This document shows, one piece after another, positions 1 to 64,000 of a stretch of 64,000 bases of DNA. The stretch covers positions 1,116,001 to 1,180,000 of the forward strand of contig NZ_JAMZMJ010000001.1 in assembly GCF_024714495.1 (NCBI RefSeq), written 5' to 3'. Positions within the stretch are counted from its first letter, which is position 1, and each line of letters begins with the position of its first letter. The notes below the pieces were generated by a model. The model saw only the letters and a list, made by a program, of their open reading frames with translations, was not told the origin of the DNA and made no database searches. Position numbers and translations under genes: made by a program. Source of the DNA: Marinoscillum pacificum. GTDB lineage: Bacteria; Bacteroidota; Bacteroidia; Cytophagales; Cyclobacteriaceae.

Positions 1-2
1 TT

Positions 3-1421
3 AATGATTCCATAAGTTGGGGTGTAACCAACTCACCAAGAGACCAGGTAGATTGGTATTCTATTGAATTCCGTGATGAAAGTAGAGATGAATACCTCTA
101 TAATAATCAATGGTTCAAGACTGAAAAGAAAATTGAGGAGTTCAAACTAGCGAATGGAAAAACTGTCTATGACACAATCATCTATACTCATCATGGCCCT
201 GTAGTTTATGACAGAAACTTCAAAGGAGATAATCAGAAGCGTAATTATGCCATGAAGTGGATCGCTCATTTCCCGAGCACCACTTTTGATGCCATGTACG
301 ATATCAACAAGGCTTCTAATTACAATGAATTTGTAAAAGCGATGAAGAAATTTCAGGGGCCACCTCAAAACTTCATTTTTGGCGCATCAAATGGAGATAT
401 TGCCCTTTGGCTACCAGGAAAATTCCCAGTTAAATGGAAAGAACAAGGGAAATTCCTTATGGATGGATCAAGTATTGACCATGAATGGAAGAACTATATC
501 CCTTTTGATCAATACCTATATGATAAAAATCCCGAGCAAGGCTATCTGACTTCAGCCAACCAGCATCCAGTGGATTCACTATACCCATACTATGTATATG
601 ATCATAATTATGAATACTATAGAGGTAGACGAATCAATGACCGCCTGAGAATTCTGGACAACATACTTCCTAAGGACATGATGAAACTTCAGAATGACAA
701 CTTTAATTATATGGCTTCTGAAAGTTTACCAATGATGTTATCCCATTTGGATACTAGTCGATTTACAACTCGCGAGTGGAATTACTACAAAACATTGAGT
801 GATTGGGACTACTTCAATGCTCCGAATTTAAAAGCACCGAGCGCATATCAATTGTGGTGGGACATTTTGTATGAAAATACCTGGGACGAATTTGATACAG
901 TAAGTATACAAGTGGATCGACCGAATAAGTACGTAACCATTCATGAGTTCAAAAAAGATTCAACATTCCTATTTGCTGACATTTTAAGCACTTCGAAAAG
1001 AGAATCAACCAGTGATTTAATGAAACTCACATTTAATGCTGCTCTAGACTCAATGGATCACTGGGTAGATCAAAATGGTGAAGATAATAGCTGGTATAAA
1101 TTCAAGAACACTACAGTTAAACACCTTGCAAGACTAGATCCTTTCTCAGTCTCTGAAGTTCCTGTTGGAGGATACTCCAGTATTGTAAATGCAGCAAGCA
1201 AAGGACATGGCCCGTCCTGGAGAATGGTTGTAGAAATGGATCCGAATGGCACAAAAGCCTGGGGTGTCTATCCTGGAAGTCAGACAGGAAACCCTGGAAG
1301 TCCTTTATATGGTCATATGATCGAAAATTGGGCAACAGCCAATTATTATGAATTACTGTTTGGAAGCGATGTTTCTTCCAGTGACAAAGTCATCTTCACT
1401 CAAACTATCAAAGGCAACTAA
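3..1421 (+). CDS. Penicillin acylase family protein (5' end outside window)
   Basis: The reading frame is open from the window edge, so the N-terminal part is missing. The first visible residues (NDSISWGVTNS, then HHGPVV some 60 residues later) resemble the beta-chain region of penicillin acylase/amidase Ntn-hydrolases, which cleave amide bonds after autocatalytic processing. The nucleophilic Ser at the start of the beta chain would lie upstream and cannot be checked. The visible 472 residues are rich in Trp and Tyr, as is usual in this family, and run to the C terminus. Such enzymes are normally periplasmic or secreted. The substrate is unknown; acyl-homoserine-lactone or acyl-peptide deacylation are family possibilities only. 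A small membrane protein follows 5 bases downstream, probably on the same transcript. Confidence 0.85.
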   Translation, partial: NDSISWGVTNSPRDQVDWYSIEFRDESRDEYLYNNQWFKTEKKIEEFKLANGKTVYDTIIYTHHGPVVYDRNFKGDNQKRNYAMKWIAHFPSTTFDAMYDINKASNYNEFVKAMKKFQGPPQNFIFGASNGDIALWLPGKFPVKWKEQGKFLMDGSSIDHEWKNYIPFDQYLYDKNPEQGYLTSANQHPVDSLYPYYVYDHNYEYYRGRRINDRLRILDNILPKDMMKLQNDNFNYMASESLPMMLSHLDTSRFTTREWNYYKTLSDWDYFNAPNLKAPSAYQLWWDILYENTWDEFDTVSIQVDRPNKYVTIHEFKKDSTFLFADILSTSKRESTSDLMKLTFNAALDSMDHWVDQNGEDNSWYKFKNTTVKHLARLDPFSVSEVPVGGYSSIVNAASKGHGPSWRMVVEMDPNGTKAWGVYPGSQTGNPGSPLYGHMIENWATANYYELLFGSDVSSSDKVIFTQTIKGN

Positions 1422-1426
1422 TAGAT

Positions 1427-1798
1427 ATGAAATTAATCGCTAGAATCATTCTTATTTTATCCGTTTCATATCTATCAGCACTTTACCTTCCATGGTGGAG
1501 TTTGATTGTGGTGGCCTTTTTAGTAGGTTTCGGGATACCTGGGAACGGGATCAATCAATTTATTGCTGGGTTTCTCGGAGGCGGTCTTCTATGGATGACC
1601 TATGCATGGTTGATTGATGTACAGACAGAATCTATTCTTTCTGAAAAAATAGTAAAGCTATTCCCTTTAGATGACCCGATTTTCCTACTTGTGTTGACTG
1701 GCCTCTTAGGTGCCATCGCTGGTGCTTTGGGTGCATTGTCTGGAAATAGCTTTAGACAATTATTTATGAAAAAGAAACAAAAAAGCTTTTACAGCTGA
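1427..1798 (+). CDS. Small integral membrane protein, unknown function
   Basis: I do not recognise a named family. The 123-residue product is very hydrophobic, with about four predicted membrane segments (around residues 5-25, 27-45, 47-65 and 85-107), several glycine-rich stretches and a Lys-rich cytoplasmic tail (MKKKQKS). It starts 5 bases after the acylase-family gene, so the two are probably cotranscribed. Its last 10 bases overlap the end of the convergent DUF4920 gene, leaving no room for a separate terminator. Real-gene status rests on codon use, membrane topology and operon spacing. Confidence 0.7.
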   Translation: MKLIARIILILSVSYLSALYLPWWSLIVVAFLVGFGIPGNGINQFIAGFLGGGLLWMTYAWLIDVQTESILSEKIVKLFPLDDPIFLLVLTGLLGAIAGALGALSGNSFRQLFMKKKQKSFYS

Positions 1799-2274
1799 TT
1801 TGGCTTTTTGATCAAAACACCGGAAGCAACGATAGATACTTCTTTCATGTCTGTTTCCGGATTGAATTCTCTTCCTGAGTCGTCAGCAAAGTGTTTTGCC
1901 GTTTCTTCATCCAATTCCTTTAAAGAAGCGATACCGTCAATAATGACCTCTCTACCGGCAGCATCCTTAGGCACAAAGAATCCATAATCTTTAAAGGTAA
2001 CTCTGATTCGCTCTCCGTTATCTGACTTTAGAGTCATCCAACAGCCCTTCATCTGGCAAACTTCATCTATAGTTGCTACGAATTTTACATCTACAGTATC
2101 ACTTGTAGAAATAGTAGGTAATACTTCAGCTGTAGCCGGCACTTCTTCAACTACTACTTCAGCACCGAATGACTCCCAACTATCAGTTTTGGATGAACAG
2201 GATACTACTAAAACAGTAAATGCAACAAGCATCAGCCCGTTAACAATGGATTTTGTGGATAAGCGTCTTAACAT
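1789..2274 (-). CDS. DUF4920 domain lipoprotein
   Basis: The 161-residue protein begins with a signal peptide ending in a lipobox (VLVVSCSSK, Cys at about residue 26). The mature part carries the DUF4920 pattern EVCQMKGCWMTL followed by FKDYGFFVPKD and a GREVIIDG strand. The two cysteines in CQMKGC suggest metal binding or a redox pair, but the biochemical role of the family is not established. It is likely anchored in the envelope facing the periplasm. Its 3' end overlaps the convergent membrane-protein gene by 10 bases. Confidence 0.85.
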   Translation of the reverse strand: MLRRLSTKSIVNGLMLVAFTVLVVSCSSKTDSWESFGAEVVVEEVPATAEVLPTISTSDTVDVKFVATIDEVCQMKGCWMTLKSDNGERIRVTFKDYGFFVPKDAAGREVIIDGIASLKELDEETAKHFADDSGREFNPETDMKEVSIVASGVLIKKPNQL

Positions 2275-2405
2275 GACATTAATTGTGTTTATAAAAATCT
2301 GATTTTAAGGTTTTTAAGTGTGGCTAAATTGTTCAATACTAACGGTATTCAACAATTTCGTACATTGTAAATTTAAACCAATTATCAACAAAACATTTTA
2401 ACGCG

Positions 2406-2606
2406 ATGAACAGATTTAAAAGATTCTCAACACTAGTATTATTTACAGCTACTATCTTCTTTGGCGCTTGCTCACAGGATGAAACAATGGATGAACTACT
2501 AGAAAATACCGAAATAGGTGCACCAGTAAATGCTAATGAAACTGATCCAAATGGTGAAGCTGGACAAAAGAAGGATCCACCACCAGTAGATGGAACAAAT
2601 GGATAA
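2406..2606 (+). CDS. Small lipoprotein, unknown function
   Basis: This 66-residue product has a clear lipoprotein signal: a basic start (MNRFKRF), a hydrophobic core and the lipobox FGACS with Cys at residue 22. The mature part is short, acidic, then Pro/Lys-rich (KKDPPPVDG) and probably unstructured. A strong intrinsic terminator about 35 bases after the stop supports a monocistronic unit. No family is recognised. Short lipoproteins of this shape are common in Bacteroidota next to regulatory or TPR genes, as here. Confidence 0.65.
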   Translation: MNRFKRFSTLVLFTATIFFGACSQDETMDELLENTEIGAPVNANETDPNGEAGQKKDPPPVDGTNG

Positions 2607-2641
2607 TTCCATAAAACGTTTTGATTTAAGGAATTCATCGA

Positions 2642-2672
2642 AAAAGTCGTGATGTTAATCACGACTTTTTTT
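2642..2672 (+). terminator. Intrinsic terminator after the small lipoprotein gene
   Basis: A 12-base perfect stem (AAAAGTCGTGAT with ATCACGACTTTT) closes on a GTTA loop and runs into a T tract. It sits 36 bases after the lipoprotein stop codon. The AAAA side would also allow some termination on the minus strand. Confidence 0.85.
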
Positions 2673-2680
2673 TATCTTCG
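2673..2680 (+). promoter_or_regulatory. Candidate -7 box for the TPR gene
   Basis: TATCTTCG is one base from the Bacteroidota -7 consensus TAnnTTTG and lies immediately after the terminator. Transcription would begin near 2685, upstream of the TTG start proposed at 2706. No good -33 element is seen because the terminator stem occupies that position. Confidence 0.4.
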
Positions 2681-2705
2681 GCATAAAGTACAAATAAATT
2701 TAGAT

Positions 2706-3965
2706 TTGAAGAGGTATTTAACACCGATTGCTTTGTTTTTCTTTTCATTATTAACTGGGTATGGTTCAGATTTAGCCTCTGACTATTCCTTGGTTATTGA
2801 TGCATATAAGAATAATGACTATGAACAAACAAAAATAATTGGCAATGAGGTTTTAGATAAAGCCAAGGAGCAGCAAGACTATTACCATTTAACTAAATTG
2901 TATTACATTCTTGGGTATGTTTCAGAAATGACTGATGATTTTGGTAATGCAATTATCTATTACCTTGAAGGATGTCGTATGGGCTTATTATGTGAGGATC
3001 TTTCTATAAAGCCCTCTGTCATATCTATGCATAAAAACCTGGAGACCATACTTGCAGATTACAAACATTTTGATTTAGCGAAACAATTTATAAAAGACGG
3101 AATTGAATTAAGCATAACCTACAAAAGTGAAGAACAAGTCATTAGCCTGACAAGCAATCTTATTTATATATTGATCCAGGAAGAAAAATATGACGAAGTT
3201 TTAGTTACAATTGATTCATTACGTTCAAATTTTGAACTTGATTATAACACTCAAATTCAACTTAAGAATAAAGAAGGGATAGCTCACATGAATCTTAACA
3301 ACCTCAAAGATGCAGAAGCCTGCTATCAATTCATATTGGATAATGACCCCAGTTCTGATAGTAAAATGTACGCATTCGCGTTGCACAATTTAGCTTTAAT
3401 AGAACTAAAAAAAGAAAAAACTAATTTAGCAATCAACTATTTGAATCAGGCTATCACTTATAGCTTAGAAAAAAAACTGAATTTCAGAGTTTTCAGAGGG
3501 AGACAACAATTAGGAGAACTTTATTTGAGCAATAATCAATTGAATCTAGCACTATATCAATTTCTAAATGCTGCTGAAATAATTGAAACATCTTATACAA
3601 ATAATGCAGAAACCTATAGTATTTATCAATGGATCAGTACTACCTATGAACAACAAGGCAACATTGCGTTAGCATTAGAATACAAAGAAAAGTACAGCGA
3701 AAAGCTTGAAGAATACATTGCTCAACAGAAAGAAATCACAGAATTAGATAAAAAATACAACATCCAACTCTTAACCGATAGATACTACGACCTTCTAGCT
3801 GCGGACATGGAGCAAAAAGAAACAGAGCGTTTAGCCAAATTCGGAATTGGTGGAACTGCTTCATTCTTCCTGATCATCTTGTCCATCATGGTGTATCGGC
3901 AGAGAAGAACCAAAGTACTTCTTGCAAGAGAAATCAATGAACTCCACCTCACCTCTGAGGTATAA
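2706..3965 (+). CDS. TPR-repeat membrane protein, probably C-terminally shortened
   Basis: I chose the TTG start because the in-frame ATGs upstream lie inside the terminator hairpin and because it gives a normal signal peptide (LKRYLTPIALFFFSLLTGYGS). The periplasmic part (about residues 25-350) consists of tetratricopeptide-type helical pairs, and a coiled coil leads to one membrane helix (GTASFFLIILSIMVY). Only about 20 residues follow (RQRRTKVLLAREINEL...), ending in a stop. In related Bacteroidota proteins this layout continues into a histidine kinase, LytTR or LuxR output domain. Here none is present, so the protein is either an adaptor or the remnant of a sensor. It ends 46 bases from the convergent XRE gene. 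Confidence 0.75.
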   Translation: MKRYLTPIALFFFSLLTGYGSDLASDYSLVIDAYKNNDYEQTKIIGNEVLDKAKEQQDYYHLTKLYYILGYVSEMTDDFGNAIIYYLEGCRMGLLCEDLSIKPSVISMHKNLETILADYKHFDLAKQFIKDGIELSITYKSEEQVISLTSNLIYILIQEEKYDEVLVTIDSLRSNFELDYNTQIQLKNKEGIAHMNLNNLKDAEACYQFILDNDPSSDSKMYAFALHNLALIELKKEKTNLAINYLNQAITYSLEKKLNFRVFRGRQQLGELYLSNNQLNLALYQFLNAAEIIETSYTNNAETYSIYQWISTTYEQQGNIALALEYKEKYSEKLEEYIAQQKEITELDKKYNIQLLTDRYYDLLAADMEQKETERLAKFGIGGTASFFLIILSIMVYRQRRTKVLLAREINELHLTSEV

Positions 3966-4011
3966 TTCAATAATCAATACATTTTTAAAGAATAGAAAAG
4001 AAAGATCTTTC

Positions 4012-4467
4012 TTATAGATCTAAAGAAAGTTTGTTTCTAAGTAACTCAAGAATTTTATCCTGCTTGGTATACAACGCCTGGATTTTATTTCTCTGATGCA
4101 TGTTTTCTTTCAGAAGAGTCTTGATTAATTCTGAAAGTTCTTCCAATGACGGGTTAAGTCCCAAATCTCCACGAAGATTCTCTACCAGACTGACAATTCT
4201 ATTTTCAATGCTCTCATATCCCTGATCAAGAGCGATACTATCCTTGTTTTCTTTCCAGATAGGACCTTCACCTTTTAGGAGCCAATTAGCATTAATAGCA
4301 CTGTATGTAATGAGGATTTTTTGCAATAGATCGTAACTAGGCTTACTTCTACGTCCTTTTATGATGTTGTAAATCACAGGACTTTTCACACCAATTTGAT
4401 CTGCAAAGGAATTTGGATTCGTTTGCAAATCACTGATTAAATCTGATATACGATCGTTTATTGCCAT
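4012..4467 (-). CDS. XRE-family helix-turn-helix regulator
   Basis: The 151-residue protein has an N-terminal Cro/C1-type HTH (residues about 5-65: SFADQIGVKSPVIYNIIKGRRSKPS, then NANWLLKGEGPIW). This is the arrangement typical of Bacteroidota XRE regulators in which a LLxGEGP turn follows the DNA-binding domain. The C-terminal half (residues 85-148) is a predicted coiled coil, presumably for dimerisation. Upstream on the same strand lie a consensus promoter whose spacer is filled by a 20-base palindrome, a second matching palindrome, and an intrinsic terminator inside the leader, which together suggest autoregulation. No phage genes surround it. Confidence 0.85.
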   Translation of the reverse strand: MAINDRISDLISDLQTNPNSFADQIGVKSPVIYNIIKGRRSKPSYDLLQKILITYSAINANWLLKGEGPIWKENKDSIALDQGYESIENRIVSLVENLRGDLGLNPSLEELSELIKTLLKENMHQRNKIQALYTKQDKILELLRNKLSLDL

Positions 4468-4508
4468 TGAAAAATGTAACTGGATATAAAAATAAGAAAT
4501 TTACCTAT

Positions 4509-4537
4509 AAAAAAGAAGGGTTACTAATTGTAACCCT
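4509..4537 (-). terminator. Intrinsic terminator inside the XRE leader
   Basis: Read on the minus strand, an 8-base stem (AGGGTTAC with GTAACCCT, loop AATTA) is followed by TCTTTTTT. It lies between the XRE promoter and the XRE start codon, 42 bases before that start, so it would act as an attenuator or as the end of a short RNA of about 75 nt. A smaller stem (ATAGATA with TATCTAT) precedes it in the same leader. Confidence 0.65.
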
Positions 4538-4588
4538 CCCTCATTAAGAACCAGCTATGGAAAATAGATACTCACTATCTATATGACT

Positions 4589-4619
4589 CAAATATACTAT
4601 CATTTGATAGTATTCCAAA
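4589..4619 (-). promoter_or_regulatory. Consensus promoter for the XRE gene, with operator in its spacer
   Basis: On the minus strand the elements are TTTG (complement of 4616-4619), a spacer of exactly 19 bases, and TATATTTG (complement of 4589-4596). This is a full match to the Bacteroidota housekeeping promoter. The spacer holds the palindrome ATACTATCA-TT-TGATAGTAT (4594-4613), which also touches the -7 box, so a protein bound there would block RNA polymerase. Transcription would start near 4584. Confidence 0.75.
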
Positions 4620-4649
4620 TAAATAAACGGGATTTGAGAAGATTTTTTA

Positions 4650-4661
4650 TATCAATTGATA
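4650..4661. promoter_or_regulatory. Second operator-like palindrome upstream of the XRE gene
   Basis: TATCAATTGATA is a perfect 12-base palindrome with the same form, TATCA-NN-TGATA, as the core of the operator in the promoter spacer (4598-4609). The two centres are 52 bases apart, close to five helical turns, so two dimers would lie on the same DNA face. The natural candidate for the binding protein is the adjacent XRE regulator. Confidence 0.5.
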
Positions 4662-4722
4662 AAAAAAGGCCACACCTGAGAAAGTGTAGCCCTATTTTCC
4701 ACCGCTGATCAGAATGATCATT
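4661..4722 (-). ncRNA. Candidate small RNA of about 60 nt
   Basis: On the minus strand a promoter-like pair, TTG (complement of 4755-4757) and TATATTTC (complement of 4727-4734), is separated by 20 bases. About 35 bases beyond the predicted start is an intrinsic terminator: stem GGCTACAC with GTGTGGCC (one G-U pair), 8-base loop, then seven T. The transcript would also contain TGATCA-TTC-TGATCA, able to form a second hairpin. It has no open reading frame of note. It ends right at the distal XRE operator. It may instead only be an insulating terminator. Confidence 0.4.
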
Positions 4723-4824
4723 ACCTGAAATATAACGTAATTACCAATTCCTACCAACAATAATTAAACAAATATCATTTCAGAAAATATTCAAATTCCC
4801 CAGAATTGAACTATTTTCACCCCG

Positions 4825-7800
4825 ATGTCCGCTAGTAATAAACGCCTTAGAATTATCATATTCCGCATCAGCCTTCTGCTGTTTATTACAATTGCCTCAA
4901 GCACAGTTTATTACCTAGTTTATGTTTATGGACCTGAAATCGCAGATACGCTGGTTCAAGAAGCTGTACGTAAGCAAACAAATAATCGGTATGAGGTTTC
5001 TTATGAAAAAATTGATATCTCCATTCTCAAAAAAAATATCGCTTTAGAAAATCTCGCGTTTCTTCCGATTAATGCTGACACCTTAAAAAGATCTTATGAG
5101 ATAGAGGTTCCCAAATTGGAAGTAGCTTTCAAATCGATCTTTGACATCTACTGGAACAAAACCATTTCGTTTGAGCACATCGTAATCTCAGATCCCAAAA
5201 TCAATATTCTCAGAAATGCCTCAGACACCACGAAAACATCACTTTCAATTGAGTCTGGTGATTTGATTAAGTTAATTGAGAAAAGCCTGTTTAGTCTGGA
5301 GATAGATAGCTTAGGCATCTCTAATGCGACAGTTAAGTATAAGAGCCTAAGAGACAAAGAATTTGAAATATTATTGAAAGAAATTGATCTTGGTGTGAGT
5401 CAATTTCACCTGGACAGCCTGGGCAACAGCAGCAAATTTTTATTTACTGACAATATCACCTTACGACTTACCAATCAACATTTTCTTTTAGCTGATAGCA
5501 TTCATGAAATAAATGTAGGCTCTCTTGACATATCCACTCGATCGGAAAATATCCTTTTCAGGAATATTCAACTTCATCCAAGACCAAATGCACTTGATGC
5601 GAACAACACATATATTTTGGATATTCCAGAACTGAATTTTAGAGGGATTGATTTTAAGTCTGCTTATCGCGAAAATAAATTGAAACTGGATTCCATTAGA
5701 ATCTTAAATCCAAAAATCAAAATTGCCAGAAGTAAACGAAAAAACTCCAACAAAGACCTACTCCCCTTTTTATTCACCCTATTTAATAGAGTGGATGTTG
5801 GGAAAATGATGATCGATCAAGGCAGCATTCATTATCAGCACCATTTAGAGGACGATAAATACTTTAATTCAAAAAAGCTAAATGTAGAAATTCATGAGTT
5901 CCATCTAGATTCATCTTTTTTACAAAAGCCATTTGACTATCAATACTTTGAACAATTTCGTATGGTCGCCGAACACACAAATTTGTTCACTAAAGATTCT
6001 ATTAAAGTTTTTAGCATAACACATTTTGAAGCTTCTTCAATAGATTCCATTTTAGTTTTTTCAGATCTAAAAATGGATTTACTAAATATCGACACAGTCA
6101 AGAGTCATCTTTCTATTAAAGCTCCTGAAATACGTGTCGCCGGATTAGATTTTCGATCACTTTGGTTGCAACACGAAATTAGAGCCAATCAAATTCAACT
6201 TTCCTCCCCGGACCTTTCTGGATATTTAGCTTTAGCTCAAAATTCGAATAAAAGAGGATTTCTTAACTCCATATCCATAGATCAACTCAACATTGACAAG
6301 AGCCAGATTGATTTAAATCTCAAAAATCAGAAGGTCTCATTAAACGATTTCAGTACAGAACTCAGCAAGATCAGCATACCTAATGACAGTTTGCAAAACG
6401 ATGATTTCACAAAATACTGGAAAACTAACTACATAGAATCTTCAGATTTATTTTTAGGGACATTAGAAAACAACATTCAAGTGGGTCTTGTAAAGATTGA
6501 CTCTAATTTCTACCACAACAAGCTTTATCGAATACGTCAAATAAAGGGATCCTCTACTCCTATTGATATAGATACATTAGTTATTAACGGATTAAAGGTT
6601 GACAGTCTACTACATTCTGGCTTCATTATTTTTGATTCACTTGTTGTTCATGGCCCTCATTTCACGATCAACCTGGACCAAAAAAGCGACCTTAATACGG
6701 ATAAACTAAACAACCTGATTCATAAGACTTTCTTTAAACAAGTCCGTCTGGATCGAGGTAAGGTGAATGTAATCAAGAATAATCGCATCATTTCTCATAT
6801 GGACAGTATCAGTACTACACTGAGCACCTTCCACTATGACACGATTATCGACGAATATTTTACCGGAATTGACTTTCAAGCAGATACCATCCATATATCA
6901 TTCACGGAATTGCATCATGGGTTATCAGGCAGTAGGATCTCCATCTCTCAGAATGATTCTACACTAGATATTCATGACTTAAGCTTCATGCCTTATTCGC
7001 TGGACAGTGCATTTAATCATTATAAGATCCATTCGAGTGAACTCAAATTACGACAACTAAACTTCCACAAACTGATCAATGATCAGGAGATTTCTTTCAG
7101 TTCTGGGTTCCTAACCAAACCTGATATTAAGATCACTATAGAAACTCCTAAAAAAGAAGGAAAAAACAAGAAGCCTAAAGATTTGATAAGCTTCGAATCA
7201 TTCAATATCGGAGGTGGTAATCTAAATTTCCAAAACAACCTAACAGGCTTCTCATTAACCTCACGTGATTTTGATGTCTTAATTCATGATTTTGACATGC
7301 TGAATGATTCCAACCTATTCTATGCGAAGAACTATTTATTTGATGCAAAACAAACTGTAATTGGAGTAAAAAAATTGGATGACAGTATCAAAATTGGTTA
7401 TTCCATCATAGATACGCATGCCGGTAATTTTAGCTTACATGATGTAGCATTTAAGCACTCTGATATTTTCGATTTGCATATTCCAAACATGAAAGTCAAA
7501 GGCCTGATTACTGAGCATCTTCTAGACAATGGATGGTTCAATATGGACTCGTTGATACTGCATGAACCCATCGTAAAATATGGTATCAAGAATCAATCAG
7601 ATAGAACTAAGCCCAGCAATCCACCGAACATCAAAATCAACAATCTATCTGTTTTAGATGGAAATATTGGATTGCATAAAAGTGATCTCAACTTCGGAGA
7701 CTCGATATTCCTCAATAAACTTAACCTGCAAGTAGAAGGGTTTATTTACGATTCATTGATCCGAGTAGAGTTTTCTCATCATCTCTTCAAATCACTGGAT

Positions 7801-8880
7801 ATCAGTGGTAGTGAATTTGAGTATACATTACCTGACAGTCTTTACAAGCTGCATCTGTCTGAATACTCATACAATCATGTGAACAAAACTATTGATCTTT
7901 CAAATATCAAACTGATCCCGATATATAATAAAGGTGAATTTCAGAGCAAAATAGATTATCAGCAAGATTGGTTTGATGGCTCAATTCAAAACATCAACAT
8001 TTCCGGATTCGAAATTGATTCACTCATTTCTAATGACCTAATATTATTGGAGTCCCTTTCAGTAACCGACTTCACATTAGATACACATCGAGATAAACGA
8101 ATTCCCAGAAAAGAAGGAGAATACAAGGCACTTCCTCAAACATTGATGGCTAAAGCTCCAATGCGAATAATTGTCGACTCAATTAAAGTATACAATGCAT
8201 TTGTCTCTCATTCTGAATTCTCCGAAACTGGAACTTTACCAGGAACTCTCTATTTCCAAAAGATTGATGCACGAATCTCCAATTTCACCAATGATAGTCT
8301 TCAACTTTTAGTTAATCACCATATGAATTTTGACGCGAATGGCATTTTATTAGAAACTGGAAATTTTGACTTAAGTGTAGATTTTGACTTAACCTCTGCA
8401 GATGATCAATATACGCTTCGTGGTTCTGTTGGAGACATGGATTTGACAGAGCTTAATGATTTCCTACAGAATACCGCATTTGTATCTGTACGAAGTGGCG
8501 CCTCTAAAAGTATAAATTTCTATTTCGATGCAAATGAAGAATATGCTCTGGGTGAAATGACCTTTTACTATGATGACCTAAAAATTAGCGTTCTGAATCA
8601 GGAAAGCTATGACACGAAGGGCTTTGGTGCTTCATTGAAAACCTTCTTTGCCAACACCTTTGTGGTCAATACCAAAAATCCACACTTCATATTTGTGAGA
8701 GACGGGAACATATTCCATGAACGGGATAAGACAAAATCAATTTTCAACTACTGGGGAAAGGCGCTACTCAGCGGTGTGGTTAGCAGTATTGGCGCTAAAA
8801 ACAACAAGAAAGAGATCAAAAGCCAAAATGATGAAATCCGTCAGGAATATGAAGAGCTAAAAAAATCAGGCAAACTGTAA
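4825..8880 (+). CDS. Very large AsmA/TamB-like envelope protein
   Basis: The 1351-residue product has a short basic start, one membrane helix (about residues 11-32) and then more than 1250 residues of repetitive beta-strand pattern. Short alternating hydrophobic strands with recurrent motifs such as LxLDSIxIxxP, IxIxxLxIxxG and GxLxF recur throughout. This is the look of AsmA/TamB/YhdP proteins, which form a lipid-carrying beta-groove between inner and outer membranes. The C-terminal 250 residues (NFDLSVDFDLTSADDQYTL..., later GDMDLTELNDFL) fit the conserved AsmA-like C-terminal region, followed by a charged tail. I infer a role in lipid transport or envelope assembly. A TraB/GumN gene follows after 38 bases. 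Confidence 0.65.
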   Translation: MSASNKRLRIIIFRISLLLFITIASSTVYYLVYVYGPEIADTLVQEAVRKQTNNRYEVSYEKIDISILKKNIALENLAFLPINADTLKRSYEIEVPKLEVAFKSIFDIYWNKTISFEHIVISDPKINILRNASDTTKTSLSIESGDLIKLIEKSLFSLEIDSLGISNATVKYKSLRDKEFEILLKEIDLGVSQFHLDSLGNSSKFLFTDNITLRLTNQHFLLADSIHEINVGSLDISTRSENILFRNIQLHPRPNALDANNTYILDIPELNFRGIDFKSAYRENKLKLDSIRILNPKIKIARSKRKNSNKDLLPFLFTLFNRVDVGKMMIDQGSIHYQHHLEDDKYFNSKKLNVEIHEFHLDSSFLQKPFDYQYFEQFRMVAEHTNLFTKDSIKVFSITHFEASSIDSILVFSDLKMDLLNIDTVKSHLSIKAPEIRVAGLDFRSLWLQHEIRANQIQLSSPDLSGYLALAQNSNKRGFLNSISIDQLNIDKSQIDLNLKNQKVSLNDFSTELSKISIPNDSLQNDDFTKYWKTNYIESSDLFLGTLENNIQVGLVKIDSNFYHNKLYRIRQIKGSSTPIDIDTLVINGLKVDSLLHSGFIIFDSLVVHGPHFTINLDQKSDLNTDKLNNLIHKTFFKQVRLDRGKVNVIKNNRIISHMDSISTTLSTFHYDTIIDEYFTGIDFQADTIHISFTELHHGLSGSRISISQNDSTLDIHDLSFMPYSLDSAFNHYKIHSSELKLRQLNFHKLINDQEISFSSGFLTKPDIKITIETPKKEGKNKKPKDLISFESFNIGGGNLNFQNNLTGFSLTSRDFDVLIHDFDMLNDSNLFYAKNYLFDAKQTVIGVKKLDDSIKIGYSIIDTHAGNFSLHDVAFKHSDIFDLHIPNMKVKGLITEHLLDNGWFNMDSLILHEPIVKYGIKNQSDRTKPSNPPNIKINNLSVLDGNIGLHKSDLNFGDSIFLNKLNLQVEGFIYDSLIRVEFSHHLFKSLDISGSEFEYTLPDSLYKLHLSEYSYNHVNKTIDLSNIKLIPIYNKGEFQSKIDYQQDWFDGSIQNINISGFEIDSLISNDLILLESLSVTDFTLDTHRDKRIPRKEGEYKALPQTLMAKAPMRIIVDSIKVYNAFVSHSEFSETGTLPGTLYFQKIDARISNFTNDSLQLLVNHHMNFDANGILLETGNFDLSVDFDLTSADDQYTLRGSVGDMDLTELNDFLQNTAFVSVRSGASKSINFYFDANEEYALGEMTFYYDDLKISVLNQESYDTKGFGASLKTFFANTFVVNTKNPHFIFVRDGNIFHERDKTKSIFNYWGKALLSGVVSSIGAKNNKKEIKSQNDEIRQEYEELKKSGKL

Positions 8881-8918
8881 TATTTAGGTTCCTTTGACTA
8901 ACTAATAGTTAAAACTCT

Positions 8919-9770
8919 ATGAAAAAGTCAATAACTACACTAATAGGCATCTTTATCGCCGCAGTATCTTTTACGGCAGAAGCTCAGGATCAATCATTGC
9001 TCTGGAAGATTTCTGGCAATGGATTAGACAAACCATCTTACATTTTTGGCACTATTCATATTATGTGCTCAGATTATGAACTGGAAGACAAGGTACAGTC
9101 AGCGCTTGCAAACTCAGATCAGGTTTATCTGGAGCTGGACATGGATGATCCTGCCATGACTACCAAAATGCAACAACTCGCAGTAAATAAAGACATGAAG
9201 AACTTCTCATCAGAACTGACAGATGAGGACAAAAAGAAACTTAACGAATTCTTAGTTGCAAACTACAATGCTGGTCTAGAGCAGTTAGGCATTTTAAAAC
9301 CTTTTGCATTGATGGGAATGATTCTGATTAAACGCATATCGTGCGATGCCCCAAACGGCGTAGAAGAGTTAATAAAAACTGAAGCAATAAGATCCAAAAA
9401 AGAAATAAAAGGGCTAGAAACCGTAGAATTCCAAATGGGACTATTTGACAATGTGCCTCTTGAAGATCAAATGGTTTGGATCATGGATTTACTAGAAGAT
9501 GACTATCCAGAAGAATACAGTCAAATGATGGAAGCCTATCAAGAGGAAGACCTTGACAAATTAGAACTATTGATGGCAGAAAGCCCTGGAATGGCTAATT
9601 ACCTGGACATGCTTCTTTATCAGCGAAATCAGAACTGGGTTCCTTTGATTAGCGAGATATCTAAAAACAAAAGCACTTTTTATGGAGTTGGAGCAGCGCA
9701 TTTAACAGGCCAGAAAGGAATAATCTCACTACTAAAAAAAGAGGGATATACTGTCAATCCAGTACTCTAA
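8919..9770 (+). CDS. TraB/GumN family protein
   Basis: The 283-residue protein has a signal peptide (residues 1-22, ...FTAEAQ). The TraB/GumN signature follows: SYIFGTIHIMCSDY near residues 40-52, a VYLELDMDDP strand, EELIKTEA and LETVEFQMGLFD, and a C-terminal FYGVGAAHLTGQKGIISLLKKEGYTV. The GTxH and GAxHL histidines are the likely metal ligands of the family, whose characterised members have peptidase-type activity. The start is supported by the signal peptide and by 38-base spacing from the AsmA-like gene. A shared bidirectional terminator lies after it. Confidence 0.88.
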   Translation: MKKSITTLIGIFIAAVSFTAEAQDQSLLWKISGNGLDKPSYIFGTIHIMCSDYELEDKVQSALANSDQVYLELDMDDPAMTTKMQQLAVNKDMKNFSSELTDEDKKKLNEFLVANYNAGLEQLGILKPFALMGMILIKRISCDAPNGVEELIKTEAIRSKKEIKGLETVEFQMGLFDNVPLEDQMVWIMDLLEDDYPEEYSQMMEAYQEEDLDKLELLMAESPGMANYLDMLLYQRNQNWVPLISEISKNKSTFYGVGAAHLTGQKGIISLLKKEGYTVNPVL

Positions 9771-9780
9771 AACAATTCAA

Positions 9781-9805
9781 AAGGGTTAGTCCTTCACTAA
9801 CCCTT
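9781..9805. terminator. Bidirectional intrinsic terminator
   Basis: AAGGGTTAGT and ACTAACCCTT form a perfect 10-base stem with a 5-base loop between the convergent TraB/GumN gene and the iron-sulfur protein gene. The T-rich flank is weak on the plus strand (AAACTCTATTTT) and modest on the minus strand (TTTTGAATTGTTTT). The hairpin overlaps the stop codon of the minus-strand gene. Confidence 0.7.
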
Positions 9806-10201
9806 AAACTCTATTTTCTTGTGCGAACCGTCACAAAATGGCTTGTTGGATGAAGCACCACAGCGACAAAGCGCTATTGACTTTGATGTCCTATGCTCTT
9901 CCCCTGAGGCTGTTTTTATTTTCACAATTCCATTTACTAGCAAAGGACCATTTTCAGCCACCTCTATGGTTGTTGTAGTACGAAGTTCCTCTTCGGCATT
10001 ATTAATGCTCAGTGCTCCCGAAGGACACTTAGCTACCTGATTACGAATAGCCTCGTCTTCTGCTCCATCCATATCTACCCAGGGTCGTTGGTTAGGGTTA
10101 AAGACTTTGGGTAATCCATGAAAACACTTTTCTGAATGGATACATATATCAGGCTTCCAAACCACTGTGGTTTCACCTTTAGAATATTCTTTAATCTTCA
10201 C
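9797..10201 (-). CDS. YjdI-like ferredoxin domain fused to a CDGSH iron-sulfur domain
   Basis: Two iron-sulfur modules are visible in 134 residues. The N-terminal half is a divergent single-cluster ferredoxin domain (Fer4_19, YjdI type): VVWKPDICIHSEKCFHGLPKVF with Cys20 and Cys26, then VAKCPSGAL. The C-terminal part is a CDGSH (mitoNEET-type) motif, C112-R-C114-G...PFC123DGSH127, which binds a 2Fe-2S cluster through three Cys and one His. No signal peptide is present, so it is cytoplasmic. The stop/start overlap of 4 bases with the YjdJ-like acetyltransferase gene shows translational coupling. Electron transfer or cluster handling is inferred. Confidence 0.9.
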   Translation of the reverse strand: MKIKEYSKGETTVVWKPDICIHSEKCFHGLPKVFNPNQRPWVDMDGAEDEAIRNQVAKCPSGALSINNAEEELRTTTTIEVAENGPLLVNGIVKIKTASGEEHRTSKSIALCRCGASSNKPFCDGSHKKIEFKG

Positions 10202-10476
10202 AACACATCATTAAGTTCTGAATGCTTTTTAAAAACCGACCTGGCATATGGACATAATGGCACGATTGAAATCTGCTTCTCTCGAGCAAAGCCCACTGCA
10301 GCTTCAACCATTTGAAACCCTACCCCCTGTCCTCTTAAATTGTCATGAACCTCCGTATGATCAATAATTATTCGATCCTCCCCTGCCCAGGTGTAGGTCA
10401 TTTCAGCTTTTTTGATTCCATCAACTTTTACATAAAAGCTACCTTTAGAATCGACTTCTTGATGTTCAATATTCAT
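10198..10476 (-). CDS. YjdJ-like small GNAT N-acetyltransferase
   Basis: This 92-residue protein belongs to the short GNAT group (COG2388, YjdJ type). It has the acetyl-CoA loop as RGQGVGFQMVEAAVGFAREK and the ending VPLCPYARSVFKKHSELNDVL, in which CPYA is highly typical. It is coupled to the downstream YjdI/CDGSH gene by a 4-base overlap, the same pairing known as yjdI-yjdJ in enterobacteria. The App1-type gene upstream ends 3 bases away, so all three genes may share one transcript. The acceptor substrate is unknown. Confidence 0.88.
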   Translation of the reverse strand: MNIEHQEVDSKGSFYVKVDGIKKAEMTYTWAGEDRIIIDHTEVHDNLRGQGVGFQMVEAAVGFAREKQISIVPLCPYARSVFKKHSELNDVL

Positions 10477-10479
10477 GTG

Positions 10480-11370
10480 CTATTTGGTTAGTACCTGTAA
10501 GGTAACGCCATGATCTTTAAGGCTGTGATATAAGATCTCTAATTCGTCTCTTTTTGATTTTCGAACATCCCGAATATATACCTCTTCTACTCTTCCTGGA
10601 TACTCCCGCACGATCGATTGATAAATGTATGGATCCTTTTGTCCACTATCACCAATCAGAACAAATTTAACATCAGGAAATACTCTTAAAAGACGTTCTA
10701 TCTTATCCTTTTTATGAGAATGACTTCCACCTCCACTTTTCACCAAATCACGAATACCACTCTTTATATCCTGTAATAACAGAACCCCCTCTGGCAATTC
10801 ATTGTAATTCATAAAATCATTTAAAAAATCGTAGAGATTCCATTCACTGCTACTCACGTAAAACAGCTGTCCGCCTTCACCCATTAACTGGTGATAAAAT
10901 TTTTCGGTACCTCTAAATGCTTTTCTTCGCTGATGATTTTTGGTCAACAACAAATACAGTTTTCTCCATAAACTGGTAGAGTGAGAAACAAGAATCGTAT
11001 CATCAATATCCGATACAATTATCTTTTCAATTTTATTAGCAACAGTAATGTCAAGTTGCTCTGAAATGGCAAATTGCGGAATTGAGATTCTTATTTGTTG
11101 ATTGGTCACCCCTCTAATCTCCGTTTCAAAATACCCATTCTTGTCAGTCTGAATCACCTCAATTTTATCCGGCAATTCAATCTGTACTTCTTCATTCTTC
11201 ATCCCCTTCACCCGATACCTACGTATCATTTCAAGAGCATTTTTGAAGGGGTTGGTAGTGATTTTATCACGTTTCTTTACTGGTGATCGTAACACATGCC
11301 CCATAACGTATGTTATGTTAGTACCAGCGACAGGTTTATATACCTTAAGTGTTGGTTTGATTTCACGCAT
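10480..11370 (-). CDS. App1-family (DUF2183) phosphatase
   Basis: The 296-residue protein has an N-terminal beta-rich region (about residues 1-115) and the App1 catalytic domain. The HAD-type motif is KIIVSDIDDTIL with Asp121 and Asp123. It is followed by RKAFRGTEKFYHQL, FYVSSSEWNLYDFL, the KSGGGSHSHKKDKI stretch and the FVLIGDSGQKDPYIYQ motif. Yeast App1 is a phosphatidate phosphatase and the bacterial relatives are assumed to dephosphorylate phosphatidate or a similar lipid. The gene starts 17 bases from the divergent lipid-kinase gene, a suggestive pair: one adds and the other removes a lipid phosphate. Confidence 0.88.
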   Translation of the reverse strand: MREIKPTLKVYKPVAGTNITYVMGHVLRSPVKKRDKITTNPFKNALEMIRRYRVKGMKNEEVQIELPDKIEVIQTDKNGYFETEIRGVTNQQIRISIPQFAISEQLDITVANKIEKIIVSDIDDTILVSHSTSLWRKLYLLLTKNHQRRKAFRGTEKFYHQLMGEGGQLFYVSSSEWNLYDFLNDFMNYNELPEGVLLLQDIKSGIRDLVKSGGGSHSHKKDKIERLLRVFPDVKFVLIGDSGQKDPYIYQSIVREYPGRVEEVYIRDVRKSKRDELEILYHSLKDHGVTLQVLTK

Positions 11371-11387
11371 AAGTCTTTAATGATAAG

Positions 11388-12266
11388 ATGAAAAAACACC
11401 TTTTTGTTATAAACCCGGTATCTGGAGGTACAGATAAGCAAGGATTAATCGATGACATTCACCAAAAATTCAGCAATCTTTCTTACAAAATTTGGAAGAC
11501 CACTGGTAAGAAAGATAAAGAAAATCTCGAGTCAGAATTAGAAGCATATCAACCTGACATGGTCTTTCTTGCTGGTGGTGATGGCACCATCAATCAACTC
11601 CTGATGCCCATAGTGGATCGAAACATAGAATTCTCCATTATACCTTCAGGTTCTGCAAATGGCTTGGCTACGGACCTGGGAATAAGCATTGAAAATTGCT
11701 TAGATATTCTAGATAACAGCCATAGGACCGAGCTTGACATTATTATGATCAATGACAATCCTATGATACATATGGCTGATTTGGGCTTGAATGCCACGCT
11801 TGTCAAACGATACGAAGAAGAGAACCGTCGTGGATTCATTGGATATGCTATAAGCGCAATTAAAGAACTACCTGCAATCAATCAACCTTTTAAGGCCAAA
11901 ATAATCATTGATGGATCAGCTCAAGAGTTTGAAACCAGCTTTTTAGTCATTGCCAACAGTCAACGCTATGGAACTGGTTTTGAAATCAATCCAAAAGGAA
12001 AAGTGAATGATGGAAAGTTCGAATTGTGCTTAATGAATGAACTCTCGATAGAATCAATATTTGGACACCTGTTTCAAGACACCCAGGAGAATTCAGATAA
12101 AATGATGTTCGAAGTTTTGAGCACAGATCAATGTGAAATTGAATTAAAAGAAAAGGTTAACTTTCAGGTAGATGGGGAGTACATCGGCACCTTTGATTAT
12201 CTGAAAATTAAACCGCACCCTAAATCAGCAAGACTTATCCTTCCAAATACGATTCCTCACCCATAA
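11388..12266 (+). CDS. YegS/BmrU-type lipid (diacylglycerol) kinase
   Basis: The 292-residue protein has the DAGK catalytic fold: FVINPVSGG at the N terminus, the nucleotide-binding motif LAGGDGTINQLL (residues 61-72) and IPSGSANGLATDLG. The C-terminal domain includes GTGFEINPKGKVNDGKFELCLM and a late VDGEYIG. These are hallmarks of the YegS/Rv2252/BmrU family, which phosphorylates diacylglycerol or related lipids at the membrane surface. The 17-base divergent spacing from the App1 phosphatase gene means their promoters must overlap inside each other's coding ends or leaders. Confidence 0.92.
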   Translation: MKKHLFVINPVSGGTDKQGLIDDIHQKFSNLSYKIWKTTGKKDKENLESELEAYQPDMVFLAGGDGTINQLLMPIVDRNIEFSIIPSGSANGLATDLGISIENCLDILDNSHRTELDIIMINDNPMIHMADLGLNATLVKRYEEENRRGFIGYAISAIKELPAINQPFKAKIIIDGSAQEFETSFLVIANSQRYGTGFEINPKGKVNDGKFELCLMNELSIESIFGHLFQDTQENSDKMMFEVLSTDQCEIELKEKVNFQVDGEYIGTFDYLKIKPHPKSARLILPNTIPHP

Positions 12267-12523
12267 CCCAAGTAAGTTTCATTATAACCGGTTGCAGTGT
12301 GTAGTTAAAATCGGACTGAAATTAAAACTTGATTTAGGCACAAGGCTTTACAAGATCTTCCTGACTTTTAAATGTTTGGGTTATATTTTACGAACAATAG
12401 ACCCAGGAAAATCCATTTTCTTATCTATCTCTGATAAGAAGACACTTGAGAAGAGAAGGAGCTCTAATCACCATAAAAGCGTAACTACCTTATATTAATC
12501 AATGCGGAATATGAATTTACTAT

Positions 12524-12736
12524 TTAGTGATTATACCTTTTGGCATATGGCTTCTGAAGTTTCTTGAGCTGTTTCCCTTTTTTAGCATCAAGTTCTCTAG
12601 AGTGTTTAAGATCATTCCATGAGTAATTTCTTGGATTGCGAGAAGCACTGCAAGAACTAAATAAACTCAGAAGAAATAAAAATAGCACAGCTGCCAAGAG
12701 TTTCACTCTGGCAGGCTTTAATTGTAGCTGAAACAT
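12524..12736 (-). CDS. Small basic lipoprotein
   Basis: The 70-residue product begins with a signal peptide (residues about 10-29) ending in the lipobox LFSSCSA. The mature part is basic and polar (SRNPRNYSWNDLKHSRELDAKKGKQLKKLQKPYAKRYNH) and probably binds anionic surface material, although that is inference. No family is recognised. About 250 bases without a convincing gene separate it from the lipid kinase. Confidence 0.6.
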   Translation of the reverse strand: MFQLQLKPARVKLLAAVLFLFLLSLFSSCSASRNPRNYSWNDLKHSRELDAKKGKQLKKLQKPYAKRYNH

Positions 12737-12885
12737 AACATTGCTTGGTTGTTGTAAATGTAAATATATAAATATTTTTTATACTTATTCCAATATTACG
12801 TTTTATCTGAAATTATATTTTCAAATTGGTTGAAAAGAATTTTGCATTTTTTTTCACCAACTCTTTTTTCACTTCAAAAATGTTC

Positions 12886-12893
12886 TATATTTG
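12886..12893 (+). promoter_or_regulatory. -7 box of the tRNA-Pro promoter
   Basis: TATATTTG matches the Bacteroidota -7 consensus exactly. It lies 62 bases before the mature tRNA, giving a 5' leader of about 55 nt. The expected -33 region is a T-rich tract (CTCTTTTTTC) without a clear TTTG. Confidence 0.65.
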
Positions 12894-12954
12894 CATCCGC
12901 GTTTACAACGAAGGGATAGCCAGAAGGGAAGAAAAGCTGTAAAAACGCATTGTT

Positions 12955-13028
12955 CGGGGCATAGCACAGTCCGGTAGTGTACCTGGTTTGGGACCAGGGG
13001 GTCGTAGGTTCGAATCCTGCTGCCCCGA
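12955..13028 (+). tRNA. tRNA-Pro (anticodon UGG)
   Basis: A complete cloverleaf is visible. The acceptor stem CGGGGCA pairs with TGCCCCG at 13021-13027 and the discriminator base is A. The D arm contains AGCACAGTCCGGTAGTGT. The anticodon stem CCTGG/CCAGG encloses the loop TTTGGGA (anticodon TGG). The T arm GTAGG-TTCGAAT-CCTGC carries the invariant TTCGAAT. CCA is not encoded. An intrinsic terminator follows 15 bases later. Confidence 0.97.
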
Positions 13029-13042
13029 CGAACAAAAACAAA

Positions 13043-13071
13043 AAAGCTCTGAGAAATCAGGGCTTTTTTTT
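13043..13071 (+). terminator. Intrinsic terminator of the tRNA-Pro transcript
   Basis: AGCTCTGA and TCAGGGCT form an 8-base stem with one G-U pair, extended by flanking A-T pairs, over a GAAA loop and followed by eight T. Confidence 0.85.
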
Positions 13072-13449
13072 GTTAGTGGAGTACAGTATTTAAGTACAGT
13101 TCTGGGATCAAGGATCAATCTGTATTTCTGGGATCAATTGGATCAAGGATCAATCCGAGAATCTGTGGGGAATGTCAGAATAATCTAATTTAGCCTTTAA
13201 AAAAGAGCTTTGGATTTAACAGCATGGGAATTACTACTACCAGAAGGGATGCTGGATTACTTCGAGGTAGTTTCTGCATACAAGCATATCATTGATTACA
13301 CGATCTAGACCAAATATCCACCACTACCTCTAATTGATTAGACTCACCACATTTCGAGCCTGCCAAAAATCATTATCTGTACTAATTAAAATACAGAATT
13401 ACTACATAATGTACCCCTAGATTAGCTCATCCATTTAACACAGTGAGCC
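13072..13449. other. Gene-free interval after the tRNA gene
   Basis: No convincing coding sequence is seen on either strand. The left part holds short direct repeats: AGTACAGT at 13080 and 13093, and the GGATCAA series listed separately. The rest is unremarkable AT-rich sequence leading to the next gene. I found no copy of the tRNA 3' end here, so there is no direct sign of an attachment site. Confidence 0.5.
13105..13155 (+). repeat. Short tandem-like repeat of GGATCAA
   Basis: GGATCAA occurs five times at 13105, 13112, 13131, 13140 and 13147. The longer unit GGATCAAGGATCAATC is present twice (13105-13120 and 13140-13155), and TTCTGGGATCAA is present twice (13100-13111 and 13126-13137). The arrangement suggests local duplication. 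It is too short and irregular for a CRISPR array. Confidence 0.6.
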
Positions 13450-14112
13450 ATGAAACTTAAGTTTATCACCAACTTTGGAATGCTTATTTTCCTGATGAGT
13501 ACTTTCCACATAATAAGACTATTTGATTTCAGTTACGAATCAGAACATCCAAGCCTTAATGAATACTCTACAGAGCCTGACATCCATCTTAATAATGTCA
13601 GACACTACTATACTAAAGAAGCTGATCACAATCGCAGCATGTATCACCTAGATCAAGCGATACAAAGCATCAAATACCTTGAAACTGATGTTGATCTAAA
13701 TACTAGTCAAATAGTAGATGAGGCAATTGAAAAGTTAAAATATATCTATGAAGAAATAAAAAATGACACACTTGTAAATGAAGACCTAAATCATGCATTT
13801 GAGTTCGCACTTACCAGCTTGTCATTAGCTGAACTTCGTGTTTCCGAACGCTATGCTGAATCGAATAAACTAGAGCTATCAAGAATTGCTCTTAAATACT
13901 CAAAATTGCATTTGAAACATGCTCTTGAGTATTCCTTCAACGACAGTGCTTCGCACTATGAAAAACATGTTTATGAACAAATTGACTCCCTCTTAGCTAA
14001 CTTTGAAGATGCACCAGTATTCATTACCGAAAAAATAGATTTGATGATTGACGAAATGGATAGCCTCCTTCAATTAGAAAGAAATCAATTAACCAATTTG
14101 TCAATTAATTAA
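13450..14112 (+). CDS. Unknown membrane-anchored helical protein (paralogue of the 32180 gene)
   Basis: The 220-residue product has one N-terminal hydrophobic segment (about residues 6-22) and an otherwise helical, acidic body. It is clearly related to the protein encoded at 32180-32803. Both share EPDI-L-N near residue 40, RSM-HL--AI--I--LE, a LK-IY-E block, the strongest block AEL-VSE-YAES, then AL-Y--LH-K-AL and a Y--IDS segment, in the same order and spacing. I do not recognise a published family. The pattern of regularly spaced helices suggests a four-helix or TPR-like periplasmic domain. It stands alone between the tRNA gene and the convergent epimerase gene, whose end is 2 bases away. 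Confidence 0.7.
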   Translation: MKLKFITNFGMLIFLMSTFHIIRLFDFSYESEHPSLNEYSTEPDIHLNNVRHYYTKEADHNRSMYHLDQAIQSIKYLETDVDLNTSQIVDEAIEKLKYIYEEIKNDTLVNEDLNHAFEFALTSLSLAELRVSERYAESNKLELSRIALKYSKLHLKHALEYSFNDSASHYEKHVYEQIDSLLANFEDAPVFITEKIDLMIDEMDSLLQLERNQLTNLSIN

Positions 14113-14114
14113 CT

Positions 14115-15143
14115 CTAACCTTTGTAGAATTCCTTATACCAACTTACAAACTCCTTCACCCCTTCTTGGATAGAAGTTTTAGGTTGATAGCCCACAGCTT
14201 CTTTTAACTCAGAAGTATCTGCAAATGTGCTAACTACGTCACCATCTTGCATAGGCATGAAGTTCATCTTAACTTCTCTCCCAAGTTCTGAACCAAGTAC
14301 ATCAATGAAATCCATAAGTTGAACAGGTTTGCTATTTCCAATATTGAATAAACGGTATGGCAAACCCTTCTCATTTACGGGTGCTACCGCTTCCACAACC
14401 TTACAAACACCATCCACTATATCATCCACATAGGTAAAGTCTCTAGCCATTTTACCATTATTGTAAACATTGATCGGATCATTATTCATAATGGCTTTAG
14501 CAAATAGCATTGGAGCCATATCTGGCCTTCCCCATGGCCCATATACCGTAAAGAACCTTAAGCCCGTTGTTGGAATCTTGAACAAATGACTATAGGTATG
14601 AGCCATCAGCTCGTTACTTTTCTTTGTAGCGGCATATAAACTCGCTGGCTGATCCACTTTATGATGGATAGAGAAAGGTTGTTCCTCATTCAAACCATAC
14701 ACACTTGAGCTACTTGCATACACGAGATGCTCAACTGGATAAGTCCTACACGCTTCCAGAATATGATTAAAACCAACTACATTGGACTGAATGTAGGCAT
14801 TAGGGTTATCTATACTATATCTAACACCTGCTTGAGCTGCCAAATGAATGACATAGTCAAAGTTGGAACTATGAAATAGGTCTTGAAGCGACTTCTCGTC
14901 CGTTAAGTCCATTCTGATAAACTCAAAACGATCATGCTGACGACTAGCAGTTTTCTGCCGGTAACGAATAAAATCTGGATGTATACCTAAAGCCTTTAAA
15001 CGTTCAAACTTCAAAGTCATAGGGTAATAATCATTGATATTATCTAAACCAATGATTTGATAATCTGTAGTTGATAAAAGTTTTTTAACAGTATGAAAAC
15101 CAATAAATCCAGCAGCTCCAGTTACCAATACTTTCTTACTCAT
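14115..15143 (-). CDS. NAD-dependent epimerase, UDP-glucuronate 4-epimerase type
   Basis: This extended SDR protein (342 residues) has the Rossmann motif TGAAGFIGFHTV (residues 8-19), the LAAQAGVRYSI segment (101-111), the SSSSVYG strand and the catalytic Tyr170 and Lys174 in YAATK. AQAGVRYSI together with the long insertion after residue 40 is typical of UDP-glucuronate 4-epimerases (capsule protein I type), which make UDP-galacturonate for surface polysaccharide. The downstream glycosyltransferase genes support a glycan role. The neighbouring minus-strand glycosyltransferase gene ends 17 bases upstream, so they probably share a transcript. Confidence 0.9.
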   Translation of the reverse strand: MSKKVLVTGAAGFIGFHTVKKLLSTTDYQIIGLDNINDYYPMTLKFERLKALGIHPDFIRYRQKTASRQHDRFEFIRMDLTDEKSLQDLFHSSNFDYVIHLAAQAGVRYSIDNPNAYIQSNVVGFNHILEACRTYPVEHLVYASSSSVYGLNEEQPFSIHHKVDQPASLYAATKKSNELMAHTYSHLFKIPTTGLRFFTVYGPWGRPDMAPMLFAKAIMNNDPINVYNNGKMARDFTYVDDIVDGVCKVVEAVAPVNEKGLPYRLFNIGNSKPVQLMDFIDVLGSELGREVKMNFMPMQDGDVVSTFADTSELKEAVGYQPKTSIQEGVKEFVSWYKEFYKG

Positions 15144-15160
15144 TACAAACAGGTTAATGT

Positions 15161-16060
15161 TTACTTATCTTTATTCAACGACCACCACTCTTTTTCAAAA
15201 TAGCGATACAGGGTGTTATTATTCGAATTGTCCGAATTTACAGTACGTGAGAGACTAACTTTTGTTGATTGCCTTAAGGACACGAACCTCCCAAATCTAA
15301 ATGGCGCTGGAACAACATAAACGGGACTCTTACACCAAGCCAAATTTCCGCTCAACCAAATATCATCTACGAAAAATGCCTCCTTTGGAGCAGTTTCAAA
15401 ATCAAAAACTCTTTGATCAAACAACTTTGGCTTCACGGCAAAGCTTGCAGCACCTTGCAAACAATCAACTCTAACCGGCTCCTTAACGGAATTGTCTAGA
15501 CGATAGGCCCGAACTATGGCTCCATACAATTGTACCTTATCACCATGATCAAATGATTTTGGCACTGTCCAACCAGACAATGTAAGCGCTGCATCAGGAA
15601 GTAATTCAGAATTTTTCACATAATTCTCTACCATACCTTTCGAATAAATCTGATCATCATCCAATACAATGATCAACTTGTCTGGATCATCTTTAAACAA
15701 GTCTAGTGTCGGCAAGACTTTCGTGGCTGGCCCCATATCCTCTTCAATCCAGTTAATTCGAATTAACGGATGATTCGTCACATAATCGGGAATTTCATAA
15801 TTGGTTTTATCCCGTTTAAAATGCCTTGGTAAATTAATAATGATTTCTTCCGGCAATACTGACTGATCAGTAATTGAATTCAACGTAGGCTCAAAGTGCT
15901 TAAAACGAGCAGGAAGTATGGAAAGCGAGATGACTGCTTTCGAGGAAGGTTTCTGCCCTATTTTGTTTATCCATGTTTGGGGCTGAGTATGCCGGACTCT
16001 GGTAAGTCTAAGCAATTCTTTAAGTATTCGCACTTCGATGAATTTTGTTTTGGAATGCAA
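15161..16060 (-). CDS. Glycosyltransferase, GT-A fold (GT2-like)
   Basis: The 299-residue protein shows a GT-A nucleotide-sugar fold beginning near residue 43 (AVISLSILPARFKHFEPTL, then SITDQSVLPEEIIINLP). The metal-binding acidic triplet is DDD at residues 134-136 (IVLDDDQIYS), and a later acidic EAFFVDDIWLSG could provide the catalytic base. It has no membrane helix. The first 40 residues are poorly conserved in appearance, so an internal start is possible. It is followed by the epimerase gene and lies divergently from a GT90 gene. Sugar donor and acceptor are unknown. Confidence 0.8.
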   Translation of the reverse strand: MHSKTKFIEVRILKELLRLTRVRHTQPQTWINKIGQKPSSKAVISLSILPARFKHFEPTLNSITDQSVLPEEIIINLPRHFKRDKTNYEIPDYVTNHPLIRINWIEEDMGPATKVLPTLDLFKDDPDKLIIVLDDDQIYSKGMVENYVKNSELLPDAALTLSGWTVPKSFDHGDKVQLYGAIVRAYRLDNSVKEPVRVDCLQGAASFAVKPKLFDQRVFDFETAPKEAFFVDDIWLSGNLAWCKSPVYVVPAPFRFGRFVSLRQSTKVSLSRTVNSDNSNNNTLYRYFEKEWWSLNKDK

Positions 16061-16103
16061 AAATAGACCTTATTGGGATTCAATAGCTATTCCAACCAAT
16101 TAC

Positions 16104-16136
16104 TTGATTCGAGCACCAAAAGTTTACCTAAATTTG
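16104..16136 (+). promoter_or_regulatory. Promoter of the GT90-like gene
   Basis: TTG (16104-16106) and TAAATTTG (16129-16136, matching TAnnTTTG) are separated by 22 bases in the divergent intergenic region. The predicted start of transcription is about 15 bases before the start codon. Confidence 0.55.
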
Positions 16137-16155
16137 TGAGCTATTTTAATGCAGC

Positions 16156-17154
16156 ATGCAAGAGAAGAAGATAGACAAATCTCAATGGATTGACCCAGAG
16201 GAAAGAATAGAATACTACCTAAATAATAAGTCTACAATTGAATTGGACTTAAACCTTCTAGAATCTGTTCAAAATCTAAACTCCTGGACTAAAAAGGAAG
16301 TCAAATACATCTCTTACAAAGATTTTAAAAACAGTTTTCTTCATTGGTATTGTAAGAATTTAATGCATTTACCACTGATCAGAGACATCAGAACTCTACC
16401 ATTTTACAACAAGTACCGAGACCTACACTCACTAATTGATTTCTTTAGACCATTCGATCAGTTCGAAACAAACATTGAAAATGTTAAATTTCCTATTTTC
16501 TATGGGGAACATGGTGAAACAGGAACACTTCCTATCATCAGGAAAGCCAGACAAACTACCGATAAAACAAGCACTCTATATGATCTGAGATCATTAAGAT
16601 TTAACACTCCTTGCGTGGAAGTATCTAGCTCGGACATTCCATGGAATAAAAAGAACAACAACGTAATCTGGCGTGGAGCTACTACTGGTTCTAAAACGCG
16701 AGAAAGCTTCGTAAAGAAGTATTTTGATAACTATGACATTGGTTTCTCCAATGTAAAACAAAAACCTCACCTTGAGCCATTTAAGAAAAACACAATATCC
16801 ATTGCTGAACAACTGAAATCTAAATTCATTGTAAGCCTTCAAGGCAATGACATAGCGAGCAATATTCGATGGACTTTATTTTCCAATTCGGTATTAATTA
16901 TGCCTAAACCCAAATGGACTTCCTGGGCTATGGATGAAAAATTAAACCCTCAGGAACATTACCTTGAACTGAATGACGATTTATCCAACCTTGAGGATTT
17001 ATTGGAATGGGCTCAATCCAATGACAGCTTATGCCAACAGATCGCACAAAATGGAAAAAACTTTATTTCACAGGTATTGGATAGTGAATATGATGACCAA
17101 ATAAGATTCAGGTTACTTGACCAGTATGCCAACAGACTAAAAATCATCAACTAA
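16156..17154 (+). CDS. Glycosyltransferase family 90 (CAP10/LpsA-like)
   Basis: The 332-residue protein matches the GT90 layout: a variable N terminus, VIWRGATTGSKTRESFV in the middle, and AEQLKSKFIVSLQGNDIASNIRWTLFSNSVLIMPKP. The ending WTSWAMDEKLNPQEHYLELNDDLSNL is typical of LpsA/CAP10 enzymes. These transfer xylose or glucose to capsule or LPS core in characterised cases. An ATG 7 bases upstream is in another frame, and the chosen ATG is the first in frame. The gene sits among other glycosyltransferases on alternating strands, so it probably modifies a cell-surface glycan. Confidence 0.85.
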   Translation: MQEKKIDKSQWIDPEERIEYYLNNKSTIELDLNLLESVQNLNSWTKKEVKYISYKDFKNSFLHWYCKNLMHLPLIRDIRTLPFYNKYRDLHSLIDFFRPFDQFETNIENVKFPIFYGEHGETGTLPIIRKARQTTDKTSTLYDLRSLRFNTPCVEVSSSDIPWNKKNNNVIWRGATTGSKTRESFVKKYFDNYDIGFSNVKQKPHLEPFKKNTISIAEQLKSKFIVSLQGNDIASNIRWTLFSNSVLIMPKPKWTSWAMDEKLNPQEHYLELNDDLSNLEDLLEWAQSNDSLCQQIAQNGKNFISQVLDSEYDDQIRFRLLDQYANRLKIIN

Positions 17155-17351
17155 TTGAGTCTCTACACTTATTAAAATTCAACTTAATGCTATCAATTAC
17201 CTTCATTTAAAGAAGTGCATTTAAGACGTCTGAACATCTCTTAATAAATTAATCGCGCGTAGATTTCAGTAAGTTCTTAACTTGCACTAGCGATAATTAA
17301 TCCTTCTTTACTTTTTTATTACAAATACCTCTATTAATTAAAAACTAGCCA

Positions 17352-18179
17352 ATGCCAATTATTCTTGATTTAGCTAATCACCATCAAATACCCAAAGTCA
17401 TTCATTGTTCCTGGAAAAACAAGGATATCCTTTCTAACCCTTCGCCATTAATTACCAGAGGCATTGCTAACATGCAAAAAATCAATCCAGGCTATAAACT
17501 GGAAATTAGTGATGATCAAGACGTAGAAGAGTACATAATAGAAAGACTTTCTAAATGGGATTACTTTAAAATTAGGAACAAAAAGATCGTGGAGAAAGTA
17601 GATCTATGGAGACTACTTAAAATGTATGAAGAAGGAGGAGTCTACGTAGATATTGATAGGTTTTGCAACATTAGTTTCGATGAAATCATCAAAGAGGGGA
17701 CAAAGTGCATTTTACCTACACACAGGGATGCAGATTTCTCTCAAGACATCATGATAAGCTGCAAGGAAAACCCAATTTTCCTGAAAGCAATTGAATTAAA
17801 TCTTAAAAAAAGAAATCTTATAAGCACTAGAAGCGTATTTCAGTTAGGGCCACCTATTTATATGCGCGCAGTAACAGAAACTGTGTTTGGTGATCCTAGT
17901 GAAAGAAAGCCTGGAAAGGAGAAAATGGATGAATTCAGAAATCTTCTTGATCAATCAAAAGACTTTCAGACCTACTATGAAGAGCTACCAAATAATTCAA
18001 TCATCTATTCTGCTGAAAAAGACAATCAAAGTGAGCAATATCTCGATAGCAAGAAGGACTTGTATGATTCTGAAAATATTGTTCCCTGGAACAGAGGCTA
18101 TGAAAGCAATGTGAAAATCGCCTTCTTCCTGGCAATTGGACTACTCGTTATTGCTTTATTGTATTTCTTTTTGACCTAA
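17352..18179 (+). CDS. Glycosyltransferase family 32-like (DXD sugar transferase) with C-terminal membrane helix
   Basis: The 275-residue protein opens with IPKVIHCSWKNKD, the typical N terminus of GT32 (Gly_transf_sug) enzymes. It has VDLWRLLKMYEEGGVYVDID with the DXD motif at residues 100-102, and TRSVFQLGPPIYMRAV further on. The last 20 residues form a membrane helix (IAFFLAIGLLVIALLYFFL), which anchors the enzyme to the inner membrane. Its last 32 bases overlap the convergent GT2 gene. The 197 bases before it contain no gene and no clear promoter. Confidence 0.85.
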   Translation: MPIILDLANHHQIPKVIHCSWKNKDILSNPSPLITRGIANMQKINPGYKLEISDDQDVEEYIIERLSKWDYFKIRNKKIVEKVDLWRLLKMYEEGGVYVDIDRFCNISFDEIIKEGTKCILPTHRDADFSQDIMISCKENPIFLKAIELNLKKRNLISTRSVFQLGPPIYMRAVTETVFGDPSERKPGKEKMDEFRNLLDQSKDFQTYYEELPNNSIIYSAEKDNQSEQYLDSKKDLYDSENIVPWNRGYESNVKIAFFLAIGLLVIALLYFFLT

Positions 18180-19170
18180 AGGCATATTTCAACTCAATAA
18201 AGAACACTTTCCGATCTATCGTCCGCTTGTATGATTTGAGCATACTAAAGGTTTCTCGTAAGCTAATATTAGCTGGAATATTCTTTACACTCAAGAAAGC
18301 TAAACAACGAGAAAGTTGCTGTTGAATTTTAGCATCATTACTTTCAGAAAAAGCATCACTACTTTTCAGAAAGCGGTCTAAATGATGATTGATACTTTTC
18401 AAGACTCTCCTTTCGTAAAACAAACGATCATCATCAAGCCTATTATGTTTTTTCAAAAAATCACAAATATCCTGAAATACAACAGGTAAATCCTCCATCA
18501 ACTTTGAGAAATCGGAAGTGGTAGCCTCTTCCCTATTGACCCTGTAATGATAAAATGCCCTTCTTACTAATGGAGCTTTTTCTATAACGTAGCTCAGCTT
18601 AGACATTAATGCAATATCCTCCGAAGAAATACCTTCTGGAAAAAAGATATCATTTTTAATAAATAGATCTCTTCTGAATAGCTTATTCCATATCAGTGCA
18701 TTAACAGCATGCATTTTATCAGCTTGAAATCTGAAGGACTTTAACTTCTGTAGCCTCTTACGCTCTCCATCTTCGCGATAAAAGAAACATTGCACAAAAT
18801 CAGCATTCGTTCGCTCTGCTACTGTGAATAGCTCTGCATACATGCCAGAATCTATCCAATCATCACTATCTACAAAACCTACATATTTACCTTTAGCTGC
18901 TAAAATCCCTGTATTTCTTGCTCCACCTGCCTTCTTATTCTCATCATGCTTTATGTAGTTCACCGACGCATACTTAGATGCATATTGAAGACATATTTCC
19001 TCATCACTTGAATCAGGAGACATATCATTCACTAGAATTAATTCAATACCATCCTGGGATTGATTAAGAATACTTTCTATGCATTGCTCAAGAAACTGAG
19101 AAGCCTTATACACAGGAACGATTACCGATATCTGAGGGCTAGAGATAGGATTCATCTTTTCAAATAGCAC
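18148..19170 (-). CDS. Family 2 glycosyltransferase
   Basis: A standard GT2 N-terminal domain is visible: ISVIVPVYKASQFLEQCIESILNQS, ELILVNDMSPDSSDEE, the GARNTGI donor-site motif and YVGFVDSDDWIDSGMY with the DXD-equivalent. The C-terminal 170 residues resemble those of WaaG/EpsJ-like polysaccharide transferases (ALIWNKLFRRDLFI, SSEDIALMSKL). There is no membrane helix. It lies 3 bases downstream of the GT25-like gene and is presumably cotranscribed with it. Its 3' end overlaps the GT32-like gene by 32 bases. Confidence 0.92.
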   Translation of the reverse strand: MLFEKMNPISSPQISVIVPVYKASQFLEQCIESILNQSQDGIELILVNDMSPDSSDEEICLQYASKYASVNYIKHDENKKAGGARNTGILAAKGKYVGFVDSDDWIDSGMYAELFTVAERTNADFVQCFFYREDGERKRLQKLKSFRFQADKMHAVNALIWNKLFRRDLFIKNDIFFPEGISSEDIALMSKLSYVIEKAPLVRRAFYHYRVNREEATTSDFSKLMEDLPVVFQDICDFLKKHNRLDDDRLFYERRVLKSINHHLDRFLKSSDAFSESNDAKIQQQLSRCLAFLSVKNIPANISLRETFSMLKSYKRTIDRKVFFIELKYAFRSKRNTIKQ

Positions 19171-19173
19171 ATC

Positions 19174-19959
19174 TTACTCAAACCAGGGACTTAGTCTCTT
19201 GTGGGCATCATTTTTAAAGTAATCCAGAGTAGGATAAATCTCTACTTTAACATCTTTGGAATTGGTAGTTATATCATGCAATACAGATACACTATTAGTA
19301 CTTTCATCATGGAAATCGTTTTGAATGAACGCTTGAACCATTGCTCCATGACGTGTCGTGTACAAGCCTCTCACCATCAACACATCTGTATTGAATTTCT
19401 TGAATGGCAACACTTTAGCATACTTGATGGAATAATAAGCATATCTAAACACCCTGTAAGCAGCCTTAGGTCTAAACAAATAAGCCCCTGTGAGTGTAGA
19501 CCATGGAAATATCAATGAGCATTTACGAATCTCCTGATGACCTAAATGCCCTAGAAGTTTATATGGCCCAGGTTTACCATCAAATTTCTTATCAAATAAC
19601 TTATTCTGGTTTCGAGTAAGATGTACGGCATGTATTCCAGATGGAAACTGGCTGATAGCTGTTTCCAATTGATTCATAAATATTGAAGGATCAAATTCAT
19701 CTCTTAGTTTAATATCATCCTCCATGATCATGTACCAACCATCCTCCTGCATCGAAATGTATTTCCAGATAGCCATTTGAGAAGTTAAATTTCCAATCTT
19801 TCCTTTCTGAAAGTTATTTGGATTATCAATGGTAGCTCCATGAAATGCCTGAAACCGATACACATTATCTTTTACTCCTAGAGATTCAAACAAATTGGAC
19901 ATATGTTCTCTTCTGTCGGTCGATCGATCCAGGTTATTACAAAAAATAGCTTTAATCAT
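19174..19959 (-). CDS. Glycosyltransferase family 25-like (LOS biosynthesis type)
   Basis: The 261-residue protein begins IKAIFCNNLDRSTDRREHM, the usual start of GT25 enzymes (naming the R(x)RR loop). It continues with VYRFQAFHGATI, GNLTSQMAIWKYI and WYMIMEDDIKL, where EDD is the metal-binding motif. Characterised relatives add galactose or glucose to lipooligosaccharide or collagen. It is the first gene of a two-gene minus-strand unit with the GT2 gene. The divergent gene at 20103 also encodes a transferase, so this intergenic region serves two glycan genes. Confidence 0.85.
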   Translation of the reverse strand: MIKAIFCNNLDRSTDRREHMSNLFESLGVKDNVYRFQAFHGATIDNPNNFQKGKIGNLTSQMAIWKYISMQEDGWYMIMEDDIKLRDEFDPSIFMNQLETAISQFPSGIHAVHLTRNQNKLFDKKFDGKPGPYKLLGHLGHQEIRKCSLIFPWSTLTGAYLFRPKAAYRVFRYAYYSIKYAKVLPFKKFNTDVLMVRGLYTTRHGAMVQAFIQNDFHDESTNSVSVLHDITTNSKDVKVEIYPTLDYFKNDAHKRLSPWFE

Positions 19960-20022
19960 CCTTATGAATTCGTCAATTGGAAATGTAATTCTGATGCAAA
20001 CTTATGGCTTATTCGTATAAAT

Positions 20023-20030
20023 TATATTTG
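20023..20030 (+). promoter_or_regulatory. -7 box before the transferase-exporter pair
   Basis: TATATTTG is an exact match to the -7 consensus, about 70 bases before the TTG start of the next gene. No TTTG is found 19 bases upstream. Confidence 0.5.
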
Positions 20031-20102
20031 CATTCATTCAATTAAGAAGAGATATTATACTTCTACTAAAATCAGTAAGCATAGATTTGCAGGAATTTAA
20101 GA

Positions 20103-20888
20103 TTGCAAGTTAGATTTTCGAGCTATCTGGAAGTAAGTGAAAATCTCAACAACATTGATTTTAAAAAACAGCGAAGCAACGTGATCAGGAAAATAAACTC
20201 TGCAAATAAGAAAAAGGTAGACATTCTGATGTTGGCAACCAACCACATCGAAATTTACACCAAATACTCCATACCTATGTGGGAGAAATATGCTGAGAAG
20301 CACAATTACAAATTCTTCCATTATGAAAGAGAATTTCTACCTGACATGGCCTTTACATGGAGTAGAATTCAAATGTTGATAGAGCATCAAGCTCAATCAG
20401 ACGCCGATTACATTATGATGGTAGATGCAGATACCCTAATCTATCATGACATGTATGATTTATCTGTAGAGCAGATTATTGAGGATTACATGCCAAATGG
20501 CAAACAAATACTCTTCCAAAAAGATGGATCTGATAGAGCTGGACTATACTTCTCACACAATTTCAAATTGAGTTATGAGCTGCGCAGATGGACTCTACCA
20601 AATGCAGGCTTTAACATCATGGCGAACACTGCTGAAACTAAGAAGTTTCTGGAGATGTGGGTTGAACTAGGACGCGGAAGATTAAAACACCTTGCAGATA
20701 TTCATCCTCGCACGCAAAACGTCCTTATTAGAGGAGTACTACAAGAACCTGAAATGGACGACTTGGTAGCTTATCTACCTTCCAAACTCGTGAGTAAGCG
20801 CAATACAAAATTTGTACAGCACCTATCAGCTATGAGCAAGGCACAAATTGCAGCTGCCATTAAAAAAGAATACGACAAAACCTTTTAA
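20103..20888 (+). CDS. Putative GT-A glycosyltransferase (DXD motif, GMA12/MNN10-like)
   Basis: The 261-residue protein contains ILMLATNHIEIYTKYSIPMWEKYAEKHNY and then ADYIMMVDADTLIYHDMYDL, with the DXD motif at residues 108-110. NAGFNIMANTAETKKFLEMW follows and a C-terminal FVQHLSAMSK. These are features of nucleotide-sugar transferases of the galactosyltransferase/GMA12 group. No ATG lies near the frame's beginning. The TTG used here directly follows an in-frame stop, and the next ATG would remove the first core strand. The exporter gene begins 5 bases after it, so the two are one transcription unit. Confidence 0.75.
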   Translation: MQVRFSSYLEVSENLNNIDFKKQRSNVIRKINSANKKKVDILMLATNHIEIYTKYSIPMWEKYAEKHNYKFFHYEREFLPDMAFTWSRIQMLIEHQAQSDADYIMMVDADTLIYHDMYDLSVEQIIEDYMPNGKQILFQKDGSDRAGLYFSHNFKLSYELRRWTLPNAGFNIMANTAETKKFLEMWVELGRGRLKHLADIHPRTQNVLIRGVLQEPEMDDLVAYLPSKLVSKRNTKFVQHLSAMSKAQIAAAIKKEYDKTF

Positions 20889-20893
20889 GCTTC

Positions 20894-22504
20894 ATGTGGC
20901 AACTTCTTCAGCAGGTAAAACATAGATCTGGTCTTTTTGCAACAGGATGTATCGCGGCTTTAATCGCAGGAACATTTTCAGCCAAAGTGATCACCATGAT
21001 CAGGCATGGATTAGAATATGAATCAGAAATCACTTCGGAATGGTTCACCAAAATCATCATATATAGCCTAATCGCCGCCTCTGTTGGCGTTGCTGCTTCA
21101 TACTTTATCTCACGACTGAACATTATCATTGTGAGAGACTTAACGAAAAAGCTGGTCAATAAAACACTGATGACCAAGTTTGAGTACATCGAAACAGTCT
21201 CAGACAAAGTATTGCCTATTATTACCAAGGACATCTCAGATATAGCCAATTATGTGGACAGAATTCCCACATTCATCATCGCATGTAGCGCTGTGCTCAT
21301 CAATTTGGTAGAGTTATTCATCATAGACACAGAACTTACCGCATACTTTTTCATCATTTTCGCCTTACAGATCATATTGGTTATGATCTTAATTCCGCTT
21401 TTAAAAAAATATGGAAGAATAGCCGTCCAATATCGGAATTATCACTTTCGAAACCTTGGCAACATGATCAAAGGATTGAAAGAACTTACCTTAAATAAAG
21501 AAAAACGAGATTACTATTTGTCTGATGTCATATCACAGGACTTGGGTGAAATGAATAAAGCATTTTTAAAGGGAAGAGTAACAAATGGAACGACTCAAAG
21601 GATCAATGACCTACTAATCTTCTTATTTGTAGGTATGCTGATGTATTCAAGCATGACATTCCTGGATATAGATTTTGAGAGATTTAAAATCTTCCTTCCC
21701 ACTATCCTCTTCATCGTACCTTATTTTGCTAAAATCAGTGGATTCTTTCAAGATTTCAAAGGAGTTGAAGTAGCGTTCGAGCAAATCAATTCCATTTCAG
21801 AGGAGATTGAGCAATACTCAATAACTAATCAACAGGCAATTGAGTGGAATGACCAAAATGAAAATCTCATTACGCTTGAGAACATTAAATACCAATACCT
21901 GGAATCACGTCATGACAATCAGTTATTCTTTGGCCCACTAAATCTCAGCCTCAAAAAAGGAAATATCACCTTTATCATTGGGGGAAATGGTAGTGGGAAA
22001 ACCACATTTGCTAAAATTCTGACTGGTCTTTACGAGCCAAGAGAGGGCAAAATCCTGTATAATGGTCATCCAATCGATGATCAACATTTAATTGATTACC
22101 GCAATAAGTTTTCGGCTTACTTTGCAGACTCTTACACTTTTGAGCAATTGGGATATATTGATCATAAGCACCTGGAGAAGCATTCTTCATCCATCATCAA
22201 ACTTCTGGAAATGGAGTCAAAAGTGAAACTGGATGATAAATACAACTTCTCAACAACCAGTTTATCTTTTGGTCAAATCAGCAGACTTTCGCTCATTACC
22301 AAGATTTTAGAGGATAAAGAAATCTACTTATTTGATGAATGGGCAGCTAATCAAGATCCGTACTTCAAAAACATATTCTATCATGAAATCCTCCCACTTT
22401 TGAAATCCCATGGAAAGACAATTGTCGTGATTTCACATGATGAAAAGTATTTTGATGTCGCTGATGAAATTATAGAATTACAAGAAGGAATGAAGACCGA
22501 ATAA
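20894..22504 (+). CDS. PvdE/SyrD-type ABC exporter (membrane and ATPase domains fused)
   Basis: The 536-residue protein combines a six-helix exporter domain (about residues 12-285) with an ATPase domain. The ATPase has Walker A GGNGSGKTT (363-371), signature LSFGQ (457-461) in place of LSGGQ, and Walker B IYLFDEWAANQDP (Asp481, Glu482). DEWAANQDP is the hallmark of the cyclic-peptide exporter group (PvdE, SyrD, and relatives that move siderophore precursors, lipopeptides or microcins). The H-loop is VISHDEKYF. No peptide synthetase or precursor peptide is visible nearby; it is coupled instead to a glycosyltransferase gene. Its stop codon abuts that of the convergent GT4 gene. Confidence 0.88.
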   Translation: MWQLLQQVKHRSGLFATGCIAALIAGTFSAKVITMIRHGLEYESEITSEWFTKIIIYSLIAASVGVAASYFISRLNIIIVRDLTKKLVNKTLMTKFEYIETVSDKVLPIITKDISDIANYVDRIPTFIIACSAVLINLVELFIIDTELTAYFFIIFALQIILVMILIPLLKKYGRIAVQYRNYHFRNLGNMIKGLKELTLNKEKRDYYLSDVISQDLGEMNKAFLKGRVTNGTTQRINDLLIFLFVGMLMYSSMTFLDIDFERFKIFLPTILFIVPYFAKISGFFQDFKGVEVAFEQINSISEEIEQYSITNQQAIEWNDQNENLITLENIKYQYLESRHDNQLFFGPLNLSLKKGNITFIIGGNGSGKTTFAKILTGLYEPREGKILYNGHPIDDQHLIDYRNKFSAYFADSYTFEQLGYIDHKHLEKHSSSIIKLLEMESKVKLDDKYNFSTTSLSFGQISRLSLITKILEDKEIYLFDEWAANQDPYFKNIFYHEILPLLKSHGKTIVVISHDEKYFDVADEIIELQEGMKTE

Positions 22505-23641
22505 TCAGCGTTTTACCAAACTTCTATATTGATCAAACAACTGTTCTGATAGTTTTTCCCAGCTCTGAGATTTAGCATATTCTCTCGCTGCAGAACTCAT
22601 TTCACGACTCAGCTCCTCAGACTGCACCAATTTCATGATCTTATCAAAGAAGGCTTGTTCATTGGCCGGTTCAACCAGGAATCCATTTTGCCCATCTGAA
22701 ACGATATCAGATGGCCCGCCTGCGTTTGCTGCAACTACTGGAAGACCTGATGCCAAGGCTTCTAATACAACATTGCCAAATGTCTCCGTTGTTGAAGGGA
22801 ATACAAATACATCAGCTGAAGCATAGGCTTTACTAAGTTCTTCGCCATATTGTGGTCCCATAAAAATAGCCTCAGGCATTTTTTCCTGAAGCATTTGCCG
22901 CATTGGCCCATCTCCTACCAATATCATACTGATCGGAGCGTTTTTCTTCTGAATCAGTTTGTAGAGCCTAATGAGTGTCTGAGGTTCTTTCTCTCGTGTT
23001 AATCGACTAACGAATAAAAGCTTAACATTTCCTTTGGGGGCCTTTTCCCAAAGATCTTGCTCTTTCTTCGAAGGATTAAACCTGTCTGTATCAACACCTC
23101 TACCCCAAATTGTTAATGACTCTTGTTTTATTCCTATCGATTTCAAGTAATTCGACATAGATTTTGTAGGCGCCAATATCTTATCAGTCTTAGGGTACAT
23201 TGCATATAGCCAATGAAAAATTGGCTCAATCAAACTAGAAAATGGTCCAAAATAATACTTTAGGAAGCTTGGATAGTGTGTATGGTAAATACTAGTTACG
23301 ATTTTACCCTTTGCCTTCGCATATCTTACTGCAAATTTCCCCATTGCTGTTGGGCTGCTGTAATGAAGAATATCCGGATTAAAAGCATCTAAAATTTCAT
23401 TCAAGTCTTTCCTTTTTTTCGGAAGTCCAAATCGATAATCCTTATTCTTTTCTGGGACTCTGAAATATGGCACCTCGAAAACAGGAAATCCGATATCGTT
23501 TTTAGGTGGGTGCGGAGTTATAAAAATCACATCAAATTCTTCCTTAGGAATCCTGTTTATAACTTGATGCATAGTGATAGCTACACCATCAAAGTTCTCT
23601 TCCATTACATCTAAAAAAAATGCGATTTTAATCTTACTCAT
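22505..23641 (-). CDS. Family 4 glycosyltransferase (MgtA/PimB-like)
   Basis: The 378-residue GT-B protein starts IKIAFFLDVMEENFDGVAITMHQVI, a donor-fold N terminus common in lipid mannosyl/glucosyltransferases. The second Rossmann domain has LLFVSRLTREKEPQTLIRLY and VGDGPMRQML, and the donor-site motif is FVFPSTTETFGNVVLEALASGLPVVA, with the E-x7-E glutamates. GRGVDTDRFNPSK marks the linker. It has no signal peptide and probably acts at the inner leaflet. It may glycosylate diacylglycerol, ceramide or a lipid carrier; the nearby lipid operon makes a glycolipid product a reasonable guess. Confidence 0.92.
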   Translation of the reverse strand: MSKIKIAFFLDVMEENFDGVAITMHQVINRIPKEEFDVIFITPHPPKNDIGFPVFEVPYFRVPEKNKDYRFGLPKKRKDLNEILDAFNPDILHYSSPTAMGKFAVRYAKAKGKIVTSIYHTHYPSFLKYYFGPFSSLIEPIFHWLYAMYPKTDKILAPTKSMSNYLKSIGIKQESLTIWGRGVDTDRFNPSKKEQDLWEKAPKGNVKLLFVSRLTREKEPQTLIRLYKLIQKKNAPISMILVGDGPMRQMLQEKMPEAIFMGPQYGEELSKAYASADVFVFPSTTETFGNVVLEALASGLPVVAANAGGPSDIVSDGQNGFLVEPANEQAFFDKIMKLVQSEELSREMSSAAREYAKSQSWEKLSEQLFDQYRSLVKR

Positions 23642-23722
23642 TCGAATTTATTTGACTGACAAAAGTAGTATTTCCTCACTCTACTCTCATTTCTGAATTA
23701 AAAAACCTTTTTTTGCCATCTG

Positions 23723-24898
23723 ATGGAAATACTGATCATTTCTCATAAATACCCACCCTCAATAGGTGGAATGCAAACCCATTGCTATAAACTTGTTCAG
23801 GAGCTTGAAAAGCACAACAAAATTCATGATTTGATTTGGAAATCAAATTACCCTAGAATTATCTTTTTCCTTACAGTTGTTTTCAGGGCATTGTTAAAAA
23901 TTAGACGGAATCCTGACATTAAAGTTATATATGTTAATGATGGCCTAATGTCGCTTGTTTGCACTCCTTTATTGTGGTTTACCAAGGTACCAATCGTTGC
24001 GACTATACATGGTTTAGATATTAATTTCCCGTCCAAATTCTATCAAAATTGGGCTAAAAAATACCTAAATCGATTTAGTCAGATTATCGCTGTAAGTGAA
24101 CCAACAAGAAACTTGTGCATCAAAAAAGGTATACTTCCTGAAAAGGTGACATTAGTAGAAAATGCTGTAGATATCAATTTCACCGAAGAACCGGAAGATC
24201 CGGACTTTCGCAAAAAGTTGGGTAAGGAAATTAAAGTTGATTTAAGTGATAAATTCATCCTGGTTTCATTGGGTAGAGGAATACCAAGAAAAGGATTTAA
24301 TTGGTTCGCCAAAAATGTTGTACCAAAACTGCCAGATAAGGTTGTGTATCTGGTATTAGCGAGAAAAAATCCACAAGAGAAACTATTCAACTTAATTGAA
24401 AAACTTACTTCAAAATCCCTCTTTGAAAAAATACGATTGCTGGTAGGTGCTGAAATTGACGGGAAAGCGCTTCAACAAACGATCATAGATCAGAATTTAC
24501 AAGGGAAAGTTTATTTGCTGAGTCAATTTTCAGATTCGAGATCAAAAATTTTTCAAATCATTAAGCACAGTGACCTTTTCATCATGCCAAACATTGCCAT
24601 TCCTGGTGACTATGAAGGTTTTGGACTAGTAGCTCTTGAAGCAGCCTCACAAGGCACACTTACCTTAGCTGCCAACGTAGACGGTATCCCCTCCGCAGTT
24701 AAAAATGAAGAGAATGGATTATTAATAAATCCAGGAGATGCCAAACATTGGGCAGATACCATTCAATTTCTAATAAGTAACCCACAGATACTCAAAGAAA
24801 AAGCAGGCCAATTCAAAATAAACACCCTTACAAAGGGTCGCAGTTGGGAAAGCATGTCATCAAACTATCTTGATGTCTTTAAGAAAGTGTCAGATTAA
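23723..24898 (+). CDS. Family 4 glycosyltransferase
   Basis: This 391-residue GT-B enzyme opens with EILIISHKYPPSIGGMQTHCYKL, the glycine-rich acceptor loop of GT4. It continues with VATIHGLDINFP, IAVSEPTRNLC, VSLGRGIPRKGFNWF in the second domain and YEGFGLVALEAASQGTLTLAANVDGIPSAV at the donor site. The overall length and motifs are normal. It lies divergently from the other GT4 gene with an 81-base gap. A promoter for the lipid operon follows 6 bases after its stop, so it is probably monocistronic. Confidence 0.92.
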   Translation: MEILIISHKYPPSIGGMQTHCYKLVQELEKHNKIHDLIWKSNYPRIIFFLTVVFRALLKIRRNPDIKVIYVNDGLMSLVCTPLLWFTKVPIVATIHGLDINFPSKFYQNWAKKYLNRFSQIIAVSEPTRNLCIKKGILPEKVTLVENAVDINFTEEPEDPDFRKKLGKEIKVDLSDKFILVSLGRGIPRKGFNWFAKNVVPKLPDKVVYLVLARKNPQEKLFNLIEKLTSKSLFEKIRLLVGAEIDGKALQQTIIDQNLQGKVYLLSQFSDSRSKIFQIIKHSDLFIMPNIAIPGDYEGFGLVALEAASQGTLTLAANVDGIPSAVKNEENGLLINPGDAKHWADTIQFLISNPQILKEKAGQFKINTLTKGRSWESMSSNYLDVFKKVSD

Positions 24899-24904
24899 AT
24901 ATTG

Positions 24905-25080
24905 TAATTTTGCGATCTAAAATAGTCATCTAACCTTAAATGACTTAACAATATCAAAGCGCATACTGCTTTGATCATTGCTTCACACATTCATTAATTC
25001 AATAGCATGACAGCTTTTTAATGAATTCGTGATAATTTTACCGATTATTTTGAAATCATCATTTCTGAAGAAAGATTTTA
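24905..25080 (+). promoter_or_regulatory. Promoter and long structured leader of the SPT-like gene
   Basis: TAATTTTG (24905-24912) fits the -7 consensus, giving a leader of about 160 nt with no gene. Two perfect 8-base stems can form in it: ATCAAAGC with GCTTTGAT (24953-24975) and TTCATTAA with TTAATGAA (24990-25025). Neither is followed by a T tract, so they are not terminators. No known riboswitch motif was recognised, and no -33 element is clear. Confidence 0.45.
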
Positions 25081-26277
25081 ATGAGCACCATATTACAGAA
25101 CAAATACAGCAATTACCGGGAGCCACAAAAAGTTAAAGAATTAAACCTCTACCCTTTTTTCAGAAATATTCAGTCAGGACAAGATGCCGAAGTAATGGTA
25201 GAAGGTCATAAAGTCCTGATGTTTGGATCTAATAGTTATTTAGGTTTAACAACTCACCCGAAAATTAAAGAAGCTGCAATCGAAGCAGTTAAGAAATACG
25301 GTTCTAGTTTAAGTGGATCACGCTATATGAATGGCACAAGTGATAAGCACGTAGAACTAGAAGATAGATTAGCTAAATTTCTGGGCAAAGAAGCTGTTGC
25401 TTTATATAGCACTGGATTTCAAGTAAACATTGGCGTATTACCAACGGTAGCAGGAAAGGGTGACTATATCTTTTTAGATAGACTCAACCATGCATCTATT
25501 TTTGAAGGTGCAAAGCTTTCTGCAGCTCAGTCTGTTGTGTTTAGACACAATAACATGGAATCTCTTGAGCAAAAGCTAAGTAAAACACCTGCTGACGCTT
25601 TCAAATTCATTGTTGTGGATGGAGTTTTCAGCATGGAAGGTAACATTGTGAAACTTCCAGAAATTGTCAAATTAGCTAAGAAATACAATGCGGCGGTCAT
25701 GTCAGACTGTGCTCATGGCATTGGAGTTATTGGAGATCATGGACGAGGCACTTCTAATCACTTTGGCTTAACTGATGATGTAGATATTATTGGCGGAACG
25801 CTAAGTAAATCATTCGCTTCTTTGGGTGGTTTCTGTGCATCTGATGCTGATACGATTAATTACTTGAAGCACTCTTCCAAATCAATGATTTTTGCTGCGA
25901 GTATCACTCCTGCATCCATTGCATCTGCTTTGGCAGCCTTGGATATCATGGAAACAGATGACTCATATCGCCTGAAGCTTTGGGACAATACTCACTACAC
26001 GCTTAAAGTAATGAACGAACTTGGGTTTGATACCGGAGCTTCAGAAACTCCAATCATTCCTATTTTTGTTAGAGATGATTTGAAGGCATTCAAACTAACA
26101 AAAATGTTATTTGATAGAGGTGTCTTTGTAAACCCTGTAGTGTCTCCTGGAGTGTCTCCTGAAGATTCTCTGATCAGATTCTCTATCATGTCTTCACATA
26201 CCCACGAGCAGATCGATAGAGCAGCTGAAATATTGCACAAAGCAGCTAAAGAAGTAGGACTTTTCGAAACAGCATAA
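25081..26277 (+). CDS. Alpha-oxoamine synthase, serine palmitoyltransferase-like
   Basis: The 398-residue enzyme is a PLP-dependent alpha-oxoamine synthase, condensing an amino acid with an acyl thioester. It shows MFGSNSYLGLTTHPKIKEAA, GSRYMNGTSDKHVELED, the pyridine-stacking His137 in LDRLNHASIF, Asp209 and His212 in SDCAHG, and the PLP lysine Lys243 in GGTLSKSFASLGGF. The SR-YMNGT segment favours serine palmitoyltransferase over KBL or BioF. A cysteate acyltransferase (sulfonolipid) is the main alternative. Residue 210 is Cys where many relatives have Glu or Ala. It is followed after 3 bases by an SDR gene and then an acyltransferase gene, as expected of a sphingolipid operon. Confidence 0.85.
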   Translation: MSTILQNKYSNYREPQKVKELNLYPFFRNIQSGQDAEVMVEGHKVLMFGSNSYLGLTTHPKIKEAAIEAVKKYGSSLSGSRYMNGTSDKHVELEDRLAKFLGKEAVALYSTGFQVNIGVLPTVAGKGDYIFLDRLNHASIFEGAKLSAAQSVVFRHNNMESLEQKLSKTPADAFKFIVVDGVFSMEGNIVKLPEIVKLAKKYNAAVMSDCAHGIGVIGDHGRGTSNHFGLTDDVDIIGGTLSKSFASLGGFCASDADTINYLKHSSKSMIFAASITPASIASALAALDIMETDDSYRLKLWDNTHYTLKVMNELGFDTGASETPIIPIFVRDDLKAFKLTKMLFDRGVFVNPVVSPGVSPEDSLIRFSIMSSHTHEQIDRAAEILHKAAKEVGLFETA

Positions 26278-26280
26278 ACG

Positions 26281-27237
26281 ATGAACATTCTGGTAACTGG
26301 TGCAAATGGTTTTTTAGGAAGTCATATAGTAGAGAAAGCACTAAAAAAAGGACATCAGGTTACCGCACTTGTTCGAAAAGGGTCTGATACTTCCAATCTG
26401 GATCATCTCTCAGGTTATGAAGTAAAATTCATAGATTATTCAAGTGTTGATTCCATTGTTGGCTGTTTAGATGAGCTACCAAATCAGGATATTTTCATCC
26501 ACAATGCTGGCTTAACTAAGAGTTACACATTTGACAGGTATTTAAAAGTAAATGTTGATCTGACGAAAAAGTTAACAGAAGCTCTCAAACGATCAAAACA
26601 CTTTAAATCTGGAATAAAATTCGCCTATGTATCGTCACTTGCTGCTATCGGACCAAAAGGACATAATGGCCCAGCTTCAAACTACGGAAGAAGTAAGTTA
26701 TTAGCAGAAAAAGCCATTCAAGATTCAGGGCTCTCCTATTTAATCTTCCGACCTACAGGCATTTATGGTGAACGTGATGTACAATTTGTACCATTAATAA
26801 AAGCAGTAAAATTGGGTCTATATCCAGCCATGACTCCAAAGCATCATAAAATGACTTTGATCAATGCGAAAGATGTAGCTGAAAACATTATTGAATGTTC
26901 TATTGCCCATGCAAACGTAATCGTACATCTGGAAGATGGGCAGATTTATGAGCATTCAGATATGAAGTCTATATTGGAAGGAATATTGAACAAAAAGTCT
27001 TTCAATCTAAGAGTTTCGAGACCTATAGTAAAAACTGTTTTATATTTTTCCGATATTATTGATAGATCTTTAAATAGAACTCCAAAACTATCCAGAGAAC
27101 ATTATTCAGAAATATCACAGGATTGGGATTATGACTTTTCTGAAGAACGTAAATCCATTCCACTAACAATTGACTACCCATTAAAGAAAGGATTCGAAGA
27201 AGCCATTAACTATTACCAAGCTAACCAATTAATTTGA
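26281..27237 (+). CDS. NAD(P)-dependent SDR reductase/epimerase, CerR-like candidate
   Basis: The 318-residue extended SDR has the cofactor loop TGANGFLGSHIV (residues 6-17), a YVSSLAAIGP strand and the catalytic pair Tyr135 and Lys139 in YGRSK, then FRPTGIYGERD. The family alone does not give the substrate. Position directly after an SPT-like gene and before a GNAT-type acyltransferase gene matches Caulobacter-type ceramide genes, where an SDR protein reduces the 3-keto group of the long-chain base or ceramide. I therefore infer that role. The next gene begins 5 bases after its stop. Confidence 0.75.
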   Translation: MNILVTGANGFLGSHIVEKALKKGHQVTALVRKGSDTSNLDHLSGYEVKFIDYSSVDSIVGCLDELPNQDIFIHNAGLTKSYTFDRYLKVNVDLTKKLTEALKRSKHFKSGIKFAYVSSLAAIGPKGHNGPASNYGRSKLLAEKAIQDSGLSYLIFRPTGIYGERDVQFVPLIKAVKLGLYPAMTPKHHKMTLINAKDVAENIIECSIAHANVIVHLEDGQIYEHSDMKSILEGILNKKSFNLRVSRPIVKTVLYFSDIIDRSLNRTPKLSREHYSEISQDWDYDFSEERKSIPLTIDYPLKKGFEEAINYYQANQLI

Positions 27238-27242
27238 ACCAA

Positions 27243-28376
27243 ATGAGTGTTGAAATTAGAGAAATCACCACCAAGGCAGATATTAAAAAATTCATTTCTT
27301 ATCAATGGGATTTGTACAAAGGTGTAGAGCAATTTGTACCTCCTATGATGGATTTTGAAACCAGCACTTTTTCAAAGGAGAAAAACCCGGCATTTAAAAC
27401 CAGTCAGGGAAGATTCTGGATGGCGTTTAAGGACAACAAGCCTGTTGGGAGAATCTGTGGGATCATTCATGGAGAGGAAGCTCAAGAAACAAAACATATC
27501 CGTTTTGGATGGGTAGATTTCATTGATGACATAGAGGTAAGTTCTGCACTAATAAAAACAGTTGAAGATTGGGGTAAATCAGAAGGGTTAGACAAAATAC
27601 ATGGTCCTCTAGGTTTTACAGACCTTGATTTTGAAGGATGTCTGGTAAGTGGATTTAATCAAATGGCCACTCAAGCCACCATTTACAATTACCCTTATTA
27701 TCCAGAACATTTTGAAAAACTTGGTTTCTCCAAAGCTGTAGATTGGACAGAAGCAAGAATAATAGTTCCATTGAATGATTCAGAATTAGAAGCTGATCTG
27801 GACAGAAAAGCAAAGATCATCGGAGATAGGTATGGAATGCACATTAAAGAATTCAAGTCTGGTAAAGAGATTCTCAAATATGCTGACGAATTCTTTGAAC
27901 TTTTAAATAACACCTATGGACATCTATATGCATTTCACAAGCTAACAGATGATCAGGTAAAATATTTCATTGACTCCTATTTTGGTTTTGTCAAGAAAGA
28001 CTTCATTCTAATGATTGTGGACGACAATGATCAACTGATTGGAGCTGCAATCACCTTCCCTTCACTATCCAAGGCCTTTAAGAAAGCCAAAGGAAAAATG
28101 TTCCCTTTTGGATTCATTCATGTCCTGAAATCTTTCTACAAAAATGATGTCCTAGATTTCTTTTTAATTGCAGCAAAACCAGAATATCAGAAAAAGGGAT
28201 TCAATGCATTGCTCTGGAAAAGACTGTATTGGGCTTGTAACAAACACAATATCCAAGAAATTTGGTCCGGACAAATGCTCGAAACTAATGACAATGTGAA
28301 CAATCTCTGGGCCAAATATCCATCAGCCAAAGACGAAGAAATTAGACGAAGATGTTACACTAAAGCCATCTCTTAA
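27243..28376 (+). CDS. GNAT-fold acyltransferase, bacterial ceramide synthase candidate
   Basis: This 377-residue protein starts VEIREITTKADIKKFISYQWDLYKGVEQFVPPM, the typical N terminus of a large GNAT group found beside SPT genes in Bacteroidota. It holds a first GNAT-like half (VGRICGI, HGPLGFTDLDFEGCL) and a second half with the CoA-site region AAKPEYQKKGFNALLWKRL. The ATG was preferred over an in-frame TTG 9 bases upstream, which overlaps the previous stop. In Caulobacter the bacterial ceramide synthase is an acyltransferase of this fold, so N-acylation of a sphingoid (or capnoid) base is the likely role. This assignment is by family and context, not by a diagnostic residue. Confidence 0.7.
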   Translation: MSVEIREITTKADIKKFISYQWDLYKGVEQFVPPMMDFETSTFSKEKNPAFKTSQGRFWMAFKDNKPVGRICGIIHGEEAQETKHIRFGWVDFIDDIEVSSALIKTVEDWGKSEGLDKIHGPLGFTDLDFEGCLVSGFNQMATQATIYNYPYYPEHFEKLGFSKAVDWTEARIIVPLNDSELEADLDRKAKIIGDRYGMHIKEFKSGKEILKYADEFFELLNNTYGHLYAFHKLTDDQVKYFIDSYFGFVKKDFILMIVDDNDQLIGAAITFPSLSKAFKKAKGKMFPFGFIHVLKSFYKNDVLDFFLIAAKPEYQKKGFNALLWKRLYWACNKHNIQEIWSGQMLETNDNVNNLWAKYPSAKDEEIRRRCYTKAIS

Positions 28377-28423
28377 ATTTCTTTAAATATCACACTGTTC
28401 ATTAGGGGTTTAAATGATTTCGG

Positions 28424-28456
28424 TTGCCCTTCTTGATGACTAATCGATTAATTTTG
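28424..28456 (+). promoter_or_regulatory. Internal promoter before the ketoacyl synthase gene
   Basis: TTG (28424-28426) and TAATTTTG (28449-28456) are separated by 22 bases. This would start a second transcript near 28461, about 55 bases before the synthase start codon, splitting the lipid cluster into two units that can also be read through. Confidence 0.5.
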
Positions 28457-28515
28457 CGAACACTTTAGCCATAGTGATCGTTTGCAGTCTAAAGTTGTAA
28501 TTAAGGAATAGCACA

Positions 28516-29796
28516 TTGTCTAATAAACATAGAGTTGTCATTACAGGCCTCGGAGTTGTTTCTCCTAATGGAAACAATGTTGAGGAATTCGAATCAGCTT
28601 TGAGAGCTGGAAAATCTGGCATTAAAAGATGGGATAATCTTGAAAAAATAAATTTCAAGGGACAAATCGGTGGTAAACCGGACATTTCTCAAGAATATAA
28701 AGAAGAACACTTACCAGGTTTCATAGCTAAGAAACTTCAAAATCATGCTGTGATTTACGCCTGTCTATCAGGACTTGAGGCATGGAAGAATGCAGGTCTT
28801 GATATTGCTCCTGGTCAATATGATCGTAAAACCGGATTATTGATCGGTTCAGGTGCACTAGGTCTGGATAGTTTTATAGAGCATAAAATTTACCCTATAG
28901 ATAACGGTGATCACAGAAAATTAGGATCTCGCTCTGTGCCGGAATCCATGAGCAGTGGAGCAGGTGCCTATTTAAACAGCATCCTGGGTCTAAAAGGACG
29001 AATTTTCTCGAACAGTTCAGCATGTATCACTGGATCAGAGGCTATTCTTCAAGCATTTGAAATGATCCAATCTGGCAAGATGGAAAGAATGCTCTGCGGA
29101 AGCACTGAAGGTGATGGCAGATACATTTGGGGCGGATTTGATGCAATGAGAATTCTTTGTAGTGACTCTAATGACACTCCAGAAAAAGGCTCCAGACCAA
29201 TGAGTGCTACAAGTAGTGGGTTTGTTCCAAGCGGGGGATCAGGAGCTATGGTTTTAGAAACACTGGAAGCTGCAGAAGCCAGAGGCGCTCATATCTATGC
29301 TGAAATTCTAGGTGGAGATGTAAACTCAGGAGGTCAACAAGGAGGTGGATCTATGACTGCACAAAATCCTGAAGCCGTAGTAGATTGTATTCAAACAGCT
29401 ATAAGTAACTCTGGCATCAAGAGCTCAGAGATTGATTTAATTTCCGGTCACCTCACATCTACTAAAGGAGATCCATACGAAATCAAAAACTGGTTTGACG
29501 CGTTAGACCTACCAAAAGATGAGTTTCCATTAGTGAATACTCCAAAATCAATGATTGGACATTGTGTAGCTGGCGCTGGCTCCATCGAATTAGTTGCTTG
29601 TGCTCTACAAATCTCCAATGGATTCGTTCATAAAAATATCAATCTGGAAGAAATTCATCCAGACATACTGAGCATTTTAGATGAGGGTAAATTCCCAACA
29701 GATACTGAAGAGAAAGAAATAAACACGATTATCAAATCAAACTTTGGGTTTGGTGATTTGAACTGTTGTGTAGTCTTAAGAAAATACAAGAAATAA
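28516..29796 (+). CDS. Beta-ketoacyl-ACP synthase (KAS II-like)
   Basis: The 426-residue thiolase-fold protein has all three catalytic residues: Cys170 in NSSACITGSEA, His312 in SGHLTSTKGDP and His349 in KSMIGHCVAGAG. The usual HGT motif around the first His reads HLT. The C terminus has SNFGFGDLNCCVVL as in FabF. It uses a TTG start: RVVITGLGVVSPNG begins five codons later and no ATG is near. The adjacent ACP gene starts at the very next base, so the enzyme almost surely works with that dedicated carrier, making or extending the acyl chain used by the SPT-like or acyltransferase proteins. Confidence 0.9.
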   Translation: MSNKHRVVITGLGVVSPNGNNVEEFESALRAGKSGIKRWDNLEKINFKGQIGGKPDISQEYKEEHLPGFIAKKLQNHAVIYACLSGLEAWKNAGLDIAPGQYDRKTGLLIGSGALGLDSFIEHKIYPIDNGDHRKLGSRSVPESMSSGAGAYLNSILGLKGRIFSNSSACITGSEAILQAFEMIQSGKMERMLCGSTEGDGRYIWGGFDAMRILCSDSNDTPEKGSRPMSATSSGFVPSGGSGAMVLETLEAAEARGAHIYAEILGGDVNSGGQQGGGSMTAQNPEAVVDCIQTAISNSGIKSSEIDLISGHLTSTKGDPYEIKNWFDALDLPKDEFPLVNTPKSMIGHCVAGAGSIELVACALQISNGFVHKNINLEEIHPDILSILDEGKFPTDTEEKEINTIIKSNFGFGDLNCCVVLRKYKK

Positions 29797-30048
29797 ATGA
29801 ACAGAGAAGAAATAAAAGTAGAGCTATTAAAGATCATAGATCCTTACATAGACGAAAAAGAAGTTACCACAAGCATTTCGGAGCAATCTGACTTAATCAA
29901 TGACTTGAACATTAACTCAGCACATTTAGTAGACATAGTGCTTGATATTGAAGAAAAGTTCGATATCATGATCGAAGATGACTTTATTGGAAAAATGGAT
30001 ACGGTTGGTAATGCATTAGATATTATCGAGGAAAAATTGAATGGTTAA
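29797..30048 (+). CDS. Dedicated acyl carrier protein
   Basis: The 83-residue acidic helical protein has the ACP shape, with the phosphopantetheine attachment Ser41 in LNINSAHLVDIVLDIEEKFDI. The usual DSL motif is NSA here, so it is not the housekeeping AcpP. It begins immediately after the stop of the ketoacyl synthase gene and is followed, after a lipoprotein gene, by a phosphopantetheinyl transferase that could activate it. Caulobacter ceramide synthesis also uses a dedicated ACP, which supports the sphingolipid reading. Confidence 0.88.
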   Translation: MNREEIKVELLKIIDPYIDEKEVTTSISEQSDLINDLNINSAHLVDIVLDIEEKFDIMIEDDFIGKMDTVGNALDIIEEKLNG

Positions 30049-30091
30049 TCATTTTTCTCTTAGATCAACAAACAACCTTTACGGTTAAAAT

Positions 30092-30544
30092 ATGCTTTGG
30101 AAACAACCCAAATTACCAATATTTATAGTACTTGCTATAATTCTAATTTCATCTTGCAGTACCAAAAATGGCCCTGAAAGTTCAACAGCAAGACCAATTG
30201 CTGATAGTGAAATAGAAGCTTACTGGATCAAATTCTATAAAATAAACAGTAGAGTCATTGTACACCTAAATGGTGAAGAGATTCACGACTCTGGTGTATT
30301 TGAAGAAATTACAAAGCCATATACCCTGAGTCTAAGTAAACTCATCAAAGAAGGAAAGAACACTCTTGAAATAGACCTTCTTAATGGGCCTCCATATGAT
30401 GACTCTGTCGGATTTGACAAATATTGGGAAATCGATTATGAAATATTCAATTACGATGAGCCAATTGACTTTAGCTATGAAGTAAACAAAACCGGGCGAA
30501 ATGGATTAGTCTGGGAGAGAGAACATATATTGGAAATTGAATAG
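30092..30544 (+). CDS. Lipoprotein of unknown function in the lipid operon
   Basis: The 150-residue protein has a lipoprotein signal (KLPIFIVLAIILISSCSTK, Cys at about residue 23). The mature region is beta-rich with features like a jelly-roll or Ig-type domain: VIVHLNGEEIHDSGVFEE, LIKEGKNTLEIDLLNG, YWEIDYEIFNY. The pattern HLNGEEI...L..GKNTLEI recalls carbohydrate-binding sandwich domains, but I cannot name a family. It lies between the ACP and phosphopantetheinyl transferase genes, 3 bases before the latter, so it probably handles or senses the lipid product in the envelope. Confidence 0.65.
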   Translation: MLWKQPKLPIFIVLAIILISSCSTKNGPESSTARPIADSEIEAYWIKFYKINSRVIVHLNGEEIHDSGVFEEITKPYTLSLSKLIKEGKNTLEIDLLNGPPYDDSVGFDKYWEIDYEIFNYDEPIDFSYEVNKTGRNGLVWEREHILEIE

Positions 30545-30547
30545 ACG

Positions 30548-31087
30548 ATGCCAGGAATTGACTTGATCGATTTGAAGGATCCACTCCTAAGAAAGCGAGA
30601 AAATAATGCCTTGAGACTCATAACTAATGAGCAAGACATCTTTGACGATGACCATGGTTTCTGGTACTTATGGACGGCAAAGGAGGCCGTTTTCAAGCAA
30701 TTCCGAGAATTAACCAATTTCGACCCAAAGGAAATCCCAATCAAAATCATCAAGAAGGATGATAAAATCACCTTCGAAAGCAATGACATACAGGGATTTT
30801 ATATAATAACTGATGATGTCATAGTTGCTATTTGTCATACTCCTGAGGAAGAAATAGAGTTTGAAACGATGAAATGTGAAGACTTTCATCAATCACAAAA
30901 AATCAGGCTAAAACTTCAGGAACATTTATCCGAAAAGTACGATTTAAAGACAGAAGTCGTTTCTGATGGTGATGGTTTACCGATAATCAAAGCCACTGGA
31001 CAAGCTATTTCTTTCACACATCATTACCATCACATGGGTTTTGTGTTTGATAAATCTAGCATATCTAAAAAGCCCCAATCCCATTAG
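30548..31087 (+). CDS. 4'-phosphopantetheinyl transferase superfamily protein
   Basis: The 179-residue protein carries the signature elements of the Sfp/AcpS superfamily: PGIDLIDLKDP at the N terminus (the metal-binding Asp in GID), then WYLWTAKEAVFKQF (WxxKEA), and a C-terminal ISFTHHYHHMGFVF segment. It lacks the first half of Sfp-length enzymes and is close to AcpS-like size. It presumably attaches phosphopantetheine to Ser41 of the carrier protein encoded two genes upstream. Its last 23 bases overlap the end of the convergent DUF2214 gene. Confidence 0.82.
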   Translation: MPGIDLIDLKDPLLRKRENNALRLITNEQDIFDDDHGFWYLWTAKEAVFKQFRELTNFDPKEIPIKIIKKDDKITFESNDIQGFYIITDDVIVAICHTPEEEIEFETMKCEDFHQSQKIRLKLQEHLSEKYDLKTEVVSDGDGLPIIKATGQAISFTHHYHHMGFVFDKSSISKKPQSH

Positions 31088-31505
31088 CCATTAGAACCGC
31101 ACAAAGCGGAATAAATACCAGTAAAATACATTCCAATACAATTAGAATTCGGATCTTAGAAGGGATAACCACAACATCTTCTTCTTGGCCCTTTCTATTT
31201 TTAAGAAAAAACACAGTTGGAAGGATCGACAATATCCCGACTATACTGAATAAAATTAGCTTTGCGATAAATATCCAGTTATTGGTATAGAATGAAGCCG
31301 GTTTACCAATAGCAAACCATAGTGCGAAACCTGCAGACATCACCACAACTGTCCCAATCCCATAAAACATATCTATTCGCGATAGAAGCTGGATTTCTTT
31401 TCTAGTCATTTCATGCCTGACAAGTACAAGTTCAGCTGTTAGAGCGCCAACGACAGTGAATACACCCAGAAAGTGAATATATTTTACAATTACAAAATCA
31501 ATCAT
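31065..31505 (-). CDS. DUF2214-like four-helix membrane protein
   Basis: The 146-residue protein has four membrane helices (about residues 5-25, 47-68, 77-100, 120-141). The start FVIVKYIHFLGVFTVVGALTAELVLV is the pattern of the DUF2214/DUF2269 group, in which an N-terminal His (His11) in the first helix is conserved. Function is not known. It overlaps the upstream methyltransferase gene by 8 bases, showing translational coupling, and its 3' end overlaps the convergent phosphopantetheinyl transferase gene. Confidence 0.75.
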   Translation of the reverse strand: MIDFVIVKYIHFLGVFTVVGALTAELVLVRHEMTRKEIQLLSRIDMFYGIGTVVVMSAGFALWFAIGKPASFYTNNWIFIAKLILFSIVGILSILPTVFFLKNRKGQEEDVVVIPSKIRILIVLECILLVFIPLCAVLMANGIGAF

Positions 31506-32085
31506 GCTTCGTCAGTTTTACAAATAGCTCCCTTCCGGCCCGTGGCTTAATTGAATTATAAGCTTCTTCCATTATCTCTATGTTAAAAGGAGGTTGAAAC
31601 AAACTTCTATATTCTGATTTACTACCACCATATGGAGGTTCCTCCATATCAAATTCGTGATTCCATAGCAGTCCTACCAATTTACCATCTCCTTTGAGCA
31701 AACCATAGCATTTATCTACATAAGACCTTCTCAATGCTCGACTAATCGCACAAAAGAATGTCTGCTCAATGATGAGATCATAGGTATTCGAATGCTCAAA
31801 AAAATCTTCATTATGCAACTGACTCTTTGGGAAACCAACTACTCTATTACTGAAGGAAGTGATTGCTCCATCCGAAATATCCAGTAAATGGACATTAGAA
31901 AAACCTAGACTCATTAAATATTCAGCTTCATAGGCATTTCCAGCTCCAGGAATAAGTATTTTTAATGACCTGTCAGTTAGTTGGTCAAAATATTCTTTTA
32001 AGGGAGTTGATATAGATCCTATATCCCAACCTATTTTATTGTTAGCATATCTTTTATTCCAATAAGCTTTATTCAAAAGAATCAT
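31498..32085 (-). CDS. SAM-dependent methyltransferase, thiopurine S-methyltransferase type
   Basis: The 195-residue class I methyltransferase begins YWNKRYANNKIGWDIG, the TPMT-family N terminus in which W-x-x-RY and GWD are conserved. The SAM motif is ILIPGAGNAYEAEYLMSLGF and the acidic strand VHLLDIS. FFCAISRALRRSYVDK and WNHEFDMEEPPYGGSKSEY complete the TPMT pattern. Bacterial relatives methylate small thiols, selenium or tellurium compounds; the substrate here is unknown. It is coupled to the DUF2214-like gene. Confidence 0.88.
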   Translation of the reverse strand: MILLNKAYWNKRYANNKIGWDIGSISTPLKEYFDQLTDRSLKILIPGAGNAYEAEYLMSLGFSNVHLLDISDGAITSFSNRVVGFPKSQLHNEDFFEHSNTYDLIIEQTFFCAISRALRRSYVDKCYGLLKGDGKLVGLLWNHEFDMEEPPYGGSKSEYRSLFQPPFNIEIMEEAYNSIKPRAGRELFVKLTKHD

Positions 32086-32103
32086 CGCTAAATATCAAAA
32101 TGG

Positions 32104-32111
32104 TATATTTG
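32104..32111 (+). promoter_or_regulatory. -7 box of the paralogue-ligase region
   Basis: TATATTTG matches the -7 consensus exactly and lies about 70 bases before the start codon of the unknown paralogue. No TTTG is seen at the -33 position. Confidence 0.5.
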
Positions 32112-32179
32112 AGATAAACAATTGCAACGGTAGATGAGCCTTTTCATAAACCGTTTAAGTTCAACTAAATTAATTCAAC

Positions 32180-32803
32180 GTGAAGTTATTTTCGTATATC
32201 GGATTACTATTTCTAGGCTTTATCGTATTATACATTGCAGGATCTGTGATACATCACCTTGTTCCTACCACACTAACCTCAGAAGTAGTTGAGCCCGACA
32301 TTCTACTATCCAATACCAAGAGGTATTTCGAGGATGATGCCCACGAACGAAGCATGAACCATTTAATTCATGCCATTGAGGCAATCGAAAAAATAGAACA
32401 GGAAATTGATGATGACAGTAAACTTAAGGTAGATAAAGCTGTTGTGGAATTGAAAAAAATTTATGCTGAAATGAGTCATGACACCTTCAATATTACCAAA
32501 TTGAACGAGGCAAGTGTCAAAGCTCTCAACGCTTTGACTTATGCAGAACTTAAAGTGTCAGAACATTATGCTGAGTCTCATGAACTCAATAAGGCTCGTG
32601 TTGCATTAGGGTATGGAATGCTTCATATTAAGAATGCGCTTTTGTTTGCGGAGGGATACAAGAAAGAATATGAAGTAAAACTCTATGCTGAAATTGATTC
32701 AATAGTCGAAAACAAACACCTTTCTGATAAGGAATTGATTGAAAAGCTGGAGCACATGATAACAGAACTTGATGAAGATCGATTAATCGAGTCAGAACAC
32801 TAA
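32180..32803 (+). CDS. Unknown membrane-anchored helical protein (paralogue of the 13450 gene)
   Basis: The 207-residue protein has an N-terminal membrane helix (about residues 5-27) and a highly helical, acidic and Lys/Glu-rich body. Its blocks match those of the 13450 gene product in order: EPDI-LSNT, RSMNHLIHAIEAIEKIE, AVVELKKIYAEMSHDT, LTYAELKVSEHYAES, ARVALGYGMLHIKNAL, YAEIDSI. No known family is recognised. It precedes the glutamine-synthetase-like gene by 35 bases and may belong to the same transcript. Without its paralogue I would have judged it a lone hypothetical; the pair shows it is a real conserved gene. Confidence 0.75.
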   Translation: MKLFSYIGLLFLGFIVLYIAGSVIHHLVPTTLTSEVVEPDILLSNTKRYFEDDAHERSMNHLIHAIEAIEKIEQEIDDDSKLKVDKAVVELKKIYAEMSHDTFNITKLNEASVKALNALTYAELKVSEHYAESHELNKARVALGYGMLHIKNALLFAEGYKKEYEVKLYAEIDSIVENKHLSDKELIEKLEHMITELDEDRLIESEH

Positions 32804-32838
32804 CCTATTTACCATGTTCGTTGTAACTTGAAGTTATC

Positions 32839-34182
32839 ATGGATAGAAATGAGCTATTAAGCATCTTAAAGCAATCTGACGATCAACGAATAAAAATCGC
32901 AGTAGTAGACATTGATGGAGTGTTAAGAGGAAAAATCCTTCGAAAGGACAAGTTCCTTAATGTTCTGGAAAGTTCTTCGGGATTCTGCGATGTTATCTTC
33001 GGGTGGGATGTTGTGGACGTAGCTTATGACAATGCTAAAGTGACTGGTTGGCACACGGGTTATCCCGATACTAATTACACGATCGACATCAATACTTTCC
33101 GGAAAATTCCATGGGATGAAAACATTCCGTTTTTCCTGGGAGATTTTAGTCAAACCAACCACCCAGCTTGTCCGAGATCGCTTCTAAAAAAAGTGATTAA
33201 CAAAGCCAAAAAAATGGACCTCACTCCAATTTTCTCTGAAGAGTTTGAGTGGTTCAATTTTGATGAAACTCCTGATTCATTACATGATAAAGGTGGCGTC
33301 AATCCTAAGCCTCTGACTCCAGGAATGTTTGGTTATTCGGTACTAAGGTCTTCTCAAAAAAGTGATTACTTCAATGATTTGTTCACTTTACTTGAAGAGT
33401 ACAGAATCCCCCTGGAAGGTCTACATACCGAAACAGGACCTGGAGTTTATGAAGCAGCCATTCAATACACTGATATTTTAGAAGCGGCAGATAGAGCTGT
33501 ACTCTTCAAAGCAGCTGTTAAAGAAATTGCATCCAAACATGGTGTTATGGCGAGTTTTATGGCCAAATGGAATGCAGAACTACCGGGATGTAGCGGACAT
33601 ATTCATCAAAGCTTATGGAAAAATGGGCAAAACCTTTTCGCGGATAACAAGGATGAATATAAAATGTCTCCAATATTCAAATCTTATATTGCAGGGCAGT
33701 TAGATGCCTTACCTGAGATTCTTCCAATGTTTGCTCCGACTATCAATAGCTTTAAAAGACTAGTAGAAGGCGCCTGGGCACCAACAACCTTAACATGGGG
33801 ACTTGATAATCGAACAACAGCATTACGTGTACTAGCCAGTGGTGGAGGCTCCACAAGACTAGAGACCCGAGTGCCTGGATCTGATGTAAACCCCTACTTA
33901 GCCATGGCAGCCGCATTGGCAGCGGGACTGTACGGAATAGAAAATAATCTGAAATTATCCATAAAGCCAACCATTGGAAATGGTTATGAAGACAAGTCTA
34001 ATGGCACCTTACCTCCAGACCTCAAATCAGCCACTGATAAAATGAAATCATCATCCCTTGCCAAATCACTTTTTGGTGATGATTTTGTTGACCACTTTTG
34101 CAGAACCAGGGAATGGGAACACCGCCAATTCGCTGCAAGCGTTACCGATTGGGAAATCAAACGGTATTTCGAAATTATCTAA
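32839..34182 (+). CDS. Glutamine-synthetase-like gamma-glutamyl ligase
   Basis: The 447-residue protein has the GS catalytic domain: HTETGPGVYEAAI, GCSGHIHQSLW (ATP/ammonia-site motif), NSFKRLVEGAWAPTTLTWGLDNRTTALRV and RLETRVPGSDVNPYLAMAAAL. The N-terminal beta-grasp is short (AVVDIDGVLRGKILRKDKF). The absence of classical GlnA features and the VDIDGVLRGK start put it in the GlnT/PuuA/GlnA3-4 group, which ligates glutamate to amines such as ethanolamine, putrescine or aniline rather than to ammonia. Downstream kinase and HAD genes follow at 10 and 2 bases, so the operon handles an unknown glutamylated or phosphorylated small molecule. Confidence 0.85.
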   Translation: MDRNELLSILKQSDDQRIKIAVVDIDGVLRGKILRKDKFLNVLESSSGFCDVIFGWDVVDVAYDNAKVTGWHTGYPDTNYTIDINTFRKIPWDENIPFFLGDFSQTNHPACPRSLLKKVINKAKKMDLTPIFSEEFEWFNFDETPDSLHDKGGVNPKPLTPGMFGYSVLRSSQKSDYFNDLFTLLEEYRIPLEGLHTETGPGVYEAAIQYTDILEAADRAVLFKAAVKEIASKHGVMASFMAKWNAELPGCSGHIHQSLWKNGQNLFADNKDEYKMSPIFKSYIAGQLDALPEILPMFAPTINSFKRLVEGAWAPTTLTWGLDNRTTALRVLASGGGSTRLETRVPGSDVNPYLAMAAALAAGLYGIENNLKLSIKPTIGNGYEDKSNGTLPPDLKSATDKMKSSSLAKSLFGDDFVDHFCRTREWEHRQFAASVTDWEIKRYFEII

Positions 34183-34192
34183 TAACCCAGAT

Positions 34193-35239
34193 ATGTATCA
34201 GAATATTAATTTCATTAAAATAATTGAGAATGCATGGATCGACTATGACAGCTCAAGAAAAATAAAAGCTGTTGAGGATATCAGTGCTAAGGTTTCTACC
34301 AATCACGTTTATCGTATTCGATGCGAAGATGATGATGTAGTCATTGCTAAGCTTTCTTATTTTGGAAAATACGATCACTTTGTAGAAGATCACAGCATCA
34401 TCAATGCTTTAGCAAACAACTTACCAGCGCCTTTTGAGAACTTTCTTGCAAAGTCTTTAACCAAGCATGGTAAACTTTTTGTCTACAGACATACAGACAG
34501 TATGATGGATGCCTGGGTGGTCTTTTACAACCCAATAAAAATCGATCAAAAACCTGACAGAAAACAATCTAAAGAACAGATATCAATTCTCGGAAGGGAG
34601 TTGGCAAAATTTCATAAAGCTTGTCATAAAGTGGTCAATACCTTACCACCAAACTACAAGCAAACCAATGATGATATCAAGCATTTACTTGATATTCTGG
34701 AAACAGATCAAGGAAAGTTTGAACATAGAGGACATGAAGATGTCATACGCCAACAATGTGATCTGTTCATGGAAAATTGTGATAAAATCGGAGTGCAAAA
34801 CATGACTTCCATCCCGGTATTTGTGGATTGGAACATTGGAAACTTCTCTGTTAAGAATGACTACTCATTTTTTAGTCGGTGGGATTATGACTGGTTTAGA
34901 ATGAGCACCCGAATGATGGACTTTTACTTTTTCAGTAGGGTCTGCTCAGAAATTGGAGACAAAACGGTATTTAGTTACTTGATTGATCCATTAATGGAAG
35001 ATCGATTCTTAATTTTCCTTAAAGCATACCATAAAGTATATCCTCTCACTGAACAAGAGATTAGAATTCTTAAAGAAACCTATCGCTTCTTCATACTTAA
35101 CTACGTCATTAAAGATGGAAGATACTTCTTCCATGAATTTTACTCTGGCAAACTTCAGTACGAAGCCTATGAAACCTATTTTCCAAATATCGATAAGTCC
35201 TTCGATGCGGATAAAATTTTGAAAGCTCTAGACATTTAA
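34193..35239 (+). CDS. Aminoglycoside phosphotransferase/choline kinase-like protein
   Basis: I start this gene at the ATG 10 bases after the ligase stop; an in-frame ATG further upstream would put 135 bases inside the ligase gene. The 348-residue product has a kinase-like N-lobe (STNHVYRIRCEDDDVVIAKLSYFG). The segment FHKACHKV, ending an RELAKFHK helix, and PVFVDWNIGNFSV with SRWDYDWFRMSTRMMDFYFF correspond to the catalytic and metal-binding loops of the APH family. The usual HGD of the catalytic loop reads VDWNIGN here, with Asp and Asn retained. It probably phosphorylates a small alcohol or amine. The HAD gene follows after 2 bases. Confidence 0.75.
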   Translation: MYQNINFIKIIENAWIDYDSSRKIKAVEDISAKVSTNHVYRIRCEDDDVVIAKLSYFGKYDHFVEDHSIINALANNLPAPFENFLAKSLTKHGKLFVYRHTDSMMDAWVVFYNPIKIDQKPDRKQSKEQISILGRELAKFHKACHKVVNTLPPNYKQTNDDIKHLLDILETDQGKFEHRGHEDVIRQQCDLFMENCDKIGVQNMTSIPVFVDWNIGNFSVKNDYSFFSRWDYDWFRMSTRMMDFYFFSRVCSEIGDKTVFSYLIDPLMEDRFLIFLKAYHKVYPLTEQEIRILKETYRFFILNYVIKDGRYFFHEFYSGKLQYEAYETYFPNIDKSFDADKILKALDI

Positions 35240-35241
35240 AC

Positions 35242-36096
35242 ATGGATCTTACTTCATTTAAATCAATAGTAGATCAGTACGAAACCATATTCTTTGACGC
35301 CTTTGGTGTCCTTAAAAATCACAAAGGTTTAATCCCTGGCATTGAAAAAACATTCAATTACTTGGATGAAAAAGGCATAAACTATTACATTTTAACGAAC
35401 GATGCTTCTCGCGGACCTAGAGACCTGGCGCAATCCTACCAGGAAAAAGGCTTAAACCACATAACCATAGACAAAATTGTATCCTCTGGGATGCTGGCAA
35501 GGGAGTATTTAAAAAACAAAGTAAAATCTGGTACTGTTGCCTATTTAGGAACATTTAGATCTGCCCACTATATTGAAACGCTCGGTCTGGAAACACTATC
35601 GATCGCTCATATGGATTTGGCAACCCAAGCAGATGAAGTGAGTGCCTTAGTGTTTTTAGATGATGAAGGTTTTGATTGGTCCAAAGATTTAAACAAAGCT
35701 GTTAATCTACTTAGATTGACCAATGTTCCAGCCATCGTTTCCAATACAGACCTCTCCTATCCTTTGGATAAAAAAGAAGTGAATATTGCTGTAGGAGGAA
35801 TTGCCAATATGGTGGAATCTGTGGTTGGCAAGAAATTCATACGATTTGGAAAGCCTGACGCACAAATGTTCATATTTGCTCACGAACACTCTATTGCCAA
35901 AGGAGGTACAGCTGATAAAAATAAAGTATTAATGGTTGGTGATACCTTAACGACAGATATCATTGGAGGCAATAAATTCGGATTAGACACCATGTTGGTA
36001 TTAACTGGAAATACACTCCCTAAACATGCCTCTATGATGATAGAGACCTCTGGAATTGTCCCAACTTATCTGTGTGAAAACGCAGTAATTGAATAA
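35242..36096 (+). CDS. HAD-superfamily class IIA hydrolase
   Basis: The 284-residue protein has the class IIA HAD layout: YETIFFDAFGVLKNHKGLIPG (motif I with the nucleophile Asp, residues about 17-23), YILTNDASRGP (motif II), a large cap domain, FGKPDAQMF (motif III Lys) and KVLMVGDTLTTDIIGGNKFGLDTMLVLTG (motif IV). The second Asp of the DxD pair in motif I is Phe, as in one HAD-IIA subgroup (DxFGVL/DxWGVL). It is the last gene of the ligase-kinase-hydrolase operon and is closed by a strong terminator. Confidence 0.88.
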   Translation: MDLTSFKSIVDQYETIFFDAFGVLKNHKGLIPGIEKTFNYLDEKGINYYILTNDASRGPRDLAQSYQEKGLNHITIDKIVSSGMLAREYLKNKVKSGTVAYLGTFRSAHYIETLGLETLSIAHMDLATQADEVSALVFLDDEGFDWSKDLNKAVNLLRLTNVPAIVSNTDLSYPLDKKEVNIAVGGIANMVESVVGKKFIRFGKPDAQMFIFAHEHSIAKGGTADKNKVLMVGDTLTTDIIGGNKFGLDTMLVLTGNTLPKHASMMIETSGIVPTYLCENAVIE

Positions 36097-36130
36097 AAAT
36101 TAAAGGCTTCCGGACGGAAGCCTTTAATTT
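36097..36130. terminator. Bidirectional intrinsic terminator
   Basis: A 15-base perfect stem (AAATTAAAGGCTTCC with GGAAGCCTTTAATTT) over a GGAC loop lies between the convergent HAD and tpx genes. A and T tracts on both sides allow termination in either direction. It begins immediately after the HAD stop codon. Confidence 0.92.
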
Positions 36131-36131
36131 T

Positions 36132-36629
36132 TTACAATGCCTTTAGAGCTGAATCATAATCTGGTTCATCCACAATTTCATTGACCAGCTGAGTGTAAGC
36201 CACTTTACCTTCTTCATCTATTACGACTACTGATCGAGCGGTTAAGCTTTTCAAAGGGCCGTCAGTCATTTCGATACCATAATCTTTAGCGAAAGCATCG
36301 CTTCTGAACGCCGATAACGTTTCTACTTTATCAATACCTTCTGCACCGCAGAATCTTGCCTGAGCGAATGGTAAATCTTTAGAAATGCACAATACCACAG
36401 TATTGTCTAATTTGGATGCATCCTCATTAAAATGTCGAACTGATGCAGCACAAGTACCTGTATCGATACTTGGGAAGATATTAAGTACCACCTTTTTGCC
36501 TTTGTAATCGGCTAGTGAAACTTCTGATAAATCATTTTTAACCAATGTAAATGCAGGAGCAGCTGCTCCTGAACCTGGCAATTCACCAGATGTGGACACT
36601 GGATTGCCTTTTAAAGTTACTTGTCCCAT
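36132..36629 (-). CDS. tpx: Thiol peroxidase
   Basis: The 165-residue protein is a textbook Tpx (atypical 2-Cys peroxiredoxin). It reads [25 protein letters not shown], then the peroxidatic Cys60 in [16 protein letters not shown], and the resolving Cys94 in RFCGAEGID. These positions agree with Cys61 and Cys95 of the E. coli enzyme. It reduces peroxides using thioredoxin. It is a single-gene unit ended by the shared bidirectional terminator, divergent from the TetR/MFS operon. Confidence 0.97.
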
Positions 36630-36715
36630 AATAAGTGTTTTGGTCTATTAACTAGACTGATCATTTAAAGTTGAATGAATTTAAGTATTTCTTAACAAAT
36701 AAAACCTTATAAATG

Positions 36716-36737
36716 AATGAACGTTCATTTATATTTG
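36716..36737 (+). promoter_or_regulatory. Operator and -7 box of the TetR/MFS operon
   Basis: AATGAACGTTCATT (36716-36729) is a perfect 14-base palindrome directly touching TATATTTG (36730-36737), an exact -7 box. The start codon follows only 7 bases later, so the transcript has a leader of a few bases at most. The position predicts repression by the TetR protein encoded immediately downstream. Confidence 0.7.
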
Positions 36738-36744
36738 TAACGAA

Positions 36745-37335
36745 ATGCGAACTAGAGACGAGAGCAAAGAAAAAGCAATACATGATGAGGCACTCAAACT
36801 CATTGTCACGCAAGGCTTTGATGGGCTAAGCATGCACAAGCTTGCTAAAGCTGCTGGCGTATCTCCTGCTACCATCTATATCTACTATAAGGACCGAGAA
36901 GATCTCATTAAGCAGATGGCAGCTAAGGAAATTGACAACTTACTAGAAGCATCATTAAAAAACTTCGATCCTCAAATAAGTTTTTCGGAAGGTTTGAAGA
37001 TTCAATGGAAGAACAGATCCAGGTATTTCATGGAGCATCCATTGCAAATGAAGTTTATGGAACAAATAAGATACTCTCCTTATCATAAAGAACCATCACT
37101 GGAGAAGTCCTCATTTGTCAAAATAATGAGTGAGTTCATAAAAAAAGCGATAGCTAATAGAGAGTTGAAACCCCTTCCTCTAGAAGTGTATTGGTCACTT
37201 GCTTTCGCACCACTATACAAACTCGTAGAGTTTCATGTCAATAAAAAAGGCATGAATGGAAGAAAATATCAATTGACAGATGAAGACCTTGAGGCTGCAT
37301 TAAGTTCAGTACTGCAAGGATTAAAACCAGAATAA
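36745..37335 (+). CDS. TetR-family regulator of the MFS pump
   Basis: The 196-residue protein has an N-terminal TetR HTH: ALKLIVTQGFDGLSMHKLAKAAGVSPATIYIYYKDREDLIKQM (residues about 15-57), with the typical second helix and the IYxYYKxRxDL ending. The C-terminal ligand domain is divergent (MEQIRYSPYHKEP). Its stop codon overlaps the start of the MFS gene by 1 base, so both are on one transcript. The perfect palindrome at the promoter is its probable binding site. The ligand is probably the compound exported by the pump. Confidence 0.92.
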   Translation: MRTRDESKEKAIHDEALKLIVTQGFDGLSMHKLAKAAGVSPATIYIYYKDREDLIKQMAAKEIDNLLEASLKNFDPQISFSEGLKIQWKNRSRYFMEHPLQMKFMEQIRYSPYHKEPSLEKSSFVKIMSEFIKKAIANRELKPLPLEVYWSLAFAPLYKLVEFHVNKKGMNGRKYQLTDEDLEAALSSVLQGLKPE

Positions 37336-38585
37336 TGAAAAACACCAATAAATTCAGTCAGTACCAAATATTTGTTATTGCGGTGCTGGCGATCCTTCAA
37401 TTCACCATAGTTTTAGACTTTATGGTGTTGTCACCACTTAGTGCCATCCTTCTAGATGAGCTAAGTCTCACCACTTCCCAATTCGGTTTAGTGGTTTCGG
37501 CCTATGCCTTTAGTGCAGGAGCGTCCGGTCTCCTGGCAGCAGGTTTTGCGGACAAGTTTGACCGTAAAAAACTACTTATATTCTTTTACACAGGATTTAT
37601 CATTGGTACACTCCTTTGCGGAATAGCGCCGAACTATGAATTCCTATTGATGGCCCGCATTGTAACTGGTTTATTCGGAGGAGTTATCGGATCAATTATC
37701 TATGCCATCATTACAGATTTGTTTGATTTCTCAGCTCGAGGAAGAGTAATGGGTTTTGTTCAAATGGCATTTGCGACTAGTCAAATTCTCGGAATGCCAT
37801 TCGGTATTTATTTAGCTAATCACTATGGATGGCATTCACCATTTATCCTGATTGTGATATTGAGTGTCATAGTGATTGTTGCATTAATAGTTTATCTCAA
37901 ACCAATCAATGAACATCTAGCTTTACAGGTTAAACAAAATGCATTTAAGAAAATGGCTAAAACCATTACGAATAAGACTTACTTGAAAGGTTTCATGGCC
38001 ACTACTCTATTAGCCACAGGCGGATTTATGTTGATGCCTTTCGGAGCTGCATATAGCGTCAACAATCTTGGAATTAGCCTGGATAATCTTCCACTAGTTT
38101 ATATGGTAACAGGTGCTTTTTCTATGATGTCTGGCCCGATTGCTGGCAAAATCAGTGACTCAGTAGGCAAATACAAAGTTTTCCTTTTTGGCTGCATACT
38201 CGCTATAATTACCATACTTATTTATTGTAATCTGGGAATTACTCCAATTACCTGGGTCATTGTTTTGAGTGTCATTATGTTTATCGGAATTACATCTAGA
38301 ATGGTAGCCTCACAAGCATTGATGACGGCTGTTCCAGAACCGGCTGACAGAGGCACGTTTATGGGTATTAACTCTTCTGTGATGCAAATAGCCGGTGGTA
38401 TCGCATCATCAGTAGCTGGACTTATTGTAGTTCAATCTGAAGGTGGCCAATTGGAAAACTATCCATTACTTGGATTTGTAGTTGCAGGATCAATTGTCGT
38501 CACTATGATCATGATGTCCATTATCAACAAAATTGTCATGCAAAAGAACGAAACTACGCAACCTCAAATGGCCAATGCTCGATAG
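37335..38585 (+). CDS. MFS transporter, DHA1-type drug/arabinose exporter
   Basis: The 416-residue protein has about 12 membrane helices. It shows the motif-C/D style N terminus LQFTIVLDFMVLSPLSAILLDELSLTTSQFGLVVSAYAFSAG and the loop 2-3 motif A variant GFADKFDRKKLLIFFY. GLFGGVIGSIIYAIITDLFDFSARGRVMG follows. This is a proton-driven exporter of the DHA1/AraJ group. It is translationally coupled to the TetR gene before it, so it is likely induced by its own substrate. No terminator is evident before the dinB region. Confidence 0.92.
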   Translation: MKNTNKFSQYQIFVIAVLAILQFTIVLDFMVLSPLSAILLDELSLTTSQFGLVVSAYAFSAGASGLLAAGFADKFDRKKLLIFFYTGFIIGTLLCGIAPNYEFLLMARIVTGLFGGVIGSIIYAIITDLFDFSARGRVMGFVQMAFATSQILGMPFGIYLANHYGWHSPFILIVILSVIVIVALIVYLKPINEHLALQVKQNAFKKMAKTITNKTYLKGFMATTLLATGGFMLMPFGAAYSVNNLGISLDNLPLVYMVTGAFSMMSGPIAGKISDSVGKYKVFLFGCILAIITILIYCNLGITPITWVIVLSVIMFIGITSRMVASQALMTAVPEPADRGTFMGINSSVMQIAGGIASSVAGLIVVQSEGGQLENYPLLGFVVAGSIVVTMIMMSIINKIVMQKNETTQPQMANAR

Positions 38586-38642
38586 ATTTACATGCAACTA
38601 AGCACGTAATCTATCAGCACCCGTAAAATTATACACATCGAT

Positions 38643-39686
38643 ATGGATGCGTTTTATGCATCTGTAGAACAGCGCGACAACCCGGAGCTGAAAGGGAAAC
38701 CTATAGCTGTTGGAGGAAACAAAGAAAGAGGTGTAGTTGCTGCTGCCAGCTATGAAGCACGACAATATGGTGTGAAGTCAGCGATGCCTTCTGCAATAGC
38801 AGCAAGGCGTTGCCCCAACCTCATCTTTGTGAAACCAAGGTTTGAAAGATACCGAGAAGTATCAAAACAAATCCACGAAGTGTTTCATGAATACACAGAT
38901 CTGGTAGAACCGCTGAGTTTGGATGAAGCATACCTGGATGTAACGACAACAAAAATAGGCAGGCCTTCAGCCACTTTAATAGCGAAAGAAATACGCAAGA
39001 AGATCCTGGAACGCACCAACTTAACCGCTTCAGCAGGCATCTCCTATTGTAAATTCCTGGCAAAAACTGCATCAGACGTCAACAAGCCCGATGGCCTTTT
39101 TGTGATTCTCCCTGATGAAGCAGATGTATATCTTAGAACGATGCCAATTCATCGTTTTCACGGCATAGGGAAAGCTACCGCAGAGAAGATGAAGCGCGCA
39201 GGCATATTTACTGGTGGGGATCTTCGCAAAAAATCACTGGAAGATCTCGCGATCCGATATGGTAAAGCGGGTGCCTACTACTACAATATATGTCGCGGCA
39301 TAGATAACCGACCAGTTATTCCAGATCGTGAACGAAAATCCATCAGTGCAGAGAGGACATTTGATCACAATATCATGAAGCTGGATGAAATCCATGAAGA
39401 AATAAAGCGGATCGCTGAAATCACGTTTGGCCGATATGAGAAAACCGAAGCACGAGGAAAGACAATAACCATAAAAATCAAATATGGTGACTTCAAACAA
39501 GTCACCAAAAGCCATTCACTCAACTCTGTAGTGGATGATGTGGCTACTTTAATTAATGAATCACTTCAATTGGCTACCAAAGAAATCATCCGTGACGAAG
39601 GAATCAGATTACTTGGAGTAGGTATAAGCAACTTCAAAGAAGATCAACAAACCACTCAAAACGAACAACTTACCATCTCATTTTGA
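38643..39686 (+). CDS. dinB: DNA polymerase IV (Y family); true start probably upstream, non-AUG
   Basis: The coordinates give the only in-frame ATG, but this start is probably wrong. Directly upstream in the same frame the sequence encodes STRKIIHID before MDAFYASVEQRDNPELKGKPIAVGG. The Asp of HID is the conserved metal-binding catalytic residue (Asp8 of E. coli Pol IV). No ATG, GTG or TTG lies between it and the stop codon TAA at 38607-38609, so initiation at ATC (38613) or ATT (38628), or a recoding event, must be assumed. The rest is normal: PLSLDEAYLDVT with the other catalytic acids, SAGISYCKFLAKTASDVNKPDG, the helix-hairpin-helix region and the little finger starting ERKSISAERTF. Confidence 0.88.
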   Translation: MDAFYASVEQRDNPELKGKPIAVGGNKERGVVAAASYEARQYGVKSAMPSAIAARRCPNLIFVKPRFERYREVSKQIHEVFHEYTDLVEPLSLDEAYLDVTTTKIGRPSATLIAKEIRKKILERTNLTASAGISYCKFLAKTASDVNKPDGLFVILPDEADVYLRTMPIHRFHGIGKATAEKMKRAGIFTGGDLRKKSLEDLAIRYGKAGAYYYNICRGIDNRPVIPDRERKSISAERTFDHNIMKLDEIHEEIKRIAEITFGRYEKTEARGKTITIKIKYGDFKQVTKSHSLNSVVDDVATLINESLQLATKEIIRDEGIRLLGVGISNFKEDQQTTQNEQLTISF

Positions 39687-39712
39687 TATTTATATACCGA
39701 TCGGTATATTTG
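39682..39712 (+). promoter_or_regulatory. Promoter and operator of the second TetR gene
   Basis: TTTG (39682-39685), an exact 19-base spacer and TATATTTG (39705-39712) make a full consensus promoter. Its -33 element lies in the last codons of dinB. The spacer contains an 18-base perfect palindrome, ATATACCGATCGGTATAT (39692-39709), overlapping the -7 box. The ATG follows 4 bases after the -7 box, which implies a leaderless mRNA. Confidence 0.82.
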
Positions 39713-39716
39713 CAAT

Positions 39717-40307
39717 ATGAGAAATCCCGAACAGACTAGAAATCTCATTATCTCTAAAGCGATAAGCATCTTTAACAAGAAGGGTTATCGTGCTACATCC
39801 TTGTCAGATATTACCAAGGCCACAGGGATGACTAAAGGCGCGATATATGGAAACTTTGACAATAAAGATGCAGTAGCTGTCGCGTCATTTCAATATGCCA
39901 CAGAGAAAGTGTTGGGTGAGCTAAGAGAACAAATTAAAAATGCTCCAACAGCGCCATTAAAACTTAAAGCAATCCTCTCCTATTACGATCAATATATTGA
40001 TAATCCACCTATCGAAGGGGGATGTCCTGTAATCAACACCTCGGTAGAAGCAGATGATGAGCATCCCCTACTTCGTATGAAAGTAGTGGCAATGATCACC
40101 ATGATCAAAGACTCTCTGAAGCAAATTATTCATCGGGGCATTATGGAAGGACAGATACGAAAAGAAGTGGATGTGGACTTATATGCAAACATGTTTTACT
40201 CCACAATCAAAGGTGCAATTCTGATTTCCAGAGTTGAAGGCAATAGCAGAACATTTGATTCTATAAGTCTGGGCTTATCTAATCAAATAGATGCGATAAC
40301 CATTTAA
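39717..40307 (+). CDS. TetR-family regulator (AcrR/YxaF-like)
   Basis: The 196-residue protein starts MRNPEQTRNLIISKAISIFNKKGYRATSLSDITKATGMTKGAIYGNFDNKDAVA, a canonical TetR HTH (residues about 8-54) in which GAIYGNFxNK is the recognition-helix end. EGGCPVINTSVEADDEHPLLR in the ligand domain is typical of the TetR_C group found in YxaF/LmrA-type regulators. Its start is fixed by the HTH, which begins too close to any later Met. A degenerate copy of its own operator precedes the next gene, marking that hydrolase as a regulon member. Confidence 0.93.
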   Translation: MRNPEQTRNLIISKAISIFNKKGYRATSLSDITKATGMTKGAIYGNFDNKDAVAVASFQYATEKVLGELREQIKNAPTAPLKLKAILSYYDQYIDNPPIEGGCPVINTSVEADDEHPLLRMKVVAMITMIKDSLKQIIHRGIMEGQIRKEVDVDLYANMFYSTIKGAILISRVEGNSRTFDSISLGLSNQIDAITI

Positions 40308-40324
40308 AAAAATTTTAATCAACA

Positions 40325-40342
40325 ATATACCAATCGGTATTT
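40325..40342. promoter_or_regulatory. Second TetR operator, before the alpha/beta hydrolase gene
   Basis: ATATACCAATCGGTATTT matches the palindrome ATATACCGATCGGTATAT at 39692 in 16 of 18 positions. It ends at the base before the hydrolase start codon, so bound repressor would cover the transcription and translation start. Confidence 0.7.
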
Positions 40343-41269
40343 ATGAGCAAAAAAATTACCACAATTGACGCAGGAATTCAGGATACCAGCCGACCTTCTG
40401 AACGTCCTCCTAAATCTAACTGGAGAACAAAAATGATCCAGAAAGGACTAGCAACACTTCAACACATCTCTCCTACCAAAACAGCTGAAGTGGTCTGGCA
40501 TTATTTTACCAAACCAGGAGCAGTTCGGTTCAAAGAATCACATTTAGAACTTCTTGAACAGGCTGAAACTTTTACCAACTCCTATAATGGTTACGCCATC
40601 CAAGGCTATCGATGGGGAACAACTGGACCAAAAATACTTTTGGCTCATGGATGGAGATCTAAGATCTCTGATTTCAGACGAATGATCTATGCATTGGTAG
40701 ATGCAGGATACGTGGTAGAAGGCTTAGATATGAAAGCCCATGGACGATCAGAAGGGAAACACACTGCCCTTCCAGAAATGCGTGATGTCATCAAAGATCA
40801 TTACGTGAAAGAAGGTCCGTATCATGCAGTAATTGGCTATTCCATTGGTGGCTTAGCAGCGAGCATGGTACTATCTGAAGTTGCTCCAGCTTTGCAACCT
40901 AAACACCTGTTCATTATTTCGTCGCCACCATATGTTCGATACTTCTTTAAGGACATTATTGATGATCTAGGTTTTAATCACAATGTTTATGAAGAAATGT
41001 CAAAACTCGTCAAAGTGAATTATCATGAAGACATTGACTACTTTGATTTAAGAGATAAGCAAGAACAACTCAAGGGCATTGATATGACGCTGATCTATGA
41101 TGAGATTGACAAAACTGTTCCATTTGAACGCGGCGAAGAACTATACAATCACTATCCGGAAGCACATTTCGTCCAAACAAAAGGATTAGGACATTACAAA
41201 ATCATTGCATTTGATGGAGTCTTCAACATTATCCTAAAACAAATGGGGAAAGAATTAGTAACATCATAG
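40343..41269 (+). CDS. Alpha/beta hydrolase, TetR-controlled
   Basis: The 308-residue protein has the alpha/beta-hydrolase core: ILLAHGWRSKISDFRRMIYALVDAGYVVEGLDMKAHGRSEG (oxyanion region), the nucleophile elbow GYSIGGLAAS with the catalytic Ser, a late acid in LIYDEIDKTVPFERG and the catalytic His in KGLGHYKII. A polar N-terminal extension of about 60 residues precedes the core and has no signal peptide. The TetR gene ends 35 bases upstream and its operator overlaps this start, so the enzyme is probably induced by an ester or lactone-like compound that it detoxifies or uses. Confidence 0.9.
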   Translation: MSKKITTIDAGIQDTSRPSERPPKSNWRTKMIQKGLATLQHISPTKTAEVVWHYFTKPGAVRFKESHLELLEQAETFTNSYNGYAIQGYRWGTTGPKILLAHGWRSKISDFRRMIYALVDAGYVVEGLDMKAHGRSEGKHTALPEMRDVIKDHYVKEGPYHAVIGYSIGGLAASMVLSEVAPALQPKHLFIISSPPYVRYFFKDIIDDLGFNHNVYEEMSKLVKVNYHEDIDYFDLRDKQEQLKGIDMTLIYDEIDKTVPFERGEELYNHYPEAHFVQTKGLGHYKIIAFDGVFNIILKQMGKELVTS

Positions 41270-41317
41270 CATCACTTGAATTGGCGGTGCTATCTTTGAA
41301 AAAAATACTATTAAAAG

Positions 41318-41761
41318 ATGCTACTATTAGACATAGACATGTACACCTTGTTTTTGCACTTACATTCAGTGATCAGGTGGATTGTGTTGATTTTAGCCCT
41401 GGTGCTAATCATTAAATCTGTCATCAAAGGAAACTATGGCAAATTGGACAACATTCTATCTGCTTCCTTTGTAGGCATGATGGACCTAATGTTCTTACTT
41501 GGTTTAATCTTGTATGTATTTCTAAGCCCTATAACGAAAACAGCTTTTAGTGATTTTGGAGCAGCAATGAGCAATTCAGCGATTCGCTTTTGGGCTGTAG
41601 AGCACATTTTCGTGATGATCGTGGCAATAGCAGTGGCACATATTGGTAGATCCAAATCTAAAAAAGCTACTGATAGCAATAAGAAATTCAAGTTCCAATT
41701 AATCTTTTATGGCATCTCACTAGCAGCGATGCTTGTGGGCATTCCATGGGACCGCTTATAA
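41318..41761 (+). CDS. Four-helix membrane protein, cytochrome-like family
   Basis: The 147-residue product has four membrane helices. It begins (from an internal Met at residue 8) MYTLFLHLHSVIRWIVLILALVLIIKS, and includes FWAVEHIFVMIVAIAVAHIGR. Conserved His residues in helices 1 and 3 resemble those of small cytochrome-like membrane proteins seen widely in Bacteroidota, but heme binding is not shown. The internal ATG at 41339 gives a more standard N terminus. A possible -7 box TATCTTTG lies at 41291-41298. A strong terminator follows. Confidence 0.75.
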   Translation: MLLLDIDMYTLFLHLHSVIRWIVLILALVLIIKSVIKGNYGKLDNILSASFVGMMDLMFLLGLILYVFLSPITKTAFSDFGAAMSNSAIRFWAVEHIFVMIVAIAVAHIGRSKSKKATDSNKKFKFQLIFYGISLAAMLVGIPWDRL

Positions 41762-41783
41762 GATATTTTAGCCAAAACACATG

Positions 41784-41809
41784 AAAGCCGGATTTTTTCC
41801 GGCTTTTTT
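41784..41809 (+). terminator. Intrinsic terminator
   Basis: AAAGCCGGA pairs with TCCGGCTTT over a TTTTT loop and is followed by T-rich sequence. It lies 23 bases after the membrane-protein stop codon. Confidence 0.9.
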
Positions 41810-42014
41810 ATTTTTTACAGATTCTCTCCAGAATGCCACGCCATATTTGCTCCATACTTTTAAAATATACAAGTGACTATTGGTAGAATATACTGCACTT
41901 AACTTCTAATAGATTTTCATTCTATTGATGCAACAAATTCAAGCCGTTGGAGTATCAATGCAGTGGATTGAAACACACCTTATCACTTTATACTATTTTA
42001 AAATACCGAACATT

Positions 42015-42746
42015 ATGTTCACCAAAACGAAACTATCTATTGTGTTAATTGGATTGGGTTTATTAGGCACATATCAGCAAACTTTTGGACAGGAGGTTCA
42101 TGGTAAAGCCAATGTTTGGTACCTCCTCTTAATAAATCACAAACTGAATGATCAATGGAATCTTGGATCCGAGATTCACATGCGATATGATGATTGGATG
42201 AACTCCGAAGCACAGTTTTTATTTAGACCATATATTGACTTTAATACCAAGTCAAACCCAAATGTGGTTTATACATTTGGATACACTTACGTCAAAACTT
42301 ACCCATACGGAGATTATCCTTTACCTATAGGCAAACCAGAAAATAACGTTTGGGAGCAAATTACTCTCAAACATCAGGTAAATCAATTAAAAATTCAGCA
42401 TAGATACCGGTTAGAACAAAGGTGGCAACGGGATATCAGTTACAATGATGCTCAAAACCAATATGAGTTAGATGGCACATCCTTTAGTGGCAGGTTCAGA
42501 TATAGATTGACAATGACTCAACTATTATCTGATACCTATTTCGTAAACGTTTTTGACGAACTCTGGATTAGAGGCAGCAATCAATCTTTACAATATGATC
42601 GCAACTGGTTATATGTTGGTCTAGGAGCCAACTTGTCAAGCAATTATTCGATACAGCTAGCATACTTACATCAATATGCCCAAAACAACCCTGAGAGGTA
42701 TGAAAGGCATCATGGTGTTCAGGTTACAGGATCCGTTAAAATATAA
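42015..42746 (+). CDS. DUF2490 domain protein, outer-membrane-like beta-barrel
   Basis: I start at the internal ATG because it opens a clean signal peptide (MFTKTKLSIVLIGLGLLGTYQQTFGQ); the longer frame would add 30 polar residues ahead of it. The mature 217 residues have the DUF2490 pattern: VWYLLLINHKLNDQWNLGSEIHMRYDDW, alternating-residue beta-strands (RYRLEQRW, FRYRLTMTQ) and the ending YSIQLAYLHQYAQ...HHGVQVTGSVKI. This is typical of a small outer-membrane barrel. The function of the family is unknown. A terminator follows 30 bases downstream. Confidence 0.85.
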   Translation: MFTKTKLSIVLIGLGLLGTYQQTFGQEVHGKANVWYLLLINHKLNDQWNLGSEIHMRYDDWMNSEAQFLFRPYIDFNTKSNPNVVYTFGYTYVKTYPYGDYPLPIGKPENNVWEQITLKHQVNQLKIQHRYRLEQRWQRDISYNDAQNQYELDGTSFSGRFRYRLTMTQLLSDTYFVNVFDELWIRGSNQSLQYDRNWLYVGLGANLSSNYSIQLAYLHQYAQNNPERYERHHGVQVTGSVKI

Positions 42747-42775
42747 GTTTTCGAATCATTAGGTTAGGTCAGTAG

Positions 42776-42802
42776 AGGTCAGCCCAAGGGGCTGGCCTTT
42801 CT
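42776..42802 (+). terminator. Intrinsic terminator, overlapping the next convergent gene end
   Basis: AGGTCAGCC and GGCTGGCCT form a GC-rich stem (one G-T pair) followed by TTTCTTATTT. It ends the DUF2490 transcript. Confidence 0.75.
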
Positions 42803-42996
42803 TATTTCTTCTTGAATAACTTAGAATTTTTAAGACCCAAGCCGATTAAAACTACTCCTAAGGCAGTCATTCCATACAATATCATTTTTTGCTGACCTGA
42901 CGGTTGCGTTTGAACTACACTATCAGTCGCTTCTTGAGCCATAGATAGAAACATTGCTAATACTGCAACAAATGATAATCCAATTTTCTTCATCAT
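42802..42996 (-). CDS. Small exported membrane protein
   Basis: The 64-residue product has an N-terminal signal-like helix (KKIGLSFVAVLAMFLSMAQ), a polar Gln/Thr-rich link and a second membrane helix (ILYGMTALGVVLIGLGL) with a Lys-rich end (KNSKLFKKK). This gives a two-segment or cleaved single-span protein. No family is recognised. It is convergent with the DUF2490 gene and divergent from the YqaE-like gene. Confidence 0.6.
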   Translation of the reverse strand: MMKKIGLSFVAVLAMFLSMAQEATDSVVQTQPSGQQKMILYGMTALGVVLIGLGLKNSKLFKKK

Positions 42997-43124
42997 CTAA
43001 CAAATATAACCTTCCAATGCAGTAGGAAAAATGGATTTGTCAAATTGCCCGACTGAACAATCACCTTTCATTCCTGTTTTATTAAATATAACTCTCTATT
43101 TGAAAACTTAAACACTTACTAACA

Positions 43125-43283
43125 ATGGGAATCATTGAAATCCTTTTAGCTCTTTTTCTTCCACCGATAGCTGTCCTATTAAAATTTGGCCTAAGCGGAA
43201 AGTTTTGGCTTAACCTGTTATTGACCATTCTTGGCATGCTACCAGGCATCATTCATGCGTTTTACGTTTTATCAAAAAAATAA
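43125..43283 (+). CDS. YqaE/Pmp3-type proteolipid membrane protein
   Basis: A 52-codon gene encodes MGIIEILLALFLPPIAVLL, a short Lys/Gly loop (KFGLSGKFW), then LNLLLTILGMLPGIIHAFYVLSKK. Two membrane helices and the PP-IAV / GxxPGIIHAxY motifs are diagnostic of the Pmp3/YqaE (UPF0057) family, whose members affect membrane potential and salt or cold tolerance. It ends 3 bases before the DUF1206 gene, so the two are cotranscribed, suggesting a shared membrane-stress role. Confidence 0.9.
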   Translation: MGIIEILLALFLPPIAVLLKFGLSGKFWLNLLLTILGMLPGIIHAFYVLSKK

Positions 43284-43286
43284 GCC

Positions 43287-44066
43287 ATGAGCACCAATAA
43301 AGAACGATTTGCCAGGTTTGGCATTGGAACGAAAGGCTTTGTCTACATCCTTATTGGAGGATTAACTGCAGCTGCAGCTTTTGGTCGTGGCCAAAAAACA
43401 GATAGTTCAGGAGCACTTGAATTTCTATCTAATCAGCCACTTGGACTTGTATTAATCGGAATCACTGTTTTAGGACTTTGTGGACTTGTCTTCTGGCGAT
43501 TTTATCAAGCATTTAAAGATCCTGAAGACAAAGGAAATGACTTTAAAGGAATCGCAAATAGAATAGGTTACTTCTCTAGCGGCTTCTTCTATTGCTTTTT
43601 GATAGTAAGTGGAGTAGAAATATTACTGAACTCCAATTCTGGATCTGGCAACTCTAAAGAAACACTCGTTGCGAAACTACTAGACGAAACTTATGGTCAA
43701 ATCATGGTCATTGCCGTCTCACTCATATTTTTAGGCAAAGCCATATATCAATTCTGGAGAGCTTTTTCCGGGAAATTCAAAGACAAAGTAAAAGCTACCG
43801 GACATAAAATAGCCACCAGAAAATTCATCCTATATACAGGAAGAATAGGCTATACAGCTAGAGGTATAGTTATTTCAATAATTGCCTATTTAACTTTCTC
43901 AGCTGCCTTGCATTATGACTCTAACAAAGCTGGGGGAACCGAAGAAGCCTTCCATTTTGTGCAGAATGAATTCGGAACTATCATACTATTTCTGATAGCA
44001 ACTGGATTACTTTCCTATGGGATTTTTATGCTTATCAAAGCCAGATACAGAAAAATGGTTATTTAG
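43287..44066 (+). CDS. DUF1206 membrane protein
   Basis: The 259-residue protein is built of three repeats of a two-helix unit. Each repeat begins with an aromatic-rich motif: ARFGIGTKGFVYILIGGLTA (about residue 8), GIANRIGYFSSGFFYCFLI (about 91) and LYTGRIGYTARGIVISIIA (about 181). This triplication is the defining feature of DUF1206. Function is unknown. It follows the YqaE-like gene by 3 bases. A long imperfect hairpin (GAGGTAGTC ... GACTACCTC, about 44073-44115) lies between it and the convergent OmpA-family gene and may end both transcripts. Confidence 0.9.
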   Translation: MSTNKERFARFGIGTKGFVYILIGGLTAAAAFGRGQKTDSSGALEFLSNQPLGLVLIGITVLGLCGLVFWRFYQAFKDPEDKGNDFKGIANRIGYFSSGFFYCFLIVSGVEILLNSNSGSGNSKETLVAKLLDETYGQIMVIAVSLIFLGKAIYQFWRAFSGKFKDKVKATGHKIATRKFILYTGRIGYTARGIVISIIAYLTFSAALHYDSNKAGGTEEAFHFVQNEFGTIILFLIATGLLSYGIFMLIKARYRKMVI

Positions 44067-44129
44067 AAAAAAGAGGTAGTCATAAAAGTTAGCAAGAACA
44101 TTTTAAGACTACCTCACTTTATATTTTAC

Positions 44130-46229
44130 TTACATAGAGATAATGGTAAACTCAACACGACGATTTTTTTGACGACCTTCTTCTGTATCATTTGCGGCAA
44201 CTGGCTTTGCCTCTCCCATTCCTTTAGCTACCAACCGGTCTCCAGCAACTCCTTTAGAAGCCAAATAATCCAATACAGATTTTGCTCTATTTTGAGACAA
44301 AGCTTGATTTGCGGCATCAGAACCTACGTTATCAGTGTGTCCAGAAATTTCAATGGTCATTTTTGGATATTTGTCGAGCAAGTCAACTAATCGATTCAAA
44401 TCGGCAAAAGACGCTTCTCTTAATGTTGCTTTACCAAAATCAAAGAAAATGTTTTTGATCAAAACAGTTTGTCCTACCTCTATTGGTGCTAGATAGAGAT
44501 TTCTTTCTATTTCACCATATTCACTTGTTTCAGGTATTGTCAAGTTATCACTGACTGTAATGAAATTCTCTTTGCTTGCTAAGAAACTATAAGACTTACC
44601 TGAAGTCAACACCAATTTGTAAGAGCCATCTGAACCCAGAGAAGTAGCTCTTCCAATTTCTTTATCTGTTTCCAAATCACTGTAGCGAATTTCCGCACTT
44701 AGTGGCTCTCCTGTCTTTTGATTGATTACTTTACCATAGACAAGTGTTACTGCTTTTGGCTTTGCCGCTTCAGGGAGTTTGATTCTATAGATGTCAAGGT
44801 CACCCTCATATGGTGAATTAGAAACCACATAAGCGTAAGCACCAGAAGCAGGAATCGTATAGTAAGCATCCCAGCCTGGTGAATTTATCTGTGGCCCAAG
44901 ATTCAACGGCTCAGACCAGTTTAACCAGGTATCATCTAATCTTCTAGTCATAAAAATATCATTACTTCCAAACCCCTTATGACCAGCAGTAGAAAAATAC
45001 ATGGTAATATCATCGGCTGCCAAAAATGGTGAATCCTCATCTTCTGATGTATTAATTACATCTCCAATGTTCTTTGGTTCAGACCAGGTACTATCTCCTT
45101 CGAGAAAGCTGACATAGACATCCTTTCCTCCTCGAGTGTCATTTCTCTCAACAGATGAGATTAAGACTTTACGTGAACTAGACAGACAGCTTTCTGTGTA
45201 CTTATTGTCATTGTAGTAATTCTGCACAACGACTTCCTTAGGGACTTCCCATCCAGTATCTGTCTTACGGGTATAAGAAAAACCACTTCCTTTTATGGAA
45301 CCATCCGCTTCATAGGTATTACCAACCATCAACGCGTTGTTATCTGGAGTCACACTAATCACAAAATTATGACCACCATTATTAACTGGCTTAGGAAGTT
45401 GAATTGCTTTTTGCCATTTCCCATTTTGAAATTGGGAATACCATATATCAGAATATTCTCGATTCTCGAGATTGGCAGGATGATCATTTCTAGCAAAATA
45501 CAAGGTTAGTCCGTCAGCAGAAATAACTGGAGACTTCTCAGTATATGGTGAATTAACCAAAGATGATAAAGGCTCACGAACCAGACTCATTGTATCAATT
45601 CCTGGCACCATTTTGATATCCTCATAATCTTGCTTTACTTCAAGGAAATCAAACTCAACTCTCATCTCATCATTAAGAACAAAACCGATTCGATTGCCAT
45701 AAATTTCTATCTCCTTTGAGGTCAATGTATGAACAACATTATTATTAATAGAGAAATAAAGCTTATCCCCTTTTCGCTCAACCTTCAATGAGTTGATCTC
45801 ATCCATTCCACTGACTTTATCAGTTTTTGTCCAATCTGTAGTAGGTGTATACTTACCATTTTCATAGCCAGAAATTCTATAGTATCCATTGGACGTGACC
45901 ATGAAATAATGTGAGTTATCAACATCTTTCGCGGCGAAAACCAAACCATAACCATTGTTTTCGACTCCACTGGTTTGTGTAGCCTCTACTTCTATGCTAT
46001 AATCCTTGTCATATTCTGTGTAAATAGACTTATAAAAGAACCAGGACCCACTCTCAGTCTTTTTAGAAATGACATAGTTACCTCCTTGAATATAAGATGA
46101 GTACTCCTCTTTTGCAGCGATGGTCCAATCATTGCGGTTGTCCCTAAAATCATCTCTGAATAAGACTTTCTGACCCTGAGTGACTGAGACGGTGATAATA
46201 AAAAACGTAAATAGTAAAGTATACTTCAT
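44130..46229 (-). CDS. OmpA-family protein with PD40 propeller and LamG-like N terminus
   Basis: The 699-residue exported protein (signal MKYTLLFTFFIITVSVTQGQ) has four visible parts. Residues 22-205 are a beta-sandwich like LamG/3-keto-disaccharide-hydrolase domains. Residues about 220-480 hold WD40-like PD40 blades (SADGLTLYFARND, GGKDVYVS, AADDITMYFSTAGHKGFGSNDIF). Residues about 490-575 are a carboxypeptidase-regulatory-like domain (VINQKTGEPLSAEIRYSD). The C-terminal OmpA peptidoglycan-binding domain has FFDFGKATL, ISGHTDNVGSDAANQALSQNRA and NRRVEFTI. It presumably sits at the outer membrane attached to peptidoglycan. PorE of the type IX secretion system has PD40-OmpA architecture too but with TPRs, so this is a relative, not PorE itself. 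Confidence 0.88.
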   Translation of the reverse strand: MKYTLLFTFFIITVSVTQGQKVLFRDDFRDNRNDWTIAAKEEYSSYIQGGNYVISKKTESGSWFFYKSIYTEYDKDYSIEVEATQTSGVENNGYGLVFAAKDVDNSHYFMVTSNGYYRISGYENGKYTPTTDWTKTDKVSGMDEINSLKVERKGDKLYFSINNNVVHTLTSKEIEIYGNRIGFVLNDEMRVEFDFLEVKQDYEDIKMVPGIDTMSLVREPLSSLVNSPYTEKSPVISADGLTLYFARNDHPANLENREYSDIWYSQFQNGKWQKAIQLPKPVNNGGHNFVISVTPDNNALMVGNTYEADGSIKGSGFSYTRKTDTGWEVPKEVVVQNYYNDNKYTESCLSSSRKVLISSVERNDTRGGKDVYVSFLEGDSTWSEPKNIGDVINTSEDEDSPFLAADDITMYFSTAGHKGFGSNDIFMTRRLDDTWLNWSEPLNLGPQINSPGWDAYYTIPASGAYAYVVSNSPYEGDLDIYRIKLPEAAKPKAVTLVYGKVINQKTGEPLSAEIRYSDLETDKEIGRATSLGSDGSYKLVLTSGKSYSFLASKENFITVSDNLTIPETSEYGEIERNLYLAPIEVGQTVLIKNIFFDFGKATLREASFADLNRLVDLLDKYPKMTIEISGHTDNVGSDAANQALSQNRAKSVLDYLASKGVAGDRLVAKGMGEAKPVAANDTEEGRQKNRRVEFTIISM

Positions 46230-46278
46230 ATGCGTTGGGTTTATGTGCTAAAATTAGAATGTTGAAAAACATCTCACC

Positions 46279-46296
46279 ATACCGTAAGGACGGTAT
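46279..46296. promoter_or_regulatory. Inverted repeat before the OmpA-family gene
   Basis: ATACCGT-AAGG-ACGGTAT is a perfect 7-base inverted repeat 50 bases upstream of the minus-strand OmpA-family start. Its half-site ATACCG recalls the TetR operator at 39692, but the spacing between halves is 4 bases longer, so recognition by the same protein is doubtful. Confidence 0.4.
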
Positions 46297-46317
46297 ATTA
46301 TTTTTTTCATCCAATAT

Positions 46318-46365
46318 TATGTAGTTAACTACATATTTTCCTATATTTATGTAGTCAACTACATA
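46318..46365. promoter_or_regulatory. Twin operators of the MarR regulator
   Basis: TATGTAGTTAACTACATA (46318-46335) is a perfect 18-base palindrome. TATGTAGTCAACTACATA (46348-46365) is the same apart from one central base. Their centres are 30 bases apart, about three helical turns. A -7-like TATATTTA (46342-46349) lies between them, and the MarR start codon is 2 bases after the second copy. The layout predicts tight autorepression. Confidence 0.82.
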
Positions 46366-46366
46366 A

Positions 46367-46849
46367 ATGATGAAAGATTTTGCACAAGAACTTGGTTGTC
46401 TGGGATTTACAATGCGACTTAAGCGCATAGCAGACGCCTTGATGCACGATGGCAAGAAGATGTACAAACAATTAGGATTAGATATAGAACCTAACTGGTA
46501 TGTCGTATTCAGATTGCTTAAGCAACAAAACGAACTTTCTGTAACGGAGATTTCTGATCGAATTGGATTGGCTCACCCCTCAGTGATCACTTTAACTAAT
46601 AAAATGGTGAAGGCAGGCTATCTAATCTCGAATCAATGCGATCAAGACAGTCGAAAAAGGCTCCTCACACTCTCAGATAAGGCTCAAGAAATGATGCCGG
46701 AATTTGAAAGAGTATGGGCTGCAGGCGAGGCTGGTGTTATTGAGGCTGTTCGCGGTACTGAAATTATGAAAGCACTTAGCTTAATAGAAGAGCGTTTTGG
46801 CGAAAAAGGATTTAGAGAAAGAACAATTGAAAAACTGAATAACCAATGA
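46367..46849 (+). CDS. MarR-family transcriptional regulator
   Basis: The 160-residue protein has a winged-helix MarR core: PNWYVVFRLLKQQNELSVTEISDRIGLAHPSVITLTNKMVKAGYLISNQCDQDSRKRLLTLSDKAQEMM (about residues 42-112). The DxRxxxLxLT wing is clear. ATG at 46367 is preferred; a second ATG follows directly. Two matched palindromes upstream are its likely sites. The next three genes (GNAT, small membrane protein, EamA exporter) each overlap by 4 bases, forming one translationally coupled operon under its control. Confidence 0.92.
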   Translation: MMKDFAQELGCLGFTMRLKRIADALMHDGKKMYKQLGLDIEPNWYVVFRLLKQQNELSVTEISDRIGLAHPSVITLTNKMVKAGYLISNQCDQDSRKRLLTLSDKAQEMMPEFERVWAAGEAGVIEAVRGTEIMKALSLIEERFGEKGFRERTIEKLNNQ

Positions 46850-47328
46850 ATACTACCAACCAAGATTTAAACGTCACCATTCTGGACTATCACTCAGATT
46901 ATGTCAAAGATTTTGCAAGGCTGAATTATGAATGGTTAAATCAATACTTCGCAATCGAGGAGCATGATCGTGAAATGCTGGATGATCCCGAAGGCTATAT
47001 TATCAATAAAGGAGGCCAGATATTCTTCGCTAAATTCAACGATGAAATAGTTGGGACGGCAGCTCTTATAGTAGAAACACCGGACTCTTATGAATTGGCA
47101 AAAATGGGTGTATCCACAAAATACAGAGGATTGAAAATCGGCAAGAAACTGATTTTACATGCGATAGAATTTGCTCGTAAAGATGGAAAAAGACAGGTGG
47201 TACTAGAATCCAACACCAAGCTTGAACCGGCCATAAACCTATATTATCAAACGGGATTCAAAAAAATCCCAATGACCGGATGCTCACCATATGCTCGCTG
47301 CAATATCCGAATGGAACTTGATTTATGA
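46846..47328 (+). CDS. GNAT-family N-acetyltransferase
   Basis: The 160-residue protein has the GNAT fold: a FFAKFNDEIVGTAALIVE strand, ELAKMGVSTKYRGLKIGKKLILHAIEFARK containing the acetyl-CoA loop (YRGLKIGKKL in place of RGxGIG), and VVLESNTKLEPAINLYYQTGFKKIP at the end. The YARCNIRMELDL tail is typical of a group often found with MarR regulators. It overlaps the MarR gene by 4 bases and the next gene by 4 bases. It probably acetylates a small amine or drug, consistent with the exporter downstream. Confidence 0.9.
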   Translation: MNTTNQDLNVTILDYHSDYVKDFARLNYEWLNQYFAIEEHDREMLDDPEGYIINKGGQIFFAKFNDEIVGTAALIVETPDSYELAKMGVSTKYRGLKIGKKLILHAIEFARKDGKRQVVLESNTKLEPAINLYYQTGFKKIPMTGCSPYARCNIRMELDL

Positions 47329-47546
47329 TCATCGAGATAACAGGCTACGTAGCTATCGCTTTCAGTTTGCTGGCTATGGCGCAAAAGGATATGATTAAGC
47401 TGAGAGTATTTCATTTGCTCTCAGCCATTCTGTACATCGTTTATGGACTGCACCTGGCAGCGTATCCTATTGTACTTGGTGCAATCACTTTTTTAATCAT
47501 ACATATCTGGCATTTATATAAATTGACTTTTTCAAATAACGGATGA
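47325..47546 (+). CDS. Small YgjV-like membrane protein
   Basis: The 73-residue product has three short membrane helices: EITGYVAIAFSLLAMAQ, LRVFHLLSAILYIVYGLHLAA and IVLGAITFLIIHIWHLYKL. The YxxxxFSLLAMxQKDxIKLRxFxLLSxxLYxxYG pattern resembles YgjV-type inner-membrane proteins, about half of whose length is present. ATGA overlaps at both ends couple it to the GNAT and EamA genes. Function unknown; coupling to an exporter gene suggests a membrane-related accessory role. Confidence 0.8.
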   Translation: MIIEITGYVAIAFSLLAMAQKDMIKLRVFHLLSAILYIVYGLHLAAYPIVLGAITFLIIHIWHLYKLTFSNNG

Positions 47547-48457
47547 ACAGACAAACCATACTCATCATACTCGCTTTTGGCGCTATATATTTCATATGGG
47601 GCACTACCTATCTGGCCATAGTGATAGGTTTGGAGACCATCCCTCCTTTTGCCATGGCCGCCCTGCGTTTCATAACGGCTAGTATTCTATTACTTGGATA
47701 TAGCTTTATACAGAAAGAGGCGTTTCCTTCATTTAAGGCTTTAGTTAAGAATGCTGTGATAGGTATCACTGTTTTAGCCGGAGGTCAGGGATTGCTCATT
47801 TGGAGTGAACAACATATTGCTTCTGGATATGCAAGCGTTTTGGTAGCTACGTTACCTGTCTGGTTTGTTATACTTGACAGAGCAAACTGGTCATTCTATT
47901 TCAGAAATGCTTACATTTTAACTGGCATCGCCTTGGGGTTAATCGGTATTGGCATTTTGTTCGGAGAAAAAATAATGCAATCATCAACCAACGACACTTC
48001 CATGCAAATCATCGCCTCTACCCTGGTCATAATTGGAGCTATTTGTTGGGTTGCCGGAACGCTCTATAATCGGTCTCACCCCGCAAAAGGAAGTATGCAT
48101 AGAAATCTTGGATTACAATTATTCTTTGGATTTGTAAGTTGTAGCATCATCTCATTAGTATCTGGAGAACCCATTGAAAGCCTTTTTGAAAATGCATCAT
48201 CGGATTCACTGTATGCAACACTCTATCTTGCTATAGCCGGATCAATTATTGCTTATATCGCTTACACATGGCTTTTAAACATCTTACCGTCAGCGATAGT
48301 GGGAACTTATGCCTATGTTAACCCGTTGGTTGCTGTCTTTTTAGGTTGGTTATTGGCCAATGAGGAAATTACCCAGCAACAGACCATAGGAATGGTAATC
48401 GTATTAATCAGTGCCGTTTTGATCAATTTGAACAGAAATAGAACAATTAAGACTTAG
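47543..48457 (+). CDS. EamA/DMT-family exporter
   Basis: The 304-residue protein has ten membrane helices in two EamA repeats. The first begins AFGAIYFIWGTTYLAIVIGLETIPPFAMAALRFITASILLL, the standard EamA signature. The second contains LPSAIVGTYAYVNPLVAVFLGWLLANEEITQQQTIGMVIVLISAVLI. Relatives such as RhaT/YdcZ/YedA-type proteins export metabolites, amino acids or drugs. It is the last gene of the MarR operon and overlaps the end of the convergent sensor kinase gene by 11 bases. Confidence 0.92.
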   Translation: MNRQTILIILAFGAIYFIWGTTYLAIVIGLETIPPFAMAALRFITASILLLGYSFIQKEAFPSFKALVKNAVIGITVLAGGQGLLIWSEQHIASGYASVLVATLPVWFVILDRANWSFYFRNAYILTGIALGLIGIGILFGEKIMQSSTNDTSMQIIASTLVIIGAICWVAGTLYNRSHPAKGSMHRNLGLQLFFGFVSCSIISLVSGEPIESLFENASSDSLYATLYLAIAGSIIAYIAYTWLLNILPSAIVGTYAYVNPLVAVFLGWLLANEEITQQQTIGMVIVLISAVLINLNRNRTIKT

Positions 48458-50240
48458 GAATAGTCACAAAAAAGCAGGATCCTCGATTAGGCTCCGACTC
48501 CAACTTCAAGTTACCCTTCAATTGTTCAACATATTTCTTCACAATTGACAACCCAAGGCCAGTTGAAGATTCGCCTGCTGTTGGTTTAGCGCTTAACTTT
48601 TGATACCTGGCAAACATCATTTGTTTATCTGATTCCGTAAATCCCGGACCTTGATCTTGTATTTGGAAGACCACTTCCTCCTCTTTACATTCCGCTGAAA
48701 TGACAATTTTTGAATTGACTGGCGAGAATTTGACAGCATTGGACATCAAGTTTTCCAATACTTGCAACAATAACAAGTGGTCTGTGGAGATGATGTATTG
48801 ATGACTGCAAGGATTAAGCTCTATTTCAATATTCTTTTTGTTAGAAACAAGCCCGTAACGTTTGACTATATCCTCAAGCAATTGACTTACATAAACTGGC
48901 TCATGAAGTATTTCGTGCTTATCTAGAGAGTTCTCATCCAGCATTTTGGTAATCATCTGGTTTAAGCGATAGGCACTTTTACCAATCTGACCAACCATCT
49001 CCATATGATCATCATCCACATTCTCGAGTTGAGATTTTAACGCCCCAGCTAATCCTATAATTTGCCCCAAAGGCGAACGCATATCATGCGCCAAAATGCT
49101 TACCAAATTATTCTTTTCCTCATTGATGGAAATGAGCTGATTATTTCTATTTGTTAATTGCTCATTTTTAATAGCAATGGCTTTCTGCTGTTTCTCAATT
49201 TGTCTTTTCTGATAACTTAATTCCCTTTTGGACTTACGGTTTTTTAGGTATAAAACTATTACCACAATAAGAAAGAACAATATGATGATCATTCCTATGA
49301 TCAGGTATTTTTTAACCGATTGTTCTTGCTCTAATTCTTGGTTGGCATTACGAATAAGCTGGTTTTGAAGTTCTTTTTCCTTGGTGAGAATTGAAGTAGA
49401 TAAACTCTCCGAATTATAAATTTCATCAATTGCTCGATACAATTCCTCTCCTAAATACTTGGAGATACTTTCCTCCACTCGAGGCCCATATTTCAGATCT
49501 TTCAAAAACTCATTAAATGGAACATCCCAGTCGCTATGCAGAGGCATGATGATTCCATATCCATCTCCTCTGATAGTAAAAAAGTTCTGCCTGGTTAAAC
49601 TTCCTCCATTCTGAATTAGCTTCAAGTAGATAGGCAAGTCTATAAACCCAAATCTATTATCAGCTTTTGCGATGGCTTCCAAAATATTATCACCACTTGG
49701 TATGTATTCCATCTTGAAAGTAGCTCCAAGTTGATTTTTCAAATCGAATAACATGTGCTCATACGTGGTGCTCTTAATGGTGACAGCCACCTTATCGATC
49801 ATAAAATCCTCTATATCCTCCAATGTGCTGACTATGGGTGTTCCTTCACTGGAAACAAGCACGGTAATGTCTGGTAAATAGGGTTTTGTAAATTTCATTT
49901 CCCGTGCTCTCTCTTCGGTTATGGAGAATGCTGAAATACCAAAGACGTTAGGTTGATTTGAAGTTTTAACCCGATTCATGATGCCTGGAAAATTGACATC
50001 TTCAATCCAATTTATTGTTAACTGAACTTGGTACCTTTCCTTCAGAAATTCTTGAAATTCAAGCATCATGTCAGCTTCGATTCCCTTCATTTCGCCATTA
50101 ACTTCTTCAATGAAAGGCCTTGAGGTATACCATGCAAGATCAAGACTCGCGGCATGAGTCTTTTGTGCTTCTTCCCAGGATTGAGCGCCCACGGCAGAAA
50201 ACAGCATAGTTAATGGTAGAAATAAGGCTAGGCGGACCAT
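48447..50240 (-). CDS. Sensor histidine kinase with periplasmic solute-binding domain
   Basis: I place the start at the Met that opens a signal peptide (MVRLALFLPLTMLFSAVGAQ), not at the GTG 99 bases upstream. The periplasmic part (residues about 25-265) is a family-3 solute-binding domain: LDLAWYTSRPFIEEVNGEMKGIEADMMLEF, ITEERAREMKFTKPYLPDITVLVSSEG. Next come a helix (IIGMIIILFFLIVVIVLYL), a coiled coil, the HisKA box LVSILAHDMRSPLGQI and the ATPase motifs NLMSNAVKFS, DQGPGF and TGLGLSIVKKYVEQLKG. It thus senses an amino-acid-like ligand. No receiver domain or response-regulator gene is adjacent, so the partner must be elsewhere. Confidence 0.9.
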   Translation of the reverse strand: MVRLALFLPLTMLFSAVGAQSWEEAQKTHAASLDLAWYTSRPFIEEVNGEMKGIEADMMLEFQEFLKERYQVQLTINWIEDVNFPGIMNRVKTSNQPNVFGISAFSITEERAREMKFTKPYLPDITVLVSSEGTPIVSTLEDIEDFMIDKVAVTIKSTTYEHMLFDLKNQLGATFKMEYIPSGDNILEAIAKADNRFGFIDLPIYLKLIQNGGSLTRQNFFTIRGDGYGIIMPLHSDWDVPFNEFLKDLKYGPRVEESISKYLGEELYRAIDEIYNSESLSTSILTKEKELQNQLIRNANQELEQEQSVKKYLIIGMIIILFFLIVVIVLYLKNRKSKRELSYQKRQIEKQQKAIAIKNEQLTNRNNQLISINEEKNNLVSILAHDMRSPLGQIIGLAGALKSQLENVDDDHMEMVGQIGKSAYRLNQMITKMLDENSLDKHEILHEPVYVSQLLEDIVKRYGLVSNKKNIEIELNPCSHQYIISTDHLLLLQVLENLMSNAVKFSPVNSKIVISAECKEEEVVFQIQDQGPGFTESDKQMMFARYQKLSAKPTAGESSTGLGLSIVKKYVEQLKGNLKLESEPNRGSCFFVTIPKS

Positions 50241-50358
50241 GTGGTTAAAATGCTCAATAATTACAAAACAAGCAACAGGATTGGAGTGAATGGGGATAAA
50301 CTGATAATGAATATTCCCTGAGCCATCTGGTTTTATCACATTTTCAATTTGGGAAGAT

Positions 50359-50366
50359 TAATTTTG
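50359..50366 (+). promoter_or_regulatory. -7 box of the DUF3859 gene
   Basis: TAATTTTG fits TAnnTTTG and ends 6 bases before the proposed ATG at 50373, implying an almost leaderless transcript. This supports the shorter start for that gene. Confidence 0.5.
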
Positions 50367-50372
50367 TGCCGG

Positions 50373-50765
50373 ATGAAGAAGAAAAACAACCGACCTATAG
50401 AAATAGACCTAATCAATTATGGCCTATACAGTGAATGGGATGGCGAGAACAGCAACCTGCCTAAATTCATTGAATTGACCGACAAAGTAGAAGCCAAAAT
50501 TGGAGTGGAGTTTGGAATGATCGTAGAAATACGCAAAGCAAGAGGAAGGTATTTAGACTTTGAGATTGATCACCCTCCTTTTCCAGACGAATCCGGAGAA
50601 ATTGCTCCACCGTTCACTGGTACATTCAGAGTCAAACACAACCCTTTTAAGTTCTTCTTAGGAGACACTGTTTGGCATCCAATTGAAGATAAGCGTGGTT
50701 ATTGGAAACTTTCTATATTTTTGGATGGTGACCTTCTGATTACCAAAACAATAGACTTGTATTAA
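50373..50765 (+). CDS. DUF3859-like protein
   Basis: I start at the internal ATG because a -7 box lies 6 bases before it and because MKKKNNRPIEIDLINYGLYSEW begins the conserved region. The 130-residue product is beta-rich: GVEFGMIVEIRKARGRYLDFEIDHPPF, FRVKHNPFKFFLGDTVWHPIEDKRGYWKLSIFLDGDLLITKTI. This matches the shape of DUF3859 proteins, whose function is unknown; the last part resembles an Ig-like domain. There is no signal peptide. The GyrI-like gene begins 1 base after its stop. Confidence 0.75.
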   Translation: MKKKNNRPIEIDLINYGLYSEWDGENSNLPKFIELTDKVEAKIGVEFGMIVEIRKARGRYLDFEIDHPPFPDESGEIAPPFTGTFRVKHNPFKFFLGDTVWHPIEDKRGYWKLSIFLDGDLLITKTIDLY

Positions 50766-50766
50766 G

Positions 50767-51270
50767 ATGCTAATCGATCCAAAAATCATCAAACTTGAGG
50801 CTAAAACCATGATTGGCATGTCTATTACAACAAGCCAATCTCAAGTTGAACACTCTCAGGTATTATGGAGCTCTTTCATGCCTCGTAAAAAGGAAATAGT
50901 TGATCTTTTGGATCACAATCTTTATTCCATTCAAATTTACCCTAGTGGTATTGATTTTGGTAAATTCAACCCCCAGACGCCCTTTCAAAAATGGACTGCT
51001 GTAGAAGTAAAAAGTTCTAATACTGTTCCGAAAGGAATGAAATCATTAAATATCCCCAAAGGAGAATATGCCATATTCATCCACCATGGTCCAGCAAGAA
51101 GCTTTCCTAAAACAGCTCAGTACATTTTTGGGATGTGGCTTCCTAACTCCATTTATGAATTTGACAACAGACCACAGTTTGAAGTAATGGCACCTGATTA
51201 CCTTGGTCCTGAACATGAAGATGCACAGGAAGAGGTCTGGATTCCAATTAAAAGAAAAGCAAATTATTAA
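50767..51270 (+). CDS. GyrI-like/AraC effector-binding domain protein
   Basis: The 167-residue protein consists of one SHS2/GyrI-like small-molecule-binding domain: PKIIKLEAKTMIGMSITTSQSQ (first strand), LWSSFMPRKKEI, YSIQIYP, WTAVEVKSSNTVPKGMKSLNIPKGEYAIFIHHGP (the central basket strand) and a YLGPEHEDAQEEVWIPIK ending. There is no attached DNA-binding domain. Stand-alone members bind or hydrolyse hydrophobic compounds. It starts 1 base after the DUF3859 gene and 30 bases before the VOC gene, so the three probably form one transcript. Confidence 0.88.
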   Translation: MLIDPKIIKLEAKTMIGMSITTSQSQVEHSQVLWSSFMPRKKEIVDLLDHNLYSIQIYPSGIDFGKFNPQTPFQKWTAVEVKSSNTVPKGMKSLNIPKGEYAIFIHHGPARSFPKTAQYIFGMWLPNSIYEFDNRPQFEVMAPDYLGPEHEDAQEEVWIPIKRKANY

Positions 51271-51300
51271 CACCCCCAACTTTCACATAAACACCTTAAA

Positions 51301-51753
51301 ATGAGACACTTTCTATTCACTTGCATTCTTGCAATAAGCATACAATTATCAGCACAAAACTTTAAGCCAGTAGTTAAAACAGATCACTTTGCAGTAGTGG
51401 TAACCGATCTTTCGGCAAGTGCACAATTTTACTCCGAAATTCTTGGCTTAGGAGAGATCACCAACCAAACCAAAAAATCAAATATCCGATGGTTTGCTTT
51501 CGCCGATGGTGTGGAATTACACTTAATCCAAACCAGTAAAGAAGGCATAGAAACCAAGAAAGACTTTCATTTGGCCGTTGCGGTGAATAGTTTACCTGAT
51601 TTCATCAAAATGCTAGAAGAGAAAAAGGTTCCTTTCGAAAGCTGGCAAGGAGAATCTGGCAAGTCTAATTCTCGTCCAGATGGAGTTAATCAAGTGTATA
51701 TTCAGGATCCTGATGGCTACTGGATAGAAGTCAACGACGCCAATAGGTTTTAA
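51301..51753 (+). CDS. Exported VOC-superfamily (glyoxalase-like) protein
   Basis: The 150-residue protein has a signal peptide (RHFLFTCILAISIQLSAQN) and then a vicinal-oxygen-chelate domain: VKTDHFAVVVTDLSASAQFYSEILGLGEI, WFAFADGVELHLIQ, FHLAVAVNSLPDFIKMLEEKKVPFE and VNQVYIQDPDGYWIEVND. The likely metal ligands are His27, Glu near FADGVELHL, His in DFHLAV and Glu in YWIEV. An exported VOC protein is somewhat unusual but common in Bacteroidota. The reaction is unknown. Confidence 0.88.
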   Translation: MRHFLFTCILAISIQLSAQNFKPVVKTDHFAVVVTDLSASAQFYSEILGLGEITNQTKKSNIRWFAFADGVELHLIQTSKEGIETKKDFHLAVAVNSLPDFIKMLEEKKVPFESWQGESGKSNSRPDGVNQVYIQDPDGYWIEVNDANRF

Positions 51754-51857
51754 AGTAAAATGCGGGCTAATACACCTTTAGTGTATCTCAAAGGTTTTAT
51801 TGATCATCCTTAACTTGCTTCAGAATCTCAATTAAAACTTTTGAGCTATTTAATATT

Positions 51858-53132
51858 TTAAAACTGTTTGAAACGATCAAACGCATCACGTTCAAGTTGC
51901 TCTCTATGACCAGGGTGGGCAATATTGATTAATGCATGAGCTCTTTCTCTAAGATTCTTGCCATACAAGTCAGCCACACCATATTCTGTAACGATATAAT
52001 GTACGTGTGCCCTTGTAGTTACGACTCCCGCTCCTGGCTTCAGTATTGAACTTATTTTAGACTCACCCTTCTTCGTCGTGGATGTTAAAGCAATGATTGG
52101 TTTACCTCCAGGTGAAAGTGATGCTCCTCGAATAAAGTCCATTTGCCCTCCTACGCCTGAATACATTTTAGTGCCAATGGAGTCAGCATTGACCTGCCCA
52201 GTAATGTCCACTTCAATAGCACTGTTGATGCTTATCATTTTTGGAAGCTTTCTAATGACTGCTGTATCATTCACATACTGAATATCCAATATTCGCACCA
52301 TGGGATTGTCATCCACAAAGTCATACAACTTCCTGGTTCCTAATAAGAAACCAGAAACAATCACATCTTTATGCCTTGTTTTATACTTATTGGTCACTAC
52401 ACCTTGTTCAACCAATGGAATTATGCCATCTGACAACATCTCTGTATGAATGCCAAGATCTTTATGATTGCCCAAACAACTCAAAACAGCATCTGGAATG
52501 GCTCCTATTCCCAATTGTAGCGTTGATCGATCTTCTATCATTCCAGCAATATGCTGCCCGATTTGCTCTTCCTCAGGAGTTAACGGATGTGGAGTTAATT
52601 CGTGAATCTCTTCTTCTAACTCTATATAGTCTGTGAAGCGATTCATATGTATAATCCCATCTCCATGAGTTCGAGGCATTCTAGGGTTGATCTGAGCGAT
52701 CACAATTTTGGCCACATCCACAGCAGCTTTAGAAGCATCAACTGAAATTCCCATAGAACAGAAACCGTGCTTATCTGGAGGTGATACCATGATAAGCGCT
52801 ACATCAATTGGCACTACACCATTTCGAAACATGATTGGAATCTCACTTAAGAAACTTGGAATAAAATCCGCATATCCATTGGCTGTAGCAGATCTACAAT
52901 TCGCTCCTAAAAAGAAGGAATTCACATGAAAAGAATCCTTAAGTGCAGGATCAGTATATGGGGCAGTACCTTCAGTGTGCATGTGATAAATCTCCACTCC
53001 TTTGAGTTCATCGGCGCGATCGGTCATCGCTTGAACCAGGGAGTTTGGGGTGGCTCCTGCTGTATGAATGTACACATGATCGCCTGATTTGATGTGTCGT
53101 ACAGCACTGGTAGGTGTCGTTGCTTTCTTCAT
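51858..53132 (-). CDS. Acetyl-CoA hydrolase/4-hydroxybutyrate CoA-transferase family protein
   Basis: The 424-residue protein has the CoA-transferase family I (Cat1/AbfT) signature: VQAMTDRADELKGVEIYHMHTEG, GANCRSATANGYADFIP, MVSPPDKHGFCSMGISVD, LQLGIGAIPDAVL and MISINSAIEVDITGQVNADSIG. In the last motif the Glu forms the covalent CoA thioester. GVGGQMDFIRGASLSPGGKPIIAL and VHYIVTEYGVADLYGKNLRERA complete it. It transfers CoA between acetate and an acyl group such as 4-hydroxybutyrate, butyrate or succinate. It is a single gene with no obvious partner nearby. Confidence 0.93.
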   Translation of the reverse strand: MKKATTPTSAVRHIKSGDHVYIHTAGATPNSLVQAMTDRADELKGVEIYHMHTEGTAPYTDPALKDSFHVNSFFLGANCRSATANGYADFIPSFLSEIPIMFRNGVVPIDVALIMVSPPDKHGFCSMGISVDASKAAVDVAKIVIAQINPRMPRTHGDGIIHMNRFTDYIELEEEIHELTPHPLTPEEEQIGQHIAGMIEDRSTLQLGIGAIPDAVLSCLGNHKDLGIHTEMLSDGIIPLVEQGVVTNKYKTRHKDVIVSGFLLGTRKLYDFVDDNPMVRILDIQYVNDTAVIRKLPKMISINSAIEVDITGQVNADSIGTKMYSGVGGQMDFIRGASLSPGGKPIIALTSTTKKGESKISSILKPGAGVVTTRAHVHYIVTEYGVADLYGKNLRERAHALINIAHPGHREQLERDAFDRFKQF

Positions 53133-53319
53133 GTAACAAAGTTCTTGATTTGAGTATAATGGTAAACCGCGCTCGTCATTTCAATAAATGATTTATGTCA
53201 AAACAAACTCAAAATAAGACACTTAAACATTCATTGATATCTAATACCGACCCAATGAGCATTTATCCGACGGTAAAAAACTAAGAACAACTAAATAGGT
53301 CTTTAGCTAATATTACCTT

Positions 53320-56160
53320 ATGAGAAACATTCTTTACCCCCTTATCATCCTTCTTGGAATATTGACCATTAGTTGTCAGAAAACTCCCCAAAAAGAAGTT
53401 GAAACAATCTTTAACGTACCTTTTGAAAAGATCAAGCTTGACAATGGACTTGAAGTAGTATTTCACATAGATCGATCAGACCCTGTGGTAGCAGTTGCTC
53501 TTACTGCTCATGTAGGATCAGCTAGAGAATTACCTGGCAGAACAGGTTTTGCTCATTTATTTGAACACTTATTGTTCCTGGAATCTGAAAACCTTGGTAA
53601 AGGGGGATTGGACAAAATGAGTGCTCGAATTGGAGGGTCGGGAGCTAATGGATCTACTTCCAGAGATAGAACTAACTACTTTCAAACAGTACCCAATGAC
53701 GCCTTGGAAAAAATGATTTGGGCAGAATCGGACAAGTTAGGGTGGTTCATCAACACCGTAACCGAACCAGTACTTGCCAAAGAAAAGCAAGTAGTAAAAA
53801 ACGAAAAACGACAGAGCTATGACAACCGCCCATACGGACACACTAGCTATGTAATTGATAAAAATCTTTATCCAGAAGATCATCCTTACAACTGGCAAGT
53901 GATTGGTTCCCTGGAAGACCTTCAGAACGCAACACTGCAAGATGTAAAAGATTTCTTCAATAGATGGTATACTCCAAATAACGTCACTTTGACAATTTCA
54001 GGAGATTTTGACGTGAATGAAGCTAAAGAATGGGTCCACAAATACTTTGATGAAATTCCTAGTGGAGAAGAAGTGCAACCAATGACTGTAAGACCAGGAG
54101 TTCTTACAGAAACAATTAAAAAGTTTCATGAAGACAACTTTGCTAGACTTCCTGAACTGACACTTACCTGGCCTTCAGTGGAGCAATACCATCCTGATTC
54201 TTACGCACTCGATGTGCTTTCCTCCTACTTTTCACAGGGAAAAGAAGCACCTCTGAATCAAATACTTATTGAAGACAAACAATTGACCAACAATGTCAGT
54301 ATGTTTCAAAGGAGTTCAGAATTGGCCGGCCAACTTCAGCTAAGAATTAGAGCGTATGATGGTATTTATCTCGATTCAGTATTGAGTGCTGTTGAAAAAG
54401 GCTTTGCAAAATTTGAGTCAGAAGGCATTTCTCAGGAAGATCTCGATCGGATCAAAGCAGGACAAGAAACCATGTTTTACAATGGATTATCTAGTGTTTT
54501 AGGAAAGGGATTCCAATTAGCTCAATACAACATTTTTGCTGGGGACCCTGGTTTTATCCAACAAGACATTCAAAACATACTTGATGTCACAACTGATGAT
54601 GTTTCGAGAGTATATGAAACTTACATCAAGAACAAACCTTGCGTAGCAACGAGTTTTGTACCAACCGGAAGTACTAACTTAATTCTTACTGGTTCATCTA
54701 AAGCTGAAATAGTAGAAGAAGAAATCGTGCCTGGTGCAGAAGAAACGTTCGATGCATCACAACAAGCAGAATATGAAAAAACACCTTCATCTTTCGATCG
54801 GTCAATTGAACCTCCTTATGGTACAACGCCAGTTATAGCCACTCCAGATGTTTGGCAAGCTACTATCGACAATGGTCTTAAAATATTTGGCATTCAGTCT
54901 GATGAAGTACCATTGGTAGAATTCAACCTAGTTATCAAGGGAGGTCAATTGTTGGAAAAAATTAACAAACCAGGTGTAGCTAATCTGGTGGCCCAAATGA
55001 CGACCAAAGGAACCCAAAATAAGACCACAGCAGAATTAGAAAGCGCAATAGATAAACTGGGTGCCAACATCAGGGTTAGTGCAACAAATGACGCTATTGA
55101 AATCTCTGGCAATACACTTTCTAGAAACTATCAACAGACAATGGATTTGGTGTCAGAAATGATCTTGGAACCAAGATGGGATAGCGAGGAGTTTGACTTG
55201 TTAAAACAAAGTATAGCCAGTCAAATCAAACAACAAGAAGCTAACCCGAATGCAATTGCTCAAAATGCCTTCAATGTATTGGTTTATGGAAATGAAGATA
55301 TCAGAACGATGAATTCATTAGGAACGCTTGCTTCAATTGAGCTTATTAACCTGGAAGATCTAAAAACATACTATCAAAGTAATGTCAGTCCATCTGTGGC
55401 TACTTTACACATTGTTGGTGATATTGAGCAATCAACCGTAGTTGAAAGCTTAGAAGGACTCAAAAACAATTGGAAATCAACAGAAGTAACCATTCCTGAA
55501 CTCGACCAACCAAAACCGATTGAAAGTTCACAAGTCTATTTCTACGATGTACCAAATGCAAAGCAATCTGTACTCAATATTGGCTACTTAGCTTTGGCAG
55601 AAACGGATCCAGACTTCTACCCTGCTACCATTCTGAATTACAGATTAGGTGGCGGTGGATTTGCTTCTCAGTTGACGCAAGAACTACGTGAAGGAAAAGG
55701 ATACACTTATGGAGTACGTTCTAGATTTCAGGGAAGCACAGAACCGGGTCCATTTATGATTAGTAGTGGTGTTCGAACCAATGTAACGCTTGAATCCACC
55801 CTACTGATTAAGCAAATTCTTGAAAACTATGGTCAAGAGTTCAATGAATCTGATCTGGAAACCACTAAGAGTTCCATGATTAAAAGCAATGCAAGAGCTT
55901 TTGAAACATCACGCGCCAAACTTAGCATGCTTCAGGATATGAGTAAATATGGCTGGAAAGCCAGCTACCTTCAAGACCGAATTGCAACAGTAGAAGTCAT
56001 AACTGTCGAAGAGATTCAAGGCCTAGCGAAACAATACCTTAATCAGGATCAAATGATTTGGTTGGTTGTCGGAGATGCCAAAACACAATTAGATAGAATG
56101 GAAGAATTAGGATTTGGCAAGGCAGTTCTTATCAATGACATGACTCCTCCAGAGCAATAA
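53320..56160 (+). CDS. M16-family zinc metallopeptidase, lipoprotein, two-domain form
   Basis: The 946-residue protein has a lipoprotein signal with Cys19 (ILTISCQK) and two tandem M16 units. The first contains the inverted zinc motif HLFEH (residues 79-83) in GRTGFAHLFEHLLFLES; the downstream Glu ligand is expected in VVKNEKRQSYDNRPYG. The second unit (from about residue 510, WQATIDNGLKIFGIQSDEVPLVEFNLVIKGGQL) lacks HxxEH and keeps the RxxxY-type element LREGKGYTYGVRSRFQGS. This active/inactive pairing is the normal design of pitrilysin-like bacterial peptidases, which degrade peptides at the envelope. It is a single transcription unit ending in a terminator. Confidence 0.94.
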   Translation: MRNILYPLIILLGILTISCQKTPQKEVETIFNVPFEKIKLDNGLEVVFHIDRSDPVVAVALTAHVGSARELPGRTGFAHLFEHLLFLESENLGKGGLDKMSARIGGSGANGSTSRDRTNYFQTVPNDALEKMIWAESDKLGWFINTVTEPVLAKEKQVVKNEKRQSYDNRPYGHTSYVIDKNLYPEDHPYNWQVIGSLEDLQNATLQDVKDFFNRWYTPNNVTLTISGDFDVNEAKEWVHKYFDEIPSGEEVQPMTVRPGVLTETIKKFHEDNFARLPELTLTWPSVEQYHPDSYALDVLSSYFSQGKEAPLNQILIEDKQLTNNVSMFQRSSELAGQLQLRIRAYDGIYLDSVLSAVEKGFAKFESEGISQEDLDRIKAGQETMFYNGLSSVLGKGFQLAQYNIFAGDPGFIQQDIQNILDVTTDDVSRVYETYIKNKPCVATSFVPTGSTNLILTGSSKAEIVEEEIVPGAEETFDASQQAEYEKTPSSFDRSIEPPYGTTPVIATPDVWQATIDNGLKIFGIQSDEVPLVEFNLVIKGGQLLEKINKPGVANLVAQMTTKGTQNKTTAELESAIDKLGANIRVSATNDAIEISGNTLSRNYQQTMDLVSEMILEPRWDSEEFDLLKQSIASQIKQQEANPNAIAQNAFNVLVYGNEDIRTMNSLGTLASIELINLEDLKTYYQSNVSPSVATLHIVGDIEQSTVVESLEGLKNNWKSTEVTIPELDQPKPIESSQVYFYDVPNAKQSVLNIGYLALAETDPDFYPATILNYRLGGGGFASQLTQELREGKGYTYGVRSRFQGSTEPGPFMISSGVRTNVTLESTLLIKQILENYGQEFNESDLETTKSSMIKSNARAFETSRAKLSMLQDMSKYGWKASYLQDRIATVEVITVEEIQGLAKQYLNQDQMIWLVVGDAKTQLDRMEELGFGKAVLINDMTPPEQ

Positions 56161-56176
56161 GAGGAAGCCAAAAAAG

Positions 56177-56207
56177 AAGCCCGTCTCCACACAGAGCCGG
56201 GCTTTTT
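56177..56207 (+). terminator. Intrinsic terminator of the M16 peptidase gene
   Basis: AAGCCCG pairs with CGGGCTT over a 14-base loop and is followed by TTT. It lies 16 bases after the peptidase stop codon; the A-rich left flank could also stop the convergent symporter transcript. Confidence 0.8.
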
Positions 56208-56232
56208 CATGTAAGTATAAAGAAGTTTCTTA

Positions 56233-58113
56233 TTACCAGAATACCGCGTACAATGCCACGATTATTACTACAATTCCCATTGCACCAAGGAAGAACGTTT
56301 TATCCGTTTTGAACAACTCAGGCTCAATGGTATAAGCTTTTGCGTCCTGTTTTGATGAATTGGCATTGGTATACATTATGATTGACAAGAATGCCATCAT
56401 AAAGGTTAGCATGAAGATGGAATGGAATCCTAAATTTCTCATACTCATACCAAACCATTCTGTACCAAACAAAAGTCCCAAAACAAGTGTTAAAGCACCT
56501 GCTGCACCAAATATTAATCCAGCCTGACGGAATTTCTTCTTTTTGTCTTCGCTTGCTTCCTTTGTTGCCACTTGATTAGAATCAGTCAATGTTAAAATCA
56601 ACGCAAGAGAGATCAACACCATACATACATATCCCATACGGATGATGAAAGGAAGATCAGGAAGTAACAACTTAAATGCGATACCTACTGGTAGTGTAGC
56701 GATAGTTGTCCAAAGTGCAGCTCTATTTGTAGCACGTTTCCACAGGATACCCATACCAAACACAACAACCACACCTGGATATATAAACCCTGTATATTCC
56801 TGAATGTATTGGAATGCCTGATCCAAACCACCAAGCAATGGCTTAGCAGCAAAGACAGCAATAACCAAGGCCACAAATGCAGCGATACGTCCTATTTTTA
56901 CCAATTGAGTTTGACTCGCTTCAGGATTAATAATGTCTTTGTAAATATCTAAGGTAAAGATGGTTGATGTAGAGTTCAACATAGATGCCAATGAAGACAC
57001 TACAGCTGCAATCAATGCTGCAAACGCTAAACCTCTTATACCTGTCGGAGCAAAGTTTCTCAACAACCAAGGATAAGCCTGATCGGCCTTGTCAATAGTA
57101 CCAGACAGTCCTTCAATCGAGTGGCTCAAATCTGGATGGTTGAACATTACATAAGCAGTAATACCCGGTACAATCACAATGATTGGAATCAAAATCTTTA
57201 AGAACCCAGCGAAAATCAATCCTCGTTTAGCCTCTTGTAAACTCTTAGCAGCTAAACCTTTCTGAATGATGTACTGATTGAATCCCCAATAGCCGATATT
57301 GATCAACCACATCGCTCCAAAAATTACAGCCAATCCAGGAAGATCAATGTAAGGATCTTTAGTTCCTCCACTTCCATCAGGAATAGAGGCTACACCTTCT
57401 TCTAAAATCATACTAAAGTGTAGGTCTGAAGGCACTTCTCTCACTTTGTTCAAGACTATCATGAAGCCTTCAATAGCTCCACCATCATCTCCAGCAACTG
57501 CTGAAAGTGCGAAGAAAGCGGTGATCAAACCACCACCAACGAGGAATACTACTTGAATAACATCGGTCCATGCTACCGCTTTCAAACCACCATAGATGGA
57601 GTAAATACCTGCGAAAATCAACAACCCTGGAACGCCATAAACCATTGGCCACCCCAAAATTTCTTCCATTGCCAAAGCTCCAAGCCAGGCCACTGAAGTT
57701 AGATTCACAAATATGTAAACCAACAACCAGAAGAATGAGAAAAAAAAACTCACGCCTTTTCCATACCGTTCCTTTGCAAACTGTGGAATTGTATAGATTT
57801 TGTTGTTGATCATTTGCGGTAGTAAGAACTTGGCAACCAAAATCAAGGTCACAGCTGCAAGCCACTCATAGGCCGCAATACCGATCCCTACAGCAAATCC
57901 AGAACCGGACATCCCGATAAAGTGTTCTGCTGAAATGTTGGCAGCGATCAAAGATGCACCAATGGCCCACCATGATAGCGAGTTACCTGCCAGGAAGTAG
58001 TCGTTAGCCGTTTTTTCATGTCCCTTTTCGTCTCTAGACAAGTAGAGACCAATGGCCATGATCACAACGCAGTAGGCTCCGAATACAACGTAATCAAGCG
58101 TTAAAAATCCCAT
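56233..58113 (-). CDS. Sodium/solute symporter (SSS family, SGLT-like)
   Basis: The 626-residue protein has about 14 membrane helices. It starts LDYVVFGAYCVVIMAIGLYLSRDEKGHEKTANDYFLAGNSLSWWAIGASLIAANISAEHFIGMSGSGF, the SGLT signature of helices 1 and 2. GGLKAVAWTDVIQVVFLVGGGLIT and RGLAFAALIAAVVSSLASMLNSTSTIFTLDIYKD carry the second sodium-site serines. Length and motifs favour a sodium/sugar symporter (vSGLT-like). At the end of the arabinose/pentose cluster, it probably imports arabinose or another pentose. An intrinsic terminator separates it from the transaldolase gene. Confidence 0.93.
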   Translation of the reverse strand: MGFLTLDYVVFGAYCVVIMAIGLYLSRDEKGHEKTANDYFLAGNSLSWWAIGASLIAANISAEHFIGMSGSGFAVGIGIAAYEWLAAVTLILVAKFLLPQMINNKIYTIPQFAKERYGKGVSFFFSFFWLLVYIFVNLTSVAWLGALAMEEILGWPMVYGVPGLLIFAGIYSIYGGLKAVAWTDVIQVVFLVGGGLITAFFALSAVAGDDGGAIEGFMIVLNKVREVPSDLHFSMILEEGVASIPDGSGGTKDPYIDLPGLAVIFGAMWLINIGYWGFNQYIIQKGLAAKSLQEAKRGLIFAGFLKILIPIIVIVPGITAYVMFNHPDLSHSIEGLSGTIDKADQAYPWLLRNFAPTGIRGLAFAALIAAVVSSLASMLNSTSTIFTLDIYKDIINPEASQTQLVKIGRIAAFVALVIAVFAAKPLLGGLDQAFQYIQEYTGFIYPGVVVVFGMGILWKRATNRAALWTTIATLPVGIAFKLLLPDLPFIIRMGYVCMVLISLALILTLTDSNQVATKEASEDKKKKFRQAGLIFGAAGALTLVLGLLFGTEWFGMSMRNLGFHSIFMLTFMMAFLSIIMYTNANSSKQDAKAYTIEPELFKTDKTFFLGAMGIVVIIVALYAVFW

Positions 58114-58131
58114 CGTTTTTAAGTTATGTGT

Positions 58132-58162
58132 AAAAAAAGCACCAACGAGAATCGCTGGTGCT
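58132..58162 (-). terminator. Intrinsic terminator between transaldolase and symporter genes
   Basis: On the minus strand AGCACCA pairs with TGGTGCT (inner CG/CG pairs extend the stem) and runs into seven T. It is 16 bases after the transaldolase stop and about 20 bases before the symporter start, so it would reduce transcription into the symporter gene. Confidence 0.85.
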
Positions 58163-58178
58163 ATTGACTAATATTCAA

Positions 58179-58835
58179 TTACTTATTTCCCTTCGCGTAA
58201 TCAGCGAGGAATTTCTCTAATCCACTGTCTGTAAGTGGGTGTTTTAACAATCCAGTGATCACCGATAGAGGACATGTAGCCACATCTGCTCCAATTTCAG
58301 CACATTTCAACAAGTGCATGTTGTGACGTACCGATGCTGCCAATACTTCCGTTTCGTAACCGTAGTTAGAAAAGATCAAAACGATTTGCTCAATCAAGTC
58401 CAAACCATCAGATCCGATATCATCCAATCTACCGATGAATGGAGACACATATGTAGCTCCAGCCTTAGCAGCCAACAATGCTTGTCCAGCACTGAAGATC
58501 AATGTACAATTGGTTCTGATACCTTCTTCTGTAAAGGTTTTGATCGCTTTCACACCATCTTTGATCATTGGCACTTTCACCACAATCTTATCGTCGATAG
58601 CAGCTAGTTTTCTACCTTCAGCTACCATTTCATCATAAGTTGTTGAGATCACCTCAGCACTTACATTGTCATCTACAATGTTGCAGATGTCTTTGTAATG
58701 CTTCAGGATGTTTTCCTCTCCAGTGATTCCTTCTTTTGCCATTAGTGACGGATTGGTTGTTACACCATCCAATACTCCAAGATCATAAGCTTCCTGGATG
58801 TCATCTAAATTGGCTGTATCAATAAAAAATTTCAT
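58179..58835 (-). CDS. Transaldolase, short (FSA/TalC-like) type
   Basis: The 218-residue protein belongs to the small transaldolase/fructose-6-phosphate aldolase subfamily: [36 protein letters not shown] at the start, the Schiff-base Lys87 in [44 protein letters not shown] and [18 protein letters not shown]. Short members act as transaldolases in many bacteria, moving a dihydroxyacetone unit between sugar phosphates. Its gene follows transketolase by 15 bases, so the two complete the non-oxidative pentose phosphate route for xylulose 5-phosphate made from arabinose. Confidence 0.93.
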
Positions 58836-58850
58836 TGTGTTCGTATTTTC

Positions 58851-60875
58851 TTATTTGATAAATGCTTTTACTTGTTCGTAAACTTTTGGTCCTGTGTAAC
58901 CGAATTGCTCATCCAATACCCCAGCAGGTGCTGAATAACCAAAGTGCTCTAAACCAAATACTTTACCTCCTGCTCCTACAAGACCTTCTAGAGTCACCGG
59001 AAGACCAGCTGTCAAACCGAACTTAGGCAAGTCACCCAGAATTTCTGCTTGGTAAGCCGCATCCTGATCTCTGAACAGACCTTCTGAAATAACAGATACG
59101 ATGTTCACTGAAACACCATCTTTCTCAAGCAATTCTGCTGCCTCAACTAGCGTAGCAACTTCACTACCGTTCGCTACTAATGTTACTTTCGCATCAGCAC
59201 TTGATTTTACCAGGTAAGCTCCTTTTTTCGCTTGCAATGCATCATCAAATCTTGAACCTGCACTAGGCAAGTCTTTGATTCCCTGACGAGAGAAGATCAA
59301 ACCTGTTGGTGTTTTCTTATTCTTAAGAGCCATCTCCCATGCTACAGTCGTTTCAGCTGCATCAGCAGGACGAAGAGCTAACAATGAACGCTCGCCTGTG
59401 TGGTTCTTCAATTTTTCTAATAATCTCAATTGAGCTTCTTGTTCGATTGGCTGGTGAGTTGGTCCATCCTCTCCTACTCTAAATGCATCATGCGTCCACA
59501 AGTAGATTACTGGAAGTTCCATCAAAGCAGACAATCTGTATGCAGGCTTCTGGTAATCCGAGAAGATAAAGAATGTTCCTACTACTGGAATTACACCACC
59601 ATGTAGCGCCATTCCATTAGCCATAGCAGCCATACTGAATTCAGCCACACCTGCATGCAAGAAGTTTGCATCAAATGAGTGAGGACCGAAAGCTTTAGAT
59701 TTCTTCAAGAAACCGTCTGTCTTATCAGAGTTAGCCAAATCCGCTGAAGAAACAATGATGTTTTCAACGTTCTCAGCAAGGTATGCCAACACAGAAGCAG
59801 AAGCATCTCTTGACGCTACATTCGATTTCTGTGGAATAGTAGAGAAGTCAATTGCAGGAATATCTCCACTCAAGAACAAGTCTAGCTTCGCAGCAAGCTC
59901 AGCATTAGATGCTCTCCAGCTTTTCTCCAATTCATTGTGCTCAGCAGCTTCTTTTGATTTTTTCTCAAGGATAGTCTTATAGAAATCAGCTACTTCTGGA
60001 TAAACTGCAAATGGATCATTTACGTCTGCTCCAAGTGCTTCCAAGGTTTTGTTATAGTCTGCACCAGTTCCACCAATTGGCTTACCGTGAAGCTCAGAAT
60101 AACCTTCATATGGATTACCGTCAGCATCCACACATCCTTTACCCATGATCGTTTTACCAATGATCAATGTAGGTCTTTCGGTTTGTGCTTTTGCATCAGT
60201 CAATGCTTTTCTGATGGCGTCGTGTTCGTGACCGTCGATCTCAACCACATTCCAACCCCATGCTTCGTATTTCTTACCGGTATCTTCAGCAGTTACTTCT
60301 TTGGTGTAAGTACTTAACTGTACATCGTTAGAATCAAAGAACATCACCAGATTGCTCAATCCAAGATAACCAGCTATACGACCGATACCTTGAGATATTT
60401 CTTCCTGAATACCTCCATCAGAGATGAACGCATAAATGGTGTGATCTGTCCAGTCACCGAATTTCGCCTGAAGGAACTTCCCTGCAAGAGCAGCACCTGC
60501 TCCCATCGCATGTCCCTGACCTAGTGGACCTGAAGTGTTTTCAACACCTCTTTTGTGATCAACTTCCGGGTGACCTGGAGTCACAGAACCCCACTGTCTG
60601 AAGTTGCTAATATCTTCTTTTGAATAATTTCCTACTAAATGCAATTGAGCATAAAGCATCGCAGACAAGTGACCTGGATCCAAAAAGAAACGGTCTCTCC
60701 ACATCCATTCTGGATTATTTGGATCAAAACGAAGGAATTCACTGTATAACACATGAATAAAATCCGCTCCTCCCATTGGTCCTCCCGGATGTCCGGAATT
60801 CGCCTTTTCTACCATCGAGATAGATAACGCACGGATGTTATCTGCTGCCTGATTGTCAATTTTCTGATTACTCAT
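58851..60875 (-). CDS. tkt: Transketolase
   Basis: I start at the internal Met of MSNQKIDNQAADNIRALSISMVEKANSGHPGGPMGGADF, since the 12 residues ahead of it are not conserved in such enzymes. The 674-residue protein shows the full transketolase chain: DPGHLSAMLYAQLHL, the TPP-binding stretch AFISDGGIQEEISQGIGRIAGYLGLSNLVMFFDSN, EGYSELHGKPIG, the pyrimidine domain with AGVAEFSMAAMANGMALHGG and HDAFRVGEDGPTHQPIEQ, and the C-terminal SEVATLVEAAELL. It transfers a two-carbon ketol unit in the pentose phosphate pathway. Upstream is galM with a hairpin in the 61-base gap. Confidence 0.95.
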   Translation of the reverse strand: MSNQKIDNQAADNIRALSISMVEKANSGHPGGPMGGADFIHVLYSEFLRFDPNNPEWMWRDRFFLDPGHLSAMLYAQLHLVGNYSKEDISNFRQWGSVTPGHPEVDHKRGVENTSGPLGQGHAMGAGAALAGKFLQAKFGDWTDHTIYAFISDGGIQEEISQGIGRIAGYLGLSNLVMFFDSNDVQLSTYTKEVTAEDTGKKYEAWGWNVVEIDGHEHDAIRKALTDAKAQTERPTLIIGKTIMGKGCVDADGNPYEGYSELHGKPIGGTGADYNKTLEALGADVNDPFAVYPEVADFYKTILEKKSKEAAEHNELEKSWRASNAELAAKLDLFLSGDIPAIDFSTIPQKSNVASRDASASVLAYLAENVENIIVSSADLANSDKTDGFLKKSKAFGPHSFDANFLHAGVAEFSMAAMANGMALHGGVIPVVGTFFIFSDYQKPAYRLSALMELPVIYLWTHDAFRVGEDGPTHQPIEQEAQLRLLEKLKNHTGERSLLALRPADAAETTVAWEMALKNKKTPTGLIFSRQGIKDLPSAGSRFDDALQAKKGAYLVKSSADAKVTLVANGSEVATLVEAAELLEKDGVSVNIVSVISEGLFRDQDAAYQAEILGDLPKFGLTAGLPVTLEGLVGAGGKVFGLEHFGYSAPAGVLDEQFGYTGPKVYEQVKAFIK

Positions 60876-60900
60876 GATCAATTTTTTTTCTAAGATAATA

Positions 60901-60923
60901 CTTATAGTCATTTTAACTATAAG
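60901..60923 (-). other. Hairpin between galM and tkt
   Basis: CTTATAGT and ACTATAAG form a perfect 8-base stem with a 7-base loop in the gap between the two genes. No T tract follows directly, so it looks more like an mRNA processing or stability element than a terminator. Confidence 0.4.
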
Positions 60924-60936
60924 CTTACTTCAATTT

Positions 60937-62115
60937 CTATTTTATGTAAAACTTCATGAGGGTTGTTGTATGATACGTCTCCCCAGGTGCCAAATTAGTT
61001 GTTGGAAACGACTCTTGGTTAGGAGAATCCGGGAAATGTTGAGTTTCAAGGCAAAAACCGTAGCGATGGTTGTAAACCACACCATTTTTTCCAGTAATAG
61101 TACCATCCAGGAAGTTACCTGAGTAAAACTGAATGCCAGGCTCTGTGGTATATACATCCATAGCTCTTCCACTATTGGGTTCGTAAGCAGTGGCTGCCAG
61201 CATCATCTCTTTTGGATCATCATTCAACACCCAACAGTGATCATAACCACCACCGTACGCTAATTGTTGATTTTCCGCTGAAATCTCTACTCCTATCTTT
61301 TTGCTTTGTGTAAAATCGAATGGTGTTCCAGCAACTGGTCTCAACTCGCCAGTTGGGATTAAAGTCTCATCTACTGGAATGAATTGATCTGCATTCAGCA
61401 TGATTTCATGATCCAAAATATCAGATTTTGACCCATTCAGGTTAAAGTAGGAATGCTGAGTTAGGTTCACCACCGTATTTTTGTCGGTAGTCGCTGTGTA
61501 GTCAAACTCGAGCGTATTGTCATCACCCAAAGTGTACACTACTGTTACATCAAGATTGCCAGGATAGCCTTCTTCCATGTCTGGACTGGTTCTCTTGAAT
61601 TCCAATGCAACTCCCTTTTCTGAAGGAACTTCCTTCACATTCCAGTTTACTTTATCAAATCCAGCAAGTCCACCATGAAGATGATTACCGATGTTATTTA
61701 CGGCTAAGTCATACTCCACACCATCAATGGTGAACTTACCTTTAGCAATTCGATTTCCATATCTACCGATTATCGCACCAAAGTACGGAGTAGTCTCCAG
61801 ATAACCTTGTAAGTTGTCATATCCAAGCACGATATCGTCCATATTACCATTTTTATCTGGCGTTTTGAACGATGTGATAATCCCACCGTAAGACATTACT
61901 TTGGCTTCTACTCCATTAGCATTAGTCATTGTGAACAATGTTACTTTCTCACCTGTTGGCAATTCACCAAAAGGCTCGCTGGCAATCGTTGCTTTCGCCA
62001 TTTCTTCAGTAGTTTCTTCTTTTTCTTGTGACTTGGGAGCACTACAACCTACCGTCATAGCGACGATTCCAGCCACGAGCAAAGAGTTGAAAATCGAATT
62101 TTTCATTGCTTTCAT
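60937..62115 (-). CDS. galM: Aldose 1-epimerase (mutarotase), lipoprotein form
   Basis: The 392-residue protein has a lipoprotein signal (Cys24 in AMTVGCSAP) and an acidic linker. The mutarotase fold follows: VMSYGGIITSFKTPDKNG, GRYGNRIAKGKF, NNIGNHLHGGLAGFDKVNW, the catalytic His in NLTQHSYFNLNG and the catalytic Glu in GFCLETQHFPDSPNQ. It interconverts the alpha and beta anomers of an aldose, probably L-arabinose here, and the lipid anchor places it outside the cytoplasm. It starts 9 bases after araA, so it is in the arabinose operon. Confidence 0.94.
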   Translation of the reverse strand: MKAMKNSIFNSLLVAGIVAMTVGCSAPKSQEKEETTEEMAKATIASEPFGELPTGEKVTLFTMTNANGVEAKVMSYGGIITSFKTPDKNGNMDDIVLGYDNLQGYLETTPYFGAIIGRYGNRIAKGKFTIDGVEYDLAVNNIGNHLHGGLAGFDKVNWNVKEVPSEKGVALEFKRTSPDMEEGYPGNLDVTVVYTLGDDNTLEFDYTATTDKNTVVNLTQHSYFNLNGSKSDILDHEIMLNADQFIPVDETLIPTGELRPVAGTPFDFTQSKKIGVEISAENQQLAYGGGYDHCWVLNDDPKEMMLAATAYEPNSGRAMDVYTTEPGIQFYSGNFLDGTITGKNGVVYNHRYGFCLETQHFPDSPNQESFPTTNLAPGETYHTTTLMKFYIK

Positions 62116-62124
62116 TTTTAGGGT

Positions 62125-63609
62125 TTAGAACAGGTGGTAATATACCTCATTCCATCGTAGGTTATCTTTGAAGCTTCTCACTTTCGTATCTCCATCGATT
62201 ACCAATAATTCGATATCTGCCATGTCTGCAAAATCCTCGAAGAACTGTGTATTCAGCGCTCTACTGTACACTGTATGGTGAGCTCCTCCTCCTAATATCC
62301 ATGTTTGTGCAGCTACTTCAAGGTTTGGTTTCGGATCCCAAAGTACTCTAGCTACAGGAAGTTTTGGCAGGTCATGCTCAGGCTTCACAGCATCTACTTC
62401 GTTAAGCAACAATCTGAAGCGGTTGCCCATATCCATCATTGCTACGTTGATTGCAGCGCCAGCACCAGAATCAAATACCAATCTTGCTGGATCTTCTTTA
62501 CCTCCAATTCCCAATGGATGAACTTCACATCTTACTGGTCCTTCTGCTATCGTTGGACATATCTCCAACATGTGTGAACCAAGAACTCTTGAACGGCTAC
62601 TTCTAAAGTCGTAGGTGTAATCCTCCATGAAAGAAGTACCACCTTCCAAACCTTGAGCCATTACTTTAGAAGCGTATACCAATGCACTGGTCTTCCAGTC
62701 ACCTTCACCTCCAAAACCGTAACCATCAGCCATCAAACGCTGAGTAGCAATACCCGGAAGCTGCTTCATGCCATGAAGATCTTCGAATGTATCCGTGTAT
62801 GCTCCAAATCCACCTTCAGTTAAAAATGCTCTTAAACCTAGTTCGATTCTTGCAGAGTCTCTTAAAGAAGATCCACTCAATACCTCGCTAGCGATTTGGT
62901 ATTGATCTGAATAAACTTTGATCAAGTCCTCAACTTCAGCATCCGTGATTTGGTTTACATAAGCTACTACATCACCAATACCGTAAGTATTCACCTGGAA
63001 GCCAAACTTCATTTGAGCTTCTACTTTATCTCCTTCTGTGACAGCAACCTGACGCATGTTGTCACCAATTCTAGCCAACTTCAGGTTTTGAAAAGCATGC
63101 CATCCTGCAGCTACTCTACTCCAGTTACCTAGTTGCTTTTGAGCAGCCTCTGTTTTCCAGTGACCCACGATCACCTTTCTATTTTTTCTCAAACGACTTA
63201 CCATGAAACCAAACTCTCTACCACCGTGTGCGGACTGGTTTTCGTTCATGAAGTCCATGTCAATATCTGACCATGGAATTTCGTCATTGTATTGAGTATG
63301 GAAGTGAGCCATCGGTTTTCTCAAGATCTGAAGACCTGAGATCCACATTTTCGCTGGAGAAAACGTGTGCATCCAAGCCACCATACCGATACACTGTGGC
63401 GCATTGTTTACCTCCTCGCATACCTTAAATATTTCGTCTGGAGTAGTGACCACTCCTTTATATTTTACCTGAACTGGAAGATGCGCTGAAGCATCCAATG
63501 CTTTGGCAATTTCTTCTGAGTGACGGGCAACATTTCTAAGTGTCTCTTCACCATAAAGGTGCTGACTTCCGGTTACAAACCAGATTTCAAAGTTCTTTAA
63601 ATCAGTCAT
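62125..63609 (-). CDS. araA: L-arabinose isomerase
   Basis: The 494-residue protein is a typical Ara[22 protein letters not shown] at the start, [80 protein letters not shown] (metal-site Glu region), [30 protein letters not shown] (metal-site Glu and His) and [21 protein letters not shown] (the C-terminal His). It converts L-arabinose to L-ribulose. The gene begins 7 bases after araD and precedes galM by 9 bases. Confidence 0.97.
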
Positions 63610-63616
63610 TTATGAA

Positions 63617-64000
63617 TTAATTTTGCCCGTAGTAGGCGTTTTTACCATGTTTTCTTTCGTAATGCTTGTTGATCAAAGCATCTTTTAGTCTTGGTGCATT
63701 TGGATTAATCTGCAAAGTCAGATAAGCCATTCTAGCCAGCTCTTCCAAAACCTTGCTGTTGTATACCGCTTTCGCAGCATTCTTACCCCAGGTAAAAGGA
63801 CCGTGATTTCCTAAAAGGACCATTTCCACTTCTTTGTAATTGATTCCTTTATCGCTGAAGCAATCCAGGATCTGCTGACCTGTCACGTGCTCATAATCTC
63901 CTTGAATCAACTCATCACTCATTGGTGGGGCACAAGGAATATCAGCAGTCAGGTGATCAGCATGTGTCGTTCCAAAAATTGGAATATCACGCTGAGCTTG
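63617..64000 (-). CDS. araD: L-ribulose-5-phosphate 4-epimerase (5' part outside window)
   Basis: The frame remains open to the window edge, so the N-terminal half is missing. The visible C-terminal 127 residues carry IFGTTHADHLTADIPCAPPM (two zinc-ligand histidines in HADH), QGDYEHVTGQQILDCF and MVLLGNHGPFTWGKNAAKAVYNSKVLEELARMA (third zinc His), with the usual ending LKDALINKHYERKHGKNAYYGQN. It converts L-ribulose 5-phosphate to D-xylulose 5-phosphate. The matching kinase gene (araB) is expected just beyond the right edge, as it is not in the window. Confidence 0.95.
   Translation of the reverse strand, partial: QAQRDIPIFGTTHADHLTADIPCAPPMSDELIQGDYEHVTGQQILDCFSDKGINYKEVEMVLLGNHGPFTWGKNAAKAVYNSKVLEELARMAYLTLQINPNAPRLKDALINKHYERKHGKNAYYGQN

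Follow-up and report, generated by a model that had tools for sequence, protein, structure and literature searches.

Gene content of the locus

In the 64-kb window (i.e., the whole stretch of DNA that was analyzed) the ORF calls reveal seven ORFs at 25081-31087, all on the + strand and all recovered where the first-pass annotation had placed them. Together with one intergenic region they are:

25081..26277, + strand: serine-type SPT (alpha-oxoamine synthase), from NF047600 and 3a2b/8guh matches; PLP Lys243, Ala273 at the position of SulA Lys281
26281..27237, + strand: extended SDR, NAD-dependent epimerase type, from profile matches; proposed ceramide/3-ketosphinganine reductase
27243..28376, + strand: tandem GNAT acyltransferase, from a profile match, homologue starts and a structural model; proposed N-acyltransferase (ceramide synthase)
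28377..28515, + strand: GNAT-KAS gap, of conserved length in the genus comparison; contains a TAGGGG box, a TTGCC box, and a match resembling a promoter
28516..29796, + strand: ketoacyl-ACP synthase (KAS), from a profile match; C170, H312, K344 and H349, with GFGD replacing GFGG
29797..30048, + strand: acyl carrier protein (ACP), from NCBIfam ACP models; Ser41 within NSA
30092..30544, + strand: predicted lipoprotein (LP); lipobox-like ISSC, beta-sandwich model
30548..31087, + strand: divergent 4'-phosphopantetheinyl transferase (PPTase), from a profile match; one of three in the genome

The first three genes lie 3 bp (SPT-SDR) and 5 bp (SDR-GNAT) apart, in agreement with the 3-5 bases given earlier, if the GNAT starts at ATG 27243; this start is preferred over TTG 27234, and homologues begin at the ATG position. 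The other gaps measure 139 bp (GNAT-KAS), 0 bp (KAS-ACP), 43 bp (ACP-LP), and 3 bp (LP-PPTase).

These first three genes look like a ceramide-type module, composed of a putative serine-type SPT, an extended SDR and a tandem-GNAT acyltransferase. The SPT ranks NF047600 first among 17 NCBIfam models with 595.4 bits, below the equivalog cut-off of 640 bits, and its best PDB matches are 8guh/3a2b, the Sphingobacterium SPT (465 bits), with which it shares the alanine found in Spt where SulA has Lys281. Comparison with the SPT of one other genome (G289) gave a pS of 0.60 and a pN of 0.01, which points to protein-coding conservation. The SDR matches Epimerase/HpnA-type models in profile searches and may be a counterpart of CerR (PMC11087976, in part). 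CerR reductases are extended SDRs of the periplasm. The predicted structure of the GNAT has a tandem GNAT fold (pLDDT 86.8), and PDB sequence searches with it returned no matches in one case and only weak small acetyltransferases in another. The GNAT fold and the linkage with an SPT and a reductase by which a bCerS is recognized are both present here, yet many relatives of this GNAT have no SPT nearby. Thus, among 24 GNAT loci sampled at the order level, each taken with flanks of 1.5 kb, 4 have an adjoining SPT, 18 have a GNAT without SPT, and 2 have no GNAT match to the reference set, and three 20-kb loci with GNATs of 36-37% (L042, L045, L046) also contained no SPT. Membership in this GNAT family, then, does not imply an association with SPT. 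The earlier match of this gene order to Caulobacter is not borne out, since its cerS is said, in the part of PMC11324152 available, to lie in an operon apart from spt and cerR.

The KAS carries both domains in the profile search and the Cys-His-His and Lys residues of condensing KAS I/II, and it scores 265.9 bits against the NCBIfam model of the housekeeping FabF, below the cut-off of 493.75. NCBIfam ACP models recognize the ACP with scores under their cut-offs. NSA instead of DSL at Ser41 had been regarded as unusual, but it is the norm, occurring in 86 of the 87 distinct ACP-family matches; judging by these sequences, it is a mark of the family. The lipoprotein has no match in Pfam or NCBIfam, and a fold search with its predicted beta-sandwich (pLDDT 74.6) gave no match at E 0.001 or better; its ISSC resembles a lipobox. 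The PPTase is of the ACPS type (25.4 bits; cut-off, 25), and a role as sole activator was rejected, as the genome holds three PPTases. Profile searches of the seven genes recognized no KR, DH, ENR, FabD, FabH, or acyl-ACP synthetase.

A recurring cassette and its partners

To judge from gene content, the KAS, NSA-type ACP, lipoprotein, and PPTase form a shortened version of a cassette that recurs in other loci and in full comprises a FabL-like ENR, a FabZ-like DH, KAS, ACP, and PPTase. At least 80 loci were covered by one scan for KAS-related loci, and linkage was counted over 101 loci, the window itself excluded, with near-identical KAS entries removed (as for the KAS tree) and the linkage type set by whether a GNAT or a type III PKS occurs among the six genes upstream. 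A GNAT lies directly upstream of the cassette for 25/25 distinct SPT-type KAS genes (22 loci), and 72/72 others have a type III PKS as their nearest recognized gene; two KAS were of neither type. Neighbors were named by BLAST against our own reference set alone, and the naming skipped short unmatched ORFs and unmatched genes: none lies between GNAT and cassette for the 25 SPT-type KAS genes, and some type III PKS loci have an unmatched ORF before the cassette (e.g., one of 803 aa in L102). Because the loci were found through the KAS, its presence in them proves nothing; the ACP is present in 22/22 SPT-type loci. Among the ORFs of these other loci matched to the reference set, no KR, FabD, or FabH was seen. 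In the KAS tree all 26 SPT/GNAT-linked KAS fall in one clade (support 0.98), but the type III PKS-linked KAS are not well supported as a single group (0.12). The earlier proposal that a ceramide-type module and a dedicated KAS, ACP, and PPTase belong together is supported by both the linkage and the SPT/GNAT-linked clade. KAS homologues proven to act in an unrelated pathway had been named as counter-evidence; this applies in part, as many related KAS sit in type III PKS clusters and may act there.

At the family level, the KAS is present in 39/390 genomes, and 30 of these 39 pass the cut-offs for SPT and for GNAT alike (1e-90 for GNAT); a Fisher test on this overlap takes no account of relatedness among the genomes. 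The other nine comprise two with type III PKS loci (G121, G371), one with an SPT in L152 (G224), two fragmented assemblies (G338 and G350, with 590 and 930 contigs), and four more genomes (G138, G153, G308, G323). Conversely, 39 of the 69 family genomes with an SPT have no KAS, so that SPT in itself can do without the cassette. The trio SPT-GNAT-SDR without the cassette occurs in 5/9 examined loci (L160, L161, L164, L165, L166) and in four genomes from the sample of the order (G010, G068, G114, G077), and the second cluster of G243 (L163) has SPT and GNAT and no KAS or ACP.

Within the genus the order SPT-SDR-GNAT-KAS-ACP-PPTase is kept in 6/6 genomes, with ENR and DH absent from the locus. 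G243 has no lipoprotein match, and G124 has an extra ORF of 511 aa after the ACP. Together with the protein-coding conservation, this shared order indicates an arrangement that did not arise by chance. The GNAT-KAS gap, 113-150 bp long in all six members, is positioned where sister genera have their ENR and DH, and cassette ENR and DH are absent altogether from 4/6 genus genomes. TAGGGG occurs in 5/6 and TTGCC in 6/6 of the gaps, and a promoter-like match to TTG-N22/23-TAATTTTG in 2/6. Two transcription units are, therefore, possible, and the KAS may have its own promoter. For the genus, pN amounts to 0.10-0.19 for KAS, 0.03-0.13 for ACP, and 0.12-0.22 for GNAT with a pS of 0.75-1.03; no dN/dS is given because pS is mostly saturated.

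Elsewhere in the genome a fuller second set adds MIPS, a desaturase, and a CDP-alcohol transferase; the organism has two KAS/ACP sets with different partners. The C1 cluster has the fuller ENR-DH-KAS-ACP cassette, and in the C1-type cluster the SPT is transcribed in the opposite direction and the GNAT lies in line with the cassette. The C1 SPT paralogue reaches 639.7 bits against NF047600, over a stretch of 382 aa only. The C1 SDR was considered as a ketoreductase and rejected, its best model being FabL with 130 bits, far below the cut-off of 328. Y-x6-K, found in 62/65 of its homologues (58/61 distinct ones), likewise speaks against a ketoreductase.

Proposed route and alternative explanations

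From the gene content, order, conservation, clade, and catalytic residues observed, we infer that the KAS and ACP probably supply the neighboring ceramide enzymes (a probability of roughly 0.7). Counting against this reading are the GNAT relatives that have no SPT nearby, the possible separate promoter of the KAS, the SPT genomes that lack a KAS, and the score of the SPT below the equivalog cut-off. The locus would make ceramides: the families of the trio, and the same trio elsewhere, suggest that SPT would condense serine with an acyl thioester, the SDR would reduce the 3-keto group, and the GNAT would add the second (N-) acyl chain. The PPTase would activate the dedicated ACP, and the KAS would accept an acyl chain carried by the housekeeping ACP and condense it with malonyl bound to the dedicated ACP, so that the chain would be moved to a private carrier and lengthened by two carbons at once. 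A housekeeping ketoreductase could then form a 3-hydroxyacyl-ACP, and where DH and ENR are linked, as in sister genera, these two would complete the cycle and yield a saturated chain. Because DH and ENR are absent from the genus locus, a 3-hydroxyacyl donor for N-acylation by the GNAT is our first choice of product and consumer, albeit one held at somewhat under even odds.

The same supply might instead serve the SPT, with the KAS and ACP providing the acyl group of the long-chain base and housekeeping KR, DH, and ENR finishing the chain in the genus, comparable to AasR/AcpR in Rhodobacteria. This branch of the same general reading is a tentative one, our second choice at slightly lower odds. 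The precedent of AcpR for SPT (excerpt of PMC9386255) and the preference of SulA for acyl-ACP (excerpt of PMC9304779) speak for it, as does the type III PKS that adjoins the cassette in other clusters and likewise forms C-C bonds with an acyl starter. The divergence of the KAS tracks that of SPT (r 0.63; partial 0.36) slightly better than that of GNAT (r 0.57; partial 0.17) over 19 loci, which does not favor our first choice, although this co-divergence failed to tell the two consumers apart. It is, however, the GNAT that adjoins the cassette for 25/25 KAS genes and stays in line with it in the C1-type cluster, and supply of SPT leaves the absence of ENR and DH from the genus locus unexplained. 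A KAS-ACP-LP-PPTase unit transcribed separately for another product, and a mere neighbor of the ceramide genes, would fit the 139-bp gap with its conserved boxes and promoter-like match and the many related KAS in type III PKS clusters. We consider this unlikely, as the link is kept for every SPT-type KAS gene, the genome itself has two such sets with different partners, and the seven genes include no other recognized biosynthetic gene.

Our results agree even less with the earlier idea that the operon can make an acyl chain by itself, without recourse to housekeeping fatty acid synthesis. KAS, ACP, and PPTase are present, and the fuller ENR-DH-KAS-ACP cassette exists in sister genera and the C1 cluster, but the lack of a recognizable KR, DH, ENR, FabD, or FabH in the seven genes and of cassette DH/ENR anywhere in four of the six genus genomes makes it highly improbable. 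Least probable of all is a sulfonolipid (capnine) operon with the SPT-like enzyme as cysteate acyltransferase, also suggested earlier: both enzymes belong to the same superfamily, and Bacteroidetes genera make sulfonolipids (PMC9304779, in part), but Ala273 and the match to the Sphingobacterium SPT point elsewhere, as does a CFAT homologue that the genome encodes separately and that has Lys at the SulA-281 position. This homologue scores 542 bits to 7u7h, presumably SulA; its score to 28eh, an entry named cysteate-C-fatty acyltransferase, is 539 bits.

If the KAS and ACP do feed the ceramide enzymes, they could represent a third ceramide acyl supply, in which a discrete ketosynthase shifts and extends the chain onto a private ACP; with no linked DH and ENR, the carrier of the genus would stall at the 3-hydroxyacyl stage. 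We regard this as possible rather than probable. The supply would then be neither acyl-CoA nor AasR/AcpR nor a type I PKS, and the stalled intermediate would fix ceramide hydroxylation, as a 3-OH on the N-acyl chain or, if SPT is the consumer, a 5-hydroxy base. A 5-hydroxy base is described for RIF-1 (PMC3463246, in part) and would fit a 3-hydroxyacyl donor; a link to RIF-1 was dropped in view of the 39/69 SPT genomes without a KAS.

Comparison with known systems

Among the papers listed by searches of the open-access literature (most subscription journals lie outside it), none, judged by title or abstract start, evidently connects a ketoacyl synthase to a Bacteroidota SPT or deals with such a locus type. 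The available part of PMC11324152 has the Spts of Bacteroidota use acyl-CoA, which speaks against supply through a dedicated ACP, yet the related SulA prefers acyl-ACP in that of PMC9304779. Since KAS, ACP, and PPTase are all encoded at the locus, the question of the acyl donor can be addressed there one gene at a time, and a genus that naturally lacks DH and ENR at this place offers a built-in comparison.

The Caulobacter/Rhodobacteria system (spt, acpR, aasR, cerR, cerS; PMC9386255, PMC11324152, PMC11087976, each in part) shares the SPT, reductase, N-acyltransferase, and a specialized ACP. A dedicated ACP is, therefore, not the novelty it was first held to be, AcpR being already known (PMC9386255, in part). 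In Rhodobacteria, according to these excerpts, the ACP is loaded by an acyl-ACP synthetase, whereas here the KAS is proposed to load it, and cerS is said to lie always in another operon, whereas here the GNAT follows the SDR and precedes the KAS, and the locus includes a PPTase. SgaAB(C) of Pseudomonas fluorescens MYb115, which yields type I PKS-derived sphingolipids (PMC12134224, in part), likewise combines a dedicated ketosynthase system with SPT and a proposed reductase, but it uses one iterative type I PKS and belongs to another phylum, whereas the present locus has a discrete KAS and ACP plus a GNAT. SulA, the cysteate acyl-ACP transferase of Alistipes (PMC9304779, in part), likewise uses PLP to condense an amino acid with an acyl thioester and differs from the window enzyme in its Lys, the counterpart of Ala273; the CFAT homologue is a separate gene in our genome. 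The type III PKS clusters of Flavobacteriaceae, Saprospiraceae, Spirosoma, and Pedobacter (FAD-oxidoreductase, methyltransferase, DpgA-like PKS, ENR, DH, KAS, ACP, PPTase) share the ENR-DH-KAS-ACP-PPTase cassette and the NSA ACP with the locus, but their partner is a type III PKS instead of SPT/GNAT and their KAS fall outside the SPT-linked clade. The same cassette beside such different partners would be a portable acyl-supply module.

The locus in the genus and its second copy

Judged from sequence, the locus most likely encodes a variant form of bacterial ceramide synthesis in which an acyl-carrier cassette adjoins the ceramide genes. Gene and family checks in the source genome (32 contigs, 6.4 Mb) confirmed the presence and order of the genes proposed in the first-pass annotation:

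25081-31087, forward strand: SPT, SDR, GNAT, KAS, ACP, lipoprotein and PPTase, seven genes confirmed

The intergenic gaps from SPT to PPTase are 3, 5, 139, 0, 43, and 3 bp, and ATG 27243 is the most probable start of the GNAT gene, in agreement with the starts of its homologues. Its predicted structure is a tandem GNAT (pLDDT 86.8), with tandem GNAT acetyltransferases among the top PDB folds. A single open frame of 764 aa in another genome (G311:C21:278197-280482, within locus L168) holds two GNAT copies. Elsewhere in the window, two alike small proteins of unknown function (13450-14112 and 32180-32803), ~19 kb apart, appear by eye to be a duplicated pair.

The order SPT-SDR-GNAT-KAS-ACP-PPTase is found in 6/6 genus genomes, with the lipoprotein in five and an additional 511-aa ORF in one (G124). 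Identity to the window is 84–96% for ACP, 84–98% for SPT, 36–61% for PPTase, and 33–54% for the lipoprotein. An enoyl reductase (ENR) or dehydratase (DH) between GNAT and KAS is absent in all six. The cassette ENR and DH occur only in the source genome and G289, there within the second cluster; in the other four, neither the ENR (best matches SDRs at 24–35%) nor the DH was found, the best match to the latter being a FabZ-like stretch in frames of 467–477 aa, by their size probably an LpxC-FabZ fusion. Sister genera have kept both genes (e.g., loci L149, L151, L152); the ENR is absent from L057/L142 and both are absent from one copy in G274.

The source genome encodes the system a second time (L007, contig C1), with SPT, MIPS, a nucleotidyltransferase, and then GNAT, SDR, a FabZ-like dehydratase, KAS, and ACP (identity to the window: SPT 64%, KAS 56%, GNAT 49%, ACP 43%). 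The best model for its SDR is the FabL enoyl reductase, with a score under the cut-off, and Y-x6-K occurs in 58 of 61 distinct homologues. A CDP-alcohol phosphotransferase, two desaturase-like ORFs recognized by eye, and one Pfam-supported desaturase are also present:

L007:15029-15955 (source genome, C1): desaturase, Pfam Lipid_DES (sphingolipid Delta4-desaturase), adjoining the second SPT cluster

Together, this desaturase, MIPS, and the CDP-alcohol transferase suggest unsaturated inositol-phosphoceramide-like lipids in a bacterium. Locus L064 (PBTY01000022.1), labelled a Rickettsiales MAG, bears a C1-type sphingolipid cluster (62–95% identity); its contig is as long as C23 of the genus member G289, and this label looks wrong.

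Serine-type or cysteate-type synthase

The closest PDB match of the window SPT (465 bits) is the SPT of Sphingobacterium; the nearest NCBIfam model is NF047600, with a score 45 bits below its cut-off. PMC9304779 describes Lys281 in SulA and Ala at the same position in Spt. The window SPT carries Ala here (Ala273), a residue shared by the C1 paralogue and all eight SPTs of L057-L064. Lys is found in a separate cysteate acyltransferase (CFAT) homologue that scores 542 bits against 7u7h and 539 against 28eh (named cysteate-C-fatty acyltransferase):

L011:6097-7350 (source genome): CFAT/SulA homologue

By these residue and match tests the window locus is assigned to the serine type, and any sulfonolipid would derive from the CFAT gene; a sulfonolipid operon is thus not borne out. 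Given this homologue, the organism may also make sulfonolipids. An 806-aa ORF (L010:5901-8321) consists of an alpha-oxoamine synthase (NF005697) fused to a C-terminal part that is GNAT-like by eye.

Linkage of the cassette with the probable ceramide genes

SPT, GNAT, and an epimerase-type SDR are grouped without KAS in G010 (L019), G068 (L020 with L049), G114 (L022), and G077 (L023), and this trio also lacks KAS in 5 of 9 further loci (L160, L161, L164, L165, L166). The GNAT family is wider than the SPT-linked trio: GNAT occurs without SPT in 18 of 24 small order-level loci (1.5-kb flanks), two of the 24 being without a GNAT match. In the family sample, cassette-type KAS was found in 39/390 genomes and SPT in 69. 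Since KAS, SPT, and GNAT occur together in 30 of these genomes and SPT without KAS in 39, the cassette seems to be an extra attached to a more widespread ceramide module.

Scanning named genomes with a KAS alignment yielded at least 80 loci. Among the matches listed (80 KAS loci), eight belong to the SPT type (L057-L064); of the 72 others, 70 contain a type III PKS, in clusters of FAD-oxidoreductase, methyltransferase, DpgA-like PKS, ENR, DH, KAS, ACP, and PPTase. NSA surrounds the ACP serine in 86 of 87 distinct ACP matches (NSV in one L143 copy). L053 has a cassette-type KAS with its first catalytic His replaced by Gln (8645-9958); an SDR that resembles thioester reductases and a luciferase-like oxidoreductase lie in the same cluster.

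The cassette is immediately preceded by GNAT for all 25 distinct SPT-type KAS genes (22 loci, all with ACP), and a type III PKS is the nearest recognised gene for 72/72 distinct KAS of that type; two KAS are of neither type. In the KAS tree (n = 105) the 26 SPT/GNAT-linked KAS form one clade (support 0.98). Against coupling of cassette and ceramide genes count the second SPT-GNAT cluster of G243 (L163), which is without KAS and ACP, and the promoter of its own that KAS may have within the 139-bp GNAT-KAS gap.

A possible role for the private carrier

The early interpretation is supported in part: ceramide genes joined to an acyl-carrier cassette are the most likely reading, rather than a sulfonolipid operon or an autonomous chain builder. 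A KAS alone yields only 3-ketoacyl-ACP; ketoreduction would have to be supplied by an enzyme from outside the locus. Counting against the proposed role of the cassette, the source genome has two further PPTases and two further housekeeping-type KAS, one adjoined by a DSL-type ACP.

The condensing residues are present in the window KAS. Its simplest role would be to pass a chain carried by the housekeeping ACP on to the private ACP, adding two carbons in the process. Without DH and ENR, the 3-hydroxyacyl chain would be the likely end point and would suit GNAT as N-acyl donor. Co-divergence with KAS does not favour GNAT (r 0.57 vs. 0.63 for SPT). For sulfobactin A, N-acylation by 3-hydroxyacyl-ACP is described (PMC9304779). 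In Rhodobacteria, AcpR is described as served by the acyl-ACP synthetase AasR (PMC9386255), whose place would here be taken by the KAS.
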